IMG/VR virus record: IMGVR_UViG_3300034018_002789
Coordinates: 1 to 61,436 of that record
Length of the DNA: 61,436 nucleotides
Origin: a virus
Reading direction: 5' to 3' (one strand)
The first letter of the stretch is position 1. Each line of letters starts with the position of its first letter. The translations under genes and the position numbers were made by a program. A model generated the notes under the pieces. It ran no database searches and was not told the DNA's origin. It saw nothing but the letters and a program-made list of their open reading frames with translations. Positions 1-61,436 of this stretch are shown here, piece by piece.

Positions 1-1221
1 TGTTAACTTTAATATGCCATCTCTTGGTTCATCTAAGCTTATTACCAATTCATAAAATATATCGCCATATAGTAGAAGGCTTTTGAAGTCTGCCCAGATT
101 CTACGATTGACATTGAGCATAGATCTGTGAAAAAACAGAAATTCCAATTCTTCTTTTACATCTTCATTTTTTGCATTTATTGTAAAAACATTACCATTAT
201 TATCTTTTTGGCAATTATGAACAACAGTTACATCTGTGCAGAAGTTATGGTGTTCTTCAACAGTTAAATCATATACAGGAACAGTATTTCCTGTTAATTT
301 TCCAAGAACTCTAACATGTTCTGGGTAGTTATTGCCAAGCCATCTAAGTTCTTTGAGATTAAATCCTTCTTTGGCAAGTCTATCTTTGAATGTTCGCCAA
401 TCAACATCTATAGAATTTTTGATTTGGCTCATCGACAATTGCTTGCTAGCTATTTTGCCATAATAGTTTACATTTTTATATTTTTCTATATCTTTGCCAG
501 TTCTCCATTCATCAACAAATTGTCTTTCGTGTACCCATCCTTTGTTGAATGTGAAAATTCTTGGAAATCTTTTGGTTTTAAAATTGTTTAAGTATTCATG
601 TGTTTGAACACAATGAAATGGCATTACTTCGTCTCCGATTTGGAGATCGCCAGCCTGAATCCATTCTCCATTTCTGAGTAATATTCTGTGATCTGGAGTA
701 CATTCTAAGTTTTTGCCGAAATCAAATACTATTTGAATTGTTTCAGCTACTTTTGTTTGTCTTGGGGAGTGAGCCCATCCTAATGAATAATCTTGTTTTT
801 TAAAATCATAACAATACACCAAGAATTTTTCATTTTTATATGTTTCAGCTAGAAAGCTTATTTTCTGATATCCAAACGGTGTGGCAACTAAAGTATTTCC
901 TGCCAAGCATGCTTCATCAGAAAAGACATTAAGGGCCATTTCAATTTCTGGTACGCTGCGTAATCTTTCGTATTCTTTGTATCTTGACTGTCTATTTGAT
1001 ACTGTAGATAGGTCTATAAAATCATTAGATTCACGCAAGCGAATTAATCTAGAATCGTTACCACTCCAAAATGAGCCATCTGGGCTTAATGTGGGGATTG
1101 AATCTGGAGATGAAATGCCTGCGCCGACAACATCTGATGTGTCTACAGTTTTTGATAAAGGATCGCTAGTGAAGGCATAGTCGAAAGTCTTAAAAAAGTC
1201 AGCCCAAAGTGGAGTAGGCAT
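1..1221 (-). CDS. Portal protein (T4 gp20-like), intein-interrupted, 3' end outside window
   Basis: Reading the minus strand from the ATG at 1221 gives an open frame with no stop through base 1 (407 codons seen). The outer segments look like the N-terminal half of a T4-type portal: a segment with RSVPEIEMALNVFSDEA (ends at residue 104) and, after the intein, a segment containing VNRRIWADFKSLLLYGDIFYEL and ending DEPRDGILKLT. This matches the T4 gp20 pattern of a conserved NEA element followed by a region ending in a Gly-Ile strand. Portal proteins form the dodecameric head vertex through which DNA is packaged. Residues 105-336 are an intein. The ATG has a good RBS (GGGAG, 5 nt upstream). It lies downstream of terminase and two small genes on the same strand, the usual packaging-gene neighbourhood. 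The C-terminal part is beyond the window. Confidence 0.85.
   Translation of the reverse strand, partial: MPTPLWADFFKTFDYAFTSDPLSKTVDTSDVVGAGISSPDSIPTLSPDGSFWSGNDSRLIRLRESNDFIDLSTVSNRQSRYKEYERLRSVPEIEMALNVFSDEACLAGNTLVATPFGYQKISFLAETYKNEKFLVYCYDFKKQDYSLGWAHSPRQTKVAETIQIVFDFGKNLECTPDHRILLRNGEWIQAGDLQIGDEVMPFHCVQTHEYLNNFKTKRFPRIFTFNKGWVHERQFVDEWRTGKDIEKYKNVNYYGKIASKQLSMSQIKNSIDVDWRTFKDRLAKEGFNLKELRWLGNNYPEHVRVLGKLTGNTVPVYDLTVEEHHNFCTDVTVVHNCQKDNNGNVFTINAKNEDVKEELEFLFFHRSMLNVNRRIWADFKSLLLYGDIFYELVISLDEPRDGILKLT
214..909 (-). other. Intein (232 aa) inside the portal protein
   Basis: Portal residues Cys105 to Asn336 carry the hallmarks of a class 1 intein. Block A is CLAGNTLVATPFG with Cys1. Block B is CTPDHRILLRNGEW, with the T-x-x-H motif, followed by GDLQIGDEV. 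Block F is VPVYDLTVEEHHNF. Block G is VTVVHN, followed by Cys as the +1 extein residue. The penultimate His and terminal Asn needed for Asn cyclisation are present. At 232 residues it is longer than a minimal splicing domain, with about 100 residues between blocks B and F. I see no LAGLIDADG or HNH motif there; part of it (around residues 255-300) looks helical and could be a helix-turn-helix. It sits exactly at the conserved EA element of the portal, typical of inteins in conserved sites. Splicing is inferred from motifs. Confidence 0.88.
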
Positions 1222-1250
1222 ATCTCTCCCTTAAAATGATTTACAATATA

Positions 1251-1256
1251 ATTATA
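1251..1256 (-). promoter_or_regulatory. Candidate -10 box upstream of the portal gene
   Basis: The minus strand reads TATAAT about 29 nt before the portal ATG, in the 62-nt gap between the stop of the 110-aa gene and the portal start. No convincing -35 element is visible, so this is a weak call. Confidence 0.3.
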
Positions 1257-1283
1257 GTTATGGCATGTGTCGTTAAAAACACC

Positions 1284-1616
1284 TTAACCATTTAAAAGCT
1301 CGTTTGAAGTATTTTTTTGTGAATCAGTATTATTTTGCGAATCAATTTTATTTTGTTCTTCCTGCATCATTTTATCTAATGCTTTTAATGCAGCTTGTGC
1401 ATCTTCTAAAGATCCAAAGAAAACAGGTTTTTTCATATCTTCTCTTTGTTGTTCTATCTGTCTTCTTTTTCTTTTTGTTTGAACTTCAGTAATAGAATCT
1501 ATAGTATTTTTTAAATGATTTTTTGTTTTAGATAGTGTAAATTGTTCTGGTAAAGTGCGGTAAATTTCTACAAGTTGATCTTTTATTTTGGATAGTTGTC
1601 TTTCGTTCGTATTCAT
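1284..1616 (-). CDS. Hypothetical protein, charged helical, 110 aa
   Basis: I do not recognise this protein. It is highly charged, with a basic patch KRKRRQ near residue 50, a Gln/Lys-rich middle and a low-complexity Asn/Ser/Gln tail, and is predicted mostly helical. It lies between an unknown gene (start overlaps that gene's stop by 4 bases, ATGA type) and the portal gene on the same strand, so it is probably co-transcribed and translationally coupled with the terminase-portal operon. Position suggests a head or packaging accessory role, but nothing in the sequence proves it. Confidence 0.6.
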   Translation of the reverse strand: MNTNERQLSKIKDQLVEIYRTLPEQFTLSKTKNHLKNTIDSITEVQTKRKRRQIEQQREDMKKPVFFGSLEDAQAALKALDKMMQEEQNKIDSQNNTDSQKNTSNELLNG

Positions 1617-2407
1617 TTTAATTCCAGAATTTGATATATTTTTAAGTTATCTCCACCAATCGAAACTTCTTCCATATTATATTGTACAGTTTGGTTGCCT
1701 TTATAAATAATTTTATATTTTGCATTGTCATTATTAATTTTATTATAATTTGTAGGAATAGTTATTTCTTTTAAATTTAAAAGTTCTCTTTTTACATTTT
1801 TTACCGCTTTTTGTGATATTTGATTTTCTGTAAGGTAACCTCTTTTAAGGTCTTTTGATTTGTTTCTGTTATTAAAATATTCAACAAAGCTTTTGTTTTC
1901 ACTATTACATAAAACTTTATTATTTAATATTTTTAAAACTATTTCTTGTTCATTTGTTATTAATCTAAAACATTTTATAGGTTTCCATGTATCTTCAATT
2001 TGTTCTGGGTATGGTTTAATTACGCCAGAAATAAAGTCTCTTGTGAGTTGTGAGTATTCATTAAACAAAGAAAGTGTTATATTTGCATAATAATTTGTAA
2101 TAGATTTTATTTCATTTATTTTTATTATATTTTCTTCTGCTTTTCCAGCATTTAACATATGTTCTATTAGTTTGTTGTTTATTTCTGTATCTTTTTTTGC
2201 CATTATAATTTTTTTAATATTTGGATATCTTATGAAATCTGCTGCAAAACTTAAATGTCTTTGTTCATTTAATATTTTGAAAAAACTAATTATATTTTCT
2301 TTGTCGTTATATAAATTTTTAATCCATGATTCATCAAACAAAGACTTTTCTATAGCGTCATTATATTCTTTGTAATCTATTTCAATAAAATTTGTTTTCA
2401 TTTTCAT
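1613..2407 (-). CDS. Hypothetical protein in terminase-portal operon, 264 aa
   Basis: No family recognised. The protein is Lys/Asn/Ile-rich, mixed alpha/beta, with no membrane segments. An upstream in-frame GTG at 2440 would overlap the terminase C-terminus; the ATG at 2407 (M-K-M-K-T-N-F-I-E) lies just after the terminase stop and is preferred, with a second ATG two codons later as alternative. The RBS is poor. It is sandwiched between terminase and a small charged protein, both on the minus strand, so it probably belongs to the packaging operon. Confidence 0.65.
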   Translation of the reverse strand: MKMKTNFIEIDYKEYNDAIEKSLFDESWIKNLYNDKENIISFFKILNEQRHLSFAADFIRYPNIKKIIMAKKDTEINNKLIEHMLNAGKAEENIIKINEIKSITNYYANITLSLFNEYSQLTRDFISGVIKPYPEQIEDTWKPIKCFRLITNEQEIVLKILNNKVLCNSENKSFVEYFNNRNKSKDLKRGYLTENQISQKAVKNVKRELLNLKEITIPTNYNKINNDNAKYKIIYKGNQTVQYNMEEVSIGGDNLKIYQILELK

Positions 2408-2423
2408 AATTTTAATAAGTAAT

Positions 2424-4181
2424 TTACCACCCAAATTCACGCAACAAACTATTATTTTTTCTATACATGGCTATGTATTCTTCCATATCTTGGTTTTCTT
2501 TATTTTTATTGTCGAATATATTTTGTATATCTGAATCAAGACTATCTTTTAATTCTTTTCTAATGTCTGACAATCCTTCAGGTTCTCTTTCATTTGCTTC
2601 AAATCCTATTGGCATATCACGATACATTTCATCTCTTACGAAGTTAGCTAGTGCAAGTGCCATTATTGAATCATCGTGTTTTCCTTTTACTGCTTGTGCT
2701 TTTTTAGTTGTTGGATTGTATTCAAAAGTTTTAATTTCACGAACAAATCTTTTGCTTTTTATTTTCATTTTTCCATTTAGCATTCTAGATTGGAGAGATT
2801 GTAGCATTATGCCACGATTATTTACGGTTATTTTAACGCCGGGTTTTAAAGTTTTGCTATTTCTTGCTGAAAAATAGAGATTTTCATATTCAAATGTGTG
2901 TTGTAATTCATTTAAAATTATTCCACCTGTTGACATATCTTCTATAGCAACAAGAGCATTGTTATAGTAGAGTCCTAATTCATTTACAATTTGTGCCAAA
3001 TCATGTGGGGTAATTAAATTACTATAAAATTCAGCACATTGTTCTAATGTATTTGCATTTATTATTTGTATGCAAGAATTATCTCCATCCGACCCAATTC
3101 CTTCGGCAGAGTCAACTCCAAGAATATATTCTTGACCTTCTTGTCTTTCCCTCCACATCCACAATGCTCCTTTTGTTAGATCGTTTGGAGATTCTTCTGA
3201 AGAAGAATCTTTATTGCAAAATTTTTCAAATACTTTTTTTATTGGTTTTGAGTTTGTTGTTTGTTGTTCTAGCTTGGCAATTAATTCAGAAGGAAAATAA
3301 GTTTCTCCAGACCCTAAAAAAGACCTTAAAACTTCTTGGAGAAATCCTTTTTCACCTAGCTGTTGTCTTTGTTCTTCGACCCATCCTGGGTTTTTTTTGT
3401 TGCTATAGTCTGGATGTTCCCAGTAATCTAAGTCGATTACATGGAACATATTTTTCTTTTCCATTGCCTTGTGATACGTTTCTTCATACCAATTCCCTAA
3501 TCCATTTACCGTACTAATTAGCACACAGCTTCCGCCTGTTGATAAAACCGGCCACATAGCTTTCCAATGCGATTCCATATCTGGAATAAACGCTGCTTCG
3601 TCAATTATAAGAAAGGTAACTGACTTACCACGGGCAGCTTCTGGGCTATAAAACTGTAATGCGCCGCCTGTATCTGGAAATTGTTTAAGGTGATCGTTCC
3701 ATTTGCCATCTTTTTTTGGTTTTAACCAATCTGGCATATGGTCAACAGCTCTGTCTATGATTAATCCAATATTAGTTGCTTCACGATCTGTTTTTGACAA
3801 TGCCATTATTTGTTGGTCTAATTGGAAAAGGCATTTCCAAAGACCGTATAGAAGAGTAACTGTTGTTAGACCTCCCTGTCGAAATTTACTTATTATATTA
3901 AATCTATGGTCTTCATAAAACTGTATGCTTCTTTCTTGATATTTAAACAATAAAAATGGAATTAGTCCTTTGGTTGGGTGTAGAATTTTAATATATTTGT
4001 GACAAAAATATGGAAAACTTGACATGCATTTTGCTACTTCTTCTTGCTGTCTTTCTAGAGTATATCCATTCATATCTTCGACTTTTTCATCTGGTGGTAT
4101 CTCTAGTTGAAATTCATCAAAATAGTAAAATTCAAAATCGTATCTTTTTTTATAAATTTCTTTGTAATTAGCCGAACTCAT
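2424..4181 (-). CDS. Terminase large subunit (T4 gp17-like)
   Basis: This is the DNA-packaging motor, an ATPase plus nuclease that cuts concatemeric DNA and pumps it through the portal. The N-terminal ATPase has a Walker A-type loop SKFRQGGLTT at residues 98-107, Walker B LIIDEAA with the Asp-Glu pair near 194-195, and the coupling motif STVNG near 225. The C-terminal RNase H-like nuclease has GVDSAEGIGSDGD with Asp near 357, a second acidic site VAIEDMS near 414 and a late KHDDS pair. The Walker A lacks the usual GKT Lys (GGLTT), a deviation seen in other large terminases that use an upstream basic residue. The ATG at 4181 has AAGG 8 nt upstream and is preferred to the GTG at 4190. At 585 aa it is a normal length. 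Confidence 0.95.
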   Translation of the reverse strand: MSSANYKEIYKKRYDFEFYYFDEFQLEIPPDEKVEDMNGYTLERQQEEVAKCMSSFPYFCHKYIKILHPTKGLIPFLLFKYQERSIQFYEDHRFNIISKFRQGGLTTVTLLYGLWKCLFQLDQQIMALSKTDREATNIGLIIDRAVDHMPDWLKPKKDGKWNDHLKQFPDTGGALQFYSPEAARGKSVTFLIIDEAAFIPDMESHWKAMWPVLSTGGSCVLISTVNGLGNWYEETYHKAMEKKNMFHVIDLDYWEHPDYSNKKNPGWVEEQRQQLGEKGFLQEVLRSFLGSGETYFPSELIAKLEQQTTNSKPIKKVFEKFCNKDSSSEESPNDLTKGALWMWRERQEGQEYILGVDSAEGIGSDGDNSCIQIINANTLEQCAEFYSNLITPHDLAQIVNELGLYYNNALVAIEDMSTGGIILNELQHTFEYENLYFSARNSKTLKPGVKITVNNRGIMLQSLQSRMLNGKMKIKSKRFVREIKTFEYNPTTKKAQAVKGKHDDSIMALALANFVRDEMYRDMPIGFEANEREPEGLSDIRKELKDSLDSDIQNIFDNKNKENQDMEEYIAMYRKNNSLLREFGW

Positions 4182-4217
4182 TTTGTACACCTTGTTATAA
4201 TAATTTAGGAGGCTTTC

Positions 4218-4676
4218 ATGCTAAAAAATCAAAATTATTCATACTTTGTCAATTATATGTTTTTGGATTTAAAAAACGAAAAAAAGCATATGTTATTTTA
4301 TTTAACCGCTGCTTCAACAGTTTCGGGGTTACATAGGGAAGAATACAAGGAGCTTTTTGCTAAGGAAGCCTCCAGCGAAATGAGTCATGTTATTGAATTT
4401 CAAAATGCAATTCTTGGTCTAGGCGGCGATTTAACAACAAGTTCTGATGTATTTACATTTAATCCTTATATAGTTAGTTATGATATAAAGGAGTTATTAA
4501 CTTTTGCTCTTGAAATGGAATCAGAAGTAGTTGCAAACTATGCAAATAGAATACAAGAAAATTTAAGTTTGCTAGATGAGCCAGATAAAAGGTGGATGGA
4601 AATATTTTATGAAGATCAACTAGAAAAAAGCAGAAAGGATGTAGATAATATAAGAATGATATTGCGTAGTCTATGA
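4218..4676 (+). CDS. Ferritin-like diiron four-helix protein
   Basis: A 152-aa all-helical protein of bacterioferritin/Dps-like size. Helix two carries KEASSEMSHVIEF, giving an E-x-x-H pair (Glu54, His57) as in ferritin-like diiron sites. Helix three carries ALEMESEVVANYANRI and helix four IFYEDQLEKSRKDVDNI, supplying further Glu residues at about 99-103 and 132-136. The C-terminal His ligand of bacterioferritin is not obvious, so the metal site may be altered. The RBS TAGGAGG lies 5 nt before the ATG. It is divergent from terminase across about 36 nt containing a TATAAT-like sequence. It may bind iron, protect DNA or be structural; the fold call is firmer than the function. Confidence 0.65.
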   Translation: MLKNQNYSYFVNYMFLDLKNEKKHMLFYLTAASTVSGLHREEYKELFAKEASSEMSHVIEFQNAILGLGGDLTTSSDVFTFNPYIVSYDIKELLTFALEMESEVVANYANRIQENLSLLDEPDKRWMEIFYEDQLEKSRKDVDNIRMILRSL

Positions 4677-4689
4677 TTAAGAGGTAAAT

Positions 4690-5514
4690 ATGCCATTTTT
4701 TCAGAATGTATTTGATTTTGAGTTTAGACCATCTTTTATTGGCTCTGATAGACAATACCAAACTGGATGGAAAATTAAAGGAAATACTAATCGTAGTGAC
4801 TATATGGTTAGTAATGCTTTAGATCCATATAACCTAACTGCATCAAATGTTTTAACATTTAATTATGCTTATGATGTAAATTTTATGAATTATGCTTCAT
4901 TATCTGTAACACTAACTGGTGCATCATTGGCCGCTGTTACAGCGCATGAAGTTGTTAATTCTTTAAACTCAAATGTTAATTTTTCTGATTTGTTTACTGC
5001 TTTGGTTTATCCATCTAGCGACATTAATTCAAATTCTAATAAAGTTTTGATAAAGGCAAAGAAAAATAGAGCCACATGGAGAGCTTATATTGGAAGTACA
5101 AGCGCAGAGACTATTTTAAATTTCAATAAAAATGCGCCTGTTGCAGAGTTGCCAACTTTGTTTGAAAAGTATGATATTCAAAAAAGATTTTCTTATCCTG
5201 AACTGGGATCTGATAGATTAGTGCTTTTAGATCCAGCCAATCCTGTTGATGCTGCAATAATTACTGCTGCCGGTTTTAATCCAGCAAGTCCTAGCGAAGA
5301 TTGGCAATTATTAGCTGGAAGTAGTGATGCGTATTGGTTCTATAAAAAAACATATGCCGCTGGTAATTTGACAGAAGAGATAAAATATCCTGCAGGAGCA
5401 GGTGTTGGTTCTGCTGCTAAAAAAACTTATTATGGATATGATGGTGGCGGCAATTTAATTAAAATTTGCGAAACGCCTTATGTTCTTCAATCTGGAGATT
5501 TAGTCACTCCATGA
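4690..5514 (+). CDS. Hypothetical virion-type protein, 274 aa
   Basis: No family recognised. The sequence is rich in Ser, Thr, Ala, Asn and aromatic residues with a beta-strand pattern and almost no Cys, as in tailed-phage structural proteins. It starts 13 nt after the ferritin-like gene with RBS AAGAGG, so the two are probably one operon. Its stop overlaps the start of a tiny hydrophobic ORF by 4 bases. A structural role is inferred only from composition and context. Confidence 0.6.
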   Translation: MPFFQNVFDFEFRPSFIGSDRQYQTGWKIKGNTNRSDYMVSNALDPYNLTASNVLTFNYAYDVNFMNYASLSVTLTGASLAAVTAHEVVNSLNSNVNFSDLFTALVYPSSDINSNSNKVLIKAKKNRATWRAYIGSTSAETILNFNKNAPVAELPTLFEKYDIQKRFSYPELGSDRLVLLDPANPVDAAIITAAGFNPASPSEDWQLLAGSSDAYWFYKKTYAAGNLTEEIKYPAGAGVGSAAKKTYYGYDGGGNLIKICETPYVLQSGDLVTP

Positions 5515-5609
5515 CATTATTTGAAATTTATTTTTTTGGGTTTTTGTTATTTTTGTGTTTTCTTTTTCCATTGTTTGAATATATTTTTAAAAAATATAAT
5601 TCGGATTAA
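5511..5609 (+). CDS. Tiny single-span membrane peptide, 32 aa
   Basis: An ATG overlapping the stop codon of the preceding gene (ATGA) opens a 32-codon frame: an almost continuous hydrophobic stretch of Phe, Leu, Ile and Tyr (residues 3-26) followed by a polar basic tail ending KKYNSD. This is one transmembrane helix. Translational coupling with the upstream gene and the full use of an otherwise empty gap argue that it is real; the lack of a strong RBS argues against. It ends convergently, overlapping the last 4 bases of the next minus-strand gene. Confidence 0.45.
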   Translation: MTLFEIYFFGFLLFLCFLFPLFEYIFKKYNSD

Positions 5610-6121
5610 AATATGTTTCCCCATCTTGATTGCAAGTCCTCAATAGCATTTTTCTTGAGGGCTTGCATTTCCATTTTTTCTTTCTTTTCTTTTTCCTCAA
5701 GATATTTTTTAATTTTCTTTTCTGCTATTTCGTAAAAATAATCAACTGCTTTTTCCCAAGAGCTGTCTGGAGAATAAGATTCAATATCCCCAGAAGATTC
5801 TTTATAAACTATTTTTCCGTTATAGTAAAGTTTAATAGTCATGCTATAATCTTCGGTAGCAATTTCTAAATTGTGACCATAGTTAAGTCCATAAAAATTA
5901 TATCCAATCAAATTTGATATTGTACTATCATCTAAAATTGGTATTGTATATTCATCAAGGGAATTTTCATAATCTTCCAAGAAATTTTGATCTGAATTTT
6001 GATATATTATTTCATTACCTAAAAATCTTGCAATTAAATATATCTTGCCTTCCATGCCTATTAGGTTTTTTTTTGTAGCTTCTATTGTTCTTTGTTCTTT
6101 AATTCTAGCTTCAATACTCAT
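5606..6121 (-). CDS. Hypothetical protein, 171 aa, charged C-terminal coiled coil
   Basis: No family recognised. The body is mixed alpha/beta, with two YNGKIVYKESSGD-type strands; residues from about 120 on are a Glu/Lys-rich helix (KKIKKYLEEKEKKEKMEM) likely to form a coiled coil, ending RWGNIF. The ATG at 6121 (MSIEARIKEQ) is chosen because the longer frame would run into the divergent protease gene starting at 6147. Only 25 nt separate the two divergent starts. Confidence 0.55.
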   Translation of the reverse strand: MSIEARIKEQRTIEATKKNLIGMEGKIYLIARFLGNEIIYQNSDQNFLEDYENSLDEYTIPILDDSTISNLIGYNFYGLNYGHNLEIATEDYSMTIKLYYNGKIVYKESSGDIESYSPDSSWEKAVDYFYEIAEKKIKKYLEEKEKKEKMEMQALKKNAIEDLQSRWGNIF

Positions 6122-6146
6122 ATTATATAGATAGTGAGGTGTATTA

Positions 6147-7772
6147 ATGTTTAAAATCTTTTTTGATAAATTGTATGCTGGTATTTTCATTCCTAATAAG
6201 AGCAAAGCAACTACAACAACTCCTAGACCAAAGGTGAAATCTATGATGAAATTTTATTATAATGATCCAAATTATCCTAATCTTATTGGCACTGTAGAAA
6301 ATCCCGAACCAAAAGGATTGCCTATTGATTGTATGTTTTTAACTCCTGGCGCATACCCTTTTACCTCAAAAGAAGGCATGGCAGCAAACGCATACGCTTT
6401 GTGTTGTCAGGGCATAGACATTTTTAATAGCTTGTTTGGTCTTAAAAAATGGGCAGCAGTAAATAGGTTAACAATAGACCCAATGGCAGGGCAGCAAGCC
6501 AATGCATTTTATGACAGAAGATTTTTAAAGTTCTTTTACTTTTCGAAAAACAATAAAACCGTATATACGGCATTATCTGCAGATATTGTTTTGCACGAAC
6601 TAGGGCATGCTTTGTTGGATGCAATTCGTCCAGACTTTTTTAGTGCAGCGTCTATCGAAGTTTGGTCATTTCATGAAGCTTTTGGCGATATAAATGCGAT
6701 GATTTGTGCTTTGCATTTTGATCCTGTTGTTAACAAGATGCTAGAAGATACCAAAGGAAATTTAAGGCAGTCTAATATTGTTAGTAGTGTTGCCGAAGAG
6801 TTTGGAATAGCATTAAATATTGGATGCGGATTAAGAGATGCAAACAATACATTTAAATATGTAAATCCAGAAACATTACCGGCTCAAGGTCCCAATTCAT
6901 CTTTAATTAAGGAACCTCATTCTTTTGCAAGAGTTATGACAGGAATTTTTTATGATATCTTTGTAGAAATATATGAGAAAAATGGAAAAAACAAAGAGGC
7001 AGTTATTAAAGCAAGGGATTATTTAAAACAAACTTTTTTCAAAGCTTGCATAAATGCTCCTTCTTGTGCTAATTTTTATGAATCGTTTTGTGAAAATTGG
7101 ATGATAGAAGATGGCAAAATGCCAGTTTCTTATCGTGATATACTAGTAAAAATTTTCACTCAAAGAGACATATTTAGAATTAACAAGCTTGATAGTATGT
7201 CAAGTGAAGATGGTATTGAAAAAGAAAAAACTTTTGGAACAGTAGATGGAACTGTAAAGCTTGAAAAATACAAGTATACAGTTAAAATAGAAGAGTTGTT
7301 TAATGATTCTGTATTTCCTATGGATGCATCTAATTTTTCAGACATGAAGGTAGAGTTAGCTGTTGACGAAATGTCAATTAAAGGACCTTTCTTTACATGG
7401 CAAAGAATATCTAGCCCATTTGATGAAGCTGTAAAAGCAGCTAAGGATTTAGTCGAATTTGTTTTTTCAAAAAAGTTATTTGGATCAGATGAAAATGCCA
7501 TGTGGTTCAAAAATGATCAGAATACTTTAACTAGAAGATTCTTCCAATGTGATTGCTATAAAAATAACTCAACAATACCTGGATCTCCAGAGTATGGAAA
7601 AGGACAGAAGCCTTTAAACAATACTGGTTGCTGTACTTATGGAAGTTGCGCAAATTCGACAAAGGAAGAAGACAAAAAAGTTGAAAAAACTTGCAATATA
7701 CGCTATAGTAGTGTATGCAGTCGTGCCAGCTACAATGGCTCATGCAATAGACCAACAAATAAGCCTTGTTAA
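6147..7772 (+). CDS. M4/gluzincin-like zinc metalloprotease
   Basis: The zinc motif HELGH lies at residues 150-154 (two His ligands and catalytic Glu). A downstream WSFHEAFGDINAM places a third ligand, Glu177, in an E-x-x-x-D context, as in thermolysin-type (M4) gluzincins. The segment before the motif is consistent with the preceding strand and helix, and a helical domain follows as in that clan. Residues beyond about 340 do not look like a protease, and the last 75 residues are Cys-rich (about ten Cys, with CDCYKN, CCTYGSC and SVCSRAS), suggesting a disulphide-stabilised tail. No signal peptide is evident. RBS GAGGTG precedes the ATG. A tail-associated or lytic role is possible; an endogenous substrate is unknown. 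The gene sits 13 nt ahead of the acidic protein. Confidence 0.7.
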   Translation: MFKIFFDKLYAGIFIPNKSKATTTTPRPKVKSMMKFYYNDPNYPNLIGTVENPEPKGLPIDCMFLTPGAYPFTSKEGMAANAYALCCQGIDIFNSLFGLKKWAAVNRLTIDPMAGQQANAFYDRRFLKFFYFSKNNKTVYTALSADIVLHELGHALLDAIRPDFFSAASIEVWSFHEAFGDINAMICALHFDPVVNKMLEDTKGNLRQSNIVSSVAEEFGIALNIGCGLRDANNTFKYVNPETLPAQGPNSSLIKEPHSFARVMTGIFYDIFVEIYEKNGKNKEAVIKARDYLKQTFFKACINAPSCANFYESFCENWMIEDGKMPVSYRDILVKIFTQRDIFRINKLDSMSSEDGIEKEKTFGTVDGTVKLEKYKYTVKIEELFNDSVFPMDASNFSDMKVELAVDEMSIKGPFFTWQRISSPFDEAVKAAKDLVEFVFSKKLFGSDENAMWFKNDQNTLTRRFFQCDCYKNNSTIPGSPEYGKGQKPLNNTGCCTYGSCANSTKEEDKKVEKTCNIRYSSVCSRASYNGSCNRPTNKPC

Positions 7773-7785
7773 TAAGGAGTGAGTT

Positions 7786-8151
7786 ATGTTCAGTTTTGAA
7801 GAAGATTTAATTAACTGTTTTTTCCAAACCAATTACAAACTCTCAGAAGCATTGTCGGCTGTTAAATGCAAAGATAACGAAGATGATGAAGACGAAGACG
7901 AAGACGATTGGGATGATGACGAAGATGATGATGACGATGATGACGATGATGACGATTGGGACGATGAAGATGATGATGAAGACGAAGATGATGACGAAGA
8001 TTGGGATGACGATGACGATGACGATGACGATGAAGATGAAGATGATGATGAAGATGATGATGAAGATGATGATGAAGATGATGATGATGACGAAGATTGG
8101 GATGAAGATGAAGACGATGAAGACGATGAAGATGAAGATGAAGACTATTAA
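7786..8151 (+). CDS. Hyperacidic Asp/Glu/Trp repeat protein, 121 aa
   Basis: After a roughly 30-residue ordinary N-terminus (FSFEEDLINCFFQTNYKLSEA), residues 33-121 are almost entirely Asp and Glu, with Trp inserted at intervals (DDWDD, DEDWD, EDWDEDED). The DNA is a GAT/GAC/GAA run, prone to length change. Strong RBS (AAGGAG) and 13-nt spacing from the metalloprotease suggest one operon. Such tails can bind divalent cations or basic proteins, or mimic DNA charge; none of these can be shown here. It overlaps the convergent neighbour by 4 bases. Confidence 0.75.
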   Translation: MFSFEEDLINCFFQTNYKLSEALSAVKCKDNEDDEDEDEDDWDDDEDDDDDDDDDDDWDDEDDDEDEDDDEDWDDDDDDDDDEDEDDDEDDDEDDDEDDDDDEDWDEDEDDEDDEDEDEDY

Positions 8152-8363
8152 ATTTTTGGCAAGTTAAATAAGTCTTTTCTAAATTTTTTATAGTCAATTT
8201 TTCTTTTTTTAGGTATAGGAATTTCAGAGTTTTTAATATTTCCTGGGATAGGACCATTATATGAAGAAACAATTATATCAGGTCTTTGTAATGGTGGTTC
8301 TATCCCTCCTGTGCTTCCATAAGCAGATTCTTTTATTTTAATGTATTCTTTAAAAGTTTTCAT
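8148..8363 (-). CDS. Small protein with capsid-targeting-like N-terminus, 71 aa
   Basis: No family recognised. The N-terminus MKTFKEYIKIKESAYG closely resembles the T4 internal-protein capsid-targeting peptide (MKTYQEFIAEA type), with an I-K-E triplet at residues 10-12 like the T4 prohead-protease cleavage rule I/L-x-E. The remainder is Pro/Lys-rich (IPIPKKRKIDYKKFRK) and basic, which would suit DNA association inside the head. There is no Shine-Dalgarno; the upstream sequence CTAAATA lies 6 nt before the ATG, resembling the late box seen before other genes here. Capsid targeting is inference. Confidence 0.6.
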   Translation of the reverse strand: MKTFKEYIKIKESAYGSTGGIEPPLQRPDIIVSSYNGPIPGNIKNSEIPIPKKRKIDYKKFRKDLFNLPKI

Positions 8364-8382
8364 ATATATTATTTAGGTGCGT

Positions 8383-8910
8383 ATGTTAAAAAAGTGGCCC
8401 GGAATACTAATACTTGATGAAATTAAACAAATAAGAAATAATCAAGTTATATTTGAAAAAAATAATATTCACAATGTATTGCATGTACAAGGTGAAGAAC
8501 AAATATTAAATGCATTATTTGTTGGCGGGTCTATTTCAAATAATTATATTCCATCATTTTATTATTTAGGATTAGATAATAGATCAACAGTTTCTGAAAC
8601 AGATACTTACGCATCTATTTCTGGAGAGCCAGCAACTTCTACAGGATATGCTAGACAAGGAATTAGCTCTACAAGTGGGTTTAGCATAGTAACATCTGGG
8701 TCTACAGTCAAAGCAAAAAGTAATTTAATTGCTTTTTCTGCTACAACAACTTCATGGGGACCTGTTAAGAATTTATTTTTGACAAACGTTGTAAGTGGCA
8801 GTCCAGTATCAGCTCGTTTGTATTCTACTATTGAAATAGGATCATCAATAACAGTTTCGGTTGGGGATCAAATAAGTTTGATTTTTAGCATGTCTTTAAA
8901 AAATTGCTAG
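8383..8910 (+). CDS. Virion/tail-type hypothetical protein, 175 aa
   Basis: No named family. The Ser/Thr/Gly-rich beta-strand composition and the C-terminal run SSITVSVGDQISLIFSMS are typical of tailed-phage virion decoration or tail proteins. The ATG at 8383 (MLKKWPGILIL) with AGG 6 nt upstream is preferred to the GTG two codons earlier. It stands alone on the plus strand between two minus genes, and its stop overlaps the next gene by 4 bases. Confidence 0.55.
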   Translation: MLKKWPGILILDEIKQIRNNQVIFEKNNIHNVLHVQGEEQILNALFVGGSISNNYIPSFYYLGLDNRSTVSETDTYASISGEPATSTGYARQGISSTSGFSIVTSGSTVKAKSNLIAFSATTTSWGPVKNLFLTNVVSGSPVSARLYSTIEIGSSITVSVGDQISLIFSMSLKNC

Positions 8911-9398
8911 AGATTTACAAAAGTTATGCTTTTGTCAAAAAAAGAATAATCTTTTATTTCAATATTGTGTATAAAAACAAAATTTCTTTTCTTTAATTTA
9001 TAAGCTTTTTTGAAATTTATGGTCAATCTTTTCCTGCCGCCATCTTCTTCATTTAACAAATCTTCAATGTAGTCATTTTGAAAATTTTCATCATTTTCAT
9101 CAAAATCTTCATTTGTTATAAGATTTGGAAAAGGTATATGTACTTTATAAAATGAAGGCAAAACTTCTATTGGTTCTTTTTTTCTATTGCTGTCTATTCT
9201 ATATTCAAGAAATATTTCTTTTGTAAATATCTCTTGATTTTTATCTCCATTTTTTGCAAATTGTTCTATTTGATTTAATTTGCCTAAAGTTCTTACTTCT
9301 TCACCTTCATAAATAGCGTATCTTTGATCTTCATCTACAAATATCTGATGATCAACAAAAATTGGAATATAATATAATTTTTGCTTTTCAATATGCAT
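8907..9398 (-). CDS. Hypothetical protein, 163 aa
   Basis: No family recognised. It is rich in Lys, Glu, Phe and Ile, with an acidic stretch (NEDFDENDENFQND) in the middle. The internal ATG at 9398 (MHIEKQKLYYIP) is chosen; it overlaps the nuclease stop by about 11 bases, indicating a coupled pair with the upstream Cas4/RecB-like gene. Whether it works with the nuclease is unknown. Confidence 0.55.
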   Translation of the reverse strand: MHIEKQKLYYIPIFVDHQIFVDEDQRYAIYEGEEVRTLGKLNQIEQFAKNGDKNQEIFTKEIFLEYRIDSNRKKEPIEVLPSFYKVHIPFPNLITNEDFDENDENFQNDYIEDLLNEEDGGRKRLTINFKKAYKLKKRNFVFIHNIEIKDYSFFDKSITFVNL

Positions 9399-10173
9399 CG
9401 TCGTTATTCCTGTAAAAATGACATTTGTTATTAAAGTCACATCTTCTACAATGGTACCCTACTTTTCCTGTTACAATCTTATCATCATGGCTTTCTATTT
9501 TCATATATGTTTTTTTAAGTAATTCTTTTGTTTGCAAAAGATATGACTCTTCAAAATTTGTACTAACAGCCTTCCTTCCTTCCATGTAAAATAAAACTGC
9601 ATGAATATTTTTTGGTGATATTTTATATTTATCATAGACATGATATGCGTATGTGCTTAATTGCAAATCTGTTTTTATTGTTTTTTTATTTTTTCTCCAA
9701 GCATTATTTTTTGATGTTTTATAATCAATAATTAAAGCAAAGTCATCTTTAATGATTAGCCTATCAATAAATCCTAATATCATTTTTTGATTTGGCTCAT
9801 CTAAATCAAAAAGCATTTTGTATTCTAGTTCTCCTGCAAAACCAAATTTCTTAGCTATCTCGGCAGAAAATAATTTGACACCTACAAGGTGGTCCCAATA
9901 TTTATTCTTATACTCTGGTGTCAAAAGGTACAGCTTTTCACGGTCAGGAAATTCCAATTCCCCAGACAACAATTTTTTGCCTATTTCCAATATGTCTTGC
10001 TCGCCTTTATTTTGTATATAAATTTCTGCGGCACGATGAACTAATTTACCGTAAACAAAATAAACTTGTTCAGGTTGGTCTGGAATTACTTTCAGATGGT
10101 ATTTAAACTTGTACTGTTGGTGGCAAAGGTCGTAACATTGCCCACGGCTCACACTAAGATGTTCGATTAGCAT
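9388..10173 (-). CDS. PD-(D/E)XK nuclease, Cas4/RecB-like
   Basis: The RecB-family nuclease signature is complete: GKLVHRAAEIY with His46, GFIDRLI with Asp137, LIIDYKTSK with Asp150 and Lys152, and QLSTYAY with Gln171 and Tyr175. An N-terminal Cys (13 or 17, in GQCYDLC) plus a C-terminal CRRCDFNNKC triplet fits the 1+3 Cys arrangement that holds a 4Fe-4S cluster in Cas4 and AddB proteins. No CRISPR or cas gene is nearby; phage Cas4-like nucleases usually act in replication or recombination. The ATG at 10173 is chosen so that it does not run into the divergent primase gene; the 37-nt gap probably holds both promoters. Confidence 0.8.
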   Translation of the reverse strand: MLIEHLSVSRGQCYDLCHQQYKFKYHLKVIPDQPEQVYFVYGKLVHRAAEIYIQNKGEQDILEIGKKLLSGELEFPDREKLYLLTPEYKNKYWDHLVGVKLFSAEIAKKFGFAGELEYKMLFDLDEPNQKMILGFIDRLIIKDDFALIIDYKTSKNNAWRKNKKTIKTDLQLSTYAYHVYDKYKISPKNIHAVLFYMEGRKAVSTNFEESYLLQTKELLKKTYMKIESHDDKIVTGKVGYHCRRCDFNNKCHFYRNNDDAY

Positions 10174-10210
10174 ACAATGAATTATAGGGCTTTGGAGAGG
10201 ACTTATCCAA

Positions 10211-11227
10211 ATGGCAATAGATTTTGACGCATTCAAAAACTGGGCGGAAAATAAGTTTGGAATTAAAAATGTAATTGTAAAAGGAAACGAAGTAAGAATA
10301 AATTCAATATTTGCAGAAGCAGATGAAAAGCATCATTTGTGGTGCAATCCTTCTGGGGGGAAAAATCAAAGAACTTTTGGTGTTTATCATTGTTTTAAAT
10401 CAGATCGAAAAGGAAGTCTTGTATCTCTGGTAATGGATGTAGAAAAGTGTTCAAAGCCTATAGCAATGCAGTTGCTTGGCATTACCAAGTATAAAGGAAG
10501 ACCAATAGAGGAAATGGATTCTGATGATTCAACAGAAGAAGAAGAAAAAGATTTTGATTTAACATTTAAAACAGTTTCTCTTCCACCGTTTACTTTCCCG
10601 GTGAAAAAAGCACCATTAACATGGTATCAAAAAGCAACAAACTATTTAGCTGAAAGAGGATTTTCTAATGATAAATTTCATGTATGCACAAGTGGCAAAT
10701 ATATAAACAGAATTATAATACCATATCATTATAAAAACGGAGAATTGATTTATTTCAATGCAAGATCTATGGGAAATGAAGAGCCCAAATATAGAGGCCC
10801 AGAGAAAGAATGTGGGGTTGGCAAAGAAGATGTTTTGTTTTTTACTAATTTCCCAGAAAAAGAAGAAAAAATTTATTTGTGCGAAGGCGAATTTGATGCG
10901 CTTTCATTAAATATTGCAGGATTCAATGCGGTTGCATGTGGTGGTAAAAATTTAGGAGAAAAGCAAGCACTAATGCTTGCCTACTACAAAGTTTGTTTGG
11001 CATTAGATAGAGATGAAGCTGGTCAAAGCGCTATTAAAAAAATGGTAAACATGCTTTTTTCATGTGGTTATACAGACCCAGAAAGTCGCATTTCAATAGT
11101 TTTGCCGCCACAAGATTTCAAAGATTGGAATGCTCTTTACAAACAACATGGATTAAGAATTGTAAAAGAATTTGTTAATTCGAAAGAAAAACCTTTTATT
11201 TTAGGAGAAGAATATGTTATCAACTAA
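10211..11227 (+). CDS. DnaG-type DNA primase (Toprim)
   Basis: The protein makes RNA primers for replication. The Toprim core is clear: YLCEGEFDALSL with the catalytic Glu at about 225-227, and LALDRDEAGQ with the D-x-D metal pair Asp266/Asp268. An N-terminal segment HHLWCNPSGGKNQRTFGVYHCF (residues 41-62) resembles a reduced zinc-ribbon with only two Cys plus His, so zinc binding may be altered. An acidic low-complexity spacer (DSDDSTEEEEKD, near 103-114) separates the two parts. At 338 aa it is short and lacks a helicase domain; a separate helicase is presumably elsewhere. It is divergent from the Cas4-like nuclease and overlaps the next gene by 14 nt. Confidence 0.85.
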   Translation: MAIDFDAFKNWAENKFGIKNVIVKGNEVRINSIFAEADEKHHLWCNPSGGKNQRTFGVYHCFKSDRKGSLVSLVMDVEKCSKPIAMQLLGITKYKGRPIEEMDSDDSTEEEEKDFDLTFKTVSLPPFTFPVKKAPLTWYQKATNYLAERGFSNDKFHVCTSGKYINRIIIPYHYKNGELIYFNARSMGNEEPKYRGPEKECGVGKEDVLFFTNFPEKEEKIYLCEGEFDALSLNIAGFNAVACGGKNLGEKQALMLAYYKVCLALDRDEAGQSAIKKMVNMLFSCGYTDPESRISIVLPPQDFKDWNALYKQHGLRIVKEFVNSKEKPFILGEEYVIN

Positions 11228-11468
11228 TACGAAAAGAAATTTAAAGTATTTTGAAAATAAAATTGTAACTTTTTTTACAAATCGTATTAATAGAGACTTT
11301 GATGAAGAAACTATAATAAATTATTTTGTTGGCAAAATATTAAAAATAGATGATGATGGAATATGGTATGAGCATGTGGCAAACAAGTGCCAGAATTTTA
11401 TATTTTACAATGCAATAATAAGCATTGCAGAGGAGATGGTTAAAGAAGAATCAAATTCTGGAATTTGA
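11214..11468 (+). CDS. Hypothetical protein after primase, 84 aa
   Basis: No family recognised. It is a small mixed-charge, helical-looking protein whose start lies inside the primase 3' end (14-nt overlap) with AGGAG just upstream, so it is translationally coupled to primase. A replication accessory role would fit the position but is not shown by sequence. Confidence 0.55.
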   Translation: MLSTNTKRNLKYFENKIVTFFTNRINRDFDEETIINYFVGKILKIDDDGIWYEHVANKCQNFIFYNAIISIAEEMVKEESNSGI

Positions 11469-11630
11469 TCTTAGTTTTTCCAAACACTCGATGATTCTTT
11501 CATATAAAGTAGAATCAGAATCGAATTTAACTTTTTTGTTAAATTCTTCTAAACTAGTTAAAGATTTTTTTTGCGGTTTGTAAACAATGCTATCAAGAGC
11601 ATCTAAATCTTCTAAAATATTATTTTCCAT
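11451..11630 (-). CDS. Small hypothetical protein, 59 aa
   Basis: An ATG at 11630 opens a 59-codon minus-strand frame beginning MENNILEDLDALDSIVYK and ending EKLRSNSRI. It is acidic in the first half and basic later, probably helical. It fills a gap otherwise empty of genes, lies in line with the minus-strand genes after it, and ends convergently, overlapping the previous plus gene by 18 nt. No homology is recognised. Confidence 0.45.
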   Translation of the reverse strand: MENNILEDLDALDSIVYKPQKKSLTSLEEFNKKVKFDSDSTLYERIIECLEKLRSNSRI

Positions 11631-11644
11631 ATTATTATTTATAA

Positions 11645-12088
11645 TTAAATAATTTTTTTCAAAGACATAAGTTTACTATCAAAATCGTGAAAAGCCGAAG
11701 CTGTATATTGAAGGTTCATATCATCAAATTGATTTTCTTCTTCTGGAGTATGAATATCAAAGTAAAAAGATCTGCCTTTCTTGCCAAGAAGTTTAAATTT
11801 ATGCATAAGCAAAAAAGCTGCTGCGCCCAAGTCGGTAATAAATTTATTAGAATCTATAGGAAATGGATATTCTTCTAACTTTTTTAATCCCATTAAGCAG
11901 TGATCAAAGTAATGAAACTCACTAAACAGATATGATGTTTTTAAATCTTCAAATTCTTTTAATTTTTCTTTTGCTATTTTAAATATAAAAGTTTTATCTT
12001 TTCTTCCAGCTAATTGATAATGATTCATCAACACATATGCTGCTATTCCCAGATCTTGTACAGGCTTTGAAACTATTTCTTTTGACAT
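11645..12088 (-). CDS. Tandem-duplicated DUF5659-like protein, 147 aa
   Basis: The protein consists of two copies of one roughly 60-residue unit. Copy one has VQDLGIAAYVLMNHYQLAG then FHYFDHCLMGLKKL; copy two has ITDLGAAAFLLMHKFKLLG then FHDFDSKLMSLKKI. The unit resembles the small DUF5659 type found in phages (a helix DLxxAAxLL, then G-K/R-x-F-x-F). Its function is unknown. The duplication within a single polypeptide suggests an obligate dimer fold. RBS AAAGG; it is followed by the small 59-aa gene. Confidence 0.6.
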   Translation of the reverse strand: MSKEIVSKPVQDLGIAAYVLMNHYQLAGRKDKTFIFKIAKEKLKEFEDLKTSYLFSEFHYFDHCLMGLKKLEEYPFPIDSNKFITDLGAAAFLLMHKFKLLGKKGRSFYFDIHTPEEENQFDDMNLQYTASAFHDFDSKLMSLKKII

Positions 12089-12110
12089 TTTTGAACCTTT
12101 TTAATATAAA

Positions 12111-13115
12111 TTAATTCGCTGCTTCGGCTGCTATCAAACAGCCTCTTGCAACAGAATATAATGGATCGCTTGGCCTAATAACCTTTCCAACAGGTATTGT
12201 TAATTCTGCCTGTTTTATTGTTTCTGCAAATAATTCATCAAATCCTTTTGCACTTGCTGTGCCTCCAGCAACAATAAAATCTACAGGGACATCAGATTTT
12301 ACAGCTTTTGAAGATGAACTAAGGCCTTGCTTAATACCATTAACCGTCTTTTCTATCATTAATCTGTATTGAGTGATAATAGCTCTTTCTACAAGATTTG
12401 CTGGCTGATTTCTAAGGTCAACTTTTGTTTTTTCTTTATTAATAAAAGTTATGCTTTCGCCAGTTGCTTTGGCTGCCTGCTTATCAATCCAGTCGCCGCT
12501 ATTTACAATTGCAAACTGAAATATTGGATTGCCATACATCGCATAACAAACATTTACCATGCCTGCGCCACAGGAAATTCCAACTCCCGTAAAAGCATTT
12601 TTAGCTAATTCTGCATATACCAAAGCCAAAGCTTCATTTATAGGCTTGGCATCTACTTTCCACCCTTCATCTGATTCATAGCTTTTAAAAATGGCTTCCA
12701 AAACTTTTGTATGGTAGTCTGCATCTGTTTCTTGATTAATTGCATTTGCAGGAACACAGTAATATAGTTTTTCGCCATCTTTTGAAATTGGGTCAACAAG
12801 ACTATGTGCCATAATTGACATGATTTGAAAAGCATCTTTTTCTTTTGGGTTTACACAACCATCTTTCATAGGTCTTTTTAATTCAAGAGTTGGAAGAGTG
12901 TATGCCATGTTTACAGCAGACTCGCCCAAAGCATAAGCAACCTTTTCTCTTTCAATAAGAGGAACTCCAGCTTGCTTCATCATGTTAAAAACAAACCTGT
13001 TTTCAAGTGGCAAATCTAAAAAAGCATTAATCTCTCTTTTAAAAGCAATATTACCATCAATATTTCTCTTTGAAGAAACCAAATTGTAAGTTCCGAAATC
13101 AAAGCCGATTGACAT
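12111..13115 (-). CDS. Actin-like ATPase (ParM/MreB/Hsp70 fold)
   Basis: The actin-fold nucleotide-binding signatures appear in order: phosphate-1 GFDFGTYNLV at residues 4-13, phosphate-2 GVGISCGAGMVNVCYA near the middle, and adenosine motif FIVAGGTASAKGFDEL near the C-terminus. The length of 334 aa suits a filament-forming bacterial actin (ParM or crenactin-like) rather than Hsp70. In other large phages actin- or tubulin-like filaments position DNA or virions, or segregate plasmid-like prophages; the role here is not determined. RBS AGGAG precedes the ATG. The following gene is the DUF5659-like protein. Confidence 0.8.
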   Translation of the reverse strand: MSIGFDFGTYNLVSSKRNIDGNIAFKREINAFLDLPLENRFVFNMMKQAGVPLIEREKVAYALGESAVNMAYTLPTLELKRPMKDGCVNPKEKDAFQIMSIMAHSLVDPISKDGEKLYYCVPANAINQETDADYHTKVLEAIFKSYESDEGWKVDAKPINEALALVYAELAKNAFTGVGISCGAGMVNVCYAMYGNPIFQFAIVNSGDWIDKQAAKATGESITFINKEKTKVDLRNQPANLVERAIITQYRLMIEKTVNGIKQGLSSSSKAVKSDVPVDFIVAGGTASAKGFDELFAETIKQAELTIPVGKVIRPSDPLYSVARGCLIAAEAAN

Positions 13116-13129
13116 TTTTATCTCCTGTA

Positions 13130-13345
13130 TTACTTTCCAAAATTTAACTTTTCAGATTTATTAAAGTCAGGTATAGCCCATTCAAAATCTTCATCTTTGC
13201 TATTTCCAGATACGCTATTATTAGTATTAGTAAAACCTACCCCATTTTGATTTAAATTAATATTTAAATCAATTTGTAGAGAAATCGTAACCTCTCCATC
13301 TTTGGTGATAATTTTAACACTGTTTGGCTTTATTAAATTAGGCAT
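13130..13345 (-). CDS. Small hypothetical protein upstream of actin-like gene, 71 aa
   Basis: No family recognised. Residues 8-30 are a beta pair (VKIITKDGEVTISLQIDLNI), followed by an Asn/Ser-rich linker and a C-terminal short acidic/aromatic peptide EDFEWAIPDFNKSEKLNF. It is 14 nt upstream of the actin-like ATPase on the same strand. In plasmid systems a small adaptor often precedes an actin, so it could be a partner, but it carries no visible DNA-binding motif. Confidence 0.5.
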   Translation of the reverse strand: MPNLIKPNSVKIITKDGEVTISLQIDLNINLNQNGVGFTNTNNSVSGNSKDEDFEWAIPDFNKSEKLNFGK

Positions 13346-13369
13346 TTTGTTACCGTGTAATTAGTATAG

Positions 13370-14290
13370 TTATATATTTAAATTTAGTAGTTTTTGCCAT
13401 GATTTTTTAATTTGCTCTGATGAAATATTTATTCTGCATGGTTTTACTACGTCGTTTGATTTTTGGCAAGAAGTATATAGATAACACGGCCCACAATCAA
13501 GATTTTCTTCTTGAACAGGAATTATAGATTTGTAATATTTACAAATTACATTTCCACTAGTATAACAAAATAATCCCATAGTAGGTTTATTATATCCGCC
13601 GCTACAGTGAAGATGTCCTGTGTCTGTTGAAATAACATAATTTGAAAATTTAGTTAAAGCCATGCTTTTTTTTAAAGAATAATTTGAAATACATGGTACT
13701 TTAATTTGTTTTAAATATTCACATTGTTTGTTATGCAAGGCTATTAGAAAAAAGTTTTTAGTTAAATCTTTTATTGTTAAGATTTGTTGATGTGTTAAAT
13801 TTTTTGCTTGTATAGCTGAATATGGACAAAATAAAACTATTTTTTTATTTTCATCCCATCCAAAATTAACAAGATCTTGTTTTATTTCTTCGAAATATTT
13901 GTTGTAAATTGGCATGTACATAAATGCATTTTTTAATTCAAATCCTATATGATTTGCCCAAATTTCTGCTCTGTTTTTTTTGTTATTTATTTTGTGTTTC
14001 CACTCATATTTTGTACAAGCTGTTGTTAAATCAAAAACATATTTGTAATTACTTTTATTATAATCTTGCAAAGATATTACTTTGCTTACAAAAGGATGTG
14101 ATGCTGCAGCATCTAAAAATGAATAAGGCAAGCACCAATCTATAGAATAATCTTTATATAAATTTTTTAAATCTTCAAATATTAATCTCATATTAAGAAC
14201 ATCGCCATATCCGCCACATCCACGATATACACAAATGGATTTGCTATTTGGATTAGTGTTTTTTATGCCTAATAATTTTAATCTTGCCAC
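13370..14290 (-). CDS. GT9-like glycosyltransferase (heptosyltransferase type)
   Basis: The C-terminal half has the GT9 nucleotide-sugar site pattern ISTDTGHLHCSGGYNKPTMGLF (D-T-G-x-x-H ... P-x-x-G-L-F, near residues 214-235). The N-terminus has a CGGYGDVLNMRLIFEDLK segment equivalent to the G-D-x-x acceptor-domain start of ADP-heptose:LPS heptosyltransferases. Several Cys (LDCGPCYLYTSCQKS) near the end could bind metal or form disulphides. It starts with GTG at 14290, directly after the terminator of the upstream gene. Possible acceptors are the host surface, phage DNA or the phage's own Thr-rich fibres; the sequence does not say which. Confidence 0.7.
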   Translation of the reverse strand: MARLKLLGIKNTNPNSKSICVYRGCGGYGDVLNMRLIFEDLKNLYKDYSIDWCLPYSFLDAAASHPFVSKVISLQDYNKSNYKYVFDLTTACTKYEWKHKINNKKNRAEIWANHIGFELKNAFMYMPIYNKYFEEIKQDLVNFGWDENKKIVLFCPYSAIQAKNLTHQQILTIKDLTKNFFLIALHNKQCEYLKQIKVPCISNYSLKKSMALTKFSNYVISTDTGHLHCSGGYNKPTMGLFCYTSGNVICKYYKSIIPVQEENLDCGPCYLYTSCQKSNDVVKPCRINISSEQIKKSWQKLLNLNI

Positions 14291-14302
14291 ATTTAATTAT
14301 AC

Positions 14303-14336
14303 GAAAAAGGGCAGAGGCTTTCGCTCCTGCCCTTTA
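14303..14336 (-). terminator. Rho-independent terminator
   Basis: On the minus strand AAAGGGCAG pairs with CTGCCCTTT (9 bp, 12-nt loop) and is followed by TTTTT. It lies 20 nt after the stop of the 191-aa virion-type gene and should end its transcript before the glycosyltransferase. Confidence 0.85.
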
Positions 14337-14355
14337 ATTTTTGTAGTTAATTTTT

Positions 14356-14931
14356 TCAACTGTTACAAGCTGATTGAACGCTTGCGATTACTTGATATGT
14401 AGTTCCTGATGCGCTTGAGAAAACTAAAGCACCAATAAGGAAATCTCCTTGATTGAATACTTGTGTATCTCCTGCAGCTAGTGGGAATGTAGCCGTAGTA
14501 GCTCCATTTATAGAAACATTCATAGAATTTGCACCAGTATTGGTTATCTGTGCAAATACAGCATATCCACCGTCAGTTAGGGTGTAATCAACAGTTGCGG
14601 TTCCGCCAGCACCAATTGTTCCTGTGCTTACTAAAGGATAAGTGTTGGGGCCATTTGCAGTCCAAGGAATACCATCGTCAGAAACAACAACAATGAAAGC
14701 TTGATCTTCAGGAAGATTTGGATAAGCAAATTTCTTCCAGTAGTTACAATCGGTGAATGTATCACCATCGCTTAATTGTCGAACTCCACCATTTGGCCCA
14801 GAAACATAAATTGTTCTTTGAATAGATGGGTCAGATGGTATATTGTAATAATTAAACTGCCTTCCAGTTGATGGGTTAACATCCATCAATCCTTGTTTTT
14901 CATTATTTACTACAACTCTAAATGTGCTCAT
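14356..14931 (-). CDS. Putative virion protein, monocistronic, 191 aa
   Basis: No named family. The first half contains NVNPSTGRQF-like and TIYVSGPNGGVRQLSDGDTF segments; the second half (residues 105-185) is a Gly/Ala/Thr-rich beta-sandwich-like domain. It has its own consensus late promoter (TATAAATA at 14987-14980), a strong RBS (AAGGAGC) and its own strong terminator, which together suggest abundant late expression, as for a head decoration or fibre protein. Function is inferred from expression signals and composition only. Confidence 0.65.
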   Translation of the reverse strand: MSTFRVVVNNEKQGLMDVNPSTGRQFNYYNIPSDPSIQRTIYVSGPNGGVRQLSDGDTFTDCNYWKKFAYPNLPEDQAFIVVVSDDGIPWTANGPNTYPLVSTGTIGAGGTATVDYTLTDGGYAVFAQITNTGANSMNVSINGATTATFPLAAGDTQVFNQGDFLIGALVFSSASGTTYQVIASVQSACNS

Positions 14932-14979
14932 GTTTTGCTCCTTATTGAAGGCTATACCATATATATTTATTAGCTTAAT

Positions 14980-14987
14980 TATTTATA
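14980..14987 (-). promoter_or_regulatory. T4-type late promoter TATAAATA
   Basis: The minus strand carries an exact TATAAATA, the T4 late promoter core, about 49 nt before the ATG of the 191-aa virion-type gene. This leaves a normal leader with a strong RBS. It is the best-supported late promoter in the window. Confidence 0.6.
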
Positions 14988-15030
14988 AACAGACGTTTGG
15001 TTTTATTTTGTTCTTTTGTTAATTTTATTC

Positions 15031-15038
15031 CATAAATA
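15031..15038 (+). promoter_or_regulatory. Late-type box CATAAATA
   Basis: CATAAATA lies 4 nt before the ATG at 15043, which has no Shine-Dalgarno sequence. If used like the T4 late promoter, transcription would begin at or next to the start codon. Confidence 0.4.
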
Positions 15039-15042
15039 CAAT

Positions 15043-15180
15043 ATGGAAAAAATAAACGAAGAACAAATAACAAAAGAATCTCTAGAAGCATTTTCAATAT
15101 TATCTAGTTCTCTTGGAGAAGACTGCATACATAAAGAAATATTATTAGAAGAACTAATAAAACTATTACTTGGGAGATGA
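15043..15180 (+). CDS. Small acidic helical protein, 45 aa
   Basis: A 45-codon frame from the ATG at 15043 begins MEKINEEQITKESLEAF and ends with a Leu-rich helix (KEILLEELIKLLLGR). It lies 1 nt before the start of the next gene, whose RBS it contains, and is preceded by a CATAAATA box. Two adjacent coding frames with this arrangement and AT-rich phage codon use support it as real. Function unknown. Confidence 0.5.
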   Translation: MEKINEEQITKESLEAFSILSSSLGEDCIHKEILLEELIKLLLGR

Positions 15181-15181
15181 A

Positions 15182-15532
15182 ATGCAATATTTATGTTTAG
15201 GCAACAGAGATAAAAAACAAATAGAAGTAATAGGAATTTCTGAATGTGAAGAATCGAAATCAAATTACAAAAGAAATATTCCATTGATTTCACTAAATCT
15301 TACGGAATATGAATTTTATAAAATAAAATTAATTAGTGAAAAAGATATTATGAATAAAGAGCTACTTGTTATTCAAGCAGAATCTTTTTTAGATGCTAGA
15401 AAAATTATGTTTGAAAATAATTACAAAAATATTCCCTCCCATTCTTCTACGACAGCAATAAAAATAAACAACAAATTTGTCCATTTAGAAAACCAAGAAA
15501 AAAATAGCATGATCCAACAAAAAAATTCTTGA
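15182..15532 (+). CDS. Hypothetical protein, 116 aa
   Basis: No family recognised. It is mixed alpha/beta with a Lys/Asn/Ser-rich composition and no membrane segment. The ATG at 15182 follows GGGAG by about 7 nt and is preferred to the upstream TTG. It forms a two-gene unit with the 45-aa ORF. Confidence 0.55.
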   Translation: MQYLCLGNRDKKQIEVIGISECEESKSNYKRNIPLISLNLTEYEFYKIKLISEKDIMNKELLVIQAESFLDARKIMFENNYKNIPSHSSTTAIKINNKFVHLENQEKNSMIQQKNS

Positions 15533-15587
15533 TTCAAAAAAATTCTAGTATACATTGAGAAAGGAAATCTAACCAAGGAGGCTTGCC

Positions 15588-16289
15588 ATGTCTTTTGTGA
15601 CTCGTATTTGGGTTTATGCGGCTTGTTTAGCCACTATTTTTATCACTTCTGCAGCAATGAACATCTTTTTTTATAGAGAAGTTCAAAACCTCAAAATGCT
15701 TAAGGATGTTTCTTCTGAAAGATCTAGAATTAACGATGATGAATTCAGGGATATATTCTTTTCTTACATAAAACAACAATCTGAAAATAATTTGGAATTG
15801 GCAAGAGGACAAGGTAGACAAGAAGCCTTGACAACAATCGCAGCAAATCTTCCCGTACAGGAATCTGATACTTCTGCAATTTTCCACGCCGGATATCAAT
15901 CTGGATACAGCACAAGCCTTCAATTAATTGATAGTATATTAGAAAACGTTGGCGATAAGATTGGAGAAAAATTTAAAGCTAGTGTGACAAATAATGATGT
16001 TAATCTTTCCGATTATTGGAAACAACAAACAAAATTTATCAAAGCTTCAATTGAAGCTCAAAAGAATGTCACCCCAACAAAAACTAGTGCAAGCAATGGA
16101 ACTTGGGGAAACAATTTGATAAACAAGGTGCGAATACAAGAAATCAATGATGCTATTGAAGAAGCAAGAACACAAGGCGAAATAGATGGATATCACAAGG
16201 CTACAGAAGATGGAGTCTGCCAATATAAAGAATCCACAAAAACAGCAATTAAAAAAGATATAAAAGAAGTTACAAATAATAAAAAATAA
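15588..16289 (+). CDS. Membrane-anchored coiled-coil protein, 233 aa
   Basis: An N-terminal transmembrane helix (IWVYAACLATIFITSAAMNIFF, residues 7-28) is followed by a long polar helical region rich in Gln, Glu and Lys (residues 35-110), a variable linker and a charged C-terminus with one Cys. The topology suggests a single-span inner-membrane protein with the bulk on one side. The RBS AAGGAGG is strong and a terminator directly follows, so it is probably a single-gene transcript. A role in lysis control, superinfection exclusion or virion assembly at the membrane is possible; none is shown. Confidence 0.6.
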   Translation: MSFVTRIWVYAACLATIFITSAAMNIFFYREVQNLKMLKDVSSERSRINDDEFRDIFFSYIKQQSENNLELARGQGRQEALTTIAANLPVQESDTSAIFHAGYQSGYSTSLQLIDSILENVGDKIGEKFKASVTNNDVNLSDYWKQQTKFIKASIEAQKNVTPTKTSASNGTWGNNLINKVRIQEINDAIEEARTQGEIDGYHKATEDGVCQYKESTKTAIKKDIKEVTNNKK

Positions 16290-16307
16290 TATTTAATTAA
16301 ATTGTAA

Positions 16308-16337
16308 AGAGGCGGGTTGGTCCCGCCTCTTTTTTTT
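16308..16337 (+). terminator. Rho-independent terminator
   Basis: AGAGGCGGG pairs with CCCGCCTCT (9 bp, loop TTGGT) followed by eight T on the plus strand. It terminates the membrane protein gene, and since the neighbour is convergent it may work partly in both directions. Confidence 0.9.
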
Positions 16338-16630
16338 CAATCTAACAAATTTTTCCCAATATAAAACTTGCCTTTATTTGTTTGTATCAAACAAATATTT
16401 TCAACAATCTCTTTTACACGACCGCCATGTTTCATAAAAAACTTAATAATTTCTTTTACGCTGTGGTCTTGAATTGGACAATCTGCGTTTTCAAAAACAG
16501 TTTTGTAGTCAGAGTTTGGTCTTACAAAAGAATTTACTGTTATTAAATTATTATCATGCTCTGAGTTGACCCACTTCTTAAAGTCTCTCAGAAAATCATT
16601 TTGAATATCTTTGAACCCATTATCCTTCAT
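16337..16630 (-). CDS. Hypothetical protein, 97 aa
   Basis: No family recognised. The protein is helical and ends in a beta hairpin (ICLIQTNKGKFYIGKNLLD). It overlaps the stop of the preceding glycan-related gene by 11 nt, so it is the last gene of the fibre-island transcript and stops right at the shared terminator. Confidence 0.55.
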   Translation of the reverse strand: MKDNGFKDIQNDFLRDFKKWVNSEHDNNLITVNSFVRPNSDYKTVFENADCPIQDHSVKEIIKFFMKHGGRVKEIVENICLIQTNKGKFYIGKNLLD

Positions 16631-17519
16631 AATTTACCGCTTCTATAAAATCATTTACTTTTAAATATTTAGCAAATGAAAACGAATTTTTCAAACCTGT
16701 GTAAAATATTTTTGTATTTGGATTAGAATATCTATACCAAAAAATCATGTGATTAATAATATCATTTGCCATTTTTTGTTGTGGATACATACACACACCT
16801 TCACCAGTATCTACCATGCCATCTTTTTTATCTGAATAACCTTCTGAACAAAATGCGAGAAATATACGTTCTGCCTTAAATTTATAAGCACAATGAAGTG
16901 CAGCACAAATAGGATTCCTATAATCATCAATAAAAAATGTTTCGTCAATAGAATTTGGACTACTGAATTTATAATTCGGAGTAGGAGAATAAACAAATTT
17001 ATTGTTTCTGTAGCTTTTCAAAAAATTGTAATCCATTCTTTGGCTACATATTAACCTAGGATAAAAATTCATCCCAGTAGGTTTAGTAAAAGAGTTTGTT
17101 AAATAAAAATTTGGATATTTATTTGCATTCCATAATAAAATTGTTTTATTAACACAAAAAACTTGTTTTTTATCAAATGTATCAATAGATTCAATAATGT
17201 TTTTGTGATTTTCTCTGAATTCAAAACCATTTGAAATTATTACTACAGAATCTATTTCAAAATTTTCTGTAGATATATTTGGAACAATTAGTTTTGAATT
17301 TTTAATTTCATTTTCTATGCATGTTTGTATTTCTTCGTCTGCATATAGATCATTTATATCTATTGGTTTTGTATCATCTCTTGTGAAATTCCTTACCCAA
17401 ATATTGTTTGTTAAAGAATATTGGTTCCTATCTTTTGTAATTTTTATAGAAACATTTTCTTTTTGATTATTTGAATTTGTTACAGATATTACTCGGAGAT
17501 CATTATTTTTTGTTTCCAT
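16620..17519 (-). CDS. DUF115/Maf-like glycan-modifying protein, 299 aa
   Basis: The central part resembles MAF/DUF115 and sialyltransferase-like Rossmann proteins: [11 protein letters not shown] (residues about 90-100), then [19 protein letters not shown], and later [32 protein letters not shown], where a Gly/Asp-rich loop follows a strand, as in a nucleotide-sugar site. Maf proteins glycosylate flagellin in bacteria. The ATG at 17519 with GGAG 6 nt upstream is preferred to the ATG at 17540. Directly downstream of the Pro/Thr-repeat adhesin, it is a candidate for modifying fibre repeats. Assignment is from pattern only. Confidence 0.45.
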
Positions 17520-20500
17520 TATCATCTCCAAAAATATCACTCAGGTCAGGCTTTACATCGTGTTTTTTCTCCCGTATCTTGTATATTTTTGTTTCCTTAT
17601 CATTAAATTTTATTTCATGATCAACAAATGGTATTTCTTTTACATTTGCAGTTTTTTCTTCATTAGTCAATCTCAAATTAAGATCTTTTATAAATAAAGT
17701 TTTTTGTTGAAATTCTATTGGCTTAAATGAAAGCTTATTCTTAATGTCAGCAACCTCAGAATAAAAAGATAAATCTTGTAATTTACTAGAAAATTCTTTT
17801 GCTTCAGGATAAGTTTCAAAATTATTTGTGTACAATGATGTTAAAGTAAATGCGCTTGAAGAACCATAATCATCTGTACAATCAGAAGTATATATTTGGC
17901 CAGAAGATGTTCCATCTCCATCTGGTTCGCCCGGACAAATACATTTGTAACCACAAAAGTTAATTGCAGTAAGGCCTTCTTCTGCAGCAGTACATGGCCC
18001 AAAAGCTGAATTGTAATCATTAGGACAAGAACAAGGACTTGCGCAATTATTGCTTGATAATAACCATTGATACGATCCAGTTTCTTTTGTACATCTATAT
18101 TCACAATCACCAAAGGTAGGATCGCCACATCCAGATGATTCTTGTGAAAATTTACAATCTCCTGTTACTTCATGTTCAATCCACTCGCTAGCTTTTCCTG
18201 GAACTACAGTCCATTGATATTTACATTGACCACATGCTAGTGGGCTTGTACATTGACAATTAGTTGATACTGATTCATCAATATAAGTTCCTTCTCTAGC
18301 AGGAGCACCACAACTTCCAACTTTAGTACATTTGTTTTCCATTTCCTCCCATGTGCCTTGATAACATCCAAGAAGTTCGCTGCAAGGCTGTTGTGGTTGA
18401 CCAGGAGGGGCGCAATTTCTATATACTGTTGGCAAAAGTCCTAATGCTTGAGCTTCTATTGCAGTTAAGCATCGGCAAGGATATTTGCTTCCAGGATCTC
18501 CCGAGTTACATTCCTGACTACTGCTTGCTAATACCCAGTTGCTATTTTCCCATTGATAAGTGCAAAGCAAATCTGCCAAGCACGAACTCATACTCCATTG
18601 GAAAGAACAAGTTCCACATGTACCAGGAGTAATAGTTCCAGGCGTTGGTGTTGGTTGCGGTGTTGGTTGCGGTGTTGGTTGCGGTGTTGGTTGCGGTGTT
18701 GGTTGCGGTGTTGGTTGCGGTGTTGGTTGCGGTGTTGGTTGCGGTGTTGGTTGCGGTGTTGGAAACGGTGTTGGAAACGGTGTTGGAAACGGTGTTGGAA
18801 ACGGTGTTGGAAACGGTGTTGGAAACGGTGTTGGAAACGGTGTTGGAAACGGTGTTGGTTGTGGTGTTGGTTGTGGTGTTGGTTGTGGTGTGGGAACAGG
18901 TGTGGGAACAGGTGTGGGAACAGGTGTGGGACAAGTATCTTTTAATGTATATTGAACATCAACACATACGCTTGAAAACGATGCATTAAGATTTGGGTCA
19001 TTACTTGCAATCCAAAAACTCCATCCTGTTGAACTTATATCATCGTTTTTAAAAGTTTGTAAAGATGTTCCATAAGGTTTAGATACAGAAGCTTGTGGTG
19101 CAGGTGCGGCCAAATTACTTCTACCTGCAGAAGATGAAGCTTGATTGTTATTTGGCGATGGCTTGTAAGACCCATTTTGCAAAGCATCGGAAAGATTATA
19201 CAAATAATTTGACGCAGAATCAGTAAATTTAAGATTTACAGGGCCTCTAAAATCACTTGCAACAGTCCCGCTTCCCATAAGCAAAACAGTCTTGCCAGAA
19301 GGAGACTGAAGTAAAAGTTTTATGCTTCCCCAATCTGTTGTTCCTGTAATATTAAAATCATTAATATAAACTTCAACTTTTGATATTTTGCCAGTATCTC
19401 CGGGGCAAAGGAAGCAGGTTCCTGTTCCAAATGGGTAAGAAGAAGGTTTTCCATTTATTATTTTTACTTCTTGCGAACAAACATTACAACTATTTCCACC
19501 AAGAATGTCAATAACTGCTGGAGTTATATCAATAGTAGAAGGAATTGGAGGAAATGGAGAAATGGTTATATTGCTTGGAATATTTGGAACTGATCCAAAG
19601 TTAATTACACTTGGTATATTAATTGGAGGAACAATATTTATAACGCTTGGTATCTGTATTGGTCCAAATGGCCCTATATCAAGACAAGGAAATACTATTG
19701 GAGGGAGTTGTATATCGGCATTTACTAGAGTTCCAATATTAAAATCAATATCTGGTATAGTTGGCAGGTCTGGCAAAACTGTTTCAAGATTCACAGGTAA
19801 AACTTGAATTAGGGGTTCGTTTGCTTCGGTTCTTTCTATAGCGCTTTGAACAATTTCGCATTGGGCAGAATCTACTCTAACTAATGGATCTGCTTTATTA
19901 TTAGGAGCATAATTATGAGTTCCAGATAAGTTTACAGTTTCTGTATTTCCATCACTAAAGTCTATAATAAAACTGTCATAGCTGCCTATAATTTCTAGTT
20001 CGTATTCAATTAATGTTCCAGTTGTATTATTAGAACTTACTATATAATAATAAAATGTAACAGTTGGACAAGTATCATCAACTATTGGCTGTTGCAAAGC
20101 AATATTTCTTATTTTCCAATCTAATGTTGTTTTATTTGTGGAATTTTCAATCCCAATAAAATTTTCTATATTTACAGCAGCTCTTGATAATTGGTTATGG
20201 TGTTCTGCTATTACAAATCCACGAGCAATTGTTCCTGCGGGATTGTATTTTGGATGCTCTCCTCCAAGATTTCTTATGCAATTTAGTAAAGCAGATACTT
20301 TTCCAGTTCCATAATCTTTTTGAACATTATCATAGTATATTAATTCACCAGATATATTTACATAACCATTATCTGCCCATATTTCTTGTTTATCTGTTGA
20401 TACTGGTTTTAAATATATTTCTTTTGCCCATGCTTCCAAATTTTCAGTTAGTGGAGCTTCAGAGGTGTTATAAACTTTAAGAAGGTTATAATCCGTATCA

Positions 20501-20541
20501 TAGTTATTAGGGTAAACTACTTTTGGTGGATAGATTGCCAA
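17503..20541 (-). CDS. Large adhesin: AEHHN anchor, P-domain-like, PTPx repeat and Cys-rich modules
   Basis: A 1012-aa virion surface protein. Residues 1-150 hold an anchor-type N-terminus with [21 protein letters not shown], the same pattern as in the two PKD proteins upstream. Residues about 230-350 are Pro/Ile-rich (repeated [10 protein letters not shown]-like lines). Residues about 365-540 resemble a proprotein-convertase P-domain ([33 protein letters not shown]), a beta-jelly-roll. Next come 23 tandem PTPx units (x = V, Q or F), then a Cys-rich region with repeated (C)-x-x-x-C-x-W modules ([23 protein letters not shown]). The C-terminus is helical and charged. It is probably an elongated fibre or adhesin; its receptor is unknown. 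It stops 17 nt inside the start region of the Maf-like gene. Confidence 0.75.
18640..18930 (-). repeat. 12-bp tandem repeat encoding PTPx units
   Basis: Twenty-three near-perfect 12-bp units (GGTGTTGGTTGC, GGTGTTGGAAAC, GGTGTTGGTTGT and GGTGTGGGAACA on the plus strand) encode (P-T-P-V)3, (P-T-P-Q)3, (P-T-P-F)8 and (P-T-P-Q)9 in order of the protein. The blocks of identical sub-units show expansion by slippage or unequal recombination. Such stalks are stiff, extended and often O-glycosylated. Confidence 0.95.
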
Positions 20542-20556
20542 TTTAATTCCTCTGTA

Positions 20557-22824
20557 TTAATATGTACCGATATTCCATTGACTTCCTTCTGGTCTTCCAT
20601 TTAATTTAGTAAATGTTAAATCTAAATCGTTAAATTTAATAAAAGAATTAGGACTATAATCATAACTTATATATGCATTATTGCTACCGTCGCCACATGC
20701 TAATAAACTATTTGTTTCATCATCATAGTTTAAAGTATCTGTATCTTGTACTTTTAGAAAATCAACAGAATTAAGGCCAGGTCCTCCTGTTCTCCAGACC
20801 CCCAAATCGGTATCATAAGAAGATATTGCGCCAGTATTATTGAAAAAATATATTCCTGACTGCATGTTTACTAATTCGCCTTCTAGTTTTGTTGGACCTA
20901 AAATATCAGGCAGTTTTTTGAAACCGCCCAACCAAGTTGTTGGATCTTGATAAGTTGAAAAAAATGACTTTATTCTAAAATTAGTTCCAACAGCATCATT
21001 TTTTAATATGTAATATGTATCATCTCTAAGAGCTTGCCTATAAGAGCTGAAATATCCGTAGCTAGAAACGCCACCAGAAGAAAAACCGGCGGTAGCATTT
21101 TGTTGTAACAAAGTGGCTTGACTAACAAAATCAGAAGATGATAGCGTTCCTGTTTGAACGACATTTGTTTCTGTATTGTGTATTGTTACCGATCCCCAAT
21201 TTGTTAAAGAAACTCCAGGGTCCTGACTTGTTGATATGTTGCCTAATATAAAATATGAAAGCTCATCATAGTTCATTGGAACCCAGTTCCAAGGTCTTGT
21301 TATTGTAGGCATTCCAGTAACAGAATACACTTCATAGAATCCATTAAAAGTAAAACAATTTATCTTCTCATTTGAAATAGGATCTCCATATACTCTTCCA
21401 CTTGCATAATGGACTAAAGATGTTCCACCATATCCTGATGTAGCTGTTCCTATGTTTCTAAAATTTGTGTTTCTTGAAAATTCTTTAGTAAGCTGAGATT
21501 CATTTAGGTATTGATTATTTTTAAGGAAATCATTGTTTGTAGAAATAGTATAAAAAGAATTTTGCTTAGTTTTAAATGTTTCGCTTAAGAATCCCATTTC
21601 AGATGCTTGAATTACTGTTGAAGAAGATCCAAAAAATGTAAACAACCATAAATTTGTATTTTCTATTATGTTTATGTAATCTAAATAATTTGTTATTCTG
21701 TATGACAAGTATTTTGTATCGCATCTTAAAGATATATCATATATTCCGCCTACGCTAAACAATGCTATTGTAGATGAAGAGTTTGCATGATCTATATCAT
21801 CTGTTATTTGCCATGTATACTTTACAATAGGATCTAATGGTGAATGACTGCTATTTACAGGTTCTCCGGCATAAGTTTCTCCAGTTGAAGGATTGTATCC
21901 AGATGGCACATAAATTGTTATTGGTAAATTTGTTGGACTTTTAAAAGTTCCATTTATAACTTGTTGCAAGTTGCCTGCAGTTATATATATAACTGCTTGG
22001 TCTGGAGCAGGATATTTAACATTTATAGCCTTTTTAATTTCAAAAGAGTCCTGTCCAAAATCATTTTTTACTGTTAGACTTACTGTAAAAATTCCTGGGT
22101 TTGTATAAGTATGAGAAATTTGATTTGAATTTGTTGTTGTTGTTCCAACATCACATGTGTTAACACATACTTGTGAAGTAGTATAGTTTATATTGCTAGC
22201 TGTACTATCGCCAAAATCCCAAACATATTCTATTGTATTATCTGGTATTTCTTCTCCTAATCTTATGCTTTCATTTGTAAAATGAACTGTCAAAGGAGCA
22301 AGTCCAACTAATGTATCAAAGCTAAACCAAGCTCTTGGTTCATATGCTAGTTGTTGAAGAGCCGTAATTCTTTCTTCAATAGTTCCTGATTGGGGTGTTA
22401 ATACGGTGTTTCTATTTGTTATTTTTTTACCAGCATATAATTCTATTTTTTTTATAGTATCTTTAAGAGAATTATGATGTTCTGCCATTACATTCATAAC
22501 TACGGTTGTGTAAACTGCTGGTTTTATAGTGTTATTTTTAAAACTTGGCAAAATAGTTAAGCCACTAAAAACATTATTTGAAAAAGAAGTATAGTAAAAA
22601 GAAACAGCTCTTTCTTCGGGTTCTGAACATTGTTCAGTAAGCGTAATAATACCTGTCGAAGGAAATAAAGGAGTTCTTACAGCATCAAATTCTACATTTA
22701 TAAATGTATCTCCAGGAACATAGTCGGTAGCCAACTTTAAAAATATAGAATCTTTTACCAAATATAAATTTGTATCATCATCAATTGTATCTGGATACTT
22801 TATTTCTGGTAACATTTTAAACAA
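20557..22824 (-). CDS. AEHHN-anchored PKD-domain virion protein, 755 aa
   Basis: The N-terminal 160 residues hold the shared anchor element (NVMAEHHNSLKDTIKKIELYAGKKI). A PKD domain follows at about 165-275 (WFSFDTLVGLAPLTVHF, then YVWDFGDSTA, then HTYTNPGIFTVSLTV) and a second PKD-like domain at about 280-385 (IVKYTWQITDDID, GGIYDISLRC). The remainder is a beta-rich domain of unknown type, with many Tyr, Asn and Ser residues. PKD domains are immunoglobulin-like carbohydrate- or surface-binding folds. The start overlaps the end of the next upstream gene by 8 nt, and the gene is 16 nt from the 1012-aa adhesin, so the three form one operon. Probably a tail fibre or whisker component. Confidence 0.7.
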   Translation of the reverse strand: MFKMLPEIKYPDTIDDDTNLYLVKDSIFLKLATDYVPGDTFINVEFDAVRTPLFPSTGIITLTEQCSEPEERAVSFYYTSFSNNVFSGLTILPSFKNNTIKPAVYTTVVMNVMAEHHNSLKDTIKKIELYAGKKITNRNTVLTPQSGTIEERITALQQLAYEPRAWFSFDTLVGLAPLTVHFTNESIRLGEEIPDNTIEYVWDFGDSTASNINYTTSQVCVNTCDVGTTTTNSNQISHTYTNPGIFTVSLTVKNDFGQDSFEIKKAINVKYPAPDQAVIYITAGNLQQVINGTFKSPTNLPITIYVPSGYNPSTGETYAGEPVNSSHSPLDPIVKYTWQITDDIDHANSSSTIALFSVGGIYDISLRCDTKYLSYRITNYLDYINIIENTNLWLFTFFGSSSTVIQASEMGFLSETFKTKQNSFYTISTNNDFLKNNQYLNESQLTKEFSRNTNFRNIGTATSGYGGTSLVHYASGRVYGDPISNEKINCFTFNGFYEVYSVTGMPTITRPWNWVPMNYDELSYFILGNISTSQDPGVSLTNWGSVTIHNTETNVVQTGTLSSSDFVSQATLLQQNATAGFSSGGVSSYGYFSSYRQALRDDTYYILKNDAVGTNFRIKSFFSTYQDPTTWLGGFKKLPDILGPTKLEGELVNMQSGIYFFNNTGAISSYDTDLGVWRTGGPGLNSVDFLKVQDTDTLNYDDETNSLLACGDGSNNAYISYDYSPNSFIKFNDLDLTFTKLNGRPEGSQWNIGTY

Positions 22825-23866
22825 CCTTTACGATAACCTTGTTAAATACTCTTAAAATTTGCTGTCCTTTTAATTCTACACTTAAAGAAATTTCATAACA
22901 TCCTGGATTTTCATAAGTATGATATGCAACATGTTCATTTGGATCTTCTGCAAAATATGTTTTTCCATCTCCAAATTCCCACAATCTATTAATTATTTCT
23001 GCATTAGTTTGATCTATTATTGTAAAAGATGTCGCAGACACACTTGTAGAATTTGCTGTCGCTGTTGATATTCCACAATTTGGAGATGCATAGAAAAAAG
23101 GATATGCATATTGATTTGAAACAGATATATAATTTCTTTTTGTTGTAAAACCTTGTGCGCCTAATGATGTAATTGTTCTAAGTTGAATTGTATAATTTCC
23201 TTCTGTCGAATAAGTATGAGTAGGATTTTTATCAAATGAAACCGCACCATCTCCGAAATCCCAAAAATATCTAATAGTATTAGATGCTGCAAAAGAATGA
23301 AATGTTACTGTTAAAGGAGTTGTTCCACTTGTTGGATAAGCTCTAAAAAGTGCTTTTGGGGCTAGTATTTTTGCTTCTTGTTTTTTTAACAAACCAGTTA
23401 GTGTGCTTGTGCTTGTAGAAGTTTTTACTCCCAAATATGTTTCCATATTATAAATTGCATCTTTTACTGCATTGTGGTGTTCGGCCATAACACCAGCTTC
23501 AACTTTAGTACTTATAGGCCACTCACTTTGTATATGTGCAGTTGGATATTGGTCTTGCCTTGGTGAACAAAATCCTCTAATTAATTCATAAAATGTATTT
23601 GATGTCTTTGCGTTATAGTAAATAAGTTCTGAATTAAGGCCAACATAATTTGGCAAAGATAATTTCAATATTCCCTTATCTGGAAAAGAATCAGTATTTT
23701 CAACAATAATAATTTCGCCAGCATATGACAAATATTGCGAAGTTTTAGTTATAGAAAGATTTTTTGCCTCATACAGTTGTTCCCAACTATCAATTGCTTG
23801 AGGGAACAAAGATAAATCGCCTAAAGTATATCCTGCATCATAAGAAGTTAATTTTTCAATTACCAT
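22817..23866 (-). CDS. AEHHN-anchored protein with two PKD domains, 349 aa
   Basis: The N-terminus carries a beta-rich segment and GVMAEHHNAVKDAIYNMETYLG (residues about 124-145), homologous to its neighbours. Two PKD domains follow: PKD1 at about 165-255 (YFWDFGDGAVSF, HTYSTEGNYTIQL) and PKD2 at about 258-349 (LWEFGDGKTYF, HTYENPGCYEISL). Both have the diagnostic W-D/E-F-G-D-G motif. No transmembrane segment or signal peptide is visible, which fits a virion protein rather than a secreted bacterial one. Confidence 0.75.
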   Translation of the reverse strand: MVIEKLTSYDAGYTLGDLSLFPQAIDSWEQLYEAKNLSITKTSQYLSYAGEIIIVENTDSFPDKGILKLSLPNYVGLNSELIYYNAKTSNTFYELIRGFCSPRQDQYPTAHIQSEWPISTKVEAGVMAEHHNAVKDAIYNMETYLGVKTSTSTSTLTGLLKKQEAKILAPKALFRAYPTSGTTPLTVTFHSFAASNTIRYFWDFGDGAVSFDKNPTHTYSTEGNYTIQLRTITSLGAQGFTTKRNYISVSNQYAYPFFYASPNCGISTATANSTSVSATSFTIIDQTNAEIINRLWEFGDGKTYFAEDPNEHVAYHTYENPGCYEISLSVELKGQQILRVFNKVIVKVV

Positions 23867-24518
23867 TGTTATTTTTCTTTTCCATAATTCTTTGTGTATT
23901 TTGAGTTAATGCTTTGGCCATATTTACTTTTGTTTCACAAGTATCTGGCAAAGATAAAGTTGAACGAACTAATTCTAAACTCGGAGAAAATCCCAGCATA
24001 GCATGAAGATTTAGTTCTCCTCTCATTTTGGCATCCCAATATTCAATTTGAGCGCTTTCATCATCAAATTCTTTAAAACCATTTTTACCAACAATTTCAT
24101 TAAAAATATCTATTATTTCTTTGCACTCAGATAATATACTTATCTTTCTTTCATGCAATTTTTTTAAATTATTTTGCATGATAACCAACTGTCTTTTTTG
24201 TTTTCTAATTATAATATTTTTTTTCTTTAAATTTAAATCATTTATTTGCGGGCGTTCCCCAAGCTTTATTTCTTTTATAAGAGTTTTTTCTATTTTTATA
24301 TTTTGCAATTCAATATTATCAACAAGCAATTCTACTTCTTGATTTAAAGCATCTAAAGATTCTTTTCTTGAGTTTAATTCCCTTATACATTGCCACACTT
24401 TAGAAGTTTCTGTTACTTCTTTCCCAATCATAAAATTTCTAATCTGAAAATTAGAATGCTTTTGCAGTATTTTATGTTTCTCTGTAATATCGAATAAATT
24501 TTTTTCTATTTCTTCCAT
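23856..24518 (-). CDS. Coiled-coil hypothetical protein, 220 aa
   Basis: No family recognised. Residues 20-135 are Lys/Glu/Leu/Asn-rich with heptad-like spacing, so a coiled coil is likely; a Trp/Asp segment (EYWDAKMRGELNLHAMLGFSPSLEL) follows. The stop overlaps the next gene by 11 nt. A fibre-assembly chaperone or a trimerisation factor would fit the position but is speculative. Confidence 0.5.
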   Translation of the reverse strand: MEEIEKNLFDITEKHKILQKHSNFQIRNFMIGKEVTETSKVWQCIRELNSRKESLDALNQEVELLVDNIELQNIKIEKTLIKEIKLGERPQINDLNLKKKNIIIRKQKRQLVIMQNNLKKLHERKISILSECKEIIDIFNEIVGKNGFKEFDDESAQIEYWDAKMRGELNLHAMLGFSPSLELVRSTLSLPDTCETKVNMAKALTQNTQRIMEKKNNNGN

Positions 24519-24521
24519 ATG

Positions 24522-25040
24522 TTACAAGTTCATAGCATTTACTATTGCCTTAAACTTGCCCCCTTTTTTAATAGCTCTATCAGCCCATTCTAATTTAGTT
24601 ATTTTGAGGTCGTTTTCTTCGCCAAATGGGCCTACTTCATCAAAAAATTCTTTATTTATTAATATTCCATTGATAGATCCGTCAACAAAGTTCCATATCC
24701 TGTCAACAACAGGAAACAAAATATCTTTATTGCTTGTTATAAATTTTGAAAGCTTTTCATCTATTTTCATTCTAAGTCTACAAGATGCATAAACAAAATA
24801 AACCCATTCTTTTGTTGCATTTTTCATTCCCTCATTTAACAATGACGTTACTGTATCTTTGCATTTGTATGTCCTATGTTCAAAATGAGTCATTTTTGCA
24901 ACAGATGGCATTAAAACAAAATATCCATAATTATAACTTAAGTTTTTAATACTACCCGATGTAGTATTTATATGATTGTGATCTCCATCAAAACTCATGA
25001 TGCCTATTTCCATATCGAGAGTTTTTGGAGCGAAAAGCAT
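24522..25040 (-). CDS. GT-A-like glycosyltransferase domain protein, 172 aa
   Basis: The C-terminal half has a pattern of GT2/GT-A catalytic domains: KEWVYFVYASCRLRMKIDEKL (residues about 76-96), then NGILINKEFFDEVGPFGEENDLKITKLEWADRA, i.e. the N-G-x-x-x-x-K/R-x-x-F-x-x-x-G-x-F-x-E-x-x-D acceptor-loop signature. The N-terminal half is shorter than in a full GT-A enzyme, so it may be reduced or use another subunit. It sits directly between fibre genes (6 nt after the head-domain paralog), consistent with fibre modification. Confidence 0.45.
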   Translation of the reverse strand: MLFAPKTLDMEIGIMSFDGDHNHINTTSGSIKNLSYNYGYFVLMPSVAKMTHFEHRTYKCKDTVTSLLNEGMKNATKEWVYFVYASCRLRMKIDEKLSKFITSNKDILFPVVDRIWNFVDGSINGILINKEFFDEVGPFGEENDLKITKLEWADRAIKKGGKFKAIVNAMNL

Positions 25041-25045
25041 TGTGG

Positions 25046-25885
25046 TTACACCAATGAGACTTCGAAATCTATAAAAATAATATCATTTTCTGTTATTGGA
25101 TTCAATAGCTCAAATCCTAATCCACTCCCATATTCTGTAAAACTATTTAATTGCAAAGTGGGAGCATCCGAGTAAGATGGGTAATATACAGAAACTATTG
25201 GGAAAATTCTAACGCCATTAATGTAAACTTTTAAAGATTCCGGAGTAAAAGCAGAAGTTATCCCTGTGGTATAATTTTTATAATCTGGTGTAAGATATTT
25301 GCTTGTAGGAATTATATTATCATAATGCTTATGAGGATTTGAATATGTGTTAGACACTTCTGCTTGAACATACTTCGTACCAGAATCAACATACCAGTTA
25401 ATTGTTGTAGAAGATTGAAATGTTACAACTCCACTTGTAATACTTGTATTACCAGTTAGAGTTGCAAAATCTATTGTTATATCTGTTGCTCCATTTGCTA
25501 CAGATGTAAGCTTATCACGTTCTGCCTGTAACATTCTAACAAAAGGTACGGGATTTTCGACTAATGGATAACTTACTTGATAAGTCGAAAGTTGTGAGTC
25601 GGATACTTCATAGTTACCATCAACATGCGCTCCAATATTATGCAAAGCTGTGTCTATTGCAGAAGCCAAAAGATTTCCATTGTCTTGCAAAGATTGATCT
25701 AGTCTGGTATCTAAAGTACCAGCAGTTCCTGCAGCGTTTGCAAGTGCTGTGTTATTGGTTTCAACAACTGTATTAATTAAATCTTCTCTTGATTTAATTG
25801 CATCAAATGGCAAATTATCATAACTATAATGATAAGGCTGATTTGGTTGATATAATGGTATTTCTATATTGTTTATATCTGGCAT
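25046..25885 (-). CDS. Fibre head-domain paralog, 279 aa
   Basis: The whole protein matches the first ~300 residues of the giant RCC1 protein encoded just upstream. Shared elements are the opening (MPDINNIEIPLY versus MSDISNIPIPYF), the (A)LHNIGAH(V)DG motif with its counterpart VHNLGAHTDG, NPVPFV(R/K) followed by (L)xAExxKL, and a C-terminal YINGVRIFPIVSVYY strand pair. It therefore represents the anchor domain without propellers and could form mixed trimers or cap a shorter fibre. It lacks a Shine-Dalgarno; CATAAATA sits 6 nt before the ATG. Confidence 0.8.
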   Translation of the reverse strand: MPDINNIEIPLYQPNQPYHYSYDNLPFDAIKSREDLINTVVETNNTALANAAGTAGTLDTRLDQSLQDNGNLLASAIDTALHNIGAHVDGNYEVSDSQLSTYQVSYPLVENPVPFVRMLQAERDKLTSVANGATDITIDFATLTGNTSITSGVVTFQSSTTINWYVDSGTKYVQAEVSNTYSNPHKHYDNIIPTSKYLTPDYKNYTTGITSAFTPESLKVYINGVRIFPIVSVYYPSYSDAPTLQLNSFTEYGSGLGFELLNPITENDIIFIDFEVSLV

Positions 25886-25891
25886 AATAAC

Positions 25892-25899
25892 TATTTATG
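25892..25899 (-). promoter_or_regulatory. Late-type box CATAAATA
   Basis: The minus strand reads CATAAATAGTTATTATG, with the box 6 nt before the ATG of the 279-aa head-domain gene and no Shine-Dalgarno. With T4-like geometry transcription would start at the A of ATG. Confidence 0.45.
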
Positions 25900-25904
25900 A
25901 TCCT

Positions 25905-25943
25905 TGAGCCAAGAAAACCACGACTAAAGTTCGGGGGAGTATG
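25905..25943. promoter_or_regulatory. Stem-loop/GGCTCA module, copy A
   Basis: Directly after the stop codon of the giant gene (minus strand) comes CATACT, then an imperfect hairpin CCCCCGAACTTTAGTCG, then TTTTC and TTGGCTCA. It is the same layout as the modules at 54734-54765 and 61259-61303. On the plus strand the end reads GGGGGAGTATGTCAAA, very like the ends of IS605/TnpB-associated elements. It could act as a terminator for the giant gene; its origin is uncertain. Confidence 0.55.
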
Positions 25944-32735
<6,792 letters not shown>

Positions 32736-32747
32736 AATAAATATCTA

Positions 32748-33224
32748 TTAAATGTAGTTTATTCTCCAGTTAAAAGTAATTTGCATAGTATTTGTTTTTA
32801 CTATATCTCCAAAAGTTGCCATACTATATAAGCTGCCATCATTCATAACTAAAGCCATTTCGTTTAGTGTGCTTCCATTCGCATCTGTATATGTAACAAT
32901 AGTAGAAAAAATAGCTTGTGTTGAATTTAAGCTATCAATTGAAGCGAATACTGTCTTATCAAGAACTGTTGGCCCAAACAAACCTGTTCTATTTACATCA
33001 ACAAACTTAGTTTGACCGCCAGAAGTACCATTTGTTCCAAAAATTATTCTACTAATATACAAAGATGTATAAGTTCCAGTTTCAGCAGTTATTACTTTTA
33101 CTAAAGCAAGTCTGCCTGTTTTTAAAACAGTATTTTTTCTATGTATTTCAGTTTTATCTCCATCAATAGTTTCTATGATAATTTCATAAAAACCTTCACA
33201 TTCTATTTGTGAATCATTTTTCAT
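32748..33224 (-). CDS. Small fibre/baseplate-associated protein, 158 aa
   Basis: No named family. The pattern TVLKTGRLALVKVI, then YISRIIFGTNGTSGG, then LNEMALVMNDGS resembles the N-terminal baseplate-attachment segment of many tail-fibre adaptors (a short helix followed by FGTG-type turns). It lies between the gpI/gp7-like gene (4-nt overlap) and the giant fibre, so it is probably an adaptor between baseplate and fibre. Confidence 0.5.
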   Translation of the reverse strand: MKNDSQIECEGFYEIIIETIDGDKTEIHRKNTVLKTGRLALVKVITAETGTYTSLYISRIIFGTNGTSGGQTKFVDVNRTGLFGPTVLDKTVFASIDSLNSTQAIFSTIVTYTDANGSTLNEMALVMNDGSLYSMATFGDIVKTNTMQITFNWRINYI

Positions 33225-36200
33225 GTTATGTCCCCTTCTTGTGTTTTGCCATCTGAATATTCTATTTTAAAGCTAATACTTTCTGTGTTTTTTATTTGAT
33301 CTTGAGGGCCACCTGTTGGCTCTTCCTCTGCTCCAGCCATAGCAAAAGGTATTACAAGTCCCGTTGGGTCTGAATAATATAAGGCTGCCCCACTTCTATC
33401 TACACCCTTATATGTTACACCATCAGATGTAACAGATGCCTTAGTATAGTGTCTCAATTCATAACTGAGACTTGTTCCAGTTGTTTTTAAGGTCATCAAA
33501 TCGCCGCCTATAGTTAAATTGCCAGATCCGTCAACAACATCATCGACAAAGTAATAAGGCTTAGTGCCTATAAAAACAAGATAGTTTTCTTTGAAATTTT
33601 GTGTATCAACAATAGTTGTAGCAGGTATGTCAAATACAGGCCATCCTGCTGGTTTTTGTATTTTCATGCCATAATATGATAGACTTCCAGTATTTGTTGC
33701 AACTCGATTTAATATTTTCCCAGAATAAACGCCAGATCCTAAATTCCATCCAGAAATATAAAATGATGTGTTGCTCGATGAATCATAACTATAGAATTTA
33801 TATTCTATTCCAGTTCCATTATTATAAAAATATGTATCTTGATTTACCACTTGTGTAATATTAGTATACCCGAGGCCAGCATTTACTGTAACCTTGGCAT
33901 AGTTTTCAACTAAATAATTTCCAGTAGTTGATGTTAGTATAATATTACTAGAACTGTCTAATATTGAATATGATAAAGGATAAGTACTTATGTTGCTTAA
34001 ACTTCCATTGTCTTTAATATAAATTACATTATCCAAAACATCTTCTATATCATAATCTGTTGCTGATATTCTAACCTTATAAGATGCTGTGGCATAGCCT
34101 TTTGATACATCCCACAAAGTTTTTATATTATATTTATTATAATTAAATGAAGCGTCTGATAGTTTATATTTATTTGCTTGTGTAACAGTAAATGAAGGAT
34201 CATCAATAAAAATATTTGAAAGTTTGTATGAAAAATTAGACAAGTTTATTGGTTCTGCTACAGACTCTATTACTTGTATGTAAAACCCATTAGGATTAGA
34301 AACAGTGTAATTTCCAGTATAAACTCCGCTAGTTATTTCTAAAAAAGTTTTACTTGAATTTGAACTTATTCCTATATTTTGAAAATTTACTCCATAAGAA
34401 AATAAATTAATAATTTTATTATATGCATTTGTAGAACCAGTATCTAAAACTGTTTCTGATGCAAGATTATTTCTTAACATGTTTATAGGATATGGTCCAT
34501 AATAAACAGCTCTGTTTAACATAATTTGAGCATTTCCAGCGATAGTAAATTCATTTCCATTATAAACTATAAAAGTTTCTATTGTTTCTTCTGGCGGAAT
34601 AAAAAAATCTTCTAAACTTGCTGAAATCCAATGATCATTTAAATTAGCATGCAAAGGAATGTATTCATTTAAAATTTCATAATATTCAGTAATTCTAAAA
34701 CTCGAATAATTCTCAATTTCTACAACAATATCAAAAAAAGAACTTATTGTTCCACGGCATGGCTCTATAAAATTCTTATCTATATCACAAGGTTCTTGGC
34801 TATCTCTTAAAGAACCATTATATTCATCCATGTTATAAACATTTTCACTATATGGAAAAATAGTTCTTATTTTTCCAAAATTTGTAGGACCAGTTATTGG
34901 ATTTTTCTGAGCAACAATTACGCCAAACATAGAGTCAAATTCAGATATTAATCGAGTGTTCCAATCTTTTTTAGGAAAGTCAAAATACCTATCATCTCTT
35001 TGGTCTGCAAGAGGCAAGGTTTTTATATAATTGTAAATTGTTACATCCGAAGGATTTGTAAAAGGAAGTATTTGGTATGTTATTTTTATGTGGTCGCCTA
35101 AAACTAATGGGTTGCCAACCCATTTCATAACACTCTTGCCATCAGAAGTTGTTATTGTAATGTTAGACAAAGAAGAAGCAGAATATGGGTCTTCTTTTTT
35201 TCTAAATTCTATTTCAAAATAAGTCGTATTTATTGGCAAAGATATATTGGAAAGAATAAACTCGTTTATTCCCAAATATTGAAAACTTTCAGCAAACATA
35301 AAATCAGTTCCGCACTGCCAGAGCTGATCAAGTTTTACTAGTCTTATGTTAGCTTCAGATAAAGCTTGTTTTAATCCTTCGTAAGTACCTTTCTTTTTTG
35401 CTTTTGGCATTGCAGTCTTAATTTGCCTGCGCCAAAGTGTAGGATCTTGAGTTCTTAACTTTAATGAAAAAAGATTTGAAAGAAAAACTAAAAGAGGTTC
35501 TTGCGTTGCATTAGCATCTTGTATATCTTGAAGTTGCAATCCTAAATTTTCAAGAATATTAAAGCCACTTGCAATTGATTTATTTAATTTATTCAAAGTA
35601 TCAACACTAACATCATCATTTGCATAATTTGTAAAATACATTTCTGGAGTATATGCTTCCAGCAATTTTAAATATTTATCTGGAGAAACAATATGCGAAG
35701 GCGTTGCAACTGTATTTGCCACGTCCGAATTTAAATAAAACTTAACAAAATCAGAATAAGTTTCAGTTGATAATGAATTTGGTTGCCAAGTAAAACATAA
35801 ATAATAATCACCTTCTCTTACAGATGAGTTCGGCTTCCATGTAAATTCAAAATGGCCATATTGTATAGTTTCTGTATTTGAAACTTTTTTAACAACACTA
35901 TCTGTATTTGGCGCTCCGTTTACCCACAAAGATTCTGTTATAGATCCTATATTAAGTTCTACTATTGATTGTGTGAAATATACTGATGATGCTACTGAAG
36001 TATTAACAAGTTGCTTTCTTAATTCTTCTGCATCATTATAGTATTCTTGCTTTAAAGTAGGATTTACTTCTTGGCAATATTGTTGATATTTATTTAAATA
36101 TTCTTTATATAATTTAATATCAAATGTTTCACTTATGTTTTGTAACGAAGTATCTCCATTTATATTTCTTGCTATGAAATAAATTTTAATATTCGTTATT

Positions 36201-36313
36201 GCGTATGGGTCTTGGTTGAAACAACCCATATTAGCTGTATCTTTTTGCGGAGTGTAAAAGTCTATTATTATTTGATCATTTACATTCGGATTTTCATAAT
36301 AATATTTAAGCAT
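33221..36313 (-). CDS. Baseplate wedge protein, gpI/gp7-like, with large C-terminal extension
   Basis: Residues 220-345 resemble tail protein I of contractile phages: LQDIQDANATQEPLLVFL, then LRTQDPTLWRRQIKTAMPKAKKKGTYEGLKQALSEA, the KGT-x-x-G-L signature used for wedge assembly. The remaining roughly 680 residues are beta-rich and unlike gpI. In a T4-type layout the gene after gp6 is gp7, so this may be a gp7/gpI fusion. The N-terminal part (residues 1-200) has polar strands and a W-containing helix. Confidence 0.6.
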   Translation of the reverse strand: MLKYYYENPNVNDQIIIDFYTPQKDTANMGCFNQDPYAITNIKIYFIARNINGDTSLQNISETFDIKLYKEYLNKYQQYCQEVNPTLKQEYYNDAEELRKQLVNTSVASSVYFTQSIVELNIGSITESLWVNGAPNTDSVVKKVSNTETIQYGHFEFTWKPNSSVREGDYYLCFTWQPNSLSTETYSDFVKFYLNSDVANTVATPSHIVSPDKYLKLLEAYTPEMYFTNYANDDVSVDTLNKLNKSIASGFNILENLGLQLQDIQDANATQEPLLVFLSNLFSLKLRTQDPTLWRRQIKTAMPKAKKKGTYEGLKQALSEANIRLVKLDQLWQCGTDFMFAESFQYLGINEFILSNISLPINTTYFEIEFRKKEDPYSASSLSNITITTSDGKSVMKWVGNPLVLGDHIKITYQILPFTNPSDVTIYNYIKTLPLADQRDDRYFDFPKKDWNTRLISEFDSMFGVIVAQKNPITGPTNFGKIRTIFPYSENVYNMDEYNGSLRDSQEPCDIDKNFIEPCRGTISSFFDIVVEIENYSSFRITEYYEILNEYIPLHANLNDHWISASLEDFFIPPEETIETFIVYNGNEFTIAGNAQIMLNRAVYYGPYPINMLRNNLASETVLDTGSTNAYNKIINLFSYGVNFQNIGISSNSSKTFLEITSGVYTGNYTVSNPNGFYIQVIESVAEPINLSNFSYKLSNIFIDDPSFTVTQANKYKLSDASFNYNKYNIKTLWDVSKGYATASYKVRISATDYDIEDVLDNVIYIKDNGSLSNISTYPLSYSILDSSSNIILTSTTGNYLVENYAKVTVNAGLGYTNITQVVNQDTYFYNNGTGIEYKFYSYDSSSNTSFYISGWNLGSGVYSGKILNRVATNTGSLSYYGMKIQKPAGWPVFDIPATTIVDTQNFKENYLVFIGTKPYYFVDDVVDGSGNLTIGGDLMTLKTTGTSLSYELRHYTKASVTSDGVTYKGVDRSGAALYYSDPTGLVIPFAMAGAEEEPTGGPQDQIKNTESISFKIEYSDGKTQEGDIT

Positions 36314-36320
36314 TCAAATC

Positions 36321-37886
36321 TCACTCATATTCAAATGTTATTTGAACATCTCCATATGGTCTTATTATTTCAAAATACCTTGTTGTTACCAATGGCACAG
36401 ACTTGCTATCTGTTACAGTAACCAAAGATATGTCATAACTATTTGGCTCTGTTACATTGTTTAAAGCTTTTACCACATCAGTTTGCTTTAGTGTTTGTCC
36501 ATAGTCCCAATTATTTAAATTAAAGAAAATATTTAAACTATTTTGTATTTGACTTTTAATTCTATCTTCAAATGGTTTATAAAAATTATTAATAATAACT
36601 GCAACACTAACCTGAACATATACTACCAAGCCGTCTCTTATGCAAATATTATCTGTTATCATTTTTTTAGTGTCAAGATAATCTAACATTTCAGCTTTAA
36701 ATTGAGAACTGGCTAATTTTAAACCGTCTTGACCATCTTTAACTAAAACAAATATTTCAATTATGTTTGCAGAACATCCGGAATGTCTTAACGCTATAGT
36801 TGCCTTTCCTGTTGTTCCATTATATGGTGTGGAAAATTGATTGCATAACGTTTTATAATCTTCTCCAGTAACAGCTCTTTCTTGAGATTTTATATAGAAA
36901 GGCAGTTTCCTTCTTATGTCTTCTACCCCGTCACCACTATACCCATTTTCACCTTTAGTATAATTTGTAAAATTAACAATTATACTAGATGCTTGATTTG
37001 GAATTGAAATTAAAGCATCAATGCTGGCAGCGTTTGTTACAATGTCGCCTATTGGACCCCCTCCAACTCTATATGTTACGTTTATTGTCGCATTTAAAGA
37101 AGGACACAATCCAGCTCTATTGTTGCCAAATATTACATATAAACTATAATCTGATTTATATTCAATTCTGTATTCTTTTCTTGGTTGACTATCTGTGAAA
37201 AAATCTACTTGATTCCATTGTTCACCATTAACATAAACACGAACAGATCCAAGAAGAACCGGAAGAGATGAAAGTAAAAATGATTGGTTTATTGTTCCCG
37301 TTCCAAGAAAACTATCAGTAACAGTTTGTCCTTGCAAACCAACTACATTAGAATTTACTAGCTTGCCAGCAGATATGATTATTGATTCATCAAAAATAGG
37401 CCTGTTAAAACTATCTGCTGGATATAATTCATAATTTACCGATTGATTTCCATTAGTAATTTGAACATCAAAAGGAGCAGGTATTTCAACATTGTTTATT
37501 TGAGCCGTATTTATTCTAGCTGTCCACATACATTTTGAAGCAACTGGTGGAAGTGGTTTGTAACCTACTAAACCCGCTAACCTAAAAGCATTATCAATTT
37601 CTGTTACTGTATCAATAAAAATTTCATTTGCAATTTGATCAATTTTAAAAGATAAAGTATCTGCTATAAATGCCCAGTTTTCTACTAACATTATTGCTAT
37701 GCTAGATTCAACAAAATCACTAAATTTATCAGAGAAGTTTTGCTGAATATATGTTAAAAGTCGAGATTTCATAGACCAGAAATCTTGATTCGTGTAATTT
37801 AAATTTACAGCAGTAGGTCTATTTACATTGTTTGTAACTTTATAAGGAGTTACATCAAAAGGACAAGACTCAGCCATTTGCATCAC
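36321..37886 (-). CDS. Baseplate wedge protein, gp6/J-like
   Basis: The baseplate J/gp6 family core is visible: an N-terminal helix bundle with VENWAFIADTLSFKIDQIANEIFI (residues about 50-75), then a strand with VGYKPLPPVASKCMWTARI, a long beta domain, and C-terminal pieces with ITFEYE at the very end. In contractile tails this protein forms the wedge ring around the hub. The length of 521 aa is normal for the family. The gene is next to gp25, and its start overlaps the gp25-like stop by 17 nt. Confidence 0.75.
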   Translation of the reverse strand: MMQMAESCPFDVTPYKVTNNVNRPTAVNLNYTNQDFWSMKSRLLTYIQQNFSDKFSDFVESSIAIMLVENWAFIADTLSFKIDQIANEIFIDTVTEIDNAFRLAGLVGYKPLPPVASKCMWTARINTAQINNVEIPAPFDVQITNGNQSVNYELYPADSFNRPIFDESIIISAGKLVNSNVVGLQGQTVTDSFLGTGTINQSFLLSSLPVLLGSVRVYVNGEQWNQVDFFTDSQPRKEYRIEYKSDYSLYVIFGNNRAGLCPSLNATINVTYRVGGGPIGDIVTNAASIDALISIPNQASSIIVNFTNYTKGENGYSGDGVEDIRRKLPFYIKSQERAVTGEDYKTLCNQFSTPYNGTTGKATIALRHSGCSANIIEIFVLVKDGQDGLKLASSQFKAEMLDYLDTKKMITDNICIRDGLVVYVQVSVAVIINNFYKPFEDRIKSQIQNSLNIFFNLNNWDYGQTLKQTDVVKALNNVTEPNSYDISLVTVTDSKSVPLVTTRYFEIIRPYGDVQITFEYE

Positions 37887-38382
37887 CGCCCAAAGGTAGT
37901 TCTAGTTTCAGTACACTTACATTTTGCAAGTTGCTTAAAATACTATATAAAAGTTTAACTCTCATAACATGCGGATCATCAGGATCATTGTATTCGCTGT
38001 AAGCTCCATAAGACTTGCCGATATTTAAGTTGGGGTTGTTTACTCCAACTGAATAATTGTTAACGTTAGAATCAAAAAAATTAGGCATTGTACTAGGACC
38101 GCCAGAAGTAGAAATCTCTAAATTTCTTACAACAATTCTTGGCTCCCAATTTTTTATTGCAGCAAGAATATCATGTTTAACATTATTAACTAAATCCTGA
38201 GTATTTTGTTCAAACAAATATTTTCTAAGAGGTGTGCCATATTGTGGAAGCATAACCCTTTCACCAGGATTTGTTAATATTAATTGTAACAAATCTCCTT
38301 TGATTGTAGCTTCTTCTTCAACACTCCTAAACAGTCCTAAAGGACTGGGAGTTATTGGGTACGGTGCGCCTAATAATGCCAT
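37870..38382 (-). CDS. Baseplate wedge protein, gp25-like
   Basis: A 170-aa protein with the gp25 lysozyme-fold family signature: LLQLILTNPGERVMLPQYGTPL (residues about 32-53), then LVNNVKHDILAAIKNWEPRI(V)V(R)NL. These proteins sit at the hub-wedge interface and are structurally like lysozyme but not necessarily active. Upstream is a TATATAAAGTT stretch before ATG, without a clear RBS. Confidence 0.85.
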   Translation of the reverse strand: MALLGAPYPITPSPLGLFRSVEEEATIKGDLLQLILTNPGERVMLPQYGTPLRKYLFEQNTQDLVNNVKHDILAAIKNWEPRIVVRNLEISTSGGPSTMPNFFDSNVNNYSVGVNNPNLNIGKSYGAYSEYNDPDDPHVMRVKLLYSILSNLQNVSVLKLELPLGGDANG

Positions 38383-38415
38383 AACTTTATATAGTAAAAA
38401 AATATACTAATTATA

Positions 38416-40560
38416 TTATCTAGCTTCTGGAATATCTGATTTAACAACATTCTGTGAATTAGGAGATGCACTAGAATAAAAGCGATCACTAATTTTTAAA
38501 ACACCTCTTCCAGTAGCCTTGCCGTTTGAATCATATGTTGGAACCCACACAACAACAGGAAAACAACCCGGACCTTTCCCTGTTACTTTGCCATCTTTGT
38601 CTTTTTGATCATAGTCTTTTCCAGCCAAAACAGCCGATATATCATCTGCTATACTTATTATCTTTTTTGACAGGGTAAAAGAATTACCTGTTGAACCAGT
38701 TAAAACCATGTTGTTTCGACTTGTATATGTTAGTTTATCTCCAAAGTTATCAACCAAATCGTTTCTTTCGCTTTCAGACTGTTTGTTTAACCATCCAATG
38801 ACTTCATAAGAATGATCTGTTGTAGTTAACAAAAATGACCCGCCACACCTCAATCTAACTTGACCCGGGCCATCTGCCCTTTCTGCAAAAGATAGCATGT
38901 GTGGCCCATATTTTTGATTATCTTTCTGCGGTGAAATAATTCGAATATATTGACTGGCTGTATTTTTTTGTCCACCTTGATCAACCATTTCAAATCTTAA
39001 TCCATAACCAGTTCTCATCTCAATATAAGATTCACTAGATTGTGCTTCCGCAGGGTTGTCTCCCTTTCTTGGAAGATTGGATTTTTTATTACCTCTTGCA
39101 GATAATGTTAAAGTATTTGTTGATGAATCTTTAAGCCTAATTCCATTATTAATTGTAGCATATCCTTTTTCATTTGATGCTTCATCACATAGAAATATTT
39201 CGTTTCCATTTGCAGACGCAATTTTAATACCATTTTCAGCAGCTCTTGTATTTGTTGAGCTTTCTATATCATTCATTGTTATTTTATGACCAGTTGCTGA
39301 AACCCAATATGTTCTTCCCATGTATTTGTTTGTGCAACCAAAATCAAAATCTCTTAAACTAGAATGCCAATCAGAATTTCCAACTGGAGCTTCTACAGAA
39401 TCGTCCATTACCCATGAATGCCCAGATATTGAAAGCAATTGAATTCCTGTCTGAGGTAAATCACACTTGTTATTTTGAGGTGTTTGAGGTCCTTTATAAG
39501 GTCTGCATTCATTTGCATTTTTAAAGAATGGATTCTTGCCAATTTGATTGTTTTTTGTTTGATTATCTGGTTTTCTATTATTTGGAATATTTTGATATGC
39601 ATCACAAGACAAATGTTTTTCATGTGCCGGAATCTTAAACTGATCATATTCAAAAAATGGAGTATTTGCATCTTGCTCTTCTTGATTTAACTCTGTAACA
39701 CTTGGTCCCGCCATAGAAGTATCAGCAACTGGGTTTGGAATTCCTATAATACAACTTACATCACCATCAGCATGAGAAGTGTCTCCGCACTTTGGATTTG
39801 ACCATTGTCCTCCGTAATGAAATGGATCATCCTTAAACATCATCCAGTTCCCATTTCCACTCATAATTTCAAGTCTTTTCCATCTTCTATTACACTTCGC
39901 ATCTCCATCAACCATTTTTAACATATGCTTTTCTGGAGTTTTAAATCCATAAATATAAGGATATGTACTTCTTTTTGCTATTGTAGGATCTGTTTCTACA
40001 TCTTGAAGACTGTCAACATCATACCCATTGTAATTTTCTGTATTCCAAGGCGGCAAACTTTGCGATCCATCTGTCGCACCACAAAGATATCCATCTCTTT
40101 TACTTAGCTTTTGATAAAGTAAATCATATTCTGGAACAGCAAAATCAAAAGCAGCTCTGCCATCAGTATCCGAATTTCTACTTCTAGACCATGTAGTGCC
40201 AAGATAATATGGCGTTTTTCTAGTAGAAGCTTCAAATATTACCATAATTGTACTGCCTGCTGGAGGAACCCATGTGGCACCACAATCATCAAAACCTCCA
40301 AATGAAGATAATGGATATGCATACGGTAAAGATTGCCAATCAGCGTCTGGTAAATTTAAAATTGGAGAAAAGAACTTAACTCTATTCTGCTTGTAATAAT
40401 CTACCGTACTTACACAAAGACAAGAATAAACACCATAAAGATTCGCTTTCTGCTTTAAAAATGTAAATGTTGATTTACTACTATATTGAGATTTTAAATT
40501 TTTAAAATCTGTCTCTAATGAGTTTAATCTAAGTTCTTGTTCTCTTCTTGTACTAGACAT
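38416..40560 (-). CDS. Baseplate central spike, gp5-like
   Basis: After a short N-terminal coiled coil (RREQELRLNSLETDFKNLK), an OB-fold follows at residues about 40-130 (YGVYSCLCVSTVDYYKQNRVKFF, then PPAGSTIMVIFEA, then YYLGTTW), as in gp5/VgrG spike proteins. Residues 200-550 contain many short Asn/Asp turns and repeated I-x-L-x-x strands (GIKIASANGNEIFL, GIRLKDSSTNTLTLSARG), resembling a beta-helix spike. No lysozyme active-site motif is recognised. RBS AAAGGTG precedes ATG. It follows the hub gene, in the T4 order gp27-gp5-gp25. Confidence 0.75.
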   Translation of the reverse strand: MSSTRREQELRLNSLETDFKNLKSQYSSKSTFTFLKQKANLYGVYSCLCVSTVDYYKQNRVKFFSPILNLPDADWQSLPYAYPLSSFGGFDDCGATWVPPAGSTIMVIFEASTRKTPYYLGTTWSRSRNSDTDGRAAFDFAVPEYDLLYQKLSKRDGYLCGATDGSQSLPPWNTENYNGYDVDSLQDVETDPTIAKRSTYPYIYGFKTPEKHMLKMVDGDAKCNRRWKRLEIMSGNGNWMMFKDDPFHYGGQWSNPKCGDTSHADGDVSCIIGIPNPVADTSMAGPSVTELNQEEQDANTPFFEYDQFKIPAHEKHLSCDAYQNIPNNRKPDNQTKNNQIGKNPFFKNANECRPYKGPQTPQNNKCDLPQTGIQLLSISGHSWVMDDSVEAPVGNSDWHSSLRDFDFGCTNKYMGRTYWVSATGHKITMNDIESSTNTRAAENGIKIASANGNEIFLCDEASNEKGYATINNGIRLKDSSTNTLTLSARGNKKSNLPRKGDNPAEAQSSESYIEMRTGYGLRFEMVDQGGQKNTASQYIRIISPQKDNQKYGPHMLSFAERADGPGQVRLRCGGSFLLTTTDHSYEVIGWLNKQSESERNDLVDNFGDKLTYTSRNNMVLTGSTGNSFTLSKKIISIADDISAVLAGKDYDQKDKDGKVTGKGPGCFPVVVWVPTYDSNGKATGRGVLKISDRFYSSASPNSQNVVKSDIPEAR

Positions 40561-40569
40561 AAAACACCT

Positions 40570-42303
40570 TTATTTTTTACCGACAGACAAACTTTCCGGA
40601 ATAGCTGAAGATACTTTTAATACAGTTTCAAACTGACCTTTATCATTAATACTATGAACTATGCCTGATACATAATAATTGCTTCTAGAAAAATACGGAT
40701 TAACAGAGGATGAGGTAAGTGCATAATCACACCCTAAATTCTCATATCCTCCAATAGCATATGGTTCTAAATATATTATAGAAATAAATGTTCCAACAAT
40801 ACTTAACGGGCTTGCATACCAAGGATCACCTATGATTTTTAAATCTGCTTCAATTGGGGAAGCAACTTCAGTAATTTTTGATGCCTCTGAATTTGCCCAC
40901 AAAGCTTCAAACTCTTTGTCGTTAGCAATTTTAGGAGCCCTAAAGTTTAAATTTGCAGATGGAACCGCAACGAATGTTTCTACGCCGAACCCTTTTTGAT
41001 CATTTTTTTCATTGCATTTTCCAGGAATTTTGTTTCCGTCTTTTACATCTTTTGGTTGATTATTATTGGCAGCATTAGCATTTGGACCTGGTGAAGCCAT
41101 AGCATTTACTGGCACTAATTCTATTTTTGGAGAAAATGATAAAACAGAAGATGAATTTCCACCATTTACAACATATGTAATTAAAGGACATTGTGATTTT
41201 TGTGTCGTTGCGCATCCTTCTTTGTTATTATCATTAAAAGTATCTTCTACAATATATAAAAACGGTCTTCTACTTCTACAATCCATCATAAAAAACATTC
41301 CATTTCCTTTTTCTGTTACAACAGAATTACACCATGTTCTAGCAGCATCCATTCCTGTTAGACCATCTGTATTATAAATACTATTTGGACCTTCGCTCCC
41401 TCCACCATCAGAAGAAGCAAATTTGAATTTTTTTATTACTTTTTGTGCTAAAGCTGGATTATACGCTACTCCTTCGGAATTGCCGGAAACATTTGGGGGT
41501 CTAACTGCTGTTGCAAACATAAAAGATGGCTTGTTATCAGCTTTTGAACCAGATTCTATTTTGCAATTTGTACTTTTAATAGTATTGTCAATAGCATTTT
41601 GTAAATTAGACTTGTTTTGTTCAGTTCCAAAAGTTTCTTTGCTTTTGCTTCCTATTTGAGAACCTAGTGTTAAATCAACCATTGTAAGTTTATAAACCCA
41701 AAAACCATTTTCTGTTTCTAAATCTATTTTTTGAATTAAAAAATTTAAATAATAGGATGTACTACGATCTGCTGAAAAAGGATCTACAGGAGGATTTTGT
41801 TCATCACCTAATATGGTTATGGTTTGAGATGTTGATAAATCAAAAACTTTCTTATTGCCAAATTGATCAACATATATCCATCCAAAATTACATAACACAG
41901 TTAGTGGAGAAGGATCAACCGCACAATCTTTTCCTGGAATAGATTCAAAAAATGTCCTAAACTTTCCACCGTTAACATCTACAATTGTTGCTTCTATTTT
42001 GCATGAATCAACAAATGAATAATTAAAATCTTTTATAAAAGGTCTATCTAAAACTCGTGTAGCAGTACTTGCTTTTCCTAAAAAAGAATCTCTTCCTCCT
42101 TGAATGTATTCTATATAAGATTTATTTCCTATTGTAATTCGTTTTGCAGTACCACCACCATTTTCAAATTCGTTATATCCAAATATAAGTTCAACAAATC
42201 CTGTTTTTAAATAAGAGTCATAAGGGTACGCAATTGATATTGGAGTTCCTGGACAAGAATATTTATTGACAATTGCTGCTGGAAATGATGGTATTCTGGC
42301 CAT
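40570..42303 (-). CDS. Baseplate hub protein, gp27-like
   Basis: Residues 460-577 carry the gp27/gpD-type C-terminal pattern (DLKIIGDPWYASPLSIVGTFISIIY, then NYYVSGIVHSINDKGQFETVLKV). The N-terminal half has paired beta domains typical of hub proteins. Its neighbours are the gp53/LysM-like wedge and the gp5-like spike, as in T4. It contains an unusual Gly/Ser/Asn-rich stretch (KFASSDGGGSEGPN) and several Cys. A moderate call; a profile search would settle it. Confidence 0.6.
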   Translation of the reverse strand: MARIPSFPAAIVNKYSCPGTPISIAYPYDSYLKTGFVELIFGYNEFENGGGTAKRITIGNKSYIEYIQGGRDSFLGKASTATRVLDRPFIKDFNYSFVDSCKIEATIVDVNGGKFRTFFESIPGKDCAVDPSPLTVLCNFGWIYVDQFGNKKVFDLSTSQTITILGDEQNPPVDPFSADRSTSYYLNFLIQKIDLETENGFWVYKLTMVDLTLGSQIGSKSKETFGTEQNKSNLQNAIDNTIKSTNCKIESGSKADNKPSFMFATAVRPPNVSGNSEGVAYNPALAQKVIKKFKFASSDGGGSEGPNSIYNTDGLTGMDAARTWCNSVVTEKGNGMFFMMDCRSRRPFLYIVEDTFNDNNKEGCATTQKSQCPLITYVVNGGNSSSVLSFSPKIELVPVNAMASPGPNANAANNNQPKDVKDGNKIPGKCNEKNDQKGFGVETFVAVPSANLNFRAPKIANDKEFEALWANSEASKITEVASPIEADLKIIGDPWYASPLSIVGTFISIIYLEPYAIGGYENLGCDYALTSSSVNPYFSRSNYYVSGIVHSINDKGQFETVLKVSSAIPESLSVGKK

Positions 42304-42307
42304 TGTG

Positions 42308-42640
42308 CTACACCGTGGTAAACTTTGAAGGTAACCTAATAATAATTCCTGATTTAAAATCCATTATGTCAAAAATCATATTATATTCCATTATTCTCCA
42401 CCAATAATCTGGCGTTCCATAATATTTATTACTTAATATATCTGGTCTATAATTTAAATTTTTTGGTATTTCAAAAAACTGATCTGTGTCACTATAGTTT
42501 TCTTCTTTTCTTTTATATGTTTCGTATGTTATTTTTCTATCATTTCCATAATAATATAACTGCGAGTTTACATATCTACTTGTATAATTAACAAAATTAG
42601 AAGAATTAGTAGCATTATACTTTTCAATATAGTTAGCCAT
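42308..42640 (-). CDS. Baseplate wedge protein, gp53/LysM-like
   Basis: The 110-aa protein ends LSNKYYGTPDYWWRIMEYNMIFD, matching the gp53/LysM-type pattern of a YG-x-P-x-x-W-W core followed by a short alpha-beta unit (IIIRLP). Such proteins clamp the wedges together. The ATG at 42640 overlaps the stop of the upstream gene (TAATG), so they are coupled. Confidence 0.65.
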   Translation of the reverse strand: MANYIEKYNATNSSNFVNYTSRYVNSQLYYYGNDRKITYETYKRKEENYSDTDQFFEIPKNLNYRPDILSNKYYGTPDYWWRIMEYNMIFDIMDFKSGIIIRLPSKFTTV

Positions 42641-43200
42641 TAACCACCCCACTGGAATATTCGTTCTGCACCAGGCATATCAACTGTAGAATAAACAATA
42701 TCAAAGTTGCAACTTACTTCAAATCTATACGGTATTAGACTTCCGTCTTGCCAAGGAACATCTTTTGGCCATGAAACAGAGCAACTTTTCAACACAGAGC
42801 AAAGCTCGCCAGCAGGATTTAAAGGATTTCCTCTATCAGTCAATAATCTTCCACACCTTAAATGAACAAGAGGTGGAGGAGTATATGGAAATCCCATAGT
42901 ATTTTCTTCTCTGGGATATGTACATGCTTGTAATAACCTTAAATAATAAAGATTTCTGGCCGTTGCATATTCACTGTCAGCAAGCATCGTTATTTTCCAG
43001 CTTATTTCTCTATTCCCGCCCTGCCCGAAAGTTTTTATAGGCATTGATCGACCAATGCCTGTTTCTTCTCCAAAAGAAGCACTATGAGAATCTGTTATAT
43101 CAGGCAAAACATACATGTATATGTAATATGTCCCAACCCTTATGTAACAATCGGGTATTGGTTTTAACAAATATCCCTGATCTTGTGTTGCTATAGCCAT
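42640..43200 (-). CDS. Tail tube-initiator/baseplate protein, Afp7/gp53-type
   Basis: The 186-aa sequence contains the pattern typical of the tube-initiator family of contractile tails: SHSASFGEETGIGRSMPIKTF near residues 38-58 (S-x-G-E-x-x-x-x-G-R-S-x-P-I), GNREISWKITML, then PPPLVHLRCGRLLTD and a C-terminal YRFEVSCNFDIVYS. In contractile injection systems this protein joins the hub to the tube. It is between tape measure and gp53-like genes, a fitting place. Confidence 0.55.
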   Translation of the reverse strand: MAIATQDQGYLLKPIPDCYIRVGTYYIYMYVLPDITDSHSASFGEETGIGRSMPIKTFGQGGNREISWKITMLADSEYATARNLYYLRLLQACTYPREENTMGFPYTPPPLVHLRCGRLLTDRGNPLNPAGELCSVLKSCSVSWPKDVPWQDGSLIPYRFEVSCNFDIVYSTVDMPGAERIFQWGG

Positions 43201-43224
43201 TTAAATCACCAATTTAAATTAGTA

Positions 43225-46200
43225 TTAACCGTATGCTACTTGAGAAACATTTTTAACCGCAACATCATTTATGTTGCCTATGGGAGATTTAAATGCATCT
43301 CTATTTGATGACATTCCAGAATAAGCACTTTCATCTCCTCCTCCTTCGCCTCTATTTGACTTTATCATTTCGCCTAATATTTCTTTTAAAACTCCTTTTA
43401 TTTCACTGCTTAGGTTGGCTTGCGATTCTGATGCATTGGCTATAGATGACAAAGCGGCGTTTCCAGCAGTCGAAAGAGAAGAAGCTTTGTTTGCCCCAGT
43501 TTGCATTTCTGCTGTGGCCATTTCTCCACTCATCTTACTTGGAGAACCAAATATGCTGCCTACAGTATTTGAAAGGCTGCTGCTAATTTGTGTTACAGCA
43601 CTTCCAAGCAATCCTCCAACCCCGCCAGACTCAACAAAACTAGAAGCAGCAGATGCAAGTCCACCACCCATATCTTTTAAGTATCCACCTAAACTTCCAA
43701 AGCTAGATGTTCCCTTGGCAACCAAAGTTTCTACTATGCTTCTGGGGAATATCACTTCTCCTTTATGAAGCATTGCTAACCCATTGTTTTCTATCTCTCT
43801 TGCACCTTCGGAAAATCCAAGCCATCCTGTAAAGTTGCTCCATCCCGCAGATGCTGCACTTCCAACAGAAGATGCTGCGCTGCTAATGCCACTTCCAACA
43901 GAGGATGCTGCGCTACTAATGCCACTTCCAACAGAAGATGCTGCGCTACTAATGCCACTTCCAACAGCAGATGCTGCGTTTTTAATACCGCTTGCTGCTC
44001 CAGATATTTTATCACCAGCCCAACTTGCTGCATCGCCAACAGCAGAAGCTGCTCCAGATATTTTATCACCAGCCCAACTTGCTGCTCCAGATATTTTATC
44101 ACCAGCCCAACTTCCAGCCGCCCCAATAGAAGATGCTATGTTTGAGCCAACATTTTTGGCACCTTCCCATACTGCAGGCAAATATTCATATGTCATATTA
44201 CCCAGCCAGTCTCCAGCAATTCCACCAACTACGCCACCTACGATTGTTCCAAATACAGGTACAACACTGCCAAGAGCACCGCCTATAGAACCGCCAATTG
44301 CTGCTCCAACGCCTCCAGAAATTGCCTCTCCAACATTTTCTCCAGATCCAATTGCCAAACCAACACTTGCAACTCCAGCTAGCGGACCAGCAGCTTTGCC
44401 TAAAAATCCTACAGTTTTTCCCAATGCTCCTGTCGCTTTACTCATTAAGCCTGCTGATTTTCCTGCAACTTTTACTGCATCATCAGCAGTATTGGCAACG
44501 CCTTTAGCAGTAGCTTTGGCAGCACCTTTAGCTGCATCATCTGCTACATTTGTAACATTTTTGGCTGTTTTTTTGCCAGCATCTAAAGCAGCTTCCGCTG
44601 TTGCTGCTGCAGCATCTGTTGCAACTCCTGCCAAACTACCTACTTTACTAAGCGCACTTTCTGCTATGCTACACGCACATCCTCCTTCATCGCCACCACC
44701 ACCTCCTCCCAAAGCCCCTACCGCAGTTTCAGCCAATCCTCCTGCTAATGCTGCACCACCACTAAATAGACCGCCAATTTTGCCTTTTACACCAGATCCA
44801 AAAGATTTGGTTTTCTGCCACATTGACTTCCTGCCAGTAGGAGGAGGAGCGTCTTTAAAACTCTTTGCTGCAACTGCTTCTGCAGATATTTTCTTTTTGC
44901 CTTTAGCTTCAACAGCTTCTGCTCCTTTTGTTTCGCCAAGTTTTGGAGCTGGTGCTGTGGCTCCTTTTACTGTTTTTCCTTTCCCATCTAAATCTGGAGG
45001 CGGTGCTGGTGCCGGGGCTCCTTTTATTGTTTTTCCTTTTCCATCTAAATCTGGAGGTGGAGCAGGAGCAGAAGGGCCAGTGTTTGGAGGTGGCGCTGGT
45101 GCTGGGGCAAAAGATTTATTTCCCATTTTTTCTAATACTGATTTGCCTATATCCCATCCCTTGAATAGTAGAGCTAGCCCTCCTATGGCAGCGGCTACGG
45201 CAGCTATTTCAAGCATAATTGCATTAAGCCTTCCAATAACAGAATTTGCTCCTTTTACTATAGATTCTTTAACATCATTTAAAGTTTGTGCGGCTTGATA
45301 AGCAGGATTGTTTGCTCGCATTTCTCTTTCATCAGCTTCTCTACTAGCTTTCATTACTGATTCTTGTATTTCTGCCATTCCTTCATCGCCAGCTTTTCCT
45401 CCACTTACAGCTTTTGCTAGAGTAGCTTGATCAAATTTTAGAGCTGTGCCACCTGTTTGAGTAATTCTTTTGTTTATTTTTTCTAAAGACTTTTGCAAAG
45501 CTTCAGTTGCTGTTGCTCCTTTGCCAGCTATATCTTCTAATTCTTGTCCTCCTTGTGTTTTCAACATATCATTAAAATCTGCAACATTGTCAGATGCAGC
45601 AGCCATATCTCTAACTTTTGTTAACAAACTTGTAGCACTATCAGATTCCAGTTTGGTAATCTGTTTTTTCATAGTATCTTCGTCTATCAATCCTTTTTTT
45701 TGCTCTTCTGTTATTTTTGCTATTTTTTCAGCCAATGGCTTTGATGCTTCTCCAACTCCTTTTATAAGAGCTTCCGGCACTTTAAGAGCGTTTTCTAAAG
45801 AAGTTCCCGTTGCTTGTTCTACCTGCATCCTTGCACGAGAAAGTCTGTCCATTTCTGCTTGATCACCTTTTAGCCTTGCTTTATTAAAAGACTTTTGAAA
45901 ATCTGCGTAAGTTTTTATTTCTGGACCCAATTGAGCTGAAATATTTTTTTGATATTGTTCTGCAACTTTACTTAAAGCTTTTTTATCTCCTAATAAAGTT
46001 CCGTTAATAACTTGATTAAATTCTCCTGCATTTCCAACTGCTTGCTGCAAGAAATGATTTTGAGATTTTGTGAATTCTTTTAAACTTGAAATAGTTTTTC
46101 CAAATTCTGCTGCTCCTTCTTCAACGCCTAGCTTTTTAGCTTCAGCCATAAAATGTAAAATGTTTTTATTAGCATCTACTGTAAGTGTTCCTGAAGATTG

Positions 46201-47598
46201 AAGAACTTTTGCTAATTCTTTTGATTTTTCCAAAACATCTTTCATTGCTTGGCCGCTAAGTCCAGATGCCTTGGCAACATTTGACATATCTCTGCCCATT
46301 TGTTCTACTTGGCCGCTAGAAAATCCTGCTTCCATAGTCAAAGATTTAAAATGATCGTTTAGCGTTCCCGCTTCCAATCCTAATTGTCTTTCAGTTGACA
46401 ATTGAGTTTTTATAACCTTTGTTGTATCTTTATTTAATTTTAAACCATTTCTTGCGTATTTCGCCGCTTCTTTTGTAGCTTTCGTGCCATCATATCCTGT
46501 CTCTAAATTTGTTTTAGCTAATTGTTCAATTTCGTTTTGCATTTCAAAATTGCTTCTAACAATTCCAGAAGTTTCAAACATTGCTTGTTTATAATCAGCT
46601 TGCCCCTTTGCCATTTCTCCAATTTCTTTTGTAATTCCACTAAAGCTTATGTCTGCATCTACGGCACTTGCTGCAAGTCTTGCGAGTCCATCGCCAACTT
46701 TTACAAAGGCATTCTTAATAGCTCCTTTTTCAAGTATTTTGTCTTCTTTTTCTAATAATTGAATCCTTTCAATCATGCCTTGTTTACTTTTAAGAAATTG
46801 TTTTTTATCTTTTTCACCCATTCCAGCTGCAGCTTCAGTAAATGCTTTACCAAGAGCTGCCGCCTCCGACATTCCGGTATTTTGGGCATACGACGCTGCG
46901 CTTTTAATTGCTTCTGAAATTTTTTCTTGGTATTCAGGTTTGATATCTGAAAAAGCATTTCTAAATCCTTTTGTAAGACCTCCTGATTTTGCAAATATAA
47001 CATTGCTCCACTTTGCTATACTTCCTTTTTCTATTTTCAATCCCTTGCCAATTTTTTGACTTAGCCTTTCATCTCTTGTAAAAATAGATCCTTTTTTCAA
47101 TCCTTCATCTACAAACGGCTCCATCATTTTTATAAATTCGCCAAACAAAGATGCTAGGTGATTTGATACTTTTTCAATTGATTTGAAGCCAACTCTTATT
47201 TCTGAAGAGGAAGCTGATATAGCTTTATTTACAGCATCTGCACCTCCTCCATTCTTAACAAGAGGACTTAATACTTTCCCCAAAGCATTTGCCATATCGT
47301 TAAAATTTGATTTTTCTTTGTTTGATGATATTGTTTTATTGACAGAGGAAAGCACTTTTTTCATTTCATCGATATATTTGACAGCTTTTTGCAAATCTTT
47401 TACAAAGTCTGCATTTTTTGAACCAAGTAATTTTGCAAGTTTTTTTATTTCATCTTTAATTTCATCTGTGCCTTTAGTATCGAATGGTTTTGCTTCTCCA
47501 ACTTTTCCAGACATGAGACTTTTGAGCATGTCCATGTCTATGTTGGCATAGCTTCTGCCCATTCCATCTACTGCATTATTATTGATTGAATCTGCCAT
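43225..47598 (-). CDS. Tail tape measure protein, 1457 aa
   Basis: The longest protein of the tail operon, mainly long Lys/Glu/Ala helices (residues 1-800), with hydrophobic stretches at about 805-830 (IMLEIAAVAAAIGGLALLF) and 1080-1150 (GVASVGLAIGSG, GGSIGGALGSVV), Pro/Ala linkers with repeated APAPPPDLDGKGK units, and a C-terminal zone of tandem SWAGDKISGAA and SSVGSGISSAA repeats. This matches tape measure proteins that set tail length and carry membrane-interacting segments for DNA entry. The length of about 1450 residues predicts a tail of the order of 200 nm using the usual per-residue helix length. The DNA of the repeat region (43860-44110) is itself repetitive. Confidence 0.9.
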   Translation of the reverse strand: MADSINNNAVDGMGRSYANIDMDMLKSLMSGKVGEAKPFDTKGTDEIKDEIKKLAKLLGSKNADFVKDLQKAVKYIDEMKKVLSSVNKTISSNKEKSNFNDMANALGKVLSPLVKNGGGADAVNKAISASSSEIRVGFKSIEKVSNHLASLFGEFIKMMEPFVDEGLKKGSIFTRDERLSQKIGKGLKIEKGSIAKWSNVIFAKSGGLTKGFRNAFSDIKPEYQEKISEAIKSAASYAQNTGMSEAAALGKAFTEAAAGMGEKDKKQFLKSKQGMIERIQLLEKEDKILEKGAIKNAFVKVGDGLARLAASAVDADISFSGITKEIGEMAKGQADYKQAMFETSGIVRSNFEMQNEIEQLAKTNLETGYDGTKATKEAAKYARNGLKLNKDTTKVIKTQLSTERQLGLEAGTLNDHFKSLTMEAGFSSGQVEQMGRDMSNVAKASGLSGQAMKDVLEKSKELAKVLQSSGTLTVDANKNILHFMAEAKKLGVEEGAAEFGKTISSLKEFTKSQNHFLQQAVGNAGEFNQVINGTLLGDKKALSKVAEQYQKNISAQLGPEIKTYADFQKSFNKARLKGDQAEMDRLSRARMQVEQATGTSLENALKVPEALIKGVGEASKPLAEKIAKITEEQKKGLIDEDTMKKQITKLESDSATSLLTKVRDMAAASDNVADFNDMLKTQGGQELEDIAGKGATATEALQKSLEKINKRITQTGGTALKFDQATLAKAVSGGKAGDEGMAEIQESVMKASREADEREMRANNPAYQAAQTLNDVKESIVKGANSVIGRLNAIMLEIAAVAAAIGGLALLFKGWDIGKSVLEKMGNKSFAPAPAPPPNTGPSAPAPPPDLDGKGKTIKGAPAPAPPPDLDGKGKTVKGATAPAPKLGETKGAEAVEAKGKKKISAEAVAAKSFKDAPPPTGRKSMWQKTKSFGSGVKGKIGGLFSGGAALAGGLAETAVGALGGGGGGDEGGCACSIAESALSKVGSLAGVATDAAAATAEAALDAGKKTAKNVTNVADDAAKGAAKATAKGVANTADDAVKVAGKSAGLMSKATGALGKTVGFLGKAAGPLAGVASVGLAIGSGENVGEAISGGVGAAIGGSIGGALGSVVPVFGTIVGGVVGGIAGDWLGNMTYEYLPAVWEGAKNVGSNIASSIGAAGSWAGDKISGAASWAGDKISGAASAVGDAASWAGDKISGAASGIKNAASAVGSGISSAASSVGSGISSAASSVGSGISSAASSVGSAASAGWSNFTGWLGFSEGAREIENNGLAMLHKGEVIFPRSIVETLVAKGTSSFGSLGGYLKDMGGGLASAASSFVESGGVGGLLGSAVTQISSSLSNTVGSIFGSPSKMSGEMATAEMQTGANKASSLSTAGNAALSSIANASESQANLSSEIKGVLKEILGEMIKSNRGEGGGDESAYSGMSSNRDAFKSPIGNINDVAVKNVSQVAYG
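43860..44110 (-). repeat. Repeats in tape measure C-terminus
   Basis: Tandem repeats encode SWAGDKISGAA (three to four copies) and SSVGSGISSAA (three copies). Near-identical units indicate recent expansion, a common source of tape-measure variation. Confidence 0.85.
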
Positions 47599-48107
47599 TA
47601 CAACTCACTCGTTCCTGCTACATTTTGGTTTATAACTTTATTTAGTTGTGTTTTCACAGCTTCTCTAATTGCTTCAACTTCTTGGGGGTCTATCGCTCTA
47701 ACAGAGCCCATGATGTTGAGAACAAGACTGCAATCAAGAATTTTAAGATTTCTCAATCCAATCTTTTTATATTGTCTGAATGACGAAACTATATATTGAT
47801 CTGCTTTTATGTTTATATATGAAAAAGTTGGGTTATTGCAAGCATTCATGCCAGAAGTTTGTAATATTTTTTTAATTGTTGGAAATGTAAGATAATGTAG
47901 ATTAATTCCTCTAATATAAGCTGGCATTATATCTGTTACTACAACTAATGGTGTTCTATCATGTGATGGTTTTGCAAAGTTGTATGTAAACTGTATTAAG
48001 CTTCCCTTTCCAAGTCTTCTTGTGGTTGGGCCGTATTGATTTGCTCTTTCCGATGCTGGATTTAATGTTCCAATACTACTGAAAAGAGATGCTGCATCAT
48101 TAGCCAT
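47598..48107 (-). CDS. Tail-module hypothetical protein, 169 aa
   Basis: No named family. It contains KGSLIQFTYNFAKPSHDRTPLVVVTDIMPAYIRGINLHYLTF (residues about 33-75), a pattern (F-x-Y then G-I-N-L-H-Y-L) recurring in structural genes of T4-type phages. Its boundaries abut both the tape measure gene and the upstream gene, so it is part of the tail operon. It could be a tail-tube/baseplate adaptor or a tail-length factor; uncertain. Confidence 0.5.
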   Translation of the reverse strand: MANDAASLFSSIGTLNPASERANQYGPTTRRLGKGSLIQFTYNFAKPSHDRTPLVVVTDIMPAYIRGINLHYLTFPTIKKILQTSGMNACNNPTFSYINIKADQYIVSSFRQYKKIGLRNLKILDCSLVLNIMGSVRAIDPQEVEAIREAVKTQLNKVINQNVAGTSEL

Positions 48108-48673
48108 TAGTTACTTGTATTGCTGTTATAAAACGTGTTTGAGTAATCTGTTCCGCCTGTTCGCATTAATGCAGGGTTTCTTTTATCTGCATTTGGATTA
48201 GTTGGTTCGTTATTAACATTTCTTATGGTAATCTGAGCAGATCCAGGCAATCCGTTTCCAGAAATTTCTGCATCTACAATTTTGTCTTCTGCTTTTTTAG
48301 TTTGTTTAAAGAACATTTTTATTTTCTTTGTAACTTGTTTTTTAAGTTCTTTCAAAGCTTCATCTTTATCACTTTTATCGACCATAATATCGTCAAGCAT
48401 TTTTTGAAGGTCTAGAAAATAAGCTTTTCCATATGGAAAAACTTTTGGTTCTTTTTGTATCATAAAAGCTGTGATGTCACCTTTTTGATAAAATCTAATT
48501 CCTTGAAAGCTTAGATCGCTTGGAGCGGTAACAAAAATATAAGGTTCTCTTTCTTCTTCGCTGGTGAAGTCCATTGAATACATGCCATCTTCATCAAAAA
48601 TACTTTTGAGAAGTTTTAGTTTCTTTCTGGCATCATCTTCATCTCTTTGAAAGAATTCTAAAAATGTTTGCAT
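48107..48673 (-). CDS. Hypothetical structural-operon protein with CTS-like N-terminus, 188 aa
   Basis: No family recognised. The ATG at 48673 follows CTAAGGA by 5-6 nt and gives the start MQTFLEFFQRDEDDARK, similar to the aromatic/acidic N-terminal tags of other proteins here. The body is charged, with KKQVTKKIKMFFKQTKK, and the C-terminus is Asn/Ser-rich. It is translationally coupled to the tail-module gene (1-nt overlap). Confidence 0.5.
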   Translation of the reverse strand: MQTFLEFFQRDEDDARKKLKLLKSIFDEDGMYSMDFTSEEEREPYIFVTAPSDLSFQGIRFYQKGDITAFMIQKEPKVFPYGKAYFLDLQKMLDDIMVDKSDKDEALKELKKQVTKKIKMFFKQTKKAEDKIVDAEISGNGLPGSAQITIRNVNNEPTNPNADKRNPALMRTGGTDYSNTFYNSNTSN

Positions 48674-48681
48674 ATTTTTCC

Positions 48682-49989
48682 TTAGCATGATCTTAAAATC
48701 ATTTCTGGGGCTGATGGAACGCATCTCATCAAAGATTGCAAATCACTTGGGTTTCCAGTGAATGGAGATTCTTTTATAAGAATTCCTTGGAAAGTTGCGC
48801 TACAATCTTTTATTGTTTCAAGGGATGCGTTCAACAATAACATTCCGTCTTTTCTTGTTATAAATTCAATTTCATTTTTCAAAGGCTTTCCATCTGCATC
48901 AGTTTTGCCAGTATCTTTCTCATACATAATCTTTATATCTAAGAATTCTACTAATTCACCTTCAGATGTATACATTGCTTCAGAGCTGTCATTTACTTTT
49001 GTTTTAATTACAAGTTTGCCAGCATCATAAGCTTCTCTTAGTGCGTTTGACAGGTCTAGACCAACATAAAATACTGTGCCATCTGTATCTACTATGTTTA
49101 CAAAATAAGCTCTTTTTCTAAAGTAAGATGCTATGCTTTCTAGTACAACACGCTTTCTTAGAACTTCTCTTTCATCTGGACTTCCATCTTCCAGTCTTTC
49201 CAATTCCGATTCTGAAAGGTATTGTTCTTGGTCATCTTTTATCATTGACCATCTTCCTAAATCTATTGTTCCAAATTTGGAAGCCATTCTTGTGGATATT
49301 TTAATTGAAAATTCTTTTTGATTTAGGATTAAGTCTTCGTTTTGTCCTCCGCTGCCAACTTGTGCAGCGCCAAGCAATGATGCGATATATTTGCGGTGTA
49401 AATCAGATTTGTTGCTGAATAGACCTAGAAGCTTGATAAACACATTTGTTAATTCTGGCATTGATTGAAGAACTGATGTGACATGGTTAATCAAGCTTAC
49501 AGAAGGATTGTTTCTATCAAGTTCTTCTCTTATTTTTTTTCTAATTTCTTTTGATGCTTTTTCAATATTGGCATTTTGTCTCAAAAACAAAATTTGTAAA
49601 TTGTCTTCGACAAATTTTCTCTGGTATGAGTCTAACTCTCCATTTCTTACAGATTGTATTTTTTCAAGTAATTCATTTACATCACCTTTTATTAGGTCTC
49701 TGAAAAAATTGTTACGCCATGAATCAAAATTAACTTTTGTTTGTGAATCTTCTGGCATATCTGGAGAATCTGGGTCTTGCTCCATGCCAGCGGGTTCGAG
49801 AGGAGGAGCTTTAGCTGACATTGGGTCTGGAAAAGCAGGCTGATCTGCTGGAGGTGCTCCTGCACCAGCTCCAGGCATTCCAGGAGGATTCACATCAGCG
49901 GGAGGTTGTCCTGCAGCCGGATCAAGCGGAGATGATAAAACATCTTCTTCGTTTATTAACCAGTCATTTATAGAAGCCCATTTAACCAT
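48682..49989 (-). CDS. Hypothetical structural-operon protein, 435 aa
   Basis: No named family. After a WASINDWLINEED start comes a Pro/Gly/Ala-rich low-complexity stretch (residues about 22-75), then a helical region (100-230) and a mixed domain. The ATG at 49989 with GGAG 7 nt upstream is preferred to the TTG at 49995. Late structural position suggests a virion or assembly protein; the Pro-rich segment is probably a flexible linker. Confidence 0.55.
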   Translation of the reverse strand: MVKWASINDWLINEEDVLSSPLDPAAGQPPADVNPPGMPGAGAGAPPADQPAFPDPMSAKAPPLEPAGMEQDPDSPDMPEDSQTKVNFDSWRNNFFRDLIKGDVNELLEKIQSVRNGELDSYQRKFVEDNLQILFLRQNANIEKASKEIRKKIREELDRNNPSVSLINHVTSVLQSMPELTNVFIKLLGLFSNKSDLHRKYIASLLGAAQVGSGGQNEDLILNQKEFSIKISTRMASKFGTIDLGRWSMIKDDQEQYLSESELERLEDGSPDEREVLRKRVVLESIASYFRKRAYFVNIVDTDGTVFYVGLDLSNALREAYDAGKLVIKTKVNDSSEAMYTSEGELVEFLDIKIMYEKDTGKTDADGKPLKNEIEFITRKDGMLLLNASLETIKDCSATFQGILIKESPFTGNPSDLQSLMRCVPSAPEMILRSC

Positions 49990-50416
49990 TTTCAATCTCC
50001 TTTTGATCCTTCTTCTTATATTTAGTCAAGGTCTCTATTAGATTTCTTTTATCTGTTATATGTATGTGATTAGTTTGATTAGTTTGAACTTTTCCAACTA
50101 TAGATTTGTCTTTCATTCTTAAGGATGTCATCAAATCTGCAATTTTGGTCTTTTTATCTGATAAATCAGATTTTGTTTTAATCAAATTTACTATTGCCTC
50201 TTTAGAGGCAGATGAAACATCCCCTTCATTCATTACCATCTCTACAAAATTATTTAAAAGACTATCTATTTCACTTCTATCATTTCTTATATCTTTAAGT
50301 ATTTCTGTATATATTTCTTGCAAATCATTATCTGTTATTGAGCAATCACTTGGACCATTGGGATTTGCTACAATAACGCTAACTGGTGGGATTGGTATTG
50401 AATTTTGATTATCCAT
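49982..50416 (-). CDS. Helical protein, possible terminase small subunit-like, 144 aa
   Basis: The start is MDNQNSIPIPPVSVIV and residues 28-110 are a run of amphipathic helices (NDLQEIYTEILKDIRNDRSEIDSLLNNFVEM, then SKEAIVNLIKTKSDLSDKK). T4-type small terminases have this acidic coiled-coil style, but no diagnostic motif is certain. The gene is not next to the large terminase. An ATG two codons upstream (50422) is an alternative start. It is divergent from the 181-aa coiled-coil gene. Confidence 0.4.
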   Translation of the reverse strand: MDNQNSIPIPPVSVIVANPNGPSDCSITDNDLQEIYTEILKDIRNDRSEIDSLLNNFVEMVMNEGDVSSASKEAIVNLIKTKSDLSDKKTKIADLMTSLRMKDKSIVGKVQTNQTNHIHITDKRNLIETLTKYKKKDQKEIENG

Positions 50417-50455
50417 ATACATATTTAAGTATTTTTTAACTTTTATTAAGAAAAA

Positions 50456-50463
50456 TATAAATA
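50456..50463 (+). promoter_or_regulatory. Late-type box TATAAATA
   Basis: An exact TATAAATA lies 4 nt before the ATG of the 181-aa coiled-coil membrane protein; no Shine-Dalgarno is present. Confidence 0.5.
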
Positions 50464-50467
50464 AATT

Positions 50468-51013
50468 ATGGCAAGCCGACAACAAAAAGATGATGAAACC
50501 AGTTTGCATATAAACCCTGAAGCGGTTATCAATTCAATTGCTAGAATTGATGAAAAAATTAATAATACACTTAAAAAGCAAGATGAGCTTTCGGCTAGAT
50601 TTGAAAAATTATTTGATTATTATAACAAACTACTTGAAAGAGTTGTTGGAGTTGAATCAAAAAATATTGGCAATATTACTGAAATAATAAATGGACTTCT
50701 AATTAAATTGGGAATTTTGGAAAAAACTATTGATAATTTAGAAAGTGACACCAATCCCGCTAGCGATCTTTTAGTTAGAGTTTCTTTACTAGAAAAAGAA
50801 ATACAACAACTAAAAAATACAGATGAGGGTAACACCAAGGTTATAAAAACTTTAGAATCTGAAACACAAAAAATAATGACATCAAACGAAGTATCAGAGC
50901 AGAAATGGAAAAAAATTCTTCATGCATATTGGAAATTTATTAGTATAATTTGGAAATTTGTTGAAGCAATACTGGTTGCATGGTTAATTTTTAAATTCGG
51001 ATTTAATAAATAG
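50468..51013 (+). CDS. Coiled-coil protein with C-terminal membrane anchor, 181 aa
   Basis: Residues 15-145 form a long heptad-like coiled coil (EAVINSIARIDEKINNTLKK, ELSARFEKLFDYYNKLLERV). A C-terminal hydrophobic segment WKFVEAILVAWLIFKFGF (about 160-177) is a tail anchor. The topology is C-terminal tail-anchored, cytoplasmic coiled coil. Such proteins can be membrane scaffolds or lysis regulators; no family known. It has a late-type TATAAATA box and no Shine-Dalgarno. Confidence 0.65.
   Translation: MASRQQKDDETSLHINPEAVINSIARIDEKINNTLKKQDELSARFEKLFDYYNKLLERVVGVESKNIGNITEIINGLLIKLGILEKTIDNLESDTNPASDLLVRVSLLEKEIQQLKNTDEGNTKVIKTLESETQKIMTSNEVSEQKWKKILHAYWKFISIIWKFVEAILVAWLIFKFGFNK
51005..51012 (+). 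promoter_or_regulatory. Late-type box AATAAATA
   Basis: AATAAATAGTAATTATG precedes the CCA-enzyme-like gene with the box 6 nt before ATG. The box overlaps the stop codon of the preceding gene. Confidence 0.4.
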
Positions 51014-51018
51014 TAATT

Positions 51019-52455
51019 ATGGAAAACAAAAAACCACATAAAGATGAAGCACTAATATCTAAGATTCGTCTTAAAGAAAACGAAAGAAATGGCGATTTTA
51101 GGCCTTTGGTTGTTAGTCACTTAAGCAACTCTGCTATTAAATGTATTATCGATGGCTTTGAAAATTCAAAAGAAATAGATTTAGGATATTCAACAATAAT
51201 AAAAGATAAAGGGATGACAAAGCCAACCCTTAAGAAAAAGACAATTTATTTAACAGGAGGTTCTTTAAGAGATCATCTAAAAAATAAGACATTTGACACC
51301 TACGACTGCTCTACAGATGCCAGCCCCGATGAAATAAGATTGATATTAAAATCTCCATATTGCAACTTGGTTGAAGTTCAACCAGAAACAGATGACATTC
51401 AAGTTAAAAACAAATATAAAAGACTTCCCAAAAAAGACAACAAAAGTAAAGTGTTTTATGCAAGCAGATGGGACTCTAACCAAGATGAAATGGAATTAAC
51501 CGCAGAAATTAATGGAAAGAAAATACACATTTCACCATTTACTTTAAATGTAAAAAACAGGATGCTAACTCCAAAAGAAAGAAGATTCGTAACAACTTTG
51601 GAACAAGATTCCATGAGCAGAGATTTGACAATCAATGCACTTTATTTAAAATTAAAAAATTCTGACGGCGAAAATTCTGAACTATTAGACCCACAAGGTG
51701 GTGGATATGACCTAAAAAATGGAAGAATCGTAACTGTAAGAAAACCAGAAAAAGCTTTTGAAAATGACCCCTACCTTCCTTATAGAATTGTTACATTGGC
51801 TTCCAGATATGGCTATGATAACAAGATTCCTGTTGGAATTATTCCATTCATTAAAGATGCTTCAGACGAAAGAGTAAAAAGAGACCATCTTAAAAAGTAC
51901 TATATCGGTGCTGTAGAAAAGTCTGACATTCCTACAGATATTTATATTCAAAATTTACTCGACTCAAATCTTATCCATAAGATTTTCCCAAGACTTGAAA
52001 TATCTAAGCCAGTTCCAGACCTACCTAATTCAAAAATTGTCACAACATCTTTTATTCTAAGAAACAACAATGTAGACAAAGTATATGATGTATTATTGTC
52101 TATGGGTTGGTCAAAACTTGATGTTGAAAATATATGTAACTTAATTAAAATTTATAGTTTTACAAAAGCACAATTTAACCCAGATTTGATTTATGATTTG
52201 TTTGCCAAACCAAACAATTTAATTCAATCACAAATTAAAAGTTTTATGAAACTTATTGATAAAAATGAATTATACAGTAAAATTTTCACTTACGACTTTA
52301 CAGACGTAATGAAAAAATATATAGATCATGATGGCCAAAGAAAAGTAAATCCGGAATTCTTTAAAATGCTACACAAAGAACCAAGGACTGATGAACTAGA
52401 AGACGCTAGAAAAAAACTTTTCGCCAAAACTGTCAAGATGTTGATTTCAAAATAA
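51019..52455 (+). CDS. tRNA CCA-adding enzyme-like (class II nucleotidyltransferase)
   Basis: Class II nucleotidyltransferase features appear in order: the GG-x-x-R-D loop GGSLRDHL at residues 80-87, then an acidic site in DTYDCSTDASP (93-103), SRDLTINAL at about 200-207, then DPQGGGYDLKNG (about 223-234) and an NDPYLPYRIVTLASRYGY helix. These match the fold that adds CCA to tRNA 3' ends. The catalytic acidic pair is D-x-x-D (Asp93, Asp96) rather than the usual D-x-D, so activity may be altered or the metal site shifted. In phages it could repair host tRNA ends; no tRNA gene is seen in the window. Confidence 0.6.
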   Translation: MENKKPHKDEALISKIRLKENERNGDFRPLVVSHLSNSAIKCIIDGFENSKEIDLGYSTIIKDKGMTKPTLKKKTIYLTGGSLRDHLKNKTFDTYDCSTDASPDEIRLILKSPYCNLVEVQPETDDIQVKNKYKRLPKKDNKSKVFYASRWDSNQDEMELTAEINGKKIHISPFTLNVKNRMLTPKERRFVTTLEQDSMSRDLTINALYLKLKNSDGENSELLDPQGGGYDLKNGRIVTVRKPEKAFENDPYLPYRIVTLASRYGYDNKIPVGIIPFIKDASDERVKRDHLKKYYIGAVEKSDIPTDIYIQNLLDSNLIHKIFPRLEISKPVPDLPNSKIVTTSFILRNNNVDKVYDVLLSMGWSKLDVENICNLIKIYSFTKAQFNPDLIYDLFAKPNNLIQSQIKSFMKLIDKNELYSKIFTYDFTDVMKKYIDHDGQRKVNPEFFKMLHKEPRTDELEDARKKLFAKTVKMLISK

Positions 52456-52501
52456 AAAGGATTTAGAATTAAGGGATTAATATTTCCTTCGAGGGCGATT
52501 T

Positions 52502-53137
52502 GTGCATAACATTATCCGTTTGGACAGAATTATAAAAACAAAACATTCTGATCTTCATGTTGAACCACATATTATTAGAATATCAAAAGGCTTCAACAAT
52601 GAAATGACAGAAGAATTTCAAGAAGAATTTGAAAAAGCTGTCAATAGAAACAAAACATTAATACCTATTTTTATAGATTCTTATGGAGGAGACGTTTATT
52701 CATTAATGCAGCTAATCTCTACCATAAAAGCTTCTCCCCTTCCTGTGGCCACAATATGCACAGGCAAAGCTATGTCTTGTGGCGCTATGCTTTTTATGTT
52801 TGGCAATGAAGGATTGAGATTTTTAAGCGAAGAAGCTACAATCATGATACATGATGTAAGCTCTTTCACTTTTGGCAAAATAGAAGAAATAAAAGCCGAT
52901 GTTAAAGAAGCTGAAAGGCTAAATGATGCCATTTTTAGAATGGCAGCAAAAAATATTGGCAAAAATGAAAAGTTTTTATTAGACATTATTGATAAAAAGA
53001 AACATGCTGACGTATTTCTTAATTCAAAAGAATGTAAAAAACTAAACATTTGTAACCATATTGGAGTTCCTCATATGCTGACAGAAGTAAAAGTAAAACA
53101 TTCTATTGTTTTAAACAATAAAAAGCTAGAAATTTGA
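52502..53137 (+). CDS. ClpP-like serine protease
   Basis: The crotonase/ClpP fold is clear: IPIFIDSYGGDV near residue 54-65, catalytic Ser92 in GKAMSCGAMLF, catalytic His117 in ATIMIHDVSS and a candidate Asp near residues 161-170. This pattern is shared by ClpP and signal-peptide peptidase A, and by ClpP-like prohead proteases of some phages. At 211 aa it fits a single-domain ClpP. It could mature head proteins or degrade host factors. The start is GTG (52502) with a weak RBS; no better ATG lies near. It is 46 nt after the CCA-like gene. Confidence 0.75.
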   Translation: MHNIIRLDRIIKTKHSDLHVEPHIIRISKGFNNEMTEEFQEEFEKAVNRNKTLIPIFIDSYGGDVYSLMQLISTIKASPLPVATICTGKAMSCGAMLFMFGNEGLRFLSEEATIMIHDVSSFTFGKIEEIKADVKEAERLNDAIFRMAAKNIGKNEKFLLDIIDKKKHADVFLNSKECKKLNICNHIGVPHMLTEVKVKHSIVLNNKKLEI

Positions 53138-53145
53138 GGTTTGAC

Positions 53146-53451
53146 ATGTTGACCAAAGAACAAATTGAAAATTATAAAAATAAAATAAACAGCACCACTC
53201 AGGGTGAGTGGAAAGTATCAAGTATTCAAGTTAAAAATAGTCTCATGACAATTGATGGCAAATGGCCAGAATCTGATGATCTTGCTAATATGGATTTCAT
53301 AGCATCATGTAGAAATGATATGCAAAATCTAATATCAGAATTAGAAAATTATATTTTTTATTGCACAGAATTGCATAATAAAATAAATATTTTAGAAATA
53401 ACAATAGAAAAACAAGCAAAAATACTTTCAAGCATCGAGAAATTGAGTTAA
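53146..53451 (+). CDS. Ea22-like small protein, 101 aa
   Basis: Resembles Ead/Ea22-type phage proteins: TTQGEWKVSS near residues 17-26 and ANMDFIASCRNDMQNLISELENYI (near 47-70), then a C-terminal coiled coil. The ATG at 53146 with GAGG 7 nt upstream is preferred to the TTG at 53134. Function unknown in the family. Confidence 0.55.
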   Translation: MLTKEQIENYKNKINSTTQGEWKVSSIQVKNSLMTIDGKWPESDDLANMDFIASCRNDMQNLISELENYIFYCTELHNKINILEITIEKQAKILSSIEKLS

Positions 53452-53461
53452 AAATTTTAAA

Positions 53462-53500
53462 GGCCCCTACAATCTAATTACAAAAATTGTAAGGAGGGCC
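53462..53500 (+). promoter_or_regulatory. RBS-sequestering hairpin
   Basis: GGCCC-CT-ACAAT at 53462-53473 pairs, with small bulges, with ATTGTAAGGAGGGCC at 53486-53500, which contains the AAGGAGG Shine-Dalgarno of the 86-aa gene starting at 53505. The stem would mask that RBS, giving structure-controlled translation. Confidence 0.5.
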
Positions 53501-53504
53501 AAAA

Positions 53505-53765
53505 ATGATTAAAAAAGTGAATCAAATTGCAAGAAATGTATCTTGGTCTGGGGGCAGACCTCAGAGCAAGCATCTATTTGAAATACATACCACAGAGTCT
53601 TTTAGACTTGGGTGGGAATTTGACTCTGTCTCATTTTTTACTGTTGGTAAATTGGGATGGAGCAACATGTGGAAACTATCAGGTGGCATAACACATGGAA
53701 CAAACTATAAAATGGCTAGATCTAAAGTTTTTAACATCCCAAATAGCAGATATGATTCTTTTTAA
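53505..53765 (+). CDS. Hypothetical protein, 86 aa
   Basis: No family recognised. The N-terminus is basic (MIKKVNQIARNV), with aromatic residues spread through a compact beta-like body (FRLGWEFDSVSFFTV). The RBS AAGGAGG is perfect but sits inside a predicted hairpin. It may be an early or regulated protein. Confidence 0.5.
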   Translation: MIKKVNQIARNVSWSGGRPQSKHLFEIHTTESFRLGWEFDSVSFFTVGKLGWSNMWKLSGGITHGTNYKMARSKVFNIPNSRYDSF

Positions 53766-53831
53766 TGATCTTGATTCATAGTTTTTTTGGAATATGATTG
53801 TTGGTTGGAAGTTAAACACAAGGAGTTTGCA

Positions 53832-54323
53832 ATGCTTTCTCTTCTTTTGCTCTGCCTCGCTCAAGAACCAGAAAACTTCGTGATTATGCCAGTAAGCACC
53901 AACAAATACGATGGTAAAAAGATTTTAGCAAGTTTAATTTTTGAAAAAATTAGTCTTAGCTCTCCAGAGTATGTTGGATTGGCAATATATTGCGAAAATA
54001 TTGCCAAATCTGTTACTGGCAAGGATATGTTGCAGATTCTTATTAAATCCAAAGATTTTTCACATAGAGCTGCAGCAGCATTCTACTTTGGCTATATGTT
54101 AGACCCCAATAATGATTTGTTTCTTTTGTACCATGATGAACATCCTCTTGTTTGCTTGGCAGCTAAAAATTCCCTTATTAATATTGCTAGAGAAAAATTT
54201 GATCAAGAAGTAGATTTTGGCCCTTTGGTAATAGATCTTAATGACAAAGAAAAAATAAATGTTTCAGGCAAGTTGTGGAAAATATATATGGACAAAAAAA
54301 ATAATAAGTCAAACAATAAATAG
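53832..54323 (+). CDS. Hypothetical protein with HEAT-like helices, 163 aa
   Basis: The ATG at 53832 follows AAGGAG by 6 nt and gives a hydrophobic start (MLSLLLLCLAQEPENFVIMPV) that may be a signal peptide. Helix pairs such as FSHRAAAAFYFGYML and HPLVCLAAKNSLINIAREKF resemble HEAT-type repeats. It ends NNK with its stop codon inside an AATAAATA box. Function unknown. Confidence 0.5.
   Translation: MLSLLLLCLAQEPENFVIMPVSTNKYDGKKILASLIFEKISLSSPEYVGLAIYCENIAKSVTGKDMLQILIKSKDFSHRAAAAFYFGYMLDPNNDLFLLYHDEHPLVCLAAKNSLINIAREKFDQEVDFGPLVIDLNDKEKINVSGKLWKIYMDKKNNKSNNK
54315..54322 (+). promoter_or_regulatory. Late-type box AATAAATA
   Basis: AATAAATAGTTATTATG: the box lies 6 nt before the ATG of the 132-aa gene, and no Shine-Dalgarno is present. 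Confidence 0.45.
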
Positions 54324-54328
54324 TTATT

Positions 54329-54727
54329 ATGATTACATTTAATGAGTGGCTCGAAAAAATAGATGAAGTAGTAACAACTAGACCCAAAGTTCCTCATACT
54401 AAAGACTTTGCTGGCGGGGAAATAAGAGGCATATTCCAAGCTTACAAAGCAAATAAGCTTGGAGAAACATTAACTCCAGAAAAATTAAAAGAATTAAGGA
54501 ACGAACTTCAGTCTTGGAGTGATGTGGCTAGAGATTTGCCAGTATATAAAGAACTAGAAGCAAAACTCATGGCTGCAAAGCCAACTTCTGTTGCCCCACA
54601 AAAGGGAATGCAGCTTAGCGATCTATCTGGCAAAGAAGCATCAGATTTTAGAACTGTCGGAAAAAAAACAGCTTCCCCCAAGGCAGCTCCCAGAAAAAGT
54701 TTCTTAAGCTTTATTACCGGACGCTGA
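54329..54727 (+). CDS. CTS-tagged hypothetical protein, 132 aa
   Basis: The N-terminus MITFNEWLEKIDEVVTT has the F-x-E-W element and an I-D-E triplet at residues 11-13, like a T4 prohead-protease site. The rest has a helical domain (KLKELRNELQSWSDVARDL) and a Lys/Ser-rich C-terminus that would suit DNA contact. A capsid internal protein is the favoured guess; the sequence alone does not prove it. Confidence 0.55.
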   Translation: MITFNEWLEKIDEVVTTRPKVPHTKDFAGGEIRGIFQAYKANKLGETLTPEKLKELRNELQSWSDVARDLPVYKELEAKLMAAKPTSVAPQKGMQLSDLSGKEASDFRTVGKKTASPKAAPRKSFLSFITGR

Positions 54728-54733
54728 TTACTA

Positions 54734-54765
54734 CCCCGGCTGAAGCCGGGGAATTAGCTGGCTCA
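54734..54765. promoter_or_regulatory. Stem-loop/GGCTCA module, copy B
   Basis: Six nt after the stop codon of the 132-aa gene, CCCCGGCTGAAGCCGGGG forms a 7-8 bp hairpin, followed by AATTAGCTGGCTCA. The neighbouring gene is convergent and ends at 54771, so this is the only sequence between the two 3' ends. A terminator function is plausible; its kinship with modules A and C is by shared layout. Confidence 0.6.
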
Positions 54766-54770
54766 AAATC

Positions 54771-55058
54771 TTAATTCTTTTCGAAAAGATAAGTAACGCC
54801 AGTATCTTCTATAGAAATCCAAATCAAATCTTTATTGTTTTGATTCATGGATTTTCCAGCAGTTAATTTTGCAGTTTCAGAGAACTGTGTTTTATAGTTT
54901 GCTGGTATTTGTTCTAAAACTTCTTTTACATCAAGAAGTTCAGAGTTTTCTTGCAAGTCTGGGATGGTTTCTGTATCATAAGTTCCAATGAATTGAAAAT
55001 TAGATTCAGAAGGCTCGCCTGTTTGTCTAAAACTCATCCACTCTTTAAATAGTTTCAT
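54771..55058 (-). CDS. CTS-tagged small protein, 95 aa
   Basis: The N-terminus MKLFKEWMSFRQTGEPS carries the F-K-E-W element. The rest is acidic with a C-terminal beta strand (WISIEDTGVTYLFEKN). It overlaps the Nudix gene stop by 4 nt (ATGA coupling). No family recognised; possible internal head protein. Confidence 0.55.
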   Translation of the reverse strand: MKLFKEWMSFRQTGEPSESNFQFIGTYDTETIPDLQENSELLDVKEVLEQIPANYKTQFSETAKLTAGKSMNQNNKDLIWISIEDTGVTYLFEKN

Positions 55059-55807
55059 GTTGTTGCCCCTTTAAGTTTATTTAAAGCTGTCGCTAATATT
55101 TTATTATGATGTTGAAAAGCCATATTAGGCAATTCTTTTAAAGCATACCAACCTTTAAGACCTTGATTTAACATGCTAATACTACCTGGTGCTTGAGTGG
55201 CATCATCGCCAAATTTAAAAGATAATATATCTTTGTCTGGAACCTCATAAAGATATGCCCATGTTTTTACATTTTTTTCTCTTTTGTCTGACCCACTTGC
55301 ATCAAATTCGCCCAAATAAATTAAGCCGCTGCCACTTACAGAGGCTCCAGTTTCTTCGCTCAGCTCTCTAGCTGCTGCTTTTGGTGCAACTACCATAGGT
55401 TCTGGAGGATTGGTTGCCGAAAACCCATCAGCAGCGTTGTCAAAAAATCCTCCTGGAATAGCCAATCCCTTGGGGTCTTTCAATCTATTAATAAGATAAA
55501 AAGCATTATTTGTTTTATTATATGGAATGCAGTCTACGGCTCTATTTTCTGCATATGTAATTATATTTTTGCCCATCTCGTTTCTATATTTAAAATATTT
55601 AACCCAAGGAGGCGATAGATTCTTGTTTAAAGGTCCATATCCTATGTTGGTCACATTATTTTGAACAGGAACATAAAGAGGTTCTGGCAAATCATCTGCT
55701 GTTATTTTTAATAATCCATTTTCTTCCGTTACAAAACTATATGGCCCCCAATATACATCTCCTATTTCTTCTCTATTTTCTAACCAAATTGAAAAATTAG
55801 CTATCAT
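55055..55807 (-). CDS. Nudix hydrolase with CTS-like N-terminus, 250 aa
   Basis: The Nudix box is present as GGFFDNAADGF ... APKAAARELSEETGASV, i.e. R-E-L-S-E-E-T-G at residues 147-154, but with a longer than usual insertion between the first Gly and REx. Nudix enzymes hydrolyse nucleoside diphosphate-linked substrates; phage versions can act on NAD, capped RNA or dNTPs. The ATG at 55807 (MIANFSIWLENREEIGD) is preferred; the N-terminus resembles the F-x-x-W tags of other proteins. The next gene overlaps by 4 nt. Confidence 0.75.
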   Translation of the reverse strand: MIANFSIWLENREEIGDVYWGPYSFVTEENGLLKITADDLPEPLYVPVQNNVTNIGYGPLNKNLSPPWVKYFKYRNEMGKNIITYAENRAVDCIPYNKTNNAFYLINRLKDPKGLAIPGGFFDNAADGFSATNPPEPMVVAPKAAARELSEETGASVSGSGLIYLGEFDASGSDKREKNVKTWAYLYEVPDKDILSFKFGDDATQAPGSISMLNQGLKGWYALKELPNMAFQHHNKILATALNKLKGATT

Positions 55808-55959
55808 TCCCATCCGCCTTCTATTGGATTCTTGTTTGTAATTACTTTAATACAATCTATAAGTCTATATATTTCATTAATTAATGATAATATTAATTCA
55901 TCTTTATTTTCAATAGATTTTAAATTTTCCTTAATGTTTTCTAAATCTTCTTCTTTCAT
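55804..55959 (-). CDS. Small acidic protein, 51 aa
   Basis: The 51-codon frame begins MKEEDLENIKENLKSIENK and is entirely helical, ending EGGWE. The ATG at 55959 follows AGGG by about 7 nt. Its stop overlaps the Nudix start by 4 nt, so the two are coupled. A longer start would overlap the phosphoesterase gene. Confidence 0.45.
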   Translation of the reverse strand: MKEEDLENIKENLKSIENKDELILSLINEIYRLIDCIKVITNKNPIEGGWE

Positions 55960-55967
55960 ATAAAACC

Positions 55968-56492
55968 CTACTGATTCTTTGTTGATTTTATTGCGAAATC
56001 TAAAGAAATTGGAGAATAATACCAATGTTCTACGCAACAGTTTAAATATTTAGGATTTATTTCATCAAATTCATTAATTACATTTTTATAATGTATATGA
56101 CCATGAAAATTATATTGATTATCACCTATACAATCTGGATGTATTGGAAAGTGTGACAATATGTAGTGTTTATCTAATTTATGTGTGCCTCTTATATCTT
56201 TAAAATATTCTGCATAATCTTTTAATTTGAAAATGTCATGATTGCCTTTTATTAAAATCTTTTCTCCATTTAGTTTTTTCAAAGTTTTAAGATCTTTTCT
56301 TTTAATAGCCACATCCCCAAGATGATATATCTTATCTTTGGGACGAACAATTCTATTCCAGTTTTCAATCATGCATTCGTCCATATCATTTGCATTATCA
56401 AAAGGACGAACTTTAGTTCCATCATTTCTAAGGAACTTGCACATTGCATCATGGCCAAAATGCGTATCAGAAATTAGATAAATATTTGGCAT
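55968..56492 (-). CDS. Metallophosphoesterase (calcineurin-like)
   Basis: The metallophosphoesterase motifs are complete: D-x-H (SDTHFGHD, residues 8-15), GD (YHLGDVAIKR), GNH (LIKGNHDIF), H (ILSHFPIHP) and GHIH (NFHGHIHYKN). The length of 174 aa fits a compact phage or YfcE-like phosphodiesterase. It may act on cyclic dinucleotides, RNA ends or phosphoproteins; its substrate is unknown. It is coupled by a 1-nt overlap to the gene upstream. Confidence 0.8.
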   Translation of the reverse strand: MPNIYLISDTHFGHDAMCKFLRNDGTKVRPFDNANDMDECMIENWNRIVRPKDKIYHLGDVAIKRKDLKTLKKLNGEKILIKGNHDIFKLKDYAEYFKDIRGTHKLDKHYILSHFPIHPDCIGDNQYNFHGHIHYKNVINEFDEINPKYLNCCVEHWYYSPISLDFAIKSTKNQ

Positions 56493-56716
56493 TAGACCCT
56501 CGAAATAATAACTCTTGCTTCTTTCATGCAGTCTGGGCTTACACTGCTATTATAATATTCGTGCTCTCCCATATACCATTTTGTGTAAACATTAGGACAA
56601 ATATCAATTAATCTTAAATCAAATTTATCTGATACTCCACCTTCGTAACCATTTGTTGAAACAATTAAATTGCCATCATATTTTTTTAATTCTTCTATAA
56701 GCTCATTGACTGTCAT
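56492..56716 (-). CDS. Small phage protein, 74 aa
   Basis: The pattern MTVNELIEELKKYDGNLIV ... GYEGGVSD recurs in small phage proteins of unknown function (helix then a Gly/Asp-rich turn). It overlaps both neighbours, indicating a tight operon with the methyltransferase and phosphoesterase. Confidence 0.6.
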   Translation of the reverse strand: MTVNELIEELKKYDGNLIVSTNGYEGGVSDKFDLRLIDICPNVYTKWYMGEHEYYNSSVSPDCMKEARVIISRV

Positions 56717-57224
56717 TTGGTTTCCTTTCTACAACACATATTGTGTCATTGTGTGCGCCACCATGATAAACAAGTAGTATTTCTAAAATTTTATAGTTGT
56801 ACTTTTTACCCCAGCCCATACTATTCCATCCGAAAGTAAAAGCAAGACCATCTGGCTTTAATATCATGTTTAAATATTTCTTGCATTCACTATACAATCT
56901 AGCATTTTGGGTGTCCGTTTGTGATGCTTTAAGTCCTACAGATTTGTATACTTCTGTTATTTGCCTAGGGGAATAAGGTGGATCTAATAATGCTACATCA
57001 ACTTGAATGCCTGTTTTAACAAATTCAGAAAGCCATTCTACACTATTTTTGCCCGATACTGCCAAATCATTTCTATATTTTGCTATCTCGCTTTTTCCTG
57101 CGAATGGATCAATAACATCCATGCTTGGTTCTATATATTTTTTTAACAATGCTTTTACGGGAGGCATTTCGAATGTATAAGGATTCGGCATCGAAAATTG
57201 CCTGTCAAAAATAAATTCTGGCAT
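56703..57224 (-). CDS. DNA adenine/cytosine-N4 methyltransferase
   Basis: Motif I VIDPFAG (residues about 36-42) binds SAM and LLDPPY (about 79-84) is the catalytic D-P-P-Y of amino-methyltransferases. At 173 aa it is shorter than typical Dam or D12-class enzymes, so target recognition may be reduced. Probably modifies phage DNA against host restriction. Confidence 0.8.
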   Translation of the reverse strand: MPEFIFDRQFSMPNPYTFEMPPVKALLKKYIEPSMDVIDPFAGKSEIAKYRNDLAVSGKNSVEWLSEFVKTGIQVDVALLDPPYSPRQITEVYKSVGLKASQTDTQNARLYSECKKYLNMILKPDGLAFTFGWNSMGWGKKYNYKILEILLVYHGGAHNDTICVVERKPNDSQ

Positions 57225-57233
57225 TTTTTAATC

Positions 57234-57398
57234 TCAAAATAATGTTAAAAGCAAAAGTCCAGCAAAAACAACAACGATTAGAAAAAACAAAAATTTTTTT
57301 TCAAATACTTTTGATTCCTTCTCGTTAATTCTATCTTCTAAATAATCACCATTTTTTAGGATTTCGTCAATTAGTTTTTCTCTTAATTTTGCATTCAC
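57234..57398 (-). CDS. Small membrane protein, 54 aa
   Basis: A GTG start at 57398 with AAGGA 7-8 nt upstream opens a 54-codon frame: a polar N-terminus (NAKLREKLIDEILKNGDYLEDR) and a C-terminal transmembrane helix (FLFFLIVVVFAGLLLLTLF). It overlaps the preceding gene's 3' end by 32 nt. The clear RBS and TM pattern support it. It is a tail-anchored membrane protein of unknown function. Confidence 0.5.
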   Translation of the reverse strand: MNAKLREKLIDEILKNGDYLEDRINEKESKVFEKKFLFFLIVVVFAGLLLLTLF

Positions 57399-57660
57399 TA
57401 TTATTCCTTTTACAAAATATTTCTTTAGAATTAATAGCCTCTCCTATGATCTCAACTTCACCATCTGTTTCGATCCATACATGGGCTCCGCATGAAAGAG
57501 GAGACTCTGGTTTATATATTAATTTACAATCACCTTTAATTACAACTTCATGTGCATATTTATTTTCTTTATAATTTTTTACTGTAATTACTGGATTTTT
57601 CTCTCCAGTCTTTTTGTTCCTTCTAATCATGAATTGATTAACATGAATGATCGTTTTCAT
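57367..57660 (-). CDS. Hypothetical beta-rich protein, 97 aa
   Basis: The ATG at 57660 with AGGAGG 7 nt upstream is preferred. The body is a small beta-barrel-like sequence (VITVKNYKENKYAHEVVIKGD, then HVWIETDGEVEIIGEA) with a basic C-terminus. No family recognised. Confidence 0.5.
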   Translation of the reverse strand: MKTIIHVNQFMIRRNKKTGEKNPVITVKNYKENKYAHEVVIKGDCKLIYKPESPLSCGAHVWIETDGEVEIIGEAINSKEIFCKRNNSECKIKRKTN

Positions 57661-57692
57661 AGTTGTCCTCCTGTTTAAATTAAACCATATTT

Positions 57693-58160
57693 TTAATTCG
57701 TTTCCAGTTTTTTCTTCCAAGTTTCAATATCTTCATCAATATTAGGATTATATCCCTGCCAATCCATTAAGTGTCCAAACAAATAATGACAGTTTACGGG
57801 TCTATTTTCACAAAGCACAACAAAATTATTTTCATCAAGCTCTTTTTCTGGATTCATATGGAAAGGCATTTTGTGGTGAACAACTAAATTTTCTGTTTTG
57901 CCACAAACAGCACACTTGCCATTTTTTTTCTTATAATTATAAGCTATGCTTTTCCACTTTCCACTTCTTGTGGATGTAGTGCTTAACCCATAAACATAAT
58001 TTTCACCTTTTGATTCTAAATATTTTTTATAAAACTGTGTAATAATACAATAAAATGCATATCCTAAATAAATTGCAAAAACAGCAGTTGTAATTGCAAT
58101 TGGAATATAATTAAAAAGTTCTTCTTCTGATATTGCATTTGGATCTAAAAAATTTTTCAT
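57693..58160 (-). CDS. Membrane-anchored HNH endonuclease-like protein, 155 aa
   Basis: The N-terminal half has a transmembrane helix (IPIAITTAVFAIYLGYAFYCII, residues about 19-40). The C-terminal half is an HNH finger: CAVCG (83-87), NLVVHHKMPFH (91-101) with the catalytic His pair, ENNFVVLCENR and NCHYLFGH (Cys/His metal ligands). A membrane-bound HNH nuclease is unusual; it could cut incoming DNA at the membrane or be a superinfection-exclusion factor. It overlaps the methyltransferase upstream by 4 nt (ATGA). Confidence 0.7.
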   Translation of the reverse strand: MKNFLDPNAISEEELFNYIPIAITTAVFAIYLGYAFYCIITQFYKKYLESKGENYVYGLSTTSTRSGKWKSIAYNYKKKNGKCAVCGKTENLVVHHKMPFHMNPEKELDENNFVVLCENRPVNCHYLFGHLMDWQGYNPNIDEDIETWKKKLETN

Positions 58161-58915
58161 AGTGTGTATACCTTATCAATGAATTCGATTGTCATAGCGT
58201 GAATTGGAAATTTAGATATTTTAAGTTTATTTTTTAAGTAATTCTGTATACTTAAATTATTAAAAAAGTCTTCTACTTTTTTTGTAGTATTGTATGATGC
58301 CTCTGTTTTTAATCCAGCTAATTTAGCAAAATGACTATAAGATGTTTGAGGAAAAGTTATTGCATGTGTAAAAATCATACTTTCCACTGGGACTAATTGC
58401 TTTATTTCATCTTCTTCTAAAAATATATGAGCAAAAGCCTTATTTAAATGCTTATAAATATGTGCTCCATGTCTTGACATATAAGGATGGTATCTAACAT
58501 ATATTTTACCACCTTCTGCAAGAACACTTTTTAATAGTATAAAAGCTTCAATTTGGTTTATATTTTCAAGATGATCCATTACATCATATACATTTATAAA
58601 GTCATAAGGACCATTTTTTTCAACTATGTCCCAATTTGTAGTTAATAAAACTTTTTCAAAGTTGGAAAATTTGTTTTGTATATCATAACCAACAACATTA
58701 GAAGCACCATGCTTTAGCATAAAATCTGCAACATGTCCTTCGCCACATCCAAAATCTAAAACTCTTTTGCCGTAATGAGCATTATTAATAACTAATGTTG
58801 CAATGCTTTCTGCTCTTTCTGTTTTGTCTTTTTCATTAGATTCATCACAAACAAGATTTATATCTACAGCTTGCGGCCAATCATCTGACTTTATTAAATC
58901 TATAATATTTTTCAT
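58157..58915 (-). CDS. SAM-dependent methyltransferase (class I)
   Basis: Motif I VLDFGCGEGHVADFML (residues about 50-65) binds SAM, followed by a NVVGYDI acidic site and a beta strand YDFINVYDVMDHL. It resembles methyltransferases that act on glycans, quinones or small molecules; no DNA target motif is seen. 252 aa fits the family. It is divergent from the AdoMet decarboxylase-like gene across 79 nt that contain AT-rich promoter-like sequence. Confidence 0.75.
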   Translation of the reverse strand: MKNIIDLIKSDDWPQAVDINLVCDESNEKDKTERAESIATLVINNAHYGKRVLDFGCGEGHVADFMLKHGASNVVGYDIQNKFSNFEKVLLTTNWDIVEKNGPYDFINVYDVMDHLENINQIEAFILLKSVLAEGGKIYVRYHPYMSRHGAHIYKHLNKAFAHIFLEEDEIKQLVPVESMIFTHAITFPQTSYSHFAKLAGLKTEASYNTTKKVEDFFNNLSIQNYLKNKLKISKFPIHAMTIEFIDKVYTL

Positions 58916-58994
58916 AAATTTACCATATCTCTCTTAAAATTATTATAATATACAATACTATATTTTTATTCACTATTTTCAAAGGAAGCTTAAA

Positions 58995-59369
58995 ATGGAA
59001 AAAAACCACAAGCATTTAATTTTAAACGCTGTTGTTACCGACCCAATAAATGATGAAAAATCTTGCAATAAATGGCTAACAGATTTGGTTGATATTGTTG
59101 ACATGGAAATACTAATTCCTCCCCATAGCAAATATTGTGACATTCCTGGTAATGAAGGAGTGACAGGAACAGTTGTAATAACAACAAGTCATATGTCGAT
59201 TCATATATGGCCGCAACAGCCAGAGCCTCATATTAGAATGGATGTATATAGCTGCAAAGATTTTGATGTAGAAAAAGTTGTAGAATTCGTAAAAAAGAGT
59301 ATGGGAATAGTTGATTTTGATTATGTATTAATCGACCGAAACAAAACCAAAATGAATATAATTAGTTAA
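58995..59369 (+). CDS. S-adenosylmethionine decarboxylase-like (SpeD)
   Basis: Matches prokaryotic AdoMetDC: the pyruvoyl-forming site in TTSHMSIHIWPQ at residues 63-74 with catalytic Ser65 and His70, and a C-terminal YSCKDF giving Cys87. The spacing Ser-x4-His agrees with the Thermotoga type; the Cys is two residues further, probably a loop insertion. The enzyme makes decarboxylated AdoMet for spermidine synthesis. Polyamines neutralise packaged DNA. RBS AAAGGAAG before ATG. The 1-nt overlap with the HNH gene suggests co-transcription. Confidence 0.7.
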   Translation: MEKNHKHLILNAVVTDPINDEKSCNKWLTDLVDIVDMEILIPPHSKYCDIPGNEGVTGTVVITTSHMSIHIWPQQPEPHIRMDVYSCKDFDVEKVVEFVKKSMGIVDFDYVLIDRNKTKMNIIS

Positions 59370-59653
59370 TGGCAAAAATACGAAGCAAATATGCCTTTAA
59401 AAAACACGCAGGCAAATGTGCTTTCTGCGATGAAAAAGATTATTCTTGCCTAGATGCTCATCGTATATATGAAGGCTACAAAGGCGGAGAATACGACAGC
59501 ATTAATGTTGTTGTCTGCTGTGCAAACTGTCATAGGAAAATACACTCTGGTAATATTAAACTAATTAAAAAACATATAAGCTATGGGGAAAGTTTATACG
59601 TTTTAGAATATATTGAAAATAATGAAACAAAATTTTTATCTTTAAAATACTAA
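59369..59653 (+). CDS. HNH endonuclease, 94 aa
   Basis: A compact HNH finger: CAFCDEKDYSCLDAHRIYEG with Cys pair and His-Arg, then NVVVCCANCHRKIHSG with the C-terminal Cys pair and His. Short phage HNH proteins of this size nick DNA and often act as homing or packaging-associated endonucleases. It is coupled to the SpeD-like gene by a 1-nt overlap. Confidence 0.75.
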   Translation: MAKIRSKYAFKKHAGKCAFCDEKDYSCLDAHRIYEGYKGGEYDSINVVVCCANCHRKIHSGNIKLIKKHISYGESLYVLEYIENNETKFLSLKY

Positions 59654-59660
59654 ATATTTT

Positions 59661-60242
59661 ATGAACTTTTATGAATGGTATTATACTGAAGCATTAGCTT
59701 CTGCAAGTAGAAAATATACGCATGATGATTATCACAAATCATTCTTGCCAAGAGGTTTAATTGGCGGAATTACATCTAGAGTAAAATACTTCCCCAGATG
59801 GGCTGTTGAAAAACTACTTGAAATAGAAAAAAGTGCTCACTTGCCACATATGCACATGCATGATGTAATTGAAGAAGACCCAAATGTAGATTTAGATAAA
59901 ATAACAGAAAAGCAAGTTAAAGATATTTATGAATGTAATGGCAAGCCTGTTTATCTTGTAACAGACAACTTCTACGTTATTGGATGCGAAACTGGAAATG
60001 AAGTAGAAATCGGTGATTTTGCAGCTATGGGTGGGAAAATTAGAGATATGAAATCTGCAGCACAATTTTTAGGTTTCATAAGACAATTCAAAGGCAAAAC
60101 AATAAAAGCAGACATGCGAGAAGATACATCTTACGCTCTGTTAAAAGCACAAGAAAAATCTGGAAGAGTAAAAATAAACCATGATGAAGTTTGGGATTGG
60201 TCTGGTACATCCATGCATGAAATAGAATTTGAAATACTATAG
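59661..60242 (+). CDS. CTS-tagged hypothetical protein, 193 aa
   Basis: The N-terminus MNFYEWYYTEALASASR carries the F-x-E-W element plus T-E-A like a T4 prohead processing site. The body has an unknown fold with a His-rich turn (HLPHMHMHDVIEED) and Lys/Thr strands (KTIKADMREDTSYALL). ACTAAATA lies 4 nt before the ATG; no Shine-Dalgarno. Possibly a head-internal protein. Confidence 0.55.
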   Translation: MNFYEWYYTEALASASRKYTHDDYHKSFLPRGLIGGITSRVKYFPRWAVEKLLEIEKSAHLPHMHMHDVIEEDPNVDLDKITEKQVKDIYECNGKPVYLVTDNFYVIGCETGNEVEIGDFAAMGGKIRDMKSAAQFLGFIRQFKGKTIKADMREDTSYALLKAQEKSGRVKINHDEVWDWSGTSMHEIEFEIL

Positions 60243-60252
60243 TGAGGATATT

Positions 60253-60813
60253 ATGTCAGATGAATTAGTTGGATATTATGAAATGAAAGAGGGGGAAACC
60301 CCTATGACTTTGATAACTGAAAATGTAAAACTTTCAGAAAATTTGCTATATCATCTAGAACATAATATTTCATTATCTAATACAGTTTTCAGATTAGGAT
60401 CAGAAGGATGGATGGATTTGGCAAATGAAATGAGAACATTGTGGGAACAAGGCTTGTTAAAAGTAAATGAAAATGATGAATTTATTCTTTTAACTGAAGC
60501 TGGGAGAACTGGAATTTATCAAGGTAAGTCTGTTGCTTTAGATTCTCCCAAAAGATCCACAGGAGGCAATAAGAAATTTGTTGTTTATGTGAACTCTGGA
60601 AGAAAAAATGCCGAAGGCAGAGTTGTTGCTAAGAAAATTGGATTTGGAGATCCAAATCTTAGTGTTAAAAATAATGATCCCAAAAGAGCTAAAAGCTTTA
60701 GGGCTAGACATAAATGTCATTTAAAAAATGACAAAACTACACCGGGATATTGGGCATGCCACATAGGCCGGTATGCTAAACAAGTTGGCTTGTCTTCTTC
60801 AGCAAGTTGGTAA
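60253..60813 (+). CDS. DUF5872-like phage protein, 186 aa
   Basis: The C-terminus (about residues 105-186) follows a known phage-specific pattern: KKFVVYVNSGRKNAEG, then IGFGDPNLSVKN, then FRARHKCHLKNDKTTPGYWACHIG, as in DUF5872 proteins found beside head genes. The N-terminal half is helical. The ATG at 60253 with GAGG 6 nt upstream is preferred to an earlier in-frame start. Structural or DNA-associated function is unconfirmed. Confidence 0.6.
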   Translation: MSDELVGYYEMKEGETPMTLITENVKLSENLLYHLEHNISLSNTVFRLGSEGWMDLANEMRTLWEQGLLKVNENDEFILLTEAGRTGIYQGKSVALDSPKRSTGGNKKFVVYVNSGRKNAEGRVVAKKIGFGDPNLSVKNNDPKRAKSFRARHKCHLKNDKTTPGYWACHIGRYAKQVGLSSSASW

Positions 60814-60829
60814 CAAACAGGAGTCTAAA

Positions 60830-60967
60830 ATGCTTGATAATCTATTATTTTTTCTTGTTGGTTTAGTAGTTGGTTGGAACGTACTTCCTCAGCCAGCATG
60901 GGTTAAAGCCACATATGATTTGTTAGTTTCTAAGATTAAATCTTGGTCTGCACCAAAAAGTGAATAA
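60830..60967 (+). CDS. Small membrane protein, 45 aa
   Basis: An N-terminal membrane helix (LLFFLVGLVVGWNVL, residues 5-19) followed by a short amphipathic tail. The ATG at 60830 has AGGAG 6 nt upstream. It overlaps the next gene by 8 nt, so the pair is coupled. Holin-like size but no diagnostic features. Confidence 0.5.
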   Translation: MLDNLLFFLVGLVVGWNVLPQPAWVKATYDLLVSKIKSWSAPKSE

Positions 60968-61244
60968 TCCCAAACCTTTTTTAGAAACAAAAGAAGAAAA
61001 CTACATCGTAAGAGAATTCTCCCCCGATGTAGAGATGGAAGATTTAGTCTGGCACAGAGACTACGAAGACAGATTGATTACATTCTTAAATCAAAACGAT
61101 TGGAAGTATCAAGAAGATAACAAACTTCCAATTCCTTGCCAAGGGCAAGTATTTATACCCCGTGGTCTTTATCACAGAATACACAAAGGAACCACAAAAC
61201 TAATAGTAAAAATAGAATTCAAAAACCTTTCCACGTTAGATTGA
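60960..61244 (+). CDS. Cupin-like protein, 94 aa
   Basis: A short cupin-like strand pattern: HRDYEDRLITFLNQNDWKYQEDN (residues about 33-55), then GQVFIPRGLYHRIHKG (about 63-78) with the P-x-G/x-x-H turn. Similar small proteins are common in T4-type phages. The start is GTG at 60960, inside the preceding gene. The stop codon TGA at 61242-61244 lies within TTGAT, directly before module C. Confidence 0.55.
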   Translation: MNNPKPFLETKEENYIVREFSPDVEMEDLVWHRDYEDRLITFLNQNDWKYQEDNKLPIPCQGQVFIPRGLYHRIHKGTTKLIVKIEFKNLSTLD

Positions 61245-61258
61245 TATTCAAGATCTTC

Positions 61259-61303
61259 GAGCCAAGGAATCCCCCTGACTTTAGTCGGGGGAGGAATTGG
61301 CTC
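61259..61303 (+). promoter_or_regulatory. Stem-loop/GGCTCA module, copy C (possible TnpB-element end)
   Basis: An outer stem GAGCCAA (61259-61265) with TTGGCTC (61297-61303) encloses a hairpin CCCCCTGACTTTAGTC(GGGGG) at 61271-61291. GGGGGAGGAATTGGCTCATAAATA follows. The GACTTTAGTCGGGGGAGG part resembles sequences at the ends of IS200/IS605-type TnpB elements, and TTGAT, a known target of some of these elements, is at 61241-61245. It lies 53 nt before the TnpB-like start. Confidence 0.55.
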
Positions 61304-61310
61304 ATAAATA
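61303..61310 (+). promoter_or_regulatory. Late-type box CATAAATA, and TATAAT at 61344-61349
   Basis: CATAAATA follows the GGCTC of module C directly, as in module A. A TATAAT lies at 61344-61349, 6 nt before the TnpB-like ATG. Either could promote the gene; both are motif matches only. Confidence 0.3.
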
Positions 61311-61355
61311 AAATTTCAGTTGAAAAAATCATTCAACCTACTATATAATAGTAAC

Positions 61356-61436
61356 ATGAAGACTGTGATACAAGCAAAAATTCTGGCATCCAAAGAAGAG
61401 TCCAAAGCATTATTGGATACGATGCAAGTTTTTAAC
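61356..61436 (+). CDS. TnpB (IS605 OrfB)-like protein, 5' fragment only
   Basis: The 27 codons visible begin MKTVIQAKILASKEES and continue KALLDTMQVFN. This is the typical N-terminus of TnpB/IS605 OrfB proteins (M-K-T, hydrophobic strand, K-L/I, acidic pair, L-x-x-T-x-x-x-F-N). TnpB proteins are RNA-guided nucleases. The window ends here, so catalytic residues cannot be checked, and it could be truncated. Its location next to a TnpB-end-like hairpin and a TTGAT site supports the assignment. Confidence 0.6.
   Translation, partial: MKTVIQAKILASKEESKALLDTMQVFN

Follow-up and report, generated by a model that had tools for sequence, protein, structure and literature searches.

The portal gene of this phage is interrupted by an intein that has probably been domesticated, namely a cis-splicing class 1 intein of likely HNH descent whose excised protein would have a role of its own, presumably the binding of nucleic acid. 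On a reading that is somewhat favoured, the portal precursor would be a self-separating fusion giving rise to the portal and a nucleic-acid-binding regulator in a 1:1 ratio, with the regulator carried as an independent, splicing-dead gene in one lineage. The protein also survives where splicing is lost, encoded by a separate gene, and this favours a role of the excised intein over a splicing switch. The near-fixation of the intein, its conserved middle with a predicted helix-turn-helix (HTH) and the splicing-dead separate gene in two relatives are the points that go beyond an earlier note on this DNA.

The window, i.e., the whole stretch of DNA analysed, is a linear IMG/VR record of 61,436 bases. 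On its minus strand, an open reading frame at 1-1221 encodes 407 residues, remains open at the left window edge and contains an in-frame insert at portal residues 105-336 (nt 909-214). The position and the length of 232 residues given for the intein in the earlier note were exact. The features of the gene are the following:

910-1221, minus strand: N-extein, the first 104 portal residues, ending ...NVFSDEA (Pfam and PHROG profiles, junction alignment)
214-909, minus strand: class 1 intein of 232 residues (C-LAGNT ... VVHN); Cys+1 is the first residue of the C-extein (Pfam and NCBIfam profiles, AF2, fold match, relatives)
610-909, minus strand: N-terminal splicing half, intein residues 1-100, with Cys1 and block B T71-P-D-H74 (profiles, fold match)
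487-573, minus strand: conserved GW block, intein residues 113-141, predicted beta hairpin and helix, RFPRIFTFNKGWVHERQFVDEWRTGK (conservation, AF2)
328-486, minus strand: predicted helix-turn-helix-type bundle, intein residues 142-194, at the position of the endonuclease in homing inteins (AF2, weak Pfam HTH matches)
214-288, minus strand: C-terminal splicing half, intein residues 208-232, with block F VYDL..EEHHNF and block G VVHN (intein_Cterm above cutoff)
1-213, minus strand: start of the C-extein, CQKDNNGNVF..., cut by the window edge (Portal_T4 match at residues 347-406)

When the flanks of the intein were joined, they matched Portal_T4 (Pfam, E 1.4e-12) and the portal family phrog_213 (PHROG, E 2.1e-14), bearing out the proposal of a portal gene that runs off the window. 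Over the full-length portal of the relative L009, Portal_T4 was matched at E 9.1e-74, and a profile of the relatives' C-exteins matched T4 gp20 at E 1.3e-40, so the exteins belong to a T4-type portal and the suggested correspondence to gp20 stands. The insertion element previously described as EA is a conserved (N/D)-E-(A/S) motif, the intein being placed between it and the next residue (x), and the junction alignment demonstrated that this site is uninterrupted in outgroup portals, which are at most 36% identical. Upstream of the portal, a 110-aa gene and a 275-aa gene are followed by the large terminase, which indicates a head and packaging context. Elsewhere in the window, the minus strand encodes a 2263-aa protein (25944-32735) with many RCC1-like repeats linked by long Thr/Ser tracts, possibly a tail or fibre protein, and a 1012-aa protein (17503-20541) with a long (PTPxPTP)n tract flanked by structured parts. 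The plus strand carries a 121-aa ORF whose final two thirds are nearly all Asp, Glu and Trp (7786-8151), a predicted metallopeptidase with a HELGH motif (6147-7772; a similar gene lies at L258:4386-5687, minus strand, near the terminase of an empty-site relative) and, by eye, an S-adenosylmethionine decarboxylase-like gene (58995-59369) and a ClpP-like gene (52502-53137).

Chance is excluded as the origin of the intein match. Profile searches of residues 105-336 against intein families gave Pfam Intein_splicing at E 1.8e-12 (47.8 bits versus a cutoff of 35.8) and, from NCBIfam, intein_Nterm at 4e-08 and intein_Cterm at 2.5e-05, each above cutoff. Together with the Hint fold, the residues at the junctions (Cys1, T71-P-D-H74 as the TxxH of block B, the penultimate His and terminal Asn H231-N232, and Cys+1) confirmed the class 1 assignment. 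Cys1 at the start and HN/C at the end were present in all 123 retrieved loci (85 unique; 228-238 aa), and residue 1, T71, H74, D214, F223, H231 and N232 were invariant among 74 sequences. The AF2 model of the intein, which was built from 73 sequences with row L014 left out, reached a pLDDT of 96.6 and a pTM of 0.90; in a VIA-align comparison covering the splicing domain only, it superposed on the Mtu RecA mini-intein with Z 22.0 and an rmsd of 1.5 A over 137 residues. The remaining ~100 residues were modelled as a beta hairpin with a helix (117-137) and, after these, four helices at 142-155, 160-166, 171-180 and 185-194. A model of the whole precursor was of low confidence (pLDDT 69.5) and was set aside. 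A non-catalytic cysteine, Cys33 (window 811-813, minus strand), within the motif VYCYDF, is nearly invariant and is kept in both free-standing homologues described below; it is possibly a redox-active or metal site.

Viral contigs ranging from 4.0 to 527 kb carry the same intein at the same site, as does the 595-kb huge-phage record LR756511, which is the only record with the middle region among isolate-dominated phage records. Among prokaryotes (84,980 species, one genome each), the middle region was present in one MAG contig. The word 'intein' is absent from the main text of a huge-phage survey (PMC7162821). A single Portal_T4 gene, intein-bearing, was counted in each of 13 records whose completeness is not established (the window, eleven IMG/VR records of 116-527 kb and LR756511), and in ten of these the portal had the only Intein_splicing match, so that the interrupted gene is probably the only portal gene of the phage. 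The dependence of the phage on splicing, raised in the earlier note, is made likely by the same single, intein-bearing gene in the 12 further records of 116-595 kb.

It was initially supposed that the intein was absolutely fixed, which proved wrong: the earlier searches were biased to intein carriers or close portals, and two empty sites were found. In an intein-independent search with the N-extein, the best 80 of 205 loci, which represent the closer part of the clade, comprised 77 intact inteins (229-238 aa), one broken intein and two empty sites; thus, in this part of a clade of often huge phages, the intein appears to be nearly fixed. In the broken intein, on one contig retrieved three times (L013, L052 and L187), a 221-nt deletion at L013:5476-5483 shifts the portal frame, and the residual N part looks the same as that of L003; this reflects either misassembly or a dead allele. 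Scans for an empty-site pattern yielded two chance matches, one in a terminase-like protein (L277) and one in a large protein that is tail- or protease-like (L174), and a third scan returned only the two true empty-site contigs. L054, considered a split case because its ORF starts near the C-extein, is actually a portal from another clade that lacks the intein and is frameshifted; on this contig, an intein-like segment containing a GIY-YIG-like ORF (1692-2366) interrupts the terminase gene (L054:772-3451).

Instead of the sporadic occurrence, common empty sites and conflicting trees of a homing intein, the high occupancy of the best 80 loci was accompanied by largely congruent trees: the extein tree shares 22 of the 30 intein splits at a support of 0.95 and contradicts one, and the Mantel correlation between intein and extein was 0.69, with null values reaching at most 0.12. 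The simplest account would be a single insertion before the clade diversified, followed by descent with the portal.

The middle of the intein, between the two splicing halves, is also conserved. In a canonical mini-intein, the linker is short and the total length is about 130-150 aa, whereas this intein has a folded middle and 228-238 aa. Within the middle, the block QFPRI.T..KGW.HERQF.DEW has a mean top-residue frequency of 73% versus 68-70% in the splicing blocks and 49% in the HTH part, and G124, W125, E128 and G182 are invariant in 74 sequences. The mean net charge of the middle is +8.7, against -0.5 and -3.4 for the splicing halves, and weak matches to Pfam HTH families were obtained in several members (best E 1.7e-4); the HTH-type middle is a candidate nucleic-acid-binding domain. 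In 16 independent pairs, dN/dS was 0.27 pooled and 0.13 median in the middle, compared with 0.17 and 0.09 in the exteins. These ratios indicate that the middle is under purifying selection, with weaker constraint than the portal, and this constraint may also reflect a fold needed by the splicing domain.

That last possibility leads to the first alternative, in which the intein is trapped and functionless, having lost its nuclease and persisted because precise deletions seldom occur and the phage needs its portal, with the middle kept for the fold. This is fairly unlikely. The invariance of the splicing residues agrees with it, as does the fact that nuclease loss with splicing retained is the textbook route to a mini-intein (PMC7765530). 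However, the length is near-constant, and the GW block, with no obvious need in splicing, is conserved like the splicing blocks in 86 sequences; moreover, in two non-splicing relatives the entire protein persists under purifying selection, encoded separately from the portal.

The middle likely represents an HNH homing domain minus its catalytic core, in which the block preceding the core and the HTH bundle following it have been retained. The intein profile aligns with the HNH intein of Bacillus phage SP-15 over the two Hint halves and also over the post-HNH stretch (106-231 to 353-486, E 1.5e-7, a score that also takes in the C-terminal Hint half). NrdA inteins of Dickeya and Salmonella Ackermannviridae, as well as a second portal intein of the relative L148, were aligned through residues 134-138, and in L148 the alignment ends just before the HNH core; its HTH stretch was matched at E 0.046 only, and by hhalign the N half alone was aligned with this L148 HNH intein. 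The evidence for HNH descent thus comes from hmmsearch, tblastn and the match to SP-15, and as the C-terminal splicing half contributes to the SP-15 score, such descent is likely but unproven. The L148 intein (L148:2677-6540) is inserted at C-extein residue 252/253; it carries a motif of the HNH_3 type (HHVDYNRLNNNPNNL) and, towards its C end, a stretch resembling an HTH. Another portal intein, at C-extein residue 171/172, was observed in L046-L050, L053 and L158 (portal ORFs), L109 and L051; it has LAGLIDADG-type matches in L050, the one tested, is shortened to about 260 aa in L051, and looks like a normally mobile intein.

The middle might conceal a divergent nuclease, and in a second alternative such a nuclease, overlooked by sequence comparison, continues to promote homing and thereby sustains the high occupancy. 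The conservation of E128, R129, D133 and E134 could be read in this way, and hidden HNH domains in phage insertion elements have been described (PMC11855218). Nevertheless, Intein_splicing was the sole Pfam match in the window's intein, with no nuclease family, as the earlier note had it in finding no recognisable homing endonuclease, and the HHxDxN..NN..NL core of L148 and SP-15 is missing from the portal-intein alignment. Additionally, the congruence of the intein and portal trees and the derived nature of the empty alleles, which are not naive targets, render this explanation very improbable.

The two empty-site portals, L257 (contig 3300032884_000230) and L258 (3300033977_000105), read through the insertion site as YADEA followed directly by CQIGEN, and in both an intein-derived gene of 235 or 236 codons lies separately between terminase and portal:

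L257:4217-4924: free-standing homologue, matching the intein profile at E 2.9e-82
L258:11778-12488: free-standing homologue, matching the intein profile at E 2.0e-77

Both homologues lack the class 1 catalytic residues at both junctions, Cys1 being replaced by Ser or Met and the terminal HN by SN or NK, and the +1 residue is absent. In FastTree phylogenies, the two portals are sisters (0.999) that adjoin the intein-bearing L053 (0.96), and the free-standing pair likewise adjoins L053 in the intein tree (0.95). Placement of the pair beside an intein carrier in both trees makes the empty site the derived state; most simply, the separate gene would be the lineage's own former portal intein. No free-standing copy was found upstream of the L053 portal; some neighbouring genes of L053 are related to those of the empty-site pair. 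The relocation in L257 and L258 is probably one event seen in two partial contigs. The gene just before the free-standing intein (L257:3590-4135, L258:11221-11781) matches, in L257, Acb1 (anti-CBASS) and 2'-5' RNA ligase families at E 1e-7 to 2e-7.

It could be argued that these genes are recent escapees in decay and are uninformative on function, given that their catalytic residues are lost and that the dN/dS of the pair (0.44) exceeds that of the neighbouring TerL (0.10) and portal (0.08) genes. However, the 95% CI of this ratio (0.29-0.64) excludes 1, neither frame contains a stop where neutral decay would give about 14 per lineage, and the GW block is identical at 24 of 29 positions (83%), so that decay is a very doubtful explanation. 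The retention of frame and conserved block once splicing had become impossible and unnecessary indicates that the protein was kept for something else. The HTH is the least conserved part of the pair, with 17 of 48 positions identical (35%); the retained function may thus differ from sequence-specific DNA binding, and this pattern suggests that the GW block carries a shared activity and the HTH a changing specificity.

The earlier note also raised splicing as a possible switch. A remaining alternative is a conditional splicing switch, in which the middle would sense DNA or another signal, gate portal maturation and in this way time head assembly. The interrupted gene being probably the only portal gene is compatible with such a switch, other inteins are known to splice conditionally (PMC5790916, PMC6195587), and the nearly invariant Cys33 could be redox-active. 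The free-standing proteins, however, have been kept despite their lost splicing residues, which argues for a conserved role independent of splicing and makes the switch distinctly unlikely as the main explanation.

Domestication of the intein, the preferred reading, can be set out as a sequence of steps. The ancestor would have been an HNH homing intein that lost its catalytic core before the clade diversified; homing is no longer visible, and the intein appears to pass down with the portal gene. From the chemistry of class 1 inteins, we infer that the precursor splices in vivo, through Cys1, Cys+1 and Asn cyclisation, so that every event yields a mature portal subunit together with a 232-residue protein. 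The freed protein would act in the phage, most simply by binding nucleic acid through its basic middle with the putative HTH. A working guess is that it exerts feedback on portal or late-gene expression, by analogy with I-TevI, and this model is attractive because the intein protein would be made one for one with the portal. I-TevI, the endonuclease of the T4 td intron, is an intron-encoded GIY-YIG enzyme, a homing protein that also represses its own expression through an HTH-bearing domain; it serves as a model for the proposed function only, and relationship to the portal intein is not claimed.

Like phage HNH homing inteins, the portal intein has the Hint fold, with 35-41% identity to the SP-15 intein (in a terminase-type gene) over the N half, and a block that aligns before the HNH, SP-15 also aligning after it; unlike the SP-15 and NrdA inteins, it is without the HNH core, about 230 aa long and nearly fixed. 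It resembles the Mtu RecA deletion variant and the Npu DnaB mini-intein in its splicing fold (Z 21-22) and absent nuclease, whereas these mini-inteins are about 135-150 aa with a short linker and the linker of the portal intein has an extra conserved domain of ~105 aa. Inteins in the phage portal gene are also known from six mycobacteriophage entries of cluster C1 (PMC5050341), the comparison here concerning the interrupted gene. The yeast HO endonuclease is a precedent for the domestication of an intein-related protein, made into a separate gene with a role in its host (PMC7282813); HO acts as a nuclease, whereas the portal-intein derivative has lost the nuclease and retains the Hint fold and the predicted HTH. 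In the open-access literature, outside of which most subscription papers lie, no account was found of an intein that lacks a nuclease, bears an HTH and is nearly fixed in a clade of phages, or of a splicing-dead free-standing intein derivative.

Whether inteins serve their carrier beyond removing themselves is an old open question, and the evidence has mostly concerned conditional splicing. The present clade adds a further case of a portal gene in which head assembly probably depends on protein splicing, in phages that reach huge genome sizes. In addition, splicing and a second role appear to have been separated in nature, as two phages with an uninterrupted portal keep a catalytically dead intein gene, and the comparison of the intein-bearing and free-standing states makes the question of a benefit to the carrier directly testable.
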